Assembly: GCA_011374625.1 (NCBI GenBank)
Contig: DRPN01000006.1
Location: forward strand, 1-34,565
Direction of reading: 5' to 3'
DNA from: Bacteroidota bacterium
Lineage (GTDB): Bacteria > Bacteroidota > Bacteroidia > Bacteroidales > VadinHA17
DNA: 34,565 bases
Part shown: one piece after another, positions 1 to 34,565 of the stretch
Numbering within the stretch: position 1 is the stretch's first letter
How the letters are laid out: the number at the start of each line of letters is the position of its first letter
Position numbers and translations under genes: made by a program
Notes under the pieces: generated by a model
Databases searched by the model: none
What the model was told of the DNA's origin: nothing
What the model saw: only the letters and a program-made list of their open reading frames with translations

Positions 1-2
1 CC

Positions 3-95
3 AGCGCCGAAAATATTATTAACAACCCCATGATGATACCCTGTCTGCTTGCAGCGGGGAGATTCATTCAAAAATTCACAAATAGAAATGATTAA
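3..95 (+). CDS. C-terminal fragment of an unidentified protein (runs in from the window edge)
   Basis: One frame is open from base 3 to a TAA at 93-95 and encodes about 30 residues (ending ...AAGRFIQKFTNRND). The other two forward frames stop earlier. It lies about 130 bp upstream of the sugar-nucleotide epimerase on the same strand, so it could be the end of an upstream gene. I do not recognise the family. Thirty codons of open frame can occur by chance, so this is weak. Confidence 0.3.
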   Translation, partial: SAENIINNPMMIPCLLAAGRFIQKFTNRND

Positions 96-130
96 AAAAA
101 TTCATGGGAGAGCGAACCGGGCACAGCGAG

Positions 131-192
131 CTCACGAACAGTTTTACTGTGAGTAACCGGTTACATGGGTGAAGAAAATTTTTATTTTCTTC
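131..192. repeat. Cluster of short palindromes and hairpins upstream of the epimerase
   Basis: Three symmetrical elements lie within 62 bp. An imperfect hairpin at 131-153 has CTCAC..ACAGT facing ACTGTGAG. A perfect 12-bp palindrome GTAACCGGTTAC lies at 153-164. A perfect 9-bp stem GAAGAAAAT/ATTTTCTTC with a TTTT loop lies at 171-179 and 184-192. They fall between the upstream fragment and the epimerase start at 223. They could be a terminator for the upstream gene, an operator or a 5' leader structure; nothing distinguishes these. Confidence 0.45.
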
Positions 193-222
193 ATTATTAG
201 TAAAATAAAAATTTTTAAACAG

Positions 223-1275
223 ATGAAAATATTAGTCACCGGAACAGCAGGATTCATCGGATTTCATGTAGCAAAACAGCTTCTGGAAAAAGGGGAGGAG
301 GTCATCGGCGTGGATCAGATCAATGAGTATTATGATATCAATTTAAAGTATAGCCGTTTACGTGAAACAGGTATAAACCCTGATAATATTCCATGGAACC
401 ACCCGGTACAAAGCACTTCATATACCAACTACCGTTTTTACAGGATGAACCTGGAAAACCGTGATGTTGTCATGCAATTGTTTGAACAGGAAAAACCCGG
501 TAGGGTTATTCATCTTGCTGCCCAGGCAGGGGTGCGTTATTCCCTTACTCACCCTGATATATATCTTGACAGTAACATCCATGGTTTTTTATCTATTTTG
601 GAAGCATGCAGGCATTATCCTGTGGATCATCTGGTGTATGCCAGCAGTTCCAGCGTTTACGGTCTGAACAAATCCATGCCTTTTTCCGAACACCAACCCG
701 TTGATCATCCCGTCAGCTTATATGCTGCCACTAAGAAATCAAATGAAATGATGGCTCATACCTATAGTTATCTGTTCGATATCCCGACGACAGGTTTACG
801 TTTTTTTACCGTTTACGGACCGTGGGGCCGTCCCGACATGGCACTATTCCTCTTCACCAAAAATATCCTGGCGGAAAAACCTATTGATGTATATAACTAT
901 GGGAACATGGAAAGGGATTTTACCTATGTGGATGATATTGTGAATGGCGTGATTGCCGTCTCGACTCTGCCTCCGGAGCCTTCGGAACACTGGAATGCAC
1001 AGAATACCGACCCCTCCACTTCCTCTGCTCCATACAGGATTCTTAATATTGGAAACAGCAAACCAGTAAAACTTATGGACTTTATCAAAGCGCTCGAACA
1101 AACCCTTGGAAAAGAGGCCATCCTAAATAAAATGCCTATTCAACCCGGTGATGTTCCTGCCACCTGGGCAGATACCTCCGCTTTGAAACATCTTACCGGT
1201 TATCAACCGGAAACCCCGGTGGAAGAGGGAATACAACGTTTTGTGACATGGTACCGCAGGTACTATAATAAATAA
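223..1275 (+). CDS. NAD-dependent sugar-nucleotide epimerase, UDP-glucuronate 4-epimerase type
   Basis: Extended short-chain dehydrogenase/reductase, about 350 residues, cytosolic. Family members interconvert UDP-glucuronate and UDP-galacturonate for surface polysaccharides. The N-terminus has the Rossmann motif GTAGFIGFH (GxxGxxG). The segment NEYYDINLKYSRL is typical of the glucuronate epimerase branch. SSSVYG and YAATK provide the catalytic Ser and the YxxxK pair, and GRPDMALFLFTKNIL with RDFTYVDDIV are further branch motifs. The ATG at 223 is chosen because the Rossmann strand starts at once; an in-frame ATG at 169 would add a Lys/Ile/Phe-rich stretch translated from hairpin DNA. It is followed by a strong hairpin and converges on the kinase gene. 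A polysaccharide role fits better than catabolism, but substrate is inferred from family motifs only. Confidence 0.88.
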   Translation: MKILVTGTAGFIGFHVAKQLLEKGEEVIGVDQINEYYDINLKYSRLRETGINPDNIPWNHPVQSTSYTNYRFYRMNLENRDVVMQLFEQEKPGRVIHLAAQAGVRYSLTHPDIYLDSNIHGFLSILEACRHYPVDHLVYASSSSVYGLNKSMPFSEHQPVDHPVSLYAATKKSNEMMAHTYSYLFDIPTTGLRFFTVYGPWGRPDMALFLFTKNILAEKPIDVYNYGNMERDFTYVDDIVNGVIAVSTLPPEPSEHWNAQNTDPSTSSAPYRILNIGNSKPVKLMDFIKALEQTLGKEAILNKMPIQPGDVPATWADTSALKHLTGYQPETPVEEGIQRFVTWYRRYYNK

Positions 1276-1307
1276 TGAACTACGTAGGCGACTACGTAGT
1301 TCATTAT
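1272..1307. terminator. Perfect 16-bp inverted repeat with GCGA loop between convergent genes
   Basis: Bases 1272-1287 and 1292-1307 are exact reverse complements, separated by GCGA, a GNRA-type tetraloop. The stem overlaps the stop codon of the epimerase and lies 9 bp from the end of the convergent kinase gene at 1316. There is no long T-run, so it may be a bidirectional 3' end or stability hairpin rather than a classical intrinsic terminator. Confidence 0.65.
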
Positions 1308-1315
1308 CTGAGTAT

Positions 1316-2410
1316 CTACTTTAATTTTTTTACTATTTTTTCCATTTCTTCCCGATGGTCCTCCATGCTTTTCACAAGCTTGAATTGAGCTCTGGCCCTT
1401 TCCAGATTATGCTTCGGGTGATGAATTTTGAAGTAATGATCCCCGTCAATATAATCGGTGAGAAATCGCAGTCCAATAATGAAGGTAAGCATACGGGCTG
1501 AGAAAGGCAGATAATCGATCTCGGTATTGTTCAGCTCATCTCGTACTTCTTCCATGAAACCACGGGCAAAAGCTTCATAGAGGTCGAGTCGAACAAAAAC
1601 TTTCTCCAGGTCTTTTTCATCCTCAAGGGCCGAGTTGGCTGAAGTACGGATCGCATCACCGAAATCGTAATGAATATAACCAGGCATTATGGTATCCAGG
1701 TCGATTATGCAAAGGCTCTTATCATGTTCATCAAACAACACATTGTTGAATTTTGTATCGTTGTGTATGATTCGCAAAGGAATTTTCCCTTCTTTTCCCA
1801 ACTTTTGAATAGTTTTCATCTCTTCAGCCCGGGAACGAACAAAATCAATCTCCGATAACACCTCTCTTACTCTGTCAACAGGATCTTTTTCAACGGTATT
1901 AAAAAACGTATCCAGCCTTATTTCCATATTATGAAAACCAGGAAGTATTTCATAAATACCGTTTGGATCCAGACCGGAGATCAGGGTCTCAAAACGTCCG
2001 ATAGCCTTTCCCCCCTGGTAAGCCTGTTCCGGAGTCCTAACCTGGTCATAGCTTTTGTGCCTGTCAATAAAAAGATATGTCCGCCAATAGTTTCCCCGGG
2101 TATCTTTATAATACAGATCTCCGTTGTTAGCTGGAATAATTGTCAGAGTTTCCCTGTCAGGATCAGCTCCCGGAATGCCACTGAGTTTTTTACGGATATG
2201 TGTTGTAACCTGATAAATATTATTCTGCAACTGAGCTACATCTTTAAAGATATTTGTATTGATTCTTTGCAGTATGTAATCGTGGTGATCTGTTTCGGCG
2301 GTGACCACCTTGTAGGTATCGTGAATATGACCAGAACCAAACAGAAATGCTTTCTCAAAGGTCCCTTCAGCTCTGAAATGGCTGAATACCCTTTTTAATT
2401 GATTATCCAT
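1316..2410 (-). CDS. nahK: N-acetylhexosamine 1-kinase-like phosphotransferase
   Basis: 364-residue kinase of the aminoglycoside phosphotransferase/choline kinase fold. The NahK branch phosphorylates GlcNAc or GalNAc at the anomeric C1, giving HexNAc-1-phosphate for entry into UDP-sugar metabolism. The catalytic loop IIHNDTKFNN is visible (Asp218, Asn223), followed by IDLDT (Asp237/Asp239, Mg binding) and the MPGYIHYDFGDAIRT segment seen in NahK-type enzymes. The N-terminal region FGSGHIHDTYKV resembles the family nucleotide loop. It is the last gene of a minus-strand operon after a sugar symporter (46-bp gap) and a GH109-type glycosidase, which supports a HexNAc kinase role. Databases often label such proteins simply as phosphotransferases, so the exact substrate is inferred. 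Confidence 0.78.
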   Translation of the reverse strand: MDNQLKRVFSHFRAEGTFEKAFLFGSGHIHDTYKVVTAETDHHDYILQRINTNIFKDVAQLQNNIYQVTTHIRKKLSGIPGADPDRETLTIIPANNGDLYYKDTRGNYWRTYLFIDRHKSYDQVRTPEQAYQGGKAIGRFETLISGLDPNGIYEILPGFHNMEIRLDTFFNTVEKDPVDRVREVLSEIDFVRSRAEEMKTIQKLGKEGKIPLRIIHNDTKFNNVLFDEHDKSLCIIDLDTIMPGYIHYDFGDAIRTSANSALEDEKDLEKVFVRLDLYEAFARGFMEEVRDELNNTEIDYLPFSARMLTFIIGLRFLTDYIDGDHYFKIHHPKHNLERARAQFKLVKSMEDHREEMEKIVKKLK

Positions 2411-2456
2411 TTATTGAATAATTATGCAATAAACATACAAGTTGGTTACCACAAAA

Positions 2457-3764
2457 TCAATTATCACTTCCGGTCATACTCAGGCTTTCCTTTTTTCTTC
2501 CAACCTTATAACCATATGTTGCAAAGAAGAAAATAACAAGGTAGGGAACAATTAAAATAGCATAAGCATGGGTGCTGCTGTATTTGGCGGGTAGACCTGC
2601 CAAATAGCCATAAAGCAACGGAATCAAGGCACCTCCGGCAATAGCCATGATCATAATTGCCGAACCTATTTTTATAAACTTACCCAGTCCATGAATAGCC
2701 AACGGCCAGATGGATGGCCACATGATGGAATTGGCAAACCCAAGTAAAGCAACAAAAAATACGGATGTATAACCGTGGGTAAAAACAGCGACGATTGTAA
2801 AAATAAGTCCCAGCACTGCAAAATATTTCAATGCTTTCTGTTGGGAAATATATTTAGGAATGGTAATAATCCCGACAATATATCCAATAATCATAGCTAT
2901 CAGGGTCAATGAAGAAAAGTATTTTGCCACTTTTATATCAAACCCGAGGGAAAGACCATAATTTATAAGGGTATCAACAGCAATCACTTCAGCCCCTACA
3001 TAAAAGAACAACGCGATAACACCGAGCCAGAAATAGGGAAACTGGAAAAGACTGTTTTTTTTGACTTCGTTTTCTTTTATTTCATCCTCTTCAGCTTCAA
3101 CTTCGGGTAATGGTGAGAAGATAATCAGTAAAGCCAGCAAAACAAGAACGATAGTCATTACAACATAAGGCATAATAACTTTATGTGCAAGTTGATCAAG
3201 TGCTACCACTTTATCAGCTACAGGGAGGGAATCCAGCCGATCATTGAATTTGCCGATGTTTTTAAGCAATATGGAACCAAAAATTACAGGGCTCAATATT
3301 CCTGCAAATTTATTGGCCACGCCCATGATACTAATCCTTTTGGCAGCACTTTCGATAGGCCCCAGTATAGTTACGTATGGATTGGAGGCTGTTTGCAATA
3401 TAGCCAGGCCCGTGCCCTGAACAAACAACCCAAGTAAAAACCAAATATAAGTTCTGGTTATGGCGGCAGGAATAAAAATCAAAGCCCCTGCAGCCATAAT
3501 TATCAGACCGACAGACATCCCTTTCTTAAAACCGGTCCACTGCAGCACTTTTGAAGAGGGTAATGCCATTACGAAATAAGATATGTAAAAAGCAAAGGTA
3601 ACCAGATACGATTCAAAGGAAGTTAGTTCACATGCGGTCCTTAGATAAGGTATAAGTGTGGCATTAAGCCAGGTTACGAAACCAAAGATGAAAAATAAAA
3701 TTCCGATAATAGTTATCGCAATAGTATAGTCTTTCCTATTGCCATTTTGACTAGCAGCCATCAT
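2457..3764 (-). CDS. FHS-family sugar:H+ symporter (FucP/GluP/NagP-like)
   Basis: 435-residue major facilitator protein with about twelve hydrophobic segments and a charged central loop (EVEAEEDEIKENEVKKN, about residues 222-238). The N-terminal WLNATLIPYLRTACELTSFESYLVTFAFY segment, split here by TM1/TM2, is the hallmark of the fucose/glucose-galactose/HexNAc symporter family, which couples inner-membrane sugar uptake to protons. It sits between a GH109-like enzyme and a HexNAc kinase, and next to fucI. The cargo may therefore be GalNAc/GlcNAc, L-fucose or both; sequence alone does not decide. Two Met codons begin the frame (3764 and 3761); the first is used. No other sugar transporter gene is in the window. 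Confidence 0.85.
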   Translation of the reverse strand: MMAASQNGNRKDYTIAITIIGILFFIFGFVTWLNATLIPYLRTACELTSFESYLVTFAFYISYFVMALPSSKVLQWTGFKKGMSVGLIIMAAGALIFIPAAITRTYIWFLLGLFVQGTGLAILQTASNPYVTILGPIESAAKRISIMGVANKFAGILSPVIFGSILLKNIGKFNDRLDSLPVADKVVALDQLAHKVIMPYVVMTIVLVLLALLIIFSPLPEVEAEEDEIKENEVKKNSLFQFPYFWLGVIALFFYVGAEVIAVDTLINYGLSLGFDIKVAKYFSSLTLIAMIIGYIVGIITIPKYISQQKALKYFAVLGLIFTIVAVFTHGYTSVFFVALLGFANSIMWPSIWPLAIHGLGKFIKIGSAIMIMAIAGGALIPLLYGYLAGLPAKYSSTHAYAILIVPYLVIFFFATYGYKVGRKKESLSMTGSDN

Positions 3765-3815
3765 AAATAGTTTTTAGTTTTTAAAATTGAAAAAGTGTAA
3801 ACAATAATATATCAA

Positions 3816-5198
3816 TTAATAATCATCATTCAGTGCAAATACCGGTTTCCGGTTAATCCAGCGCCCGCGTGTAAAGTCGGGAAAATATTGCGGGGTGCTG
3901 CCTTCGGCCAGCGAGCGTTCGGACAGGGGCGTTATACTGCTCCATGCAGCCGCATCATACACATCCAACGGCGGCTCCACCTTCCGTTTCACGGTCTCAA
4001 CAAAAGCATGATCTACAAAGAAATCCATGCCCCCATGTCCGGATCCGGTCGCATAATCCCCATATTTTTTCCACAAGGGGTGGTCATATTTTGTAAGCCA
4101 GTCATTCATGGCTTCCCATTGATCATGTTTAGGGCTCTTGTTTTCTATATAGATCCTTTGTCTGTTGTAATCAAAGTCGGCCAATCCGTTGGTCCCTTGT
4201 ATACTGAAGTCCAGTGAGTATGGTTTGGGAGAGTTGGTGTCGTGGGTAACCAGGATGGTTTCTCCGCCGTAGGTAGTGATCAGAGAGGTAACCACATCTC
4301 CGAGTCTCCATTTCAGTTTGGCATTGGGATGATCCGGACCGCCGGCAGGATTGTTGACAATGTAACGATGCAGGCCTCTGCTCTTGGTGGCATGGGAAGT
4401 CAGGTACAGGAAACGGTTACCCCGGTTAATGTTCAGCCAGGTGGCCACAGGACCAACTCCATGGGTAGGATAAAGATCTGCATTGCGTTTCAGGGAATGC
4501 TGGGTGCGCCAACGGGCTTCTCCGCGGGCTTTTTCACCAAATGTGACGCCCGGGTTAAATTTTACGTCCCGGAGGTCATGCCTGTAACCGCAGCGCATAT
4601 GGATTAATTCTCCGAAAATATGCTGACGGACCATGTTTAGTACGGCCATCACATCACGCCGGTAACATACATTCTCAAGGATCATTGTAGGCACACCTGT
4701 CTCTTCGTAGGTATTTACCAGATCCCAGCATTCGGACAATGTTGTAGCCGCTGAAACCTCCACCCCGGCATACTTGCCGGCTTTCATGGCTGCAACCGAC
4801 ATGGGTGTGTGCCAGTTCCATGGTGTGGCAATGATCACTCCTTCCATATCAGATCTTTCCAGCAATTTCAAAAAAGCATAATCTCCTTCCGAATATACCA
4901 CAGCTTTTGGCCTCCCGGCTTTGACAATCATATTTTGTGCCAGTTCAACAGCTTTTGGGTCAATATCACAAATGGCAGGAATAACCACATCATCCCGCTT
5001 CAGGATATTACGCAAATGTGAACGACCCCGGCCACCTACACCGATGAAGCCAATAGCTACCTTTTTTGATTTATCTTTTCTCGAAGATCTACGTCCGTAT
5101 GACAAAGAAGGAATAAAAGAAAAGGCTGCCCCTCCGACAGCTGTCGTCATGACAAAATCACGACGGCGGAACCCTTTATGCACATCATCGTTTTTCAT
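3816..5198 (-). CDS. GH109-type NAD-dependent glycosidase (Gfo/Idh/MocA fold), Tat-exported
   Basis: 460 residues. The N-terminal GFRRRDFVMTTAVGGAAFSF is a twin-arginine signal with a hydrophobic core, implying export folded with its NAD cofactor. The Rossmann motif GFIGVGGRGRS is at about 50-60, with EVSAATTLSECW at about 147-158. LYPTHGVGPVATWL carries the Tyr/His pair (Tyr243, His246) at the spacing of the characterised GH109 alpha-N-acetylgalactosaminidase active site, and GSGHGGMDFF lies near 400. GH109 enzymes remove alpha-linked GalNAc by transient oxidation at C3. As first gene of the operon with the symporter (51-bp gap) and HexNAc kinase, it fits GalNAc release, uptake and phosphorylation. 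Many Gfo/Idh/MocA proteins are loosely assigned to GH109, so activity is probable rather than shown. Confidence 0.8.
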   Translation of the reverse strand: MKNDDVHKGFRRRDFVMTTAVGGAAFSFIPSLSYGRRSSRKDKSKKVAIGFIGVGGRGRSHLRNILKRDDVVIPAICDIDPKAVELAQNMIVKAGRPKAVVYSEGDYAFLKLLERSDMEGVIIATPWNWHTPMSVAAMKAGKYAGVEVSAATTLSECWDLVNTYEETGVPTMILENVCYRRDVMAVLNMVRQHIFGELIHMRCGYRHDLRDVKFNPGVTFGEKARGEARWRTQHSLKRNADLYPTHGVGPVATWLNINRGNRFLYLTSHATKSRGLHRYIVNNPAGGPDHPNAKLKWRLGDVVTSLITTYGGETILVTHDTNSPKPYSLDFSIQGTNGLADFDYNRQRIYIENKSPKHDQWEAMNDWLTKYDHPLWKKYGDYATGSGHGGMDFFVDHAFVETVKRKVEPPLDVYDAAAWSSITPLSERSLAEGSTPQYFPDFTRGRWINRKPVFALNDDY

Positions 5199-5251
5199 GA
5201 CTTTTTGTATTAAATTGATTTGGGTTTCATACAGGCATTATTTAAGCGGTG

Positions 5252-5282
5252 TAAATGTATATGATTTGTTTAAAACAGCAAA
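5252..5282 (-). promoter_or_regulatory. Promoter of the GH109-symporter-kinase operon
   Basis: On the minus strand, TTTG (5282-5279) is followed after 19 nt by TACATTTA (5259-5252), close to the Bacteroidota consensus TTTG-N19-TAnnTTTG with a mismatch in the last base. Transcription would begin near 5245, about 47 nt upstream of the GH109 start. It faces away from the gbsR promoter. Confidence 0.5.
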
Positions 5283-5297
5283 AGAAAATTTGTTTTA

Positions 5298-5321
5298 TTA
5301 GTTCTAAATTTTGCGAACTAA
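5298..5321. promoter_or_regulatory. Inverted-repeat operator candidate in the fuc/GalNAc divergent region
   Basis: TTAGTTC (5298-5304) and GAACTAA (5315-5321) are perfect 7-bp inverted repeats with a 10-bp spacer. The site covers the -33 box of the gbsR promoter and lies just upstream of the -33 box of the divergent operon. That is where a MarR/GbsR dimer could repress both directions. Binding by the adjacent regulator is inferred. Confidence 0.5.
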
Positions 5322-5341
5322 AATAAAAAACACTATCTTTG
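5310..5341 (+). promoter_or_regulatory. Promoter of gbsR-fucI
   Basis: TTTG at 5310-5313, a 20-bp spacer, then TATCTTTG at 5334-5341 match the Bacteroidota primary sigma consensus (TTTG-N19/20-TAnnTTTG) exactly. Predicted start is near 5348, about 24 nt before the regulator ATG. The -33 box lies inside the inverted repeat at 5298-5321. Confidence 0.62.
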
Positions 5342-5371
5342 GTCAAGTGCTAAATTAAGTCGCACCTGCAT

Positions 5372-5875
5372 ATGAAAGAAAAAGGGGATAAGGAACTGAG
5401 AAGCCACATTGAAGAAATGGCAAAAATGTTTGAAAAAATGAATTTTACACCCATGCAGGGCCGGATTCTGTCGTTTCTGTCCTTTTCCGGGAAAAGCGAT
5501 AAATCCTTCGAGGAAATTGTCAACTTTTTTCAAACCAGTAAAAGCACAGTAAGTAATTCGCTAAGCTATCTTATCTCACAAAAGGTGGTGGACTACAAAA
5601 CATTGACCGGAAAAAGAAAAAGATACTTTTTCCTTACTAAAAATCTGCCCTATTTATTTACACAACAACAACTGGAAACTATTGGACATTTTAAAGAGTT
5701 ATCTTACAAAACCCTGACATTTAACAACCCGGATCAAAGAGAAATGAACCTGCTTATTCACGAATGGATCAGGTTTGCCAATCTGTTTGAGAAACACATC
5801 CGGGAAGCGTTGCAGAATTATGAAAAAGACAAAGCCTCCAACATTTTAACTTCTTCTGAATATACCCAATCATAA
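5372..5875 (+). CDS. GbsR/MarR-family transcriptional regulator
   Basis: 167-residue winged-helix protein without a signal peptide. The wHTH spans about residues 15-95: FTPMQGRILSFLSFSGK leads into the recognition-helix region FQTSKSTVSNSLSYLISQKVVDY, then the wing KTLTGKRKRYFFLT. A helical C-terminal half (about 100-160) is the expected dimerisation part. GbsR-type MarR proteins are ligand-responsive repressors, often autoregulated. It is 43 bp upstream of fucI on the same strand and divergent from the GH109 operon, with a palindrome over its own -33 box. Control of fucose and amino-sugar genes is therefore the simplest reading; the ligand is unknown. Confidence 0.8.
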   Translation: MKEKGDKELRSHIEEMAKMFEKMNFTPMQGRILSFLSFSGKSDKSFEEIVNFFQTSKSTVSNSLSYLISQKVVDYKTLTGKRKRYFFLTKNLPYLFTQQQLETIGHFKELSYKTLTFNNPDQREMNLLIHEWIRFANLFEKHIREALQNYEKDKASNILTSSEYTQS

Positions 5876-5918
5876 CCTTATTTGCCAGCTTTTTTAAAAA
5901 TTTAATACAATTATTATT

Positions 5919-7718
5919 ATGAAAAAAATAGAAGGAATAAATCGGCTACATGGAGGAATGCCGAAAATAGGTATCCGCCCGGTAATTGATGGCCGGAGAA
6001 AAGGAGTACGTGAATCTCTGGAAGACCAAACGATGGGCATGGCCAGGAGAGCCGCTCAACTATTAACAGAGAACCTGAGACATCCGAATGGTCTGCCCAT
6101 AGAGGTAGTCATTGCTGATACGACCATCGGTGGTGTGGCTGAAGCCGTACAGTGCGAAGAGAAATTCAACCGTGAGAACGTAGGGGTCAGTCTGACCGTA
6201 ACCCCATGTTGGTGCTACGGTACCGAAGTAATGGATACGAACCCGTGGCGCCCCAAAGCGATCTGGGGTTTTAACGGTACCGAGCGTCCGGGTGCTGTTT
6301 ATCTGGCAGCGGCTCAGGCCGGTTATAACCAAAAAGGATTGCCTGCTTTCAGCATCTACGGACGAGATGTCCAGGATGCCGATGATACTACGATACCTGA
6401 AGATGTGAAAGAAAAAATATTGCGCTTTGCAAAAGCAGGCCTGGCAGTGGCCGAGTTGCGAAACAAGGCATACCTGTCTCTGGGAGGTATGTCCATGGGT
6501 ATCGTCGGTTCGGTAGTGGACCAGGAATTCTTACTGGATTATCTGGGTATGCGCACCGAGGTGGTCGATATGTCAGAATTTGTCCGTCGCATGGAAGAAG
6601 GGATTTATGATCATGAAGAATTTGAACGCGCCCTGAAATGGGTAAAAGCCAAATGTCAGGAAGGAGAAGATAAGAATTCCCCCGAACTGCAGCGATCAAA
6701 GGAACAAAAAGACAAAGAATGGGAGACTGTGGTCAAGATGACGTTGATTGCCCGTGACCTGATGGTCGGAAATCCCAGACTGGCAGAGATGGGATACGAA
6801 GAAGAGGCCATGGGACACAATGCCATTGCTGCCGGTTTCCAGGGACAAAGGCAATGGACCGACCATTTTCCAAACGGAGATTTTATGGAAGCAATTCTGA
6901 ACTCTTCCTTCGACTGGAATGGCATACGTGAACCTTTTATCATGGCTACCGAGAATGACAGTCTGAATGGCATTTCCATGCTGTTCGGGCATCTTCTTTC
7001 CAACACGGCACAGATATTCTCGGATGTACGTACTTTCTGGAGTCCGGAATCGGTAAAAAGGGTTACCGGCAAGGAACTGACAGGCAAAGCGGCCCATGGG
7101 ATCATACACCTTATCAATTCAGGCTCTACTACACTGGATGCCACGGGCCGGATGAAAGACGCCCTGGGGAATTCAGTCATGAAGCCTTTCTGGGAAGTAA
7201 CCGAAGAAGATGTTGAAAACGCCCTGGCTGCCACACACTGGCCTCCCGCATCATATGAATATTTCAGAGGAGGAGGTTTCTCTTCACAGTTTCTAACCCG
7301 GGGAGAAATGCCGGTTACCATGACCCGCATCAATATTGTTAAAGGCTTGGGACCTGTCATGCAGATTGCCGAAGGGTATACGGTAAATCTGGATCCTGAG
7401 GTACACCGGTTGCTGGATATACGTACCGACCCGACCTGGCCGACTACCTGGTTTGCTCCCAAACTTACCGGCAAAGGATCCTTCAGAGATGTTTACTCAG
7501 TTATGGCCAACTGGGGCGCCAACCACGGAGCCATCAGTTACGGACACATCGGAGATAAACTTATCACCCTGGCTTCCATGCTGCGTATCCCGGTGAATAT
7601 GCACAATGTGGAAGAAGAAAGAGTGTACCGGCCTGCAGCCTGGTCGATGTTCGGTACCGATAATCCGGAAGGAGCTGATTTCAGAGCTTGTCAGGCGTAC
7701 GGCCCCCTCTATCGCTAA
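5919..7718 (+). CDS. fucI: L-fucose isomerase
   Basis: 599 residues, close to the 591 of the E. coli enzyme; cytosolic Mn-dependent ketol isomerase converting L-fucose to L-fuculose. It aligns along its length to the FucI family: [21 protein letters not shown] at the N-terminus (split around residue 30), [13 protein letters not shown], and [13 protein letters not shown]. The metal-ligand region has [11 protein letters not shown] (Glu) and SDVRTFW (Asp), with a late conserved His in the substrate pocket region. It is probably cotranscribed with gbsR. It converges on fucK, from which it is separated by a shared bidirectional terminator, so isomerase and kinase are on opposite strands rather than in one operon. 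Confidence 0.95.
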
Positions 7719-7733
7719 CAATCAATTCACGAT

Positions 7734-7769
7734 AAAAAACACCGGTTGATTGATCGCCGGTGTTTTTTT
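7734..7769. terminator. Bidirectional intrinsic terminator between fucI and fucK
   Basis: AAAAAACACCGG (7734-7745) pairs with CCGGTGTTTTTT (7757-7768) around an 11-nt loop, with an A-run on one side and a T-run on the other. It therefore reads as an intrinsic terminator on both strands for the convergent genes. Confidence 0.85.
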
Positions 7770-7771
7770 GT

Positions 7772-9262
7772 TCAGTAAGTATCTGTTTTTTTCCGGCTTT
7801 CGAAAAATTTCACATACTCTTCATACAGCGACTCGTACTTTTCCCTGTTTCCGGCAGGAACATAATCCTCCGTTTTGTATTGCACAGCCTGACGTGCTTC
7901 ATCAGGAGAACCATAAAGACCGGTACCAGCCAAAGCAAACAGGGCAGAGCCCAGGACGGTCGTTTCCTTTTGGTCAACTACCCTGACTGGAATACCAATA
8001 ATATCTGAACGTAATTGATTCCAGAGTTTGTTCTTGGCACCGCCACCTACAACTAAAAGTTGTTGAGCTGTGAAATTGCCGGCGTTTTCAAGGATACCAA
8101 GACTTTTACGGGTCCGGCAGGCCAGGGATTCAAGGGCTGCACAGTAAATTTCACCACGACTGCTATTCATATTCAAACCTGTGATCATTCCGGTGCCGGC
8201 ATCGGCAGACCCCGGATAAAACGAAGTATCCAAACGAATCCCCTTGCTGCCTAAAGCTACTTGTTCCGCTTCTTTGATCATCAGGTCATATATATGCTTA
8301 TCATGCACTTCGGCATGGTAGAACATGTTCTTGATCCACTCCAGGGCTCCGGAACCAATCCACTGGACACCGATATCGTAATGACCTGGTATGGGATCAA
8401 ATTCGGTGGTTACCCCCTGTCGCAGTAATTCCGGATCAAGATTGACATTACCGCTGCGAACCATCAATATCTCCCATGTGCCGGAACTTAATACCGGCAC
8501 CTCTTCTTCAGCCCCCGACCCGTAAATGGCAAACTGGGTATCATGGCCGGTGGCTACAACCGGAATGCCTTCAGGGATACCCAGTGATTGACTGGCTTTT
8601 TTGACAGTCTTTCCTATAACCGTCCCCGGTTCGCAAAGATTCGGAAAAAGAGATGACGAAAAACCGATACGTTCCAGAATATTTTCAGAAAAACGACGGT
8701 TTTTCAGATCGGTCAGCATAGATGTTCCGGCCATGGTCATATCCGTAGTCATCACACCGGTAAGGTAAAAAAGGAAAATAGAGGAAATAAACAGGAAATA
8801 ATCCATTTTTTCCACCACCTCCGGTCTATTTTCCTTCAGCCATATCAATTTAGTAATTGTGTTGAAGTTATAAGGTTGCAGACCTGATATACGGTATAAT
8901 TCTTTCAGAGGAATATATTTATCAATATTCTCCATTACCGGTGTTGTTCTGGGACACTGCCATGAAATAACAGGATAAAGCATTTCTCCTCTGACAGTAA
9001 AAGGGGCTCCATCCACACCAAATGTCGTTACAGTAACAGCAGCGATTTGATTTGGTTGTATCTTTTGAAGAACAGCTGCGGTAGTTTGTGAAAATTTTTT
9101 CCATATTTCCTTCACATCCCAGATTCTGTATTCAGGATAATACGGATCCGGTTGGGTATTATTAGGAATCGAAGATACTGCCAGGATACGTCCATGCGCA
9201 TCCACAGCGATGGTTCGTATGTTTGTAGCCCCACAATCCAACACCAAAACAATTTTTTCCAT
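7772..9262 (-). CDS. fucK: L-fuculokinase (FGGY family)
   Basis: 496-residue FGGY sugar kinase that phosphorylates L-fuculose to L-fuculose-1-phosphate. It follows E. coli FucK closely: IVLVLDCGATNIRTIAV (phosphate loop), VTTFGVDGAPF, ISWQCPRTTPVM, TTDMTMAGTSML, ATGHDTQFAIYGSG with the catalytic Asp, VLSSGTWEILMVRS, and QLLVVGGGAKNKLWNQ (ATP-binding Gly-rich segment). Start is the ATG complementary to 9260-9262. It converges on fucI and diverges from the hybrid kinase at 9399. The next enzyme, fuculose-1-phosphate aldolase, is not in this window. Confidence 0.92.
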   Translation of the reverse strand: MEKIVLVLDCGATNIRTIAVDAHGRILAVSSIPNNTQPDPYYPEYRIWDVKEIWKKFSQTTAAVLQKIQPNQIAAVTVTTFGVDGAPFTVRGEMLYPVISWQCPRTTPVMENIDKYIPLKELYRISGLQPYNFNTITKLIWLKENRPEVVEKMDYFLFISSIFLFYLTGVMTTDMTMAGTSMLTDLKNRRFSENILERIGFSSSLFPNLCEPGTVIGKTVKKASQSLGIPEGIPVVATGHDTQFAIYGSGAEEEVPVLSSGTWEILMVRSGNVNLDPELLRQGVTTEFDPIPGHYDIGVQWIGSGALEWIKNMFYHAEVHDKHIYDLMIKEAEQVALGSKGIRLDTSFYPGSADAGTGMITGLNMNSSRGEIYCAALESLACRTRKSLGILENAGNFTAQQLLVVGGGAKNKLWNQLRSDIIGIPVRVVDQKETTVLGSALFALAGTGLYGSPDEARQAVQYKTEDYVPAGNREKYESLYEEYVKFFESRKKTDTY

Positions 9263-9267
9263 ATATC

Positions 9268-9291
9268 ATTTATTTATTTATTTGTTTGTTT
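9268..9291. repeat. Tetranucleotide tract (ATTT)4(GTTT)2
   Basis: Four ATTT units followed by two GTTT units lie immediately upstream of fucK on the minus strand, inside the 136-bp divergent gap to the hybrid kinase. They would fall in the 5' leader of fucK. No good consensus promoter was found in this gap in either direction. Confidence 0.6.
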
Positions 9292-9398
9292 ATATTATTG
9301 AGCTGATAAAAATAGTTATTTTATTATTTTCAAAAGATATTTCTAAAATTAATTGTATTTTTATTCAAAATTTTTACGGATTGTTACATCATGTTAAA

Positions 9399-11456
9399 AT
9401 GACGGAAAGTATATTAAATGATGATGATTCGTCGGTTATGTTTAAGGAGCAGGTCTTACGCATATTGCTTAATATTTCCAATGCAACCGTAGCTATAAAA
9501 GATCTACGGAAATTGATGGGGATTATCAGAGAAGAGTTGGGTAAGCTAATGGATTCTACCAATTTCTATCTTGCACTGTATCATCCAGAAGACGACACTT
9601 TCACCATGCCTTATTTCAGTGATCTAAAGGATCATTTTGAAAGAGTTCCCGCCCGGAAGACCCTCTCGAAGTATGTGGTAAAGACAGGTAAAACCATACT
9701 TGTTAGACAACCTGATTTCGAGGATCTTGTAAAGAAAGGTGAGGTCACGCTGGTGGGAACTGATTCCAAAGTGTGGATGGGAGCTCCCCTGCGGGTTAAT
9801 GACAGGATCATTGGCATGATCGGTCTGCAGAGTTATTCGGATGAGAACACTTATACAGATGCTGATAAAAATATTCTGGAGCTGGTTGCTCACCAGATCG
9901 GGCTGGCCATTGATCGCAAACAGAAAGAAGAAGAACTTGAAATTGAAAAAACCTATTTCGAACAATTGTTCCGGAATGTTCCTGAAGCAACTGTCATCCA
10001 GGAATATCCGGGCATAATCACGGATGTGAACGTCGCATTTACCAAATTATTCGGGTTCAAACCGCAGGAGTTGATCGGGAAGTCTCTGGATAAGCTGATT
10101 GTCCCGGAAGAAATGATGCAGGAAGCATACAGCATTACCCGGAGAACTTTTGAAGGGGAAGCGGTGGAACTGGAGACCATTCGGAAAAAGAAAAATGGTA
10201 AGACGCTGGAAGTATCGCTTACTGTAACTCCTTTTCGTATATCTCCTGATAAAACCATCATGTATACGATATACCGGGATATCAGCAAAAAAAAAGAGGT
10301 AGAACGTAAACTGGTAACAGCCAAAGAGAAAGCAGAAGAAGCAGATCGTCTTAAAACTGCTTTCCTGACCAACATGTCTCATGAGATAAGAACCCCTATG
10401 AATGCCATTATGGGATTTGCACAACTCCTTTCTTCCGCAAATCTTACCCCTGAGAACAAGACCGAATATGTTAATATTATCAAAAACAGCGGTGACAGTC
10501 TTCTCAGACTGATAGACGACATCCTCGATCTTGCCAAGTTGGAATCCGGACAGGTGGTTATCCGTGAAGAAATTACAGATGTGCATGAAATGATGGAGTC
10601 CCTTTACCTGACTTTTTCCAGACTCATCACTGAAAAACAACTGGAACTTCGTTACAAAAGGTATCAAGATAAACCGTCCGTTAATATTCTTACGGACCCC
10701 ATTCGCCTAAGACAGATACTGACTAATCTGCTTAGCAATGCCATTAAATTTACGCATGAAGGTTATGTTGAATTTGGGTACAATATCTCGGTACCGGATA
10801 ATGTCTTGGTTTTTTTTGTGAAAGATACCGGTATTGGGATACCTCAGGATAAAATGGAAATAATTTTCAACCGTTTCCAACAGGTTGATAATTCAAAAAC
10901 CCGTTTATATCCTGGCACCGGTCTGGGACTGGCCATTTCAAAACATCTTACTGAACTGCTTGGTGGCAGGATATGGGTTGAGTCTGAATTAAACAAGGGA
11001 TCTTCCTTTTATTTCACTATTCCTTATAAAGCTTTGCCGGACGAAGAAATGCAGAAAATCGATGACCTGAATGAAGGAAATCTCAATTTGTCCGGAAAAA
11101 ATATTCTTATTGTCGAAGATGATGAGTATAACTACCTCTACCTTCATGAAATTCTTCAACAGGCAGGTGTAAATGTTTATCATGCTGTAAATGGACGTGA
11201 AGCCATTCATTTTGTCAAGGAAAAACAAGGGGAAAATATCGATTTGGTTTTAATGGATATTGAAATGCCCGAAGTTAATGGTTATGAAGCCACCGCTTAC
11301 ATAAAAAAAGAATTTCCCCGGATTCCCGTAATAGCACAAACAGCTTATGCTTCGATGGAAGAAAAGACCAAATGTCTCCAGGCTGGTTGTGATGCCTATC
11401 TTGCTAAACCTTTGCAGATCAATGATCTCATTGATGAAATTAAAAAATATATTTAA
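9399..11456 (+). CDS. Hybrid sensor histidine kinase, GAF-PAS-HisKA-HATPase-REC
   Basis: 685 residues from the ATG at 9399. No signal peptide or membrane segments, so a soluble sensor. Domain order: GAF at about 20-170 (ends ILELVAHQIGLAIDR), PAS at about 185-300 (FEQLFRNVPEATVIQ...IYRDIS), dimerisation helix with NMSHEIRTPMNAI (His328), and HATPase at about 430-545 with LTNLLSNAIKFT, KDTGIGIP and GTGLGLAIS. The REC domain at about 565-685 has acidic VEDDE, Asp620 in LMDIEMP and the conserved Lys in YLAKP. Phosphate should pass from His328 to Asp620, but no output domain follows. It is 11 bp upstream of a second kinase of similar plan. A longer in-frame start at 9210 would overlap fucK and was not used. 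Confidence 0.9.
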   Translation: MTESILNDDDSSVMFKEQVLRILLNISNATVAIKDLRKLMGIIREELGKLMDSTNFYLALYHPEDDTFTMPYFSDLKDHFERVPARKTLSKYVVKTGKTILVRQPDFEDLVKKGEVTLVGTDSKVWMGAPLRVNDRIIGMIGLQSYSDENTYTDADKNILELVAHQIGLAIDRKQKEEELEIEKTYFEQLFRNVPEATVIQEYPGIITDVNVAFTKLFGFKPQELIGKSLDKLIVPEEMMQEAYSITRRTFEGEAVELETIRKKKNGKTLEVSLTVTPFRISPDKTIMYTIYRDISKKKEVERKLVTAKEKAEEADRLKTAFLTNMSHEIRTPMNAIMGFAQLLSSANLTPENKTEYVNIIKNSGDSLLRLIDDILDLAKLESGQVVIREEITDVHEMMESLYLTFSRLITEKQLELRYKRYQDKPSVNILTDPIRLRQILTNLLSNAIKFTHEGYVEFGYNISVPDNVLVFFVKDTGIGIPQDKMEIIFNRFQQVDNSKTRLYPGTGLGLAISKHLTELLGGRIWVESELNKGSSFYFTIPYKALPDEEMQKIDDLNEGNLNLSGKNILIVEDDEYNYLYLHEILQQAGVNVYHAVNGREAIHFVKEKQGENIDLVLMDIEMPEVNGYEATAYIKKEFPRIPVIAQTAYASMEEKTKCLQAGCDAYLAKPLQINDLIDEIKKYI

Positions 11457-11467
11457 TAATATATCCT

Positions 11468-13090
11468 ATGACCTTTTTCAGGCATAATAAAAACGGAAAC
11501 ACTTTGAAAAATAAAAAATTCTTCCGATTCGGAAAAAACAGAAATCAAAACCACAAAGTAAAATCTCTTAATAATCAAGAATATTTGTTTCGCGTTGCTT
11601 TTGAGTCTTCATTAAATGGAATTGCCGTTATAGATTATGAGGGAAATATCATGGAATGTAATCCTGCGGGACTTGAAATATTTGGTTTTGACGCCACAAG
11701 TAAGGATCTACATATCAATATTTTTGACCTGATGACCGATGACACACGCTCGGATGTTTCCAATTTATTGGATTATTATGAAAAATATCCGATCCTCAAA
11801 AATGAGATATTTGAGATGAAACACAAAGATGGCCGGGTGCTGCAAATAGAAGTCTCTTCCACACATGTCCCCGGTCCCGAGAGAAGTGAAGGTTATTTTG
11901 TTACTACTTTCAGGGATATCACAAAAAATCTTGAACAGGAAAGAAAGTTGAAGGAAGCGCTGAAAAAAGCCGAAGAATCAGACCATCTGAAGATGGCTTT
12001 CCTGACCAATATGTCCCATGAGATCAGAACCCCCATGAATGCTATTGTGGGCTTTTCCGATATGTTGTCAAATCCGGAACTGTCTCAGGCGGAAAAAAAA
12101 GAATATATCAGATACATCAAAGAAAGTAGTGAGACATTGCTCCATTTGATCAATGATATTCTGGATCTTTCGAAAATAGAATCCGGCCAGGTTAATATCT
12201 ACAAGGAACCTTTTTCACTGAATGAGTTTATCCTGGACTTCCAGCCATACATTAAGGAAATTCAAAATAAATACAGGAAGGATTACCTGAAAATAAAGTT
12301 TATTACTCCCGGCAATCAGGACATCATCCTCAACAGTGACAAAATGCGTATCAGGCAGATATTATCGAACCTGATAGGGAATGCCATCAAGTTTACAGAA
12401 GAGGGATTTGTAGAGGTAGGATATTCTGTTGATAATGATATCATTTCCTTTTATGTTAAGGATACTGGACCGGGAATACCCAAAGAAGAAGTGGGTACGA
12501 TCTTTGAAAGATTCCGGCAAGTGGAAAACACATTGACCCGTAAATATGGGGGAGCAGGACTGGGTTTGGCTATAACCAAAAATCTGGTGAAACACCTGGG
12601 GGGTACGATAAGTGTGAATTCGGTGGTAGGGAAGGGGACTACATTTAATTTCACCATCCCCGGCATTGAGAATACTTTTGAGATCTCCGGGAAGAAAAGA
12701 AATTTAAAAACCGGCAAATACCCTGACTGGCATGACAAAACAGTATTGATTGCAGAGGATGAATCTTCCAATTATGATTTTCTGGAAACAGTTCTTAAGA
12801 AAACAGGGATTAACATCTTGTTGGCCAAAAACGGTCGCGAGGCCATACAGTTATGTTCTCAATACAAGCCCGATATTTTATTGCTAGATATACGGATGCC
12901 TGAGATAGATGGATTTTCTTCCCTGAAGGAAATCAGAAAGATTATACCCGGAATACCCGCTATTGTTCAAACGGCCTATGCTATGGCCGATGAAAGGCAA
13001 AAATGTCTGGATGCCGGTTTTGATGTCTATCTGGCCAAACCAATAAAGCCAAGCATTTTGCTTAATAAGATGAATGAATATCTTTCCTGA
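11468..13090 (+). CDS. Hybrid sensor histidine kinase, PAS-HisKA-HATPase-REC
   Basis: 540 residues, no membrane segment, with a basic N-terminus (about residues 1-35, KNGNTLKNKKFFRFGKNRN). PAS at about 38-155 (FESSLNGIAVIDYEGNIMEC...FRDIT); HisKA with NMSHEIRTPMNAI (His184); HATPase with LSNLIGNAIKFT, KDTGPGIP and GAGLGLAIT; REC with AEDESS, Asp474 in LLDIRMP and YLAKP. The transmitter and receiver resemble the preceding gene closely, suggesting duplication with loss of GAF in this copy or gain in the other. It starts 11 bp after the first kinase, so is almost certainly cotranscribed. Neither gene has a neighbouring response regulator with a DNA-binding domain. Confidence 0.9.
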   Translation: MTFFRHNKNGNTLKNKKFFRFGKNRNQNHKVKSLNNQEYLFRVAFESSLNGIAVIDYEGNIMECNPAGLEIFGFDATSKDLHINIFDLMTDDTRSDVSNLLDYYEKYPILKNEIFEMKHKDGRVLQIEVSSTHVPGPERSEGYFVTTFRDITKNLEQERKLKEALKKAEESDHLKMAFLTNMSHEIRTPMNAIVGFSDMLSNPELSQAEKKEYIRYIKESSETLLHLINDILDLSKIESGQVNIYKEPFSLNEFILDFQPYIKEIQNKYRKDYLKIKFITPGNQDIILNSDKMRIRQILSNLIGNAIKFTEEGFVEVGYSVDNDIISFYVKDTGPGIPKEEVGTIFERFRQVENTLTRKYGGAGLGLAITKNLVKHLGGTISVNSVVGKGTTFNFTIPGIENTFEISGKKRNLKTGKYPDWHDKTVLIAEDESSNYDFLETVLKKTGINILLAKNGREAIQLCSQYKPDILLLDIRMPEIDGFSSLKEIRKIIPGIPAIVQTAYAMADERQKCLDAGFDVYLAKPIKPSILLNKMNEYLS

Positions 13091-13091
13091 A

Positions 13092-13109
13092 ATAAAAAAA
13101 GGAGTAGGC
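13092..13109 (-). terminator. T-run at the 3' end of rnpB
   Basis: On the minus strand the P1 3' arm is followed directly by seven T residues (complement of the A-run at 13094-13100). P1 plus the T-run would act as an intrinsic terminator. It also lies just past the stop of the convergent hybrid kinase. Confidence 0.6.
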
Positions 13110-13472
13110 CTGTAAGCCGGATTCTGTTTCCCGGAAAGCTCTGCCAGAGATTTTTCCGGTATCCTGTCATTTATCTGGGGTATATGTCACCACATACCTC
13201 TATCGACCTACCCCCCGGCATCGGACGAGCAACCCTCAAATGCCGGTATACATGGTCTTTCAACCCGCAAGCCGGACGGCTGTCCGGGTCACCCCGGAGA
13301 CCGGTGGGCTCTTACCCCACCTTTTCACCCTTATCCGTCAACTGACGGACGGTTGTTTTCTGTTCCGGTACTATGCCCTTACAGACATCTTCCCGTTAGG
13401 AAGTGCGGTGCTCTGTGTTGTCCGGACTTTCCTCTGTCCGCCATAACGGACAGCGACAGGACAGCCTACTCC
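13101..13472 (-). ncRNA. rnpB: RNase P RNA (bacterial type A)
   Basis: Reading the minus strand, the 5' end GGAGTAGGC (13472-13464) pairs with the 3' end GCCTACTCC (13109-13101) as helix P1. The conserved GAGGAAAGTCCGGAC segment follows shortly after the 5' end, and the 3' side has the ACAGAATCCGGCTTACAGG signature. The length of about 372 nt suits a type A RNA. It is the catalytic RNA that trims tRNA 5' leaders. Reading frames crossing this interval are not genes. It lies on the strand opposite to the hybrid kinases and downstream of eda. Confidence 0.95.
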
Positions 13473-13521
13473 GCTGTTAAAATACAAAAATTATGCCTTT
13501 TTAATGCGAAAAAAATAATTA

Positions 13522-14199
13522 TTAAAGATTGCTGCGTACCTCTCTGATGGTATACATCAGTTCCTTCACTTTTTCTTCCAATTGACGATAAGCCTTTGTC
13601 TGAATAATATTTCTTGTAAAAAGCCGGGATCCCATCCCTACCGCCACCACACCAGCTTCAAACCATTTCTTTAGATTCTCTTTGTCAGGACTGACCCCGC
13701 CGGCAGGCATCACGCTGGTCCACGGCATAGGCCCTTTGATACTTTTCACAAAATCCGGTCCCCCGACCGACGAGCCGGGAAAGATCTTCACAATCTCAGC
13801 ACCCAGTTCTTCAGCATAAGAAATCTCACTTAATGTTCCACAACCGGGAATCCACAGGATCTTGCGCCGGTTGCAAATACGCGCAGTCTCAGCATTCAAG
13901 GTAGGAGCTACCACAAAATCAGCTCCCAGTTGAATATACAAAGTTGCAGTGGCAGGATCCGGAACCGAACCGACACCCAAAGCTATGTCCTTCAAAGATC
14001 CCATGCAATATTTGTTGACCTCGGCAAACACTTCATGGGCAAAATCCCCGCGGTTGGTAAACTCGAAAACCCTGATACCACCTTTGTAACATGCTTTTAC
14101 AACATTCCTGACCACAAGGGGATCCGAATGATAAAACACGGGAACCACCCCTGTGTTTCGTATCCTTAGAATAACCTCAATGCGTTCATATGCAGCCAT
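13522..14199 (-). CDS. eda: 2-dehydro-3-deoxy-phosphogluconate (KDPG) aldolase
   Basis: 225-residue class I aldolase of the KDPG/KHG family, a cytosolic beta-barrel that cleaves KDPG to pyruvate and glyceraldehyde-3-phosphate. FEFTNRG carries the catalytic Glu (Glu46), VGSVPDPATA and FVVAPTLN follow, IPGCGTLSEI forms the mid-barrel, and VKIFPGSSVGGP contains the Schiff-base Lys138. MPAGGVSPD closes the phosphate site. It is divergent from the LacI fragment, kduI and kduD, which make its precursor from unsaturated uronates. KDG kinase, the connecting step, is not seen. A promoter candidate is about 70 nt upstream. Confidence 0.92.
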   Translation of the reverse strand: MAAYERIEVILRIRNTGVVPVFYHSDPLVVRNVVKACYKGGIRVFEFTNRGDFAHEVFAEVNKYCMGSLKDIALGVGSVPDPATATLYIQLGADFVVAPTLNAETARICNRRKILWIPGCGTLSEISYAEELGAEIVKIFPGSSVGGPDFVKSIKGPMPWTSVMPAGGVSPDKENLKKWFEAGVVAVGMGSRLFTRNIIQTKAYRQLEEKVKELMYTIREVRSNL

Positions 14200-14223
14200 A
14201 ATATAATTTAATATTCAGTGTCG

Positions 14224-14237
14224 AACAATCGTTTGTT
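14224..14237. promoter_or_regulatory. LacI-type operator candidate in the eda leader
   Basis: AACAATCGTTTGTT is palindromic at 12 of 14 positions around a central CG, as LacI-family sites usually are. It resembles the perfect CAAACGTTTG site at 14440-14449 and lies between the predicted eda start point and the eda ATG. Confidence 0.35.
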
Positions 14238-14268
14238 TTTGTTAAATTAATTTTCTCCTGCCAGAAAA

Positions 14269-14299
14269 CAAAAGTATATAATATCATGAACAATACAAT
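14269..14299 (-). promoter_or_regulatory. Promoter of eda
   Basis: On the minus strand ATTG (14299-14296) is followed after 19 nt by TACTTTTG (14276-14269), an exact TAnnTTTG -7 box with a one-mismatch -33 box. Expected start is near 14262, giving a leader of about 62 nt that contains the operator candidate. Confidence 0.5.
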
Positions 14300-14439
14300 A
14301 CGTTCGTTTGCATACTTATACATATTCTGGAAAATGACTGAAAACGAAATTAGCAATGATTCGGATATTTGCAGACCATGAATACAGATAAAACAACAAT
14401 AGAAAAACATCATCAGGAAACATGATTATAAATATCACA

Positions 14440-14449
14440 CAAACGTTTG
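14440..14449. promoter_or_regulatory. LacI-type operator candidate at the lacI-kduI promoter
   Basis: CAAACGTTTG is a perfect palindrome with central CG, like the core of PurR/CcpA-type LacI-family sites. Its right half overlaps the -33 box TTTG (14446-14449), a position suited to repression. Confidence 0.5.
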
Positions 14450-14477
14450 AGTTGTTCTGAACAATTTTATATCTTTG
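14446..14477 (+). promoter_or_regulatory. Promoter of the truncated lacI, kduI, kduD operon
   Basis: TTTG (14446-14449), a 20-bp spacer and TATCTTTG (14470-14477) match the Bacteroidota consensus exactly. The start would fall at about 14484, on or next to the GTG at 14485. The first gene would then be leaderless, or is no longer translated from its original start. Confidence 0.62.
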
Positions 14478-14484
14478 GGATCCT

Positions 14485-14907
14485 GTGAACCGAAAAAAAA
14501 ATCCTATTTTCCATTTCTCCAAGCCGGTCACTATCAAAGATCTGGCAGGGATACATGATATTACGCTTTCCACGGTTTCGCAAGCTTTGCGTGACAAGGA
14601 AAGAGTGAGGGAAAGAATGAGGAAAGAGGTGAAGGATCTGGCCCGTAAACTGAATTACCAATCTAATACAGTGGCTGCCGGTTTACGGAAAGGAAAAAGT
14701 AATACCCTAGGGGTAATAGTCCCGTGGGTGAACCGGGATTTCTTTTCAGATGTTATTCTTACCACAGTAGACCGGCACAGCCGGGAAATGGGAAAATATT
14801 GTGCGGAGTTGTTTCTGAAAAAATGGATCGGAGAGAAAACTTCTCCCAGCAAGATTAGCTCATCCGAACTGCTGATCAGGGAATCAACGCAAAAAAATTC
14901 CAAATAA
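14485..14907 (+). CDS. Internally truncated LacI-family regulator (HTH joined to the C-terminal tail)
   Basis: 140 residues instead of about 340. Residues 14-60 are a normal LacI helix-turn-helix ([21 protein letters not shown]), and 60-80 a normal hinge ([18 protein letters not shown]). The first strand of the sensor domain follows ([17 protein letters not shown], to about residue 92). The sequence then passes directly to [20 protein letters not shown] and SSELLIRES, which belong at the extreme C-terminus of LacI proteins. About 200 residues of the ligand-binding core are missing, yet the frame is kept. Start is the only plausible codon, GTG, followed by nine A residues. It lies 26 bp upstream of kduI. 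It may bind DNA without sensing inducer, or be a decaying gene. Confidence 0.75.
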
Positions 14908-14933
14908 TAAAAACCTGTAAAAATTTATTGATT

Positions 14934-15776
14934 ATGGCAACACATTACGAACTCAGATATGCAACACATCCCGGCGATGCTGTCGCATATGATACCCAAA
15001 GATTACGGAAAGAATACCTGGTGGATAACATAATGGAATCCAATGAAGTCAGAATGGTTTATTCTTTTTACGACCGTTTTATTGTCGGAGGTGCTGTACC
15101 GATAAATCAGGATCTTCTGCTTGAAACCATTGATCCCCTCAAAGCAGATTATTTTCTTGAACGCCGTGAATTAGGGATTATTAACGTGGGGGGTCCCGGG
15201 ATTATCAGAGCTGACGGTACGGAATATGAACTGGGTTACAAAGATGCCCTATATGTAGGAAAAGGCATCAAAGAGGTACTCTTTATCAGCAAGGATACTG
15301 CAAAACCAGCTCATTTTTATTTTAACTCAGCCAATGCCCACAAATCCTATCCCGTAAAACGTATTACGTTGGCAGATGCCGAAGTAGTTAAACTGGGATC
15401 ACTAGAAACATCCAATGAACGTCAAATAAACAAACTCCTGGTGAACAGTGTCGTGGATACCTGTCAACTACAAATGGGCATGACTGAGCTGCAAACGGGC
15501 AGTGTGTGGAACACCATGCCAGCCCATGTTCACAGTCGCAGAATGGAAGCCTACTTCTATTTTGAGGTTCCGGAGGGACAGGCTGTTTGCCACTTTTTGG
15601 GCGAGCCTGAGGAGACAAGGCATATCTGGCTGCAAAACGAACAGGCAGTGATCTCACCCCCATGGTCGATACATGCCGCTGCAGGAACTTCCAACTATAT
15701 ATTTATCTGGGGTATGGCCGGGGAGAACCTGGATTATGGAGATATGGACATTGCTGAACCTACTGAGTTAAAATAA
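14934..15776 (+). CDS. kduI: 5-keto-4-deoxyuronate isomerase
   Basis: 280 residues, cupin-fold zinc isomerase that converts 5-keto-4-deoxyuronate (from unsaturated uronates released by polysaccharide lyases and GH88/GH105-type hydrolases) to 2,5-diketo-3-deoxygluconate. Family motifs are the N-terminal [40 protein letters not shown] and, for metal binding, [16 protein letters not shown] (His, His and Glu). [24 protein letters not shown] follows in two parts near the end. The ATG at 14934 is preferred to the TTG two codons earlier. It is cotranscribed with kduD (27-bp gap) and the truncated regulator. Confidence 0.95.
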
Positions 15777-15803
15777 TAAAACTCCTAATAAACAAAATTC
15801 GTC

Positions 15804-16598
15804 ATGGGACTTGAACTATTTGATCTTACAGGAAAAACAGCCCTGATTACCGGAGGTACCCACGGGTTGGGAATGGCTATAGCTACAGCACTGGCAGAAG
15901 CCGGAGCTACTTTGGTGATAAATGGACATACTCCCGCACGCCTTGAAAAAGCCAAAGAAGAATATGCAGCAAAAGGAATAATGGTGCATACGTATCTCTT
16001 TGATGTTACCAAAGAAGAACAGGTGATCAAAAACCTCGCCCTGATCGAAAAAGAGGTCGCACCCATAGATATACTGGTCAATAACGCTGCTATTATTAAA
16101 AGGACACCCATGTTGGAAATGGAAGTCGAGGATTTCAGAGAAGTACTCACCGTTGACTTGGTCGGTCCTTTTATTATGGCCAAACATGTGGTGAAGGGCA
16201 TGATCAGTAGAAATTCTGGAGGCAAGATCATCAACATGTGTTCTATGATGAGCGAGGTTTCCAGAAACACGGTCAGCGCCTATGCTGCTGCCAAAGGAGG
16301 ACTTAAGATGCTGACCAAAGAGATGGCTGATGAATGGGCCCGGTACAATATCCAGGCTAATGCCATCGGTCCAGGATATTTTGCCACGGAACAAACAGCA
16401 CCGATACGCATAGGAGGACACCCTTTTAATGACTTTATCATTAAAAGAACTCCGGCACGACGCTGGGGAAAACCTGAAGAACTTGCCGGCGCAGCCATTT
16501 TCCTGGCATCTAAAGCCTCCGATTTCGTCAACGGACATGTCCTTTATGTAGACGGAGGAATACTGGCAACACTGGGAAGCCATGCAGGAGAAGAATAG
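15804..16598 (+). CDS. kduD: 2-deoxy-D-gluconate 3-dehydrogenase / gluconate 5-dehydrogenase type SDR
   Basis: 264-residue classical short-chain dehydrogenase. The cofactor loop is GGTHGLGMA (GxxxGxG), then NNAAI, a Ser-containing MCSMMSE strand and YAAAKGG with the catalytic Tyr/Lys. IGPGYFATEQTAP and the C-terminal DGG complete the fold. In this position it should reduce 2,5-diketo-3-deoxygluconate to 2-keto-3-deoxygluconate after KduI. Related Bacteroidota proteins are often named gluconate 5-dehydrogenase, but direct linkage to kduI favours the KduD role. A 16-bp palindrome follows the stop. Confidence 0.9.
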   Translation: MGLELFDLTGKTALITGGTHGLGMAIATALAEAGATLVINGHTPARLEKAKEEYAAKGIMVHTYLFDVTKEEQVIKNLALIEKEVAPIDILVNNAAIIKRTPMLEMEVEDFREVLTVDLVGPFIMAKHVVKGMISRNSGGKIINMCSMMSEVSRNTVSAYAAAKGGLKMLTKEMADEWARYNIQANAIGPGYFATEQTAPIRIGGHPFNDFIIKRTPARRWGKPEELAGAAIFLASKASDFVNGHVLYVDGGILATLGSHAGEE

Positions 16599-16932
16599 AA
16601 ATATTAAAGAAATTTCTTTATTATTATACCGAACCCAAAACTTTCACCGAAAGTTTTGATCTCTCCTTAAAGAAAAAGTATAAGCAGAACTTAGGACCCG
16701 TCCTCCTGTAAGCAGGCAGGACAAGAGTCCTTCGTGGAGCAAAGCTTCAGGGAATTCTTCTTATAAATATTTAAATACGTATTTAAATACATATAGAAAT
16801 ATTGGCTTCTGCAGGATTCACCCGGCGTAGGAGATAAAATATTAAAAAATTTTAAATATGTCAGGGTATCAGAATATTGTATATATTTTGTTTGTAAATT
16901 TGTATGGGTGTTGTAACTAAAACTGTAAGAAG
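16599..16932. other. 334-bp non-coding region dense in palindromes
   Basis: No convincing gene is seen. It holds a 16-bp perfect palindrome TAAAGAAATTTCTTTA at 16605-16620 and a 9-bp hairpin AAAACTTTC/GAAAGTTTT with an ACC loop at 16637-16657. A nested element around 16690-16735 has AGGAC/GTCCT outside, GTCCT/AGGAC inside and a CCTG/CAGG core with a TAAG loop. A 22-bp perfect palindrome lies at 16768-16789. A -7-like TAAATTTG lies at 16895-16902, with no well-spaced -33 box. The first hairpins may terminate kduD; the rest could be a small RNA, a leader or a degenerate repeat. Confidence 0.55.
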
Positions 16933-18153
16933 ATGAAACACATTTGGATATTCTTTATGGCACTTTTTATGATGGTTTCCTGCGGAGGAAACAAGGAAGC
17001 CGTCATTACCATTGAGAACCCTGTTGCGCTGGATCGTCCCGATGAGCCCGTAACCATAGAAAGAACACACCTGGATTCTCTGGTGTCGGGTGTTCCCGAA
17101 GGAAAAGTTCCTCTGGTGAAAAATATGCAGGGAGATGTGATCCCCTCACAGGCTGACGATCTCAATAAAGACGGGCAGTGGGATGAACTTTTTCTTTTGG
17201 TGAATCTTAAGCCCAATGAATCGAAACAGCTGAAGGTCTCGTTTGTGTCACCGGAAGCTTTGCCAAAGTTTATACAGAGAGCCAATGTCCGTTTTGCCAA
17301 TTATCCGAAACATAAGGAACTGGATTATGCCAAACGTCTGCGATCGACCGATTCTCCCAGCACACAGCATGCCTTTCAGATGGAAGGTCCTGCCTGGGAG
17401 AACGATAAGGTGGGGTTTCGGAACTATTACGATGCACGCAATGGGATGGATATCTTTGGAAAACGTGTTTCGAGAATGGTACTCGACAGTGTCGGATTGG
17501 TACCGCATTCCTATCACGTGCTGAAGGACTGGGGCATGGATATCCTGAAAGTTGGAAATTCACTGGGTGCAGGCGCCATCGCCCTGATGGTTGAAGATTC
17601 GGTGTACCGTGTTGATTTGCCGAAGGAAGGAACCTACGAAAGGGTGTCCGACGGACCGCTGCGTGCCGTTATAAAACTGGGATATTACGGATGGAAAGCA
17701 GGGGGTAACGTCTATGATATCGTTGATGAAATAAGCATTTGGGGAGGGACCAATTTCTACAGGAGCAACATCACGGTAAAAGGACTTACCGGCCATGAGA
17801 GCCTGATTACCGGGATTGTCCATCATTGTGACTCCCTGATCATTGACGAACCCAACGATAAGTATGTTTTCTTTGCTACCCACTGCAACCAGGCCTACGA
17901 AGGGGAAAAACTGGGGATGGCCATCCTTGTCAAATCCGATGATTTTATTACTACTATCAATGCTCCGGAAACAGGAAATGGTATCGTAAATACCTATATG
18001 GTAGATCTTAAGCTTCATGAAGACAACCCTACTTTCTATTGTTTCTATTCTGGCTGGGAAAAACAGGATCCCCGCTTTGCAGATGTGGATTTCTTTAAAA
18101 ACGTCATTGCCGACGACGCCAACCGGATGGCTAATCCGGTGGTTGTGAAATAA
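16933..18153 (+). CDS. DUF4861-type lipoprotein
   Basis: 406 residues. The N-terminus has a short hydrophobic signal ending in a lipobox with Cys17 (MMVSC), followed by GGN, so it should be a lipoprotein, perhaps surface exposed. The rest is beta-rich with aromatic motifs such as EGPAWENDKVGFRNYYD and a C-terminal FYSGWEKQDPRF. These match my recollection of the DUF4861 family, common in polysaccharide-utilisation regions for uronate-containing glycans. No catalytic motif can be named. It follows kduD on the same strand after 334 bp, so a role in uronic-acid polysaccharide use is inferred from position only. Confidence 0.7.
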   Translation: MKHIWIFFMALFMMVSCGGNKEAVITIENPVALDRPDEPVTIERTHLDSLVSGVPEGKVPLVKNMQGDVIPSQADDLNKDGQWDELFLLVNLKPNESKQLKVSFVSPEALPKFIQRANVRFANYPKHKELDYAKRLRSTDSPSTQHAFQMEGPAWENDKVGFRNYYDARNGMDIFGKRVSRMVLDSVGLVPHSYHVLKDWGMDILKVGNSLGAGAIALMVEDSVYRVDLPKEGTYERVSDGPLRAVIKLGYYGWKAGGNVYDIVDEISIWGGTNFYRSNITVKGLTGHESLITGIVHHCDSLIIDEPNDKYVFFATHCNQAYEGEKLGMAILVKSDDFITTINAPETGNGIVNTYMVDLKLHEDNPTFYCFYSGWEKQDPRFADVDFFKNVIADDANRMANPVVVK

Positions 18154-18176
18154 TACACTTGTTTATCAGAGTGGGG

Positions 18177-18202
18177 CAGGAGCGCAAAATTTTGTGCTCC
18201 TG
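18177..18202. terminator. Hairpin between convergent DUF4861 gene and glpD
   Basis: CAGGAGC (18177-18183) pairs with GCTCCTG (18196-18202), and the stem continues inward through CAAAATTTTG with a single G/T wobble. The 26-bp symmetrical element lies 7 bp from the end of glpD and can serve both strands. Confidence 0.65.
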
Positions 18203-18208
18203 TCTTAT

Positions 18209-19882
18209 TTATGCATCACGTTTGATATCTTTCAGTTCTACCTCTGCCAGCCGGCGTTCAACTTCCTTTTTCTCTGCCAGATAATGTTTTTCATCCCATT
18301 GAAAAACTCGTCTGAATTTTTCCAATACTGCCGGGTAATATGCTCTTACCGTGTCTGTTTCAAAAAGTAAACGACTGCTGCGTCTTTCCAGAAAATCCAG
18401 CGGTTTAAAAACCATTTCTTTCTCAAGGCAGAAATTAAGTTCCGCCAGCATAAGATTTTCTTTCGTATCTCCTGTCTTTTCCTGAACCGCTGTCTCCAGA
18501 ATATCCCTGGCTGACATCCCGTATTTGAACACCATCTGAAAAACATCCTCTTTCTTATAACCTGCCTGTTGAAATTGAAGGTACAGCTTTTCAGCAAATG
18601 TTTTCACTTCATCCAGAGAACCAACAGAGGAGTCTGTCAGAGGGATATTCCGGCTTACCGATTTTTTTTTGATATGCTGCCGGAATTCTTTCCCGGCTTT
18701 TTTAACGATCATATCCACTGTTTTCTCAGCCATTCTACGGTATCCGGTCAGCTTTCCCCCGGCCATAGAGATCAGCCCTGCAGGAGAAACAAAGATTTCG
18801 TCCTTACGTGATATTTCTGAAGCGGATTTCCCTTCCTGGTAAATCAGTGGACGCAGTCCGGCCCAGGCTGCCACGATGTCTTCTTTTTCCAGCTTAAAAT
18901 CCGGAAAAAGATCCCGGAATGCATGCAACAAATACTCTACATCTTCATTTTCGACGGGGATATTTTCCTTATTGGCCGTGTACGGAGTATCTGTTGTTCC
19001 AATATAGGAAACCCCATTCCGGGGGATCATAAAGATCATCCGTCCGTCGGGAATCTCAAAATAAAGCGGATTATGCAATGGAAGTTTCTTCCTGTCAAAA
19101 ACCAGGTGTACCCCTTTGGTGATCAGCAGGTGTTTTCCTGAAAGAGAATGATCTGCTTTGCGCAGGTCATCCACCCAGATCCCCGTGGCATTCACAACAA
19201 ACTTCCCCGCAATATCAAACTCATCCCCATGAACATGGTCGCGGCATCTGAGTCCGTTGATTTTCCCTTTGTCATCATACAGGAATGCCTTACTTTCGAC
19301 ATAATTCAGGCATATCGCTCCCTGTTTTACGGCTGTTTTTATCACTTCCACAGTTAACCGGGCATCGTCGGTCATATATTCGGCATAGTATCCACTTCCT
19401 TTCAGGTTCTTCGCAGGCAGAAGCGGTTCGACAGCAAGTGTCTGCTGTTTGTTCAACATTTTCCTGCGGTCGTCACCTTTAACCCCTGCCAGAAAATCGT
19501 ACATCCACAATCCCAGAGAGATCATCCATTTGGGAGTTGAAAGACCTTTATAGACCGGCAGCATCATTTTTTCCGGGACCACCAGATGAGGCGCCAACCT
19601 GTGTACAATGGCTCTTTCTCTGCCAGTTTCAGCTACCACATGTATCTGTAACTGTTTCAGATAACGCAGTCCGCCATGGATCAGTTTGGTGGAACGGCTG
19701 CTGGTACCCGAGGCAAAGTCTTTTTTTTCGATAAGAGCTGTTTTTAATCCCCGTGCAGCAGCATCCAGGGCAATGCCTGCTCCCGTGATACCCCCACCTA
19801 TTACAATAATATCAAAGGTTTCGGATTTAAGTTGCTGAAGAAAAGAAACTCTCTGCTGATAAGAAAATATTGTTTTATTCAT
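18209..19882 (-). CDS. glpD: FAD-dependent glycerol-3-phosphate dehydrogenase
   Basis: 557 residues, aerobic-type sn-glycerol-3-phosphate dehydrogenase that passes electrons to quinones at the inner membrane and yields dihydroxyacetone phosphate. FAD-binding IIVIGGGITGAGIALDAAARG lies at about 26-46, split by the Gly-rich turn. GTSSRSTKLIHGGLRYL, NATGIWVDDL, MIPRNGVSYIGTTDTPY and SMAGGKLTGYRRMAE follow in family order, and the C-terminal helical cap ends in a charged tail. It is the third gene of glpF-glpK-glpD, 11 bp after glpK. Confidence 0.95.
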   Translation of the reverse strand: MNKTIFSYQQRVSFLQQLKSETFDIIVIGGGITGAGIALDAAARGLKTALIEKKDFASGTSSRSTKLIHGGLRYLKQLQIHVVAETGRERAIVHRLAPHLVVPEKMMLPVYKGLSTPKWMISLGLWMYDFLAGVKGDDRRKMLNKQQTLAVEPLLPAKNLKGSGYYAEYMTDDARLTVEVIKTAVKQGAICLNYVESKAFLYDDKGKINGLRCRDHVHGDEFDIAGKFVVNATGIWVDDLRKADHSLSGKHLLITKGVHLVFDRKKLPLHNPLYFEIPDGRMIFMIPRNGVSYIGTTDTPYTANKENIPVENEDVEYLLHAFRDLFPDFKLEKEDIVAAWAGLRPLIYQEGKSASEISRKDEIFVSPAGLISMAGGKLTGYRRMAEKTVDMIVKKAGKEFRQHIKKKSVSRNIPLTDSSVGSLDEVKTFAEKLYLQFQQAGYKKEDVFQMVFKYGMSARDILETAVQEKTGDTKENLMLAELNFCLEKEMVFKPLDFLERRSSRLLFETDTVRAYYPAVLEKFRRVFQWDEKHYLAEKKEVERRLAEVELKDIKRDA

Positions 19883-19893
19883 TTTTTACAGGT

Positions 19894-21375
19894 TTATTCC
19901 TCGTTAAGCCATCCCTGGGTACGGCTAACCGCCTTTTTCCATCCGTTATAGAGTCTACTTCTTTCTTCAGATGATATAACCGGTTTAAATATTCTGTCAA
20001 TCTTACGCTTACCTGGTATATCATCCTGTTTCCACAGGCCACTTTGTATCCCTGCCATGTAAGCAGCCCCAAGGGCTGTAGATTCGGTCACGGCAGGTCT
20101 TTCCACCAGGGTTCCCAAAATATCAGCCTGGAATTGCATCAGATAGTTGTTCATGGCAGCTCCTCCGTCTACTTTCAGGGTATGTATCTCCAGGCCCGAA
20201 TCTTTCTGCATGGTCTCCAGAAGGTCTTTCGACTGGTAAGCCATTGACTGGAGTGTTGCTTTAATAAGATGAGCCTTCCCGGTATCCCTCGTCAGTCCGA
20301 ATATAGCACCCCGTGCATACATATCCCAATAGGGGGCTCCCAGGCCCGAGAAGGCCGGAACCACGTACACATCATTGTTGGCAACTTTGCCGGCAAAATA
20401 TTCCGAATCCTCGGTAGCATCCAGAATTCTCAAACCGTCGCGCAGCCACTGTATCGCTGCGCCGGCAATAAACACGCTTCCTTCAAAGGCATAATACACT
20501 TTCCTGCCTATTCCCCAGGCAATGGTCGTCAGCAAACCGGATGATGATTCCCTGAGCTCTTCGCCGGTGTTCATCAACATAAAGCACCCCGTACCATACG
20601 TGTTTTTCACATCTCCGGGATTAAAACAAGCCTGACCGAACAAGGCAGCCTGCTGATCACCCAGTACCCCTCCTATGGGGACAGACGTTCCATCCATGTT
20701 AAATTCCCCAAAATGCCAGGAAGAAGGATACACGGAGGGTAACATATTTTCCGGAATATCCAGCCGGCACAACAGATGATGATCCCACTCCATTGTGCGA
20801 ATATTGTACAACATGGTGCGTGAAGCATTGGAATAGTCCGTAGCATGTACTTTTCCACCTGTCATTTTCCAGATCAACCACGTGTCTATCGTACCCATCA
20901 CCAGATCACCCTTTTCTGCTTTTTCCCTGGCTCCTGCAACATTCCTCAGGATCCAGGCTACCTTGGTTGCTGAGAAGTAAGAATCAATGACCAGCCCGGT
21001 ATTTTCCCTGACGTATTTCTCCAGACCTTCCTCTTTCATCTCCTCACAAATGGGGACTGTTCGTTTATCCTGCCAGACAATTGCATTCATGACAGGCTGG
21101 CCTGTATACCGGTCCCATATCACCGTTGTTTCACGTTGATTGGTGATCCCGATGGAGACAATATCCCTGGGACTTATATGATTTCGGTTCATTACTTCCG
21201 TTAGTACCCCATGCTGAGTGTTCCAGATTTCTTCGGGATCATGTTCCACCCAGCCAGGCCGGGGAAAGATTTGAGAAAATTCCTTCTGGGCTATGTCCAC
21301 GACCTCTCCGTTTTCCGAAAAAAGAACAGCACGTGAGCTGGTAGTACCCTGATCAAGCGCAATAATATATTTCAT
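19894..21375 (-). CDS. glpK: Glycerol kinase
   Basis: 493-residue FGGY kinase that phosphorylates glycerol to sn-glycerol-3-phosphate with ATP. Visible are [13 protein letters not shown], the substrate segment [33 protein letters not shown] with the catalytic region, [33 protein letters not shown] and the ATP-site [14 protein letters not shown]. The ATG at 21375 starts directly before the phosphate strand; an upstream in-frame extension would run into intergenic DNA. It lies 38 bp after the disrupted glpF and 11 bp before glpD. Confidence 0.96.
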
Positions 21376-21413
21376 ATCGTAACTTGTTTTTTTGTTAAAA
21401 ATAACCGAATAAA

Positions 21414-22180
21414 TTAATATAAAGGCTTTAAGCAATGAAAAAAACCAGAACCAAACAGATACCGATCCGTTGAAAACAGGTTAATAGGTTGATAAAAAAG
21501 TGTTCCATATACCCCTCCGATCAGGGGGCCCACAACCGGAATCCAGAAATAAGCCCCGTCGGAAGAACCTTTACCGGATATAGGCAGGACAAAATGGGCC
21601 GGTCGCGGGCCAAAGTCCCTGGCCGGGTTGATGGTAAAACCCGTTGTACCTCCCAAGGAGAAACTGATGGCCGAAATGTAAACTCCGATGACGAGAGAAT
21701 TCAGTCCACTTGAAAAATTGTATATTCCCAGAAAAGACAATCCAAACAAGAGCATAAAAGTTCCGATCACCTCACTAGCCAAGTTATTGGGAAAAGATCG
21801 TGCAGGGACGGTGCTGAAAATTCCCAGTTTGGAGGAAGAGTCTTCTGTCTTTTTCCAGTGCGGATAGTATTGTATCCATACAAGATAACAGCTCCGCTGA
21901 AAGCTCCTGCCACCTGGGACAGAATATAACCGGGAACTATTGCCCACGGAAACTTTCCCGCCATGGCAAATCCCAGCGTAACCGCCGGATTGATATGTGC
22001 CCCGCTGATCTTTACTACAGCAAACACCGCAAAGGATACTTCCAAAACCCACGCAACGCATAAAGTTATCCAATCTGTATTTTCTGCTTTGGAGTTCTTT
22101 AACAGTATCCTGTCAACCACTCCCGACCCGAAAATTATAAGAATCATGATCCCGATAAATTCAGCTGCATATTCTGTCAT
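21414..22180 (-). pseudogene. glpF: Glycerol facilitator (MIP/aquaglyceroporin), single-base frameshift
   Basis: The N-terminal half reads from ATG at 22180 (MTEYAAEFIGIMILIIFGSG) through the first pore motif GAHINPAVTLG to SGAVILY. It then leaves the family, running to a stop at 21767. The C-terminal half resumes in another frame as VWIQYYPHWKKTEDSSSKLGI, continues through EVIGTFMLLFG and the second pore motif TINPARDFGPR, and ends at 21414. The junction lies near 21879-21883 and is repaired by adding one base, giving AVILVWIQYYPHW. Both NPA boxes and about six hydrophobic segments survive. No slippery heptamer is seen, so this is a recent mutation or a sequencing error, not programmed frameshifting. 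It is first in the glp operon. Confidence 0.85.
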
Positions 22181-22247
22181 AGCTTTTAGTTTTTTCAAAA
22201 ATGAGAGAAAAAAAAGAGAATTAAGGAAAGATTTGAGAATATTTCCA

Positions 22248-22277
22248 TAAATGTATATTTTCGTACCTTTGACCAAA
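22248..22277 (-). promoter_or_regulatory. Promoter of glpF-glpK-glpD
   Basis: On the minus strand TTTG (22277-22274), an 18-nt spacer and TACATTTA (22255-22248) give a near-consensus promoter, with the same -7 variant as the GH109 operon. Start is expected near 22241, about 60 nt before the glpF ATG. On the plus strand a TACCTTTG -7-like box (22264-22271) for the DUF349 gene overlaps this site, but it lacks a well-spaced -33 box. Confidence 0.45.
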
Positions 22278-22312
22278 TTTTGTATAGTGTAGTTAATGTT
22301 ACCCTAAAACTC

Positions 22313-24355
22313 ATGTATGATATGATGGAGCGAAAAACTATAGAGTCAGTAGAAAACGAAGAATTACGGGAAGAAAATACCGAACAGATTGATAAGGAAA
22401 GAAAGGATGTGGCAAAGACAAAAGCAGAAGATGTTAAGCCGGATGAAGAAGAAAAAACGCAGAAATTAGGGGAGACACACGATATACAGGATCTAAAAGT
22501 AGAGACAAAAACCAATTCTGAGACCGGAAAAGACGAAAATAAGGAAGATTTGGAATCCTTTAAAGAAGATACCGCTTCAGTAAAAACCTCTGAACATCAT
22601 CAGGAGGCAGAAGAAGAAAACGTAATGAAAGAGGTAGATTACTCAGAATTTGGGATAAGTGAACTGCTCAATCGGCTGGAACTACTCATTGATGAAAGGC
22701 CAGTACAGGAGATCCGGCATGATGTGGATAGTATTAAAGTCAATTTCTACAAAAAATATCACCAGGAGATCGAAGAAAAGAAAAAACGTTTCATTGAAGA
22801 AGGAGGCGACCCTCTTGACTTTAAGCCGGGTCCCGATGAGCGGGAGAGACACATGAAATATCTCCTGAAAAAATACAGAGATAAAAAAGCCCAATTCAAC
22901 AAAGAACTGGAGAACGAGAAAAAAAGAAACCTTGAAGAGAAATACAGGATCATTAATGATATCAAGGATCTGGTCAATCGTAAGGAATCCATCAACAAGA
23001 CTTTTCAGGAGTTCAGGGAACTCCAGGAACGTTGGAGGAATATCGGCCTGGTGCCACAGCAACATGTTAAAGATCTATGGGAAACATATCATTACCATGT
23101 TGAAAAATTTTATGATTACATCAAAATTAACAAAGAACTCCGTGACCTTGACCTGAAAAAAAACCTGGAAAAGAAAATATTGCTATGTGAACAGGCAGAG
23201 AACCTTCTTCTTGAACCTGATATCATCAACGCCTTTAAAACCTTACAGAAATATCATGAACAGTGGCGTGAGACTGGACCTGTACCCAAAGAAAATAAAG
23301 CGGAATTGTGGGAACGCTTCAGGGAAGCCACACGCAAGATAAATAAAAAATACCAGGCGTACTTTCAGGAAATCAAAGAGATACAGAAAAAGAACCTGGA
23401 ACAGAAAACCTCCCTTGCAGCAAGAGCGGAAGAAATAGCTGATATGGATATTCATTCCCACCGGGAATGGGATGAAAAATCCAAAGAAATACAGGAATTG
23501 CAAAAGATATGGAAGACCATTGGCTTCGCCCCCAGGAAACAAAATAACGCTATCTACGAATCTTTTAGAAAAGCCTGTGACCGTTTTTTTAACCGGAAAA
23601 GGGAATATTATGCCGAGAACAAAGAAGTTCAAATGAATAATCTCCAGATGAAGACTGATCTGTGTATTCAGGCCGAAGCCCTTAAAGACAGCACCGAATG
23701 GCAAAAGACTACAGAAGACCTGATCGAACTGCAGAAAAAATGGAAGGAAATCGGACCGGTTCCAAAAAAGTATTCTGACCAGATATGGAAAAGATTCAGG
23801 GCTGCCTGTGACATGTTCTTTGAAAACAAAGCAAAATATTTTGCGGACAGGGAGAAAAATTATCAGAAAAATCTGAAACTGAAAGAAGAGCTGATTGAAG
23901 AGATCAGAAATTTTAAAATGACTGATGACCCGGATGCCGACTTTACCAGGATGAAGGAATTTCAGCGTCGATGGTCCGAAATAGGATATGTCCCTATCAA
24001 TAAAAAAGAGGAAATCGCCAATACATACAGAGAAGCGATTAATCAGTTATTCAACAACCTGAATATTAACGATTATAAGAAAAACCTGTTGAAATACAAG
24101 GCCAAGATTGATGCTTTGGCAAATACTACCAAAGGAAATATCAAGCTCCAGAAAGATCGGGAGAAATTTATCAACCGTATTAAACAACTGGAAAACGACA
24201 TCTCGGTTTGGGAAAATAATATAGGTTTCTTTACGCAAACCAAGAATGCCGAGTCACTTATAAAAGATATCATCGCCAAGATCGAGAATGCAAAAGCCAG
24301 TATTAAGCTACTGGAAGATAAGATAAGACTCATTGATGAAATGGATAATGAATAA
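22313..24355 (+). CDS. DUF349 repeat protein
   Basis: 680 residues from ATG 22313, cytosolic, highly charged and mostly helical. The first ~105 residues are acidic low-complexity sequence (Glu/Lys/Asp-rich). Five DUF349 repeats follow, each with a core of the type LQxxWxxIGxVP and then an aromatic-rich FRxAxxxFF helix. The invariant Trp residues fall at about 241, 318, 400, 477 and 554, a regular spacing of 77-82. The C-terminal ~90 residues look like a coiled coil (KLQKDREKFINRIKQLENDIS). The biochemical role is not established to my knowledge. It is 24 bp upstream of pyrG and likely cotranscribed with it. The TTG at 22280 was not used, since better Met codons follow. Confidence 0.88.
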   Translation: MYDMMERKTIESVENEELREENTEQIDKERKDVAKTKAEDVKPDEEEKTQKLGETHDIQDLKVETKTNSETGKDENKEDLESFKEDTASVKTSEHHQEAEEENVMKEVDYSEFGISELLNRLELLIDERPVQEIRHDVDSIKVNFYKKYHQEIEEKKKRFIEEGGDPLDFKPGPDERERHMKYLLKKYRDKKAQFNKELENEKKRNLEEKYRIINDIKDLVNRKESINKTFQEFRELQERWRNIGLVPQQHVKDLWETYHYHVEKFYDYIKINKELRDLDLKKNLEKKILLCEQAENLLLEPDIINAFKTLQKYHEQWRETGPVPKENKAELWERFREATRKINKKYQAYFQEIKEIQKKNLEQKTSLAARAEEIADMDIHSHREWDEKSKEIQELQKIWKTIGFAPRKQNNAIYESFRKACDRFFNRKREYYAENKEVQMNNLQMKTDLCIQAEALKDSTEWQKTTEDLIELQKKWKEIGPVPKKYSDQIWKRFRAACDMFFENKAKYFADREKNYQKNLKLKEELIEEIRNFKMTDDPDADFTRMKEFQRRWSEIGYVPINKKEEIANTYREAINQLFNNLNINDYKKNLLKYKAKIDALANTTKGNIKLQKDREKFINRIKQLENDISVWENNIGFFTQTKNAESLIKDIIAKIENAKASIKLLEDKIRLIDEMDNE

Positions 24356-26047
<1,692 letters not shown>

Positions 26048-26057
26048 GCAATTTAAT

Positions 26058-28040
26058 ATGGACAGAAACACCGTTGTTGGATTACTACTGATAGGATTAT
26101 TATTTGTCATTTTTAGCTATTATAACTCCAATCAAAGAAATAAAGCTTACGAACAAGAGCTTCATACAGCCGATTCACTATATCAGGTCCGGAAATACCA
26201 GCAGGCCAGGACATCATACCTGAAAGCTTTGGTTTACAAACCATCCGAGATCTATCCCCGGCGTAAGGTTATGCAGATCGATTCGTTACTTCAGGCAGAG
26301 CGTCCGGATACCCTGAAAAATAAAAATGCTTCAGATGCCTTGCAGAAAAACCTTGCCACTACTGAAAAGGAAAGACTTACCGACACAACTGCTGTGGTAT
26401 CCAAACAGGGTGAAATCCTCCCGACAGAAAAACAGAAATTTATAACGATTGAAAACGACCTGCTTAAAATCCGCCTGTCCACACTGGGAGGGATGGTTTA
26501 TTCGGCTGAACTTAAAAAATTTAAAACCTGGGATGGAAAGCCTGTTGTATTATTCCATGGAGACTCTACCGAATTCGGGTTTCGTTTCTTTACGAATGAT
26601 AACCAGCTGATAGATACCAAAAGACTCTTTTTCACACCGGTAACAGACACCGGAAATATTGTGGTAACTGACAGCAGTTATACGGCAATTCTCCGTCTGA
26701 AAGTGGGGGAAAATGAATACATGGATTACCGTTACACCATATTCCGCAACGAATATATGATCTATTTTGATGTGGATATGCACAGTATGGACAATCTGAT
26801 TGCCCGAAACCTGACGGATATCTCCCTGAAATGGAAGATATATATGCCCCAGCAGGAAAAAGGCAGAACCAATGAAGATTTTTATTCAACAATTAAGTTT
26901 AAATATTATCAGGATGTTGTGGACGGTTTGCCGATGCGAAGTAAAAAACCGGAATTATCCAAAGACATAACCACCAAACTTATCTGGGTGGCTTTTAAAG
27001 ACCAGTTTTTCTCATCAGTGATAATATCCGACTCTTTGCCGTTTCTGAACGGAACCATAAAATCCCTGAAGATGCCGGATGAATCTCCTTATTTCAGGGA
27101 ATGCGAAACCGAACTGAGTGTTCCATACCAGCCAAAGAAAGAACTTAGCTATCACATGAGAATGTATTTTGGCCCCAACCATTTCAAGACACTGAAAAAA
27201 TACGGCATGGACCTGCAAGATTTGGTTTTCCTGGGTAGAAATATTATCAGGTGGATCAACCAGTTTGTGATCATCCCTATTTTTAACTGGCTGAACCTGT
27301 ATATATCCAATTATGGGATCATTATTCTGCTGCTTACGTTGATCATCAAAACAGCACTCTTCCCGCTTACCTACAAGTCTTATGTCTCCCAGGCTAAGAT
27401 GAAAGTACTGAAGCCTTATATGGATGAGATCAATGCCAAATATCCGAAAAAAGAGGACGCCATGAAAAAGCAACAGGCTACCATGGCCCTTTACAAACGT
27501 GCCGGCATCAAACCGATGGGAGGGTGCCTGCCCATGATACTCCAGTTACCGATCCTGTATGCTATGTTCCGTTTCTTCCCGACATCCATAGAACTGAGGC
27601 AGCAAAGCTTCCTGTGGGCTCACGATCTTTCTACCTACGATTCCATCTTGCAGTTGCCTTTTGTCATACCCATGTATGGAGATCATGTCAGTCTGTTTAC
27701 CATTCTAATGACCGCCTCCACCATCATTACCATGAAAATCAACAGTCCGTCCGGTAGCTCGAGTCAGATGCCTGGAATGAAAGGAATGATGTATATTATG
27801 CCGATTACTTTTATGTTGTTTCTGAATAACTTTTCGGCAGCGCTGAACTATTACTATTTCCTGGCCAACCTGATCACCTTCGGACAGAACATGCTTGCCA
27901 AATCTTTTATAAAAGAAGAAGAGATTCTGAAAAAATTGAAAGAGAACAAGAACGTTCCGGTGAAAAAGTCCAAATGGCAACAGCGCATGGAAGAAGCAGC
28001 TAAAGCAAGAGGGTATCGTCCTCCTAAAAAGAGAAGATAA
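26058..28040 (+). CDS. yidC: Membrane protein insertase YidC with TPR-like N-terminal insertion
   Basis: 660 residues. It inserts and folds inner-membrane proteins. TM1 is at residues 5-22 (VVGLLLIGLLFVIFSYY). Residues 30-79 form a TPR-like helical hairpin, YEQELHTADSLYQVRKYQQA then RTSYLKALVYKPSEIYPRRK, unlike the low-complexity linker I expect there. The periplasmic beta domain covers about 120-380 (FITIENDLLKIRLSTLGG onward). The insertase core follows: WGLNLYISNYGIIILLLTLIIK-type TM region near 415-435, a cytoplasmic hairpin KMKVLKPYMDEINAKYPKK, GGCLPMILQLPILYAMFRFF and further TMs. The basic tail ends RPPKKRR. It starts 10 bp after pyrG. The insertase call is firm; the TPR reading is pattern-based. 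Confidence 0.93.
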   Translation: MDRNTVVGLLLIGLLFVIFSYYNSNQRNKAYEQELHTADSLYQVRKYQQARTSYLKALVYKPSEIYPRRKVMQIDSLLQAERPDTLKNKNASDALQKNLATTEKERLTDTTAVVSKQGEILPTEKQKFITIENDLLKIRLSTLGGMVYSAELKKFKTWDGKPVVLFHGDSTEFGFRFFTNDNQLIDTKRLFFTPVTDTGNIVVTDSSYTAILRLKVGENEYMDYRYTIFRNEYMIYFDVDMHSMDNLIARNLTDISLKWKIYMPQQEKGRTNEDFYSTIKFKYYQDVVDGLPMRSKKPELSKDITTKLIWVAFKDQFFSSVIISDSLPFLNGTIKSLKMPDESPYFRECETELSVPYQPKKELSYHMRMYFGPNHFKTLKKYGMDLQDLVFLGRNIIRWINQFVIIPIFNWLNLYISNYGIIILLLTLIIKTALFPLTYKSYVSQAKMKVLKPYMDEINAKYPKKEDAMKKQQATMALYKRAGIKPMGGCLPMILQLPILYAMFRFFPTSIELRQQSFLWAHDLSTYDSILQLPFVIPMYGDHVSLFTILMTASTIITMKINSPSGSSSQMPGMKGMMYIMPITFMLFLNNFSAALNYYYFLANLITFGQNMLAKSFIKEEEILKKLKENKNVPVKKSKWQQRMEEAAKARGYRPPKKRR

Positions 28041-28133
28041 TTTATGACTTATTTAATTTTTTTTGTAAGAGAGATAAAACTTATACTTTTTGTGTATTGA
28101 AAAAGATAATAACAAAATTTTAATTTTCAAATA

Positions 28134-29003
28134 GTGAGTATTCTGGTAAATAAAGATTCAAGAGTCCTGGTACAGGGATTTACAGGCAGTGAAGGCACCT
28201 TTCATGCCCGGCAAATGATCGAATATGGCACGCAGGTGGTCGGGGGGGTAACCCCGGGCAAGGGAGGACAGAAACATCTCAATCGGCCTGTTTTCAACAC
28301 GGTAAGAGAAGCTGTTGAGGAAACTGCCGCTGATGTGTCCATCATTTTTGTGCCACCGCCGTTTGCTGCCGACGCTATCATGGAAGCTGCTGACGCCGGA
28401 ATAAAAGTTTCCGTTGCCATTACCGAAGGGATACCTACGCAGGATATGGTGAAGGTAAAAGAATATTTGAAAGATCGTGAAACCCGCCTGATAGGCCCTA
28501 ATTGTCCGGGGATCATCACTGCCGAAGAAACCAAGATCGGCATCATGCCCGGCTTTATCTTCAGGAAAGGACCGGTGGGAGTTGTCTCCCGTTCCGGGAC
28601 ACTTACCTATGAGGCTGTAGACCAGATTACCAAGGCCGGCCTCGGACAGACCACAGCCATCGGTATCGGTGGAGATCCGATCATAGGGACATCTACCCTG
28701 GATGCCATCAAACTGTTTATGGAAGACCCGGATACTGAAGGAATAATTATGATCGGAGAGATCGGTGGAAGCATGGAAACGGATGCTGCCTATTGGGTGA
28801 AGGAACATGGAACCAAACCGGTGGTTGGATTTATCGCAGGACAAACAGCTCCCAAAGGAAGAAGAATGGGACATGCCGGAGCCATCATCGGTGGAAAAGC
28901 AGATACCGCCGCCGCCAAGATGAAGATCATGTCCGAATGCGGCATCCATGTGGTAGAATCCCCCGCTCATATCGGCGAAACCATAGCCAAACTGCTGAAA
29001 TAA
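28134..29003 (+). CDS. sucD: Succinyl-CoA ligase alpha subunit
   Basis: 289 residues; with SucC it interconverts succinyl-CoA and succinate with nucleoside-triphosphate formation in the TCA cycle. The CoA-binding domain begins [22 protein letters not shown] (two parts), PGKGGQKH follows, then GPNCPGII and [11 protein letters not shown]. The phospho-His loop is GHAGAIIGG. Start is GTG at 28134. It is 93 bp after yidC and 24 bp before the sirtuin gene. The partner sucC, commonly adjacent in other bacteria, is absent here and must be elsewhere. Confidence 0.94.
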
Positions 29004-29027
29004 AAGGTATATCATAATTGTGCAGCC

Positions 29028-29771
29028 GTGGGAGCACTGGAAGAAGCCGTCAAAATACTGAAACAGTCATCGCATACCACCGCTTTTACCGGTGCGGGTA
29101 TTTCTGTAGAAAGCGGCATACCTCCTTTCAGAGGCGAAAACGGATTGTGGAGCAAGTACGACCCCATCGTTCTGGATATCGGGTATTTCCATGCTCATCC
29201 TGTAAAAGCATGGAAGGTGATCCGGGAAATTTTTTACGATTTTTTCGGAAAAGCAAAACCGAACCCCGCGCATTTTGCACTGGCAGAAATGGAAAAACGA
29301 GGCCTGCTGGAAGCTGTCATCACACAAAATATTGATAACCTACATCAGGAAGCCGGCAGTAAGAAGGTCTATGAGTACCACGGGAATTCACAACGGCTAC
29401 TCTGTCCGAAATGCAGAACCGTTTATCATCCCAAAGAGGTTGATCTGGCACACCTGCCGCCCCGTTGCAAAAACGACGGTGAAGTGCTGAAACCGGATTT
29501 TGTTTTCTTCGGCGAAGCGATACCTACGCGGGCAGCCGTCAAAGCGGAAGAAGAAGCACGCACCGCAGATGTTTTTCTTCTGATCGGCACAACCGGAGAA
29601 ATCATGCCGGCCTCCCTGATCCCGCAAATGGCCAAACAAAACGGGGCCAGGATCATTGAGATAAACCCCGATATTTCTGCATTTACTCATTCCATCACGG
29701 ATGTGTATATCCGTGGCAAGGCCGCGGAGGTAATGCCGGCGATCGCCGGTAAACTAGCCGGAAAATCTTAA
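29028..29771 (+). CDS. cobB: NAD-dependent protein deacylase (Sir2 family)
   Basis: 247 residues from GTG 29028. Sirtuins remove acyl groups from protein lysines using NAD. FTGAGISVESGIPPFRG lies at about 20-36, TQNIDNLH at about 99-106, the catalytic His118 is in YEYHGN, and GTTGEIMPAS and IEINPD follow. The zinc module has CPKC (Cys126, Cys129) and a third Cys147, but the position of the fourth is Asp150 (RCKNDG), so zinc binding may be altered. The YxxR pair that marks desuccinylases is not apparent in the segment FYDFFGKAKPNPAH, which favours deacetylase activity. It is probably cotranscribed with sucD. The symbol follows the bacterial family and does not imply orthology. Confidence 0.88.
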   Translation: MGALEEAVKILKQSSHTTAFTGAGISVESGIPPFRGENGLWSKYDPIVLDIGYFHAHPVKAWKVIREIFYDFFGKAKPNPAHFALAEMEKRGLLEAVITQNIDNLHQEAGSKKVYEYHGNSQRLLCPKCRTVYHPKEVDLAHLPPRCKNDGEVLKPDFVFFGEAIPTRAAVKAEEEARTADVFLLIGTTGEIMPASLIPQMAKQNGARIIEINPDISAFTHSITDVYIRGKAAEVMPAIAGKLAGKS

Positions 29772-30163
29772 TGACGTAAACATCTTTTCTCAGATTCTCA
29801 ATATCCTTGCGCAGAAAGGAGAAAAAAGATTGGTAAACCCAGTTTGCGCAGTAGAGATTTCGAAAAAATTTTCTATTGTGCACAGGCCCTAGGCCGTACT
29901 GGGTAAATCTCGACTTAGGAATTCACTGTTTTGGTGAAAAGCAAAAACAGATGAAATCCTTTGTCGTTCCGCAATAGAAAGCATTTTTGGTTTTCTATTG
30001 CGGAATTTTGGATAAATTTTATTTAGCAACCCTCCCGGATCGTTGATTTACCATAACCCCTGTCTCCCGAAAGGGTTTAGGTGGTACTTGAAAATCCACG
30101 GTATAAATTTCCATATTCGAAAATACTTGTTTATTTTGCCTGCTCAATCAAAAACGTATTACC
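29772..30163. other. 392-bp structured non-coding region before fabG
   Basis: No convincing gene is seen. Potential helices follow in series. ATCTTTTCTC pairs with GAG-AA-AAAAGAT (29782-29830). ACCCAGT (29837-29843) pairs with ACTGGGT (29898-29904), and GAGATTT (29854-29860) with AAATCTC (29905-29911); these cross, giving an H-type pseudoknot topology. A long imperfect stem joins 29917-29932 and 29944-29960. A perfect 14-bp stem joins 29967-29980 and 29992-30005. A TACCA..ACCC/GGGT..TGGTA hairpin lies at about 30049-30087. The order suggests a structured RNA or folded repeat element. It may include the end of the sucD-cobB transcript. Confidence 0.5.
29967..30005. repeat. Perfect 14-bp inverted repeat
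   Basis: TTCCGCAATAGAAA (29967-29980) and TTTCTATTGCGGAA (29992-30005) are exact reverse complements around an 11-nt loop. A related TTTCTATTG(T) segment lies about 120 bp upstream at 29870-29879. It could terminate transcription, although the T-rich stretch after it is short. Confidence 0.6.
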
Positions 30164-30910
30164 ATGGATTTATTAAAAGGAAAAACAGCAATTGTTACCG
30201 GAGCTGCCCGGGGTATAGGGCATGCCATTGCCATCCGTTTTGCACAGGAAGGGGCCAACATAGCCATCACCGACCTGGCAGTGGATGACAATGCCAGAGA
30301 GACGGTAAAAACCATTGAATCCTATGGTGTCAAAGCCAAAGCCTATGCTTCTGATGCCAGCGACTATTCACAAACGAATCAGGTGGTCAAAGCCATTGCA
30401 GAAGATTTTGGAAAAATAGATATCTTGGTGAACAATGCGGGGATCACCCGCGACACCTTGCTGATGCGAATGACCGAAGAACAGTGGGATCTGGTGATAA
30501 AAATCAACCTGAAGTCCGTATTCAACTTTACCAAGACTGTACAGCCTTATATGCTGAAACAACGCAGCGGCACGATTATCAGCATGAGCTCGGTGGTAGG
30601 AGTTAGCGGGAATGCCGGACAGGCCAATTATTCCGCTTCCAAAGCCGGTATCATCGGCTTTACAAAATCGGTGGCCAAGGAAGTGGGCTCAAGAGGCATC
30701 CGTTGCAATGCTATAGCCCCCGGATTTATAGATACGGAAATGACCAGAAAACTTCCTGAAGATGTGCGGAAGGCCTGGACCCAACAGATCCCCCTGCGAC
30801 GGGCCGGTCTGCCGGAAGATGTGGCCAATACGGCCCTGTTCCTCGCTTCCGATCTGTCTTCGTATGTCAGCGGGCAGGTCATTAACGTTTGTGGCGGCTT
30901 GAATACTTGA
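30164..30910 (+). CDS. fabG: 3-oxoacyl-ACP reductase
   Basis: 248-residue classical SDR of the FabG type, the NADPH-dependent beta-ketoacyl-ACP reductase of fatty-acid elongation. Motifs are TGAARGIGHA (cofactor loop), NNAGITRDTLLMRM, ISMSSVVGVSGNAGQANYSA with the catalytic Ser, YSASKAG with Tyr and Lys, and APGFIDTEMT. The NAGITRD-LLMRM segment is characteristic of FabG compared with other SDRs. It stands alone, preceded by a structured non-coding region and followed by a clear terminator. Confidence 0.9.
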   Translation: MDLLKGKTAIVTGAARGIGHAIAIRFAQEGANIAITDLAVDDNARETVKTIESYGVKAKAYASDASDYSQTNQVVKAIAEDFGKIDILVNNAGITRDTLLMRMTEEQWDLVIKINLKSVFNFTKTVQPYMLKQRSGTIISMSSVVGVSGNAGQANYSASKAGIIGFTKSVAKEVGSRGIRCNAIAPGFIDTEMTRKLPEDVRKAWTQQIPLRRAGLPEDVANTALFLASDLSSYVSGQVINVCGGLNT

Positions 30911-30942
30911 ACCATTTAGCTGCTTCACCTTTTTAGTTCATG

Positions 30943-30974
30943 AAATCCGTACCTTTTATATTACGGATTTTTTT
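30943..30974 (+). terminator. Intrinsic terminator of fabG
   Basis: AAATCCGTA (30943-30951) pairs with TACGGATTT (30962-30970), and the right arm runs into seven T residues (30968-30974). It lies 33 bp after the fabG stop. Confidence 0.85.
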
Positions 30975-31052
30975 CTCTTGTTTTTATTTTTTGTATCTTT
31001 TTCAATTCATAAAAAAACAAAATTTTTCAATATTCAGCCTGTTATTATGTAG

Positions 31053-31346
31053 CAAGTTCATTTAATCGCTTATGCTAAAATAGGCTGGAGAATTTATGAT
31101 TGTTTAGGAAAACAATCTATTTTTGAAAAACAATTAACCGGCTCAGCTGTATATTGAGATGGATGGTTCGACAAAAGAAGATATAGAAAAAAACTTCTCT
31201 CCATGCAGGTCACAGTGGAAGATGCCCCGCATCTTGCCGGGAGAAGATTTGTGGAATGCATTCTGCCGTCCTACCGGACAGAAGTCCGGCACTATTGCTA
31301 TTGCGGAGAAGGAAACCGGATATGCATAAAACGAAATAACAGGTGA
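31053..31346 (+). pseudogene. Possible degenerate coding remnant upstream of the lipoprotein gene
   Basis: One frame is open from 31053 except for a single TGA at 31155-31157. The first part contains GWRIYDCLGKQSIFEKQLTG, which resembles the C-terminal sorting or FlgD-like segments of secreted Bacteroidota proteins. After the TGA the frame runs on, with an ATG at 31203, for 47 codons to a TGA at 31344-31346. That stop overlaps the GTG start of the next gene by four bases (GTGA). I recognise no domain in the second part. It may be chance or a decayed gene; the remainder of the 432-bp gap (30911-31342) holds only the fabG terminator. Confidence 0.25.
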
Positions 31347-32386
31347 AAAGAATTGCATTTTTTATATCAATATGTGGCATTTTCCTGATGATGCTGACCA
31401 GCTGTTACAGCACAAAGGAAATTACCATACAGGTATTGCATCCACCTGATAAGATCGTCTTCAATACGCCGGAAAATCTGGTGCTGATCAACCGGATGTT
31501 ACGTGATCCCTCCCTGAAGGACACCTTGCACTTCAATGATCTTAAGATACCCTCAAAAATGTATCATGACCTCGAGTGGAAAGCTCTTTATGGATTTGCA
31601 GACGTTGCCTACGGTTCTCCCTGGGTGAAGAATGTGTTTTTTGATTCAGTCTTTGTGGACTCGGTTTCCATAAAAAGCAAACCCATGATAATTTCCTTTT
31701 CCGAGAGGGAAAATATGTTTAAAAAAGATCAAGCTAGGGTAGGGGTGGATCTGGCAAAAATAATTTTTTCAGATTCAATATATCGCTCACGCGAATTTGT
31801 GTATGGTGACAACCCGGATGATGTAGAAGGGGCATGGCTCACAGTTATCAACGTAGATCTCTTTGTAAAAGCCGATTGGTTTATCTACGAAGATAACAAA
31901 CCCTTCCCGATTGATACCACAAACCATACGAATGTTCTGAATCTGAACGGCGTAGGACGCTCTTACCACGAAGCCTTTGCCAACCTTCCTAATATCAGGG
32001 AAGCCATTGCCGATCTGGCATACCAGGCCGGACAACACCATGCCTACCATATCTTTCCTATCTGGGATGAAGTATCGCGTATTTACTTTACTAATACCAT
32101 GGATCAGAAAATGAAGGAGGCGGAAGATCTGGCGCAAAAAAACCAATGGATAAATGCCGCTGCAATATGGCGGGATATAACCCTTTCCAAAAATAAGAAA
32201 AAAGCCGCCTATGCAGCCTTTAATATGGCCCTGGCAAGTGAAATCAGCGATAAGCTGGACCTGACTGAATCATGGTTGAAACGATCCCTTGAATTGCATG
32301 ACAGCCCTATCACACGGAATTACTTGGAAATTATACGTGAAAGGCTGAAAGATTATAAAAAAATGAATCTGAAGACTTCGGAATAA
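31343..32386 (+). CDS. Bacteroidota lipoprotein with TPR-like C-terminus (DUF6340-like)
   Basis: 347 residues from GTG 31343. Signal peptide MKRIAFFISICGIFLMMLTSC ends in a lipobox with Cys21, in two runs here. The mature protein has a beta-rich N-terminal half, with conserved-looking DKIVFNTPENLVLINR and GWSYHEA-like GVGRSYHEAFANLPN. The helical C-terminal third (AEDLAQKNQWINAAAIWRD, then KAAYAAFNMALASEISD) has TPR-like spacing. It resembles the DUF6340 lipoproteins of Bacteroidales as I remember them; function unknown. The next gene, 53 bp downstream, encodes a membrane protease. An upstream short frame overlaps its start. Confidence 0.65.
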   Translation: MKRIAFFISICGIFLMMLTSCYSTKEITIQVLHPPDKIVFNTPENLVLINRMLRDPSLKDTLHFNDLKIPSKMYHDLEWKALYGFADVAYGSPWVKNVFFDSVFVDSVSIKSKPMIISFSERENMFKKDQARVGVDLAKIIFSDSIYRSREFVYGDNPDDVEGAWLTVINVDLFVKADWFIYEDNKPFPIDTTNHTNVLNLNGVGRSYHEAFANLPNIREAIADLAYQAGQHHAYHIFPIWDEVSRIYFTNTMDQKMKEAEDLAQKNQWINAAAIWRDITLSKNKKKAAYAAFNMALASEISDKLDLTESWLKRSLELHDSPITRNYLEIIRERLKDYKKMNLKTSE

Positions 32387-32439
32387 CCGGATTTGACAGG
32401 AAGTTGCTATTTTTGCCACCTTATTAATTCCGTTTCACC

Positions 32440-33729
32440 ATGTACAACACTATTTTTTATATTATTCTGGCTGTTCTTGTTTTCGATTTCCTGTTAGAAC
32501 GCTTTCTGGAATATCTGAATACCAAAGCTTGGAGCCCGGAGCTTCCGGAAGTCTTGAAAGGTATCTATGATGAAACCAAATACCACCGATCACAACAATA
32601 TTACAAGGCTAACCTTAAACTGGGTATTTTCTCTTCCACCTTATCGTTTTTACTGATCCTGATGATGCTTTTCTTCGGCGGCTTTGCCTGGGTGGATCAG
32701 TTAGCCCGCCATTTCGGAGAGAATGAGATCATCGTGTCTCTGGTTTTTTTCGGTTTACTGGGGCTGGCATTCGATCTGATCATGACCCCTTTCTCCCTTT
32801 ATGACACCTTCGTCATAGAAGAGAAATTCGGGTTCAACAAAACGACCTTAAAAACCTTTGTCTCCGATAAGCTCAAAGGCTGGTTACTGATCGCCCTTAT
32901 CGGGGGAGGACTGCTGGCTCTGATAATCTGGTTTTACCAACTCACCGGAAATTTATTCTGGATATGGGCTTGGATCCTGGCTGCTGTTTTCATGATCTTC
33001 CTCTCCATGTTTTATTCCTCGCTCATCGTCCCCTTGTTCAACAAGCAGACACCGCTGAAAGAAGGAGAACTAAAAAAGGCTATCTCCGATCTCTGCCATC
33101 GTGCCGGTTTTACGTTGAACAATGTCTATGTGATCGATGGTTCCAAACGTTCCACTAAAGCTAATGCTTATTTCAGCGGACTGGGAAAGAAAAAAAGGGT
33201 TGTCCTTTACGACACACTCATCAACGACCTTGAAACGGATGAGATCGTAGCTGTCCTGGCCCATGAAATCGGTCACTACAAGAAAAAACATACACTCACC
33301 GGCATCATGCTTTCTGTCCTGCAGACCGGATTGACTTTCTGGCTTTTTTCCCTTTTTGTGGGCAGTCCGCAGCTTTCACAGGCCCTGGGAGCAGAACAGT
33401 CTTCCTTTCATTTGGGCCTTATCGCTTTCGGGATCATTTTCTCACCCGTGTCCACCATCCTGGGACTGGGTTCAGCCATTTTGTCGCGCCGCCATGAGTT
33501 TCAGGCAGATGCCTTTGCCGCCGCCCACAGTGATGCCCGGAAACTGGGATCGGCACTGATTAAACTATCCGTTAATAATCTCAGCAATCTTACACCTCAT
33601 CCCTTGTACGTCTTTTTCCACTATTCTCACCCGCCATTGCTGGAACGACTCAGGGCACTGGGCATCAACAAGCTTCCTGACCACCCGGAGGAAAAGTATA
33701 AAAATTCAACTAGTAAGTGTAACGATTAA
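32440..33729 (+). CDS. M48 family (Ste24/CAAX-type) membrane zinc metalloprotease
   Basis: 429 residues with about six to seven hydrophobic segments. The N-terminal M48 region covers about 30-200 (YNTIFYIILAVLVFDFLLE, IYDETKYHRSQQYY, and YDTFVIEEKFGFNKTT typical of Ste24 enzymes). The active site is AHEIGHYKKKH (His275, Glu276, His279), and the third zinc ligand lies in RRHEFQADAFA near 350. PHPLYVFFHYSHPPLLERL is the conserved C-terminal segment. In bacteria the substrates are uncertain, since prenylated CAAX proteins are not expected; membrane-protein quality control is a reasonable guess. A hairpin follows the gene. Confidence 0.92.
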   Translation: MYNTIFYIILAVLVFDFLLERFLEYLNTKAWSPELPEVLKGIYDETKYHRSQQYYKANLKLGIFSSTLSFLLILMMLFFGGFAWVDQLARHFGENEIIVSLVFFGLLGLAFDLIMTPFSLYDTFVIEEKFGFNKTTLKTFVSDKLKGWLLIALIGGGLLALIIWFYQLTGNLFWIWAWILAAVFMIFLSMFYSSLIVPLFNKQTPLKEGELKKAISDLCHRAGFTLNNVYVIDGSKRSTKANAYFSGLGKKKRVVLYDTLINDLETDEIVAVLAHEIGHYKKKHTLTGIMLSVLQTGLTFWLFSLFVGSPQLSQALGAEQSSFHLGLIAFGIIFSPVSTILGLGSAILSRRHEFQADAFAAAHSDARKLGSALIKLSVNNLSNLTPHPLYVFFHYSHPPLLERLRALGINKLPDHPEEKYKNSTSKCND

Positions 33730-33732
33730 AGA

Positions 33733-33783
33733 TCAAAGATAAGTAAGCAAGCTCGCTTATCTTTGAAATGATAAAATTTTATC
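33733..33783. terminator. Hairpins after the M48 protease gene
   Basis: TCAAAGATAAG (33733-33743) pairs perfectly with CTTATCTTTGA (33756-33766) around a 12-nt loop. A 14-bp perfect palindrome GATAAAATTTTATC follows at 33770-33783. The first is a likely 3' end for the protease transcript, although without a T-run directly after it. Confidence 0.55.
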
Positions 33784-33789
33784 GTTCTG

Positions 33790-33821
33790 TTTGTCTATTT
33801 ACGCAGTTAATTATATTTTTG
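33790..33821 (+). promoter_or_regulatory. Promoter of the tRNA-Thr / tRNA-Gly genes
   Basis: TTTG (33790-33793), a 20-bp spacer and TATTTTTG (33814-33821) match the Bacteroidota consensus exactly. The start should be near 33828, a few nucleotides before the tRNA-Thr 5' end at 33835. Confidence 0.65.
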
Positions 33822-33834
33822 TCATCCGTTTTAC

Positions 33835-33907
33835 GCCTCCTTAGCTCAGTTGGTAGAGCGGCTCACTCGTAATGAGCAGGTCGTCGGTTCAAGTCCGATG
33901 GGAGGCT
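33835..33907 (+). tRNA. tRNA-Thr (CGT anticodon)
   Basis: A 73-nt cloverleaf with acceptor GCCTCCT/GGGAGGC, D-arm GCTC/GAGC and anticodon stem GCTCA/TGAGC. The loop CTCGTAA gives anticodon CGT (codon ACG), and the T-arm is GTCGG/CCGAT with a TTCAAGT loop. No CCA is encoded (CCG follows the discriminator T). Confidence 0.95.
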
Positions 33908-33986
33908 CCGGTGAGTTCGAAGGGTGGTTTTCTATACATGAAAGATAATAACTTTGAACTGATACCTTGAACGACGAACTGACTTT

Positions 33987-34058
33987 GCGGGAGTAGCTCA
34001 GTGGTAGAGCATCAGCTTCCCAAGCTGAGGGTCGCGGGTTCGATCCCCGTTTCCCGCT
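33987..34058 (+). tRNA. tRNA-Gly (CCC anticodon)
   Basis: A 72-nt cloverleaf with acceptor GCGGGAG/TTCCCGC, D-arm GCTC/GAGC, anticodon stem TCAGC/GCTGA, loop TTCCCAA (anticodon CCC, codon GGG) and T-arm GCGGG/CCCGT. CCA is not encoded. It is 79 bp after tRNA-Thr and likely cotranscribed. Its 3' half, from the anticodon loop onward, recurs downstream in two pieces (34361-34377 and 34445-34464), flanking a 67-bp insert. Confidence 0.95.
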
Positions 34059-34111
34059 CAATTATAACGGATCACAGAGCTTTTGTTGATCCTTTCTTTG
34101 ATTACACCAAG

Positions 34112-34384
34112 ATGTTTTCGGTATATATTTTGTGGTCAGAGAAGTTACAAATCTATTACATCGGGCAGACCTCTGATCTTGACAAGAGGCTGCAGCGTCA
34201 TAACCGGGGGTATGAGAAATTCACCAGAAAAGGTATTCCATGGATGTTGGTATGGTCGACAAAGAAAAGCAGCAGGCGGGAAGCAGTGCAATTGGAAAGA
34301 AAGCTGAAAAATTATTCTGTAAAAAGGCTTCGCATCTTTATGGACAAATACGATAAAGGACAAGCTGGGGTCGCGGGCCGCTGA
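34112..34384 (+). CDS. Small GIY-YIG nuclease-domain protein
   Basis: 90 residues, essentially a single GIY-YIG domain. VYILWSEKLQIYYIGQT supplies the two beta strands (YI and YIG), DKRLQRHNRG the Arg helix, and QLERKLKN the region of the catalytic Glu. ATG 34112 is chosen since the domain starts there; the upstream in-frame codons are the tRNA-Gly gene itself. Such small stand-alone proteins (UPF0213/YhbQ-like) are common in Bacteroidota. Its last codons (GQAGVAGR) are read through a copy of the tRNA 3' half, so the natural C-terminus may have been replaced. Placement 54 bp after a tRNA, within a tandem repeat, suggests a mobile or homing role, but this is inference. Confidence 0.8.
   Translation: MFSVYILWSEKLQIYYIGQTSDLDKRLQRHNRGYEKFTRKGIPWMLVWSTKKSSRREAVQLERKLKNYSVKRLRIFMDKYDKGQAGVAGR
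34361..34377 (+). repeat. Displaced tRNA-Gly fragment inside the GIY-YIG 3' end
   Basis: CAAGCTGGGGTCGCGGG matches the tRNA-Gly segment at 34021-34038 (anticodon loop to T-stem), except for one missing A. With the piece at 34445-34464 it would rebuild the tRNA 3' half if the 67-bp insert were removed. Confidence 0.75.
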
Positions 34385-34444
34385 CGATCCCTGACTGTAA
34401 ATGTCAGGGATGTCAGGGTGCCGACACCCATAGGGTCGTCGGCA
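34378..34444. repeat. 67-bp double-hairpin insert splitting the displaced tRNA half
   Basis: It contains ATCCCTGAC/GTCAGGGAT with a 7-nt loop and TGCCGACACCC/GGGT-C-GTCGGCA with an ATA loop. Its ends are imperfect inverted repeats (CCG-ct-GACGA against TCGTCGG). The compact, fully paired design looks like a small MITE-like or REP-like element inserted at the T-stem/T-loop junction. Confidence 0.6.
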
Positions 34445-34517
34445 TTCGATCCCCGTTTCCCGCTCAATTATAACGGATCACAGAGCTTTTGTTGATCCTT
34501 TCTTTGATTACACCAAG

Positions 34518-34565
34518 ATGTTTTCGGTATATATTTTGTGGTCAGAGAAGTTACAAATCTATTAC
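34518..34565 (+). CDS. Second GIY-YIG gene copy, truncated by the window end
   Basis: The first 16 codons from ATG 34518 are identical in nucleotide sequence to the start of the GIY-YIG gene at 34112 (MFSVYILWSEKLQIYY). The remainder lies outside the window. The 100% identity of the 121 visible bases implies a very recent duplication, or an assembly loop at a repeat. Confidence 0.7.
   Translation, partial: MFSVYILWSEKLQIYY

Follow-up and report, generated by a model that had tools for sequence, protein, structure and literature searches.

Endonuclease genes that bring with them a copy of part of their host gene have been described in mitochondria, where the mORFs of Glomus and Allomyces combine an endonuclease gene with a duplicate of the 3' end of the host gene (PMC3630166). 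On entry, the 5' part of the native gene becomes joined to the incoming copy and its own 3' end comes to lie downstream; one mORF (atp9) has a GIY-YIG enzyme (PMC3630166). SegB of T-even phages is a GIY-YIG homing endonuclease whose gene lies beside tRNA genes and which cuts inside them; its motif, RAWTSGAAC, occurs at 23 of 83 sites and, though not strictly required, increases cutting, and SegB is reported to promote tandem amplification of the tRNA-segB region (PMC13096335).

Here, we analyse a unit at the end of a 34,565-nt stretch of Bacteroidota DNA (the window, meaning that whole stretch), in which a GIY-YIG gene lies between two copies of a tRNA-Gly 3' end. As in the mORFs, a copy of the host 3' end lies upstream of the endonuclease gene and another downstream, so that the logic of a carried 3' end and a displaced native end is shared. 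The mORFs occupy mitochondrial protein genes, whereas the hosts here are bacterial tRNA genes, the nuclease is a bare domain and a conserved double hairpin marks the junction. The likeness to SegB lies in the neighbouring tRNA genes and in a target site overlapping the T-loop junction of our unit: in our own reading of the motif, its reverse complement, GTTCSAWTY, would span G53 to 61, that is the T-loop, and the window's T-loop GTTCGATCC differs from it at one position. SegB is, however, a phage gene, and the part of its description that we cite mentions neither a carried tRNA 3' end nor a double hairpin.

Two further groups of elements invite comparison. Integrase-borne elements such as prophages and ICEs also duplicate a tRNA 3' end and restore the gene on entry, but the present unit has no integrase, breaks the tRNA in the T-loop and belongs to a set of units of only ~100-600 nt. 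IS200/IS605 and REP/RAYT elements have palindromic ends, small units and non-autonomous copies; our unit differs in having no HUH transposase within it and in targeting a tRNA loop. Among the titles and abstract openings listed in our literature search, which excluded preprints and most subscription papers, we found no description of a tRNA-linked GIY-YIG unit. Compared with these systems, the unit may best be regarded as a variant of the endonuclease elements that replace the 3' end of their host gene.

Results

Organisation of the locus

The first-pass annotation described a complete tRNA-Gly, a 90-residue GIY-YIG gene, a split tRNA copy and the start of an identical second GIY-YIG gene, and this arrangement was borne out by ARAGORN and Rfam, by PF01541 and by a 121-nt repeat (Table 1). 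Within the 406-nt unit the order is tRNA T54 to end, terminator, GIY-YIG gene, short tRNA copy and a 67-nt double hairpin. The annotation also placed the start of the repeated tRNA 3' half in the anticodon loop. The CAAGCTG piece is indeed there, but the boundary of the repeat unit falls at G53|T54 (34039), and the anticodon/T-stem piece belongs to the right end. This partial copy reads CAAGCTG GGGTCGCGGG; it is 1 base shorter than the tRNA, with its last 10 nt exact to G53, and is separated from the displaced TTCGATCCCCGTTTCCCGCTC by the 67-nt insert (34378-34444). The final codons and the stop of the GIY-YIG frame fall in the tRNA copy and the beginning of hairpin 1. As judged by sequence comparison, the unit sits at G53|T54 of the T-loop, where tRNA 1-53 and the unit's T54-end form an intact tRNA, and a second tRNA 3' end follows downstream, behind the covarying double hairpin. 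Bases 1-53 would be the host's own and T54 to the end would have been brought by the unit.

Table 1. Features at the right-hand end of the window.
Feature	Position	Strand	Remark	Basis
tRNA-Thr(CGT)	33835..33909	+	upstream neighbour, outside the unit	ARAGORN, Rfam
tRNA-Gly(CCC), intact	33987..34059	+	putative target gene	ARAGORN, Rfam
Repeat unit	34039..34444	+	406 nt	direct repeat spacing 406
Terminator-like hairpin	34069..34099	+	GGATCA..TGATCC and T-run, between tRNA and GIY-YIG gene	read from sequence
GIY-YIG nuclease gene	34112..34384	+	90 aa from ATG	PF01541
Partial tRNA-Gly copy	34361..34377	+	3' side of anticodon loop to G53	sequence
Right-end hairpin 1	34378..34418	+		folding, covariation
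Right-end hairpin 2	34419..34444	+	abuts T54 of the displaced copy	folding, covariation
Displaced tRNA-Gly 3' end	34445..34465	+	T54 to end, 100% copy	direct repeat, split alignment
Second, identical GIY-YIG gene, start	34518..34565	+	16 codons	ended by contig end

The direct repeat (34039-34159 and 34445-34565; 121 nt, 100% identity, spacing 406) spans the tRNA 3' end, the terminator and the start of the second GIY-YIG gene, of which the first 48 nt are present before the contig (G000:C17, in a genome of 205 contigs) stops. From this terminal repeat a tandem array, a circle and a loop in the assembly graph are indistinguishable. The terminator-like hairpin can also be read after the displaced tRNA end and on a second contig of the genome, G000:C21, which carries tRNA-Gly from base 7 with the identical terminator, then a different sequence, and which overlaps the window by 109 nt, up to its own end. 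Because homologous stretches of the C21 gene and of an M48 peptidase gene flank the tRNA pair in a genome of the same genus (G004), one on each side, C21 is probably the right-hand flank of the window's site; and because an intact tRNA is joined there directly to this flank, the contig, as an assembly, appears to resemble an unoccupied allele.

Three frames of at least 60 aa are present in the 406-nt unit, namely that of the GIY gene and two overlapping frames, 74 and 72 aa long. Judged from these frames, the unit has no integrase gene, and within the same unit there is no HUH Y1 transposase and no room for one besides the GIY gene. A group I intron in the tRNA was considered and rejected, the tRNA being contiguous and the Rfam scan returning no intron family at gathering score. 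Elsewhere in the window, 13097-13472 on the minus strand encodes an ordinary bacterial class A RNase P RNA.

The GIY-YIG protein

The window protein matches PF01541 with an E value of 2e-15 (57.3 bits, cut-off 22.6), the Pfam domain lying at residues 2-68. Y5, Y16, R26, H30 and E62 are invariant in 55 aligned sequences (alignment A1), and we take them to be the catalytic Tyr, Tyr, Arg, His and Glu of GIY-YIG nucleases. From domain start to stop, 84 of 90 relatives' frames span 72-99 codons, and on the extent of the Pfam domain and these lengths there is no separate DNA-binding region beside the catalytic domain of the 90-aa protein; known homing GIY-YIG enzymes such as I-TevI do carry one. Of 63 pairs with 70-99% identity, many of them sharing a member, 46 gave a usable omega ratio, and in 45 of these 46 it was below 0.5 (median 0.12). 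By sequence comparison, the protein is seen to be under purifying selection with its catalytic residues kept. The closest solved structures are those of UPF0213 GIY-YIG proteins (1zg2, 7.3e-17; 1ywl, 4.1e-14), its best sequence relatives of solved structure, and of the structure-specific nuclease SLX1.

Phage or plasmid cargo was rejected: the window protein had one weak match in phage records (43% over 73%) and none in plasmid records, and a scan of viral contigs, for which the query was A3, a Lys-type alignment different from the window's own clade, gave one weak locus. A defence gene was likewise rejected, PADLOC, NCBIfam and PHROGs giving weak partial matches only for the four proteins tried. 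One relative (L313, G030:C23:14052-14279) has its GIY-YIG domain inside a far longer open frame, of 577 aa in the fetched part and 1063 in the genome search, with exact 20-nt matches to tRNA 1-20 on either side of the domain.

Association with tRNA genes

Relatives were sought by protein alone, and matches were found in 80 of 147 genomes, the window's own included. When named genomes were scanned with the window's clade, 80 loci emerged (76 Bacteroidota, 3 Chlorobiota, 1 without label), which span seven named orders; one Chlorobiota-labelled locus, L120, agrees in range with L038 (G010:C23) from the window's own family. The regions taken from the 147-genome search numbered 80 and 58, among the matches listed, and 161 fetched entries in the locus set reduced to 151 distinct loci. 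A same-strand tRNA gene lies within 350 nt at 117 of these 151 (101 upstream, 16 downstream only), tRNA counts including a few ARAGORN calls with undetermined anticodon. The remaining 34 comprise 4 with a tRNA at 352-428 nt, 21 truncated by a contig end and 9 without a complete tRNA, in 7 of which tRNA fragments are visible by eye. At the other two, the related GIY-YIG loci L102 and L114, there is no tRNA trace; in L114 an RT-7 RNA match scores 83.2 bits, short of the curated cut-off of 116.8.

In the fetched flanks, 147 of 149 same-strand ARAGORN tRNAs fall between 750 nt upstream and 500 nt downstream, and the control flanks (750-2500 nt upstream, 500-2750 nt downstream) hold none. Opposite-strand tRNAs total three, at 2.5-3 kb upstream, with none within 2.5 kb. 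Fifteen amino-acid types are represented (Gly, Met, Leu, Asp, Phe, Lys, Val, Pro, Ser, Ala, Arg, His, Asn, Thr and Glu). GIY-YIG genes beside duplicated tRNA parts thus recur in relatives, as the first-pass annotation had anticipated. Its concern that relatives might carry the gene at unrelated sites without tRNA duplication applies in part to more distant homologs: of 58 among the matches listed, 29 have a complete tRNA within 430 nt and 29 do not (11 of these near a contig end, 5 with clear tRNA fragments), and the tRNA link is therefore limited to part of the family.

Tandem full GIY-YIG domains occur at 14 of the 151 loci, all tRNA-linked, with a spacing of 294-623 nt. Four loci (L055, G089:C3; L058, G078:C33; L103, G138:C29; L056, G087:C1) have arrays of tRNA fragments or pseudo-tRNAs adjoining the tRNA, at a spacing of ~72-120 nt and with units mostly lacking a GIY-YIG gene.

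Breakpoints and the right-end double hairpin

We aligned the displaced copy to its own tRNA, with one insert allowed, at 96 loci. The score was at least 20 in 56, with the junction exactly at T54 in 25, from T54 to +7 in 43 and elsewhere in 13, so that the commonest break is exactly T54 of the T-loop; 30 of the 96 loci gave no split alignment, and with reversed tRNAs as a control 2 of the 96 scored above 0. Some Lys, Val, Met and Asn loci have an alternative layout, in which the anticodon arm of the displaced copy is swapped for a hairpin (e.g. TTCCGCTTTGCGGAA). At Pro and Ser loci the layout is mirrored, the tRNA 5' part (mostly 1 to ~20) being displaced upstream and interrupted mostly in the D-loop; this D-loop split is found in 8 of 13 loci with a downstream tRNA only, and not in 5.

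In the T54 class the insert consists of a double hairpin, approximately CCTGACG..GTCAGG TGCTGACC..GCGTCAGCA, abutting TTC. In the window, the DNA at 34363-34466 folds much better than its shuffles (z -5.5, 0 of 200). The right ends were compared in an alignment (A4) of 25 of 28, all picked from the T54 class, which leaves out L131 (irregular hairpin 2), L157 (one-base shift, like L135) and L176 (identical to L163), a choice that slightly raises the paired percentage. Scored against a structure drawn by hand from these same sequences, 96.3% of cells pair, compared with 78.9% in shuffles; double changes are seen at 17 of 23 pairs, covariation is 0.492 against 0.155 shuffled, and none of five measures was reached by any of 500 shuffles. 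The outermost pair of hairpin 1 fails in 10 of 25. Given this covariation, we rejected the idea that the insert arose by simple decay of the displaced half. Hairpins 1 and 2 contain 69 cells with changes on both sides and 3 with a one-sided change; because G-U steps are thus rare, there is a hint that the pairing occurs at the DNA level.

A covariance model of the right end (R1), trained on the T54 class only and run with stricter filters, and so giving a low estimate for all classes, found 23 matches in 12 of 60 genomes. Four have a GIY gene nearby, seven stand solo beside tRNAs (L242-L244, L246, L248-L250) with no GIY within ~1.5 kb, two have neither neighbour and ten lie in a repeat away from tRNAs. 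In this last repeat (L247, L251-L259, in G019, G027 and G028; some copies near contig ends) a similar double hairpin, CCCTGACGTTTTAGTCAGGG TGTGACCAAAGCGTCATCACATTCGA, lies between TTATTTAA-type flanks, and it is possibly an insertion sequence end or a REP-like repeat.

Flanks and phylogeny

In the 48 loci kept for flank comparison, each with a usable downstream end, the tRNA ends, restored and displaced, are nearly identical. The flanks following them are less than 80% identical in 29 loci, 14 of which, at 60-77%, fall short of clearly unrelated, and in the other 19, the window among them, the duplication reaches into the post-tRNA flank. Unlike flanks fit a foreign donor, and alike flanks fit local copying or homogenisation. 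Because the window's duplication includes ~42 nt of terminator, its copy was probably made or homogenised locally.

A tree was built from 139 domains, each at least 180 nt long, over 69 columns; 111 of the domains carried a label, and 14 of the 136 inner branches were starred. On this tree, tRNA isotype required 43 changes compared with 80.4 after label shuffling (0 of 200 as low) and order 19 compared with 28.1, where the shuffles treat near-copies as independent. The isotype count suggests that lineages keep to one tRNA yet switch, e.g. from Leu to Asp (L146/L155), and isotype clustering together with the count for order makes both inheritance and transfer likely.

Alleles within the window's genus

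Compared across members of one genus, the locus is empty, mini-filled, ruined or full. The empty tRNA-Gly site that the first-pass annotation had suggested looking for is present in close relatives: three genomes (G001, G004 and G006) have no element at the same tRNA-Thr/tRNA-Gly pair, and G005:C188, which begins inside the tRNA, is also an empty form. In G004 (L232, G004:C13) the pair is inverted relative to the neighbouring genes when compared with the window. The G002 site is ruined, with no remaining GIY match; by eye, only the first GIY-YIG codons are left, with a changed start codon and unrelated sequence after them. That following sequence (L229, G002:C6) resembles, by eye, a transposase-type helix-turn-helix frame. 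G005:C211 carries a GIY-less mini-unit composed of T54-end, 12-nt spacer, tRNA copy to G53, double hairpin and displaced end, the last itself split by another hairpin. By eye, a further hairpin-like insert before TTTCCCGCTC or TTCCCGCTC re-splits the displaced end at L230 (G005:C211) and at L246 (G009:C1). Over aligned bases, the empty forms G001 and G005:C188 are 92.7% and 94.5% identical to G005:C211. Occupied and empty alleles of one site are thus present in close relatives, the filled partner with near-identical flanks (G005:C211) being GIY-less.

Discussion

We consider that the unit is most probably, at roughly two chances in three, a minimal, integrase-free, homing-like element that is aimed at tRNA-gene loops and carries a replacement tRNA end. 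The first-pass proposal that a module entered the tRNA gene, restored it and displaced the original half gains support here from the recurrence of the layout in relatives and from the empty sites. We infer further that the nuclease drives insertion. In the mechanism we propose, the GIY-YIG nuclease would cut the T-loop of unoccupied tRNA genes, and the break would be repaired by copying in a donor's unit, with tRNA 1-53 and the T54-end serving as homology arms, as in homing, giving the product G53|T54..hairpin|T54. Such insertions would be tolerated and survive because the incoming T54-end keeps the tRNA whole. The double hairpin would interrupt the displaced copy, and may be either a recognised end or a block to re-cutting. 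Tandem arrays could arise from repeated entry or from recombination between direct repeats, and GIY-less mini-units could be moved in trans.

Parts of this picture sit awkwardly with what is known of homing. It is the displaced copy that is interrupted, while the restored tRNA keeps T54 and its flank, that is the supposed target, and neither a bare domain nor a restored, still cuttable tRNA fits classical homing. With UPF0213 and the structure-specific SLX1 as the closest proteins of solved structure, recognition of DNA structure by the nuclease is a serious alternative. Taken furthest, and as a tentative proposal that we think may well be wrong, this would make the units a new class of Bacteroidota mobile element, in which a bare structure-specific GIY-YIG nuclease recognises extruded cloverleaf or hairpin DNA of tRNA genes, entry occurs at D-, anticodon- or T-loops, the carried half restores the tRNA, a perfect DNA double hairpin forms the end and GIY-less miniatures move in trans.

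The rival explanation that survives best, although we judge it unlikely, is structure-driven transposition. The double hairpin would be the genuine end of the element and, as with IS200/IS605 or REP elements, would be recognised in its single-stranded or cruciform form; the GIY-YIG nuclease would cut before TTC at both junctions, and the unit or a circle would re-enter G53|T54 without homology-directed repair. The rarity of one-sided changes in the hairpins, the kinship with UPF0213 and SLX1, and the model matches that stand solo beside tRNAs (7 of 23 in 60 genomes) or in a repeat away from them (10) are what might be expected from such a process. Hairpin|T54 and G53|T54 also have an identical right side, so two like cuts would free the unit. 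However, the 406-nt unit has no room for a HUH transposase or an integrase besides the GIY gene, the tRNA copy preceding the hairpin would be needless, and no circles were seen, though the contig-end loop would fit one.

Much less probable is a local tandem duplication of the tRNA 3' region in which a long-resident GIY-YIG gene is a passenger that does not move between sites. The post-tRNA flank common to both ends in 19 of 48 loci and the tandem domains at 14 of 151 could both arise in this way, but the T54 breakpoint and the covarying double hairpin would be left without explanation, and the spread over 15 tRNA types, between which labels switch on the tree, presence and absence within one genus and the unlike flanks in 29 of 48 loci all count against it.

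A role at the RNA level seems to us slightly more improbable again. Here a tRNA-linked nuclease would be encoded by an mRNA ending in a tRNA-like structure, serving for example in processing, tRNA cleavage or a toxin-antidote pair. Displaced copies do retain the T-stem or a hairpin-swapped anticodon arm, and every tRNA close to the gene is on the gene's strand. Against this, hairpins 1 and 2 have almost no G-U pairs, some units lack the GIY gene, some sites are empty, and the named relatives of the protein are DNA nucleases. Finally, an assembly artefact at a contig end of a fragmented genome, which the exactly 121-nt second copy ending the contig and the 109-nt overlap of G000:C21 to its own end might suggest, both being of the kind expected from graph overlaps, is scarcely credible for the layout, being contradicted by the same layout inside long contigs, by its occurrence once on the complete chromosome of Draconibacterium orientale (L149), and by tandem copies internal to contigs at L117, L176 and L191; it concerns only the copy number in the window.

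The mechanism that we favour, that of a homing-like element carrying a replacement tRNA end, can be tested directly, given the precise junctions and the empty sites in close relatives. If it is correct, then these units would represent a one-gene, integrase-free route into tRNA genes, by which a nuclease without an obvious DNA-binding region finds one loop in many different tRNA genes. This would account for the tRNA fragments and repeat arrays at such loci, and would provide a bacterial counterpart of the mitochondrial elements that replace gene ends.
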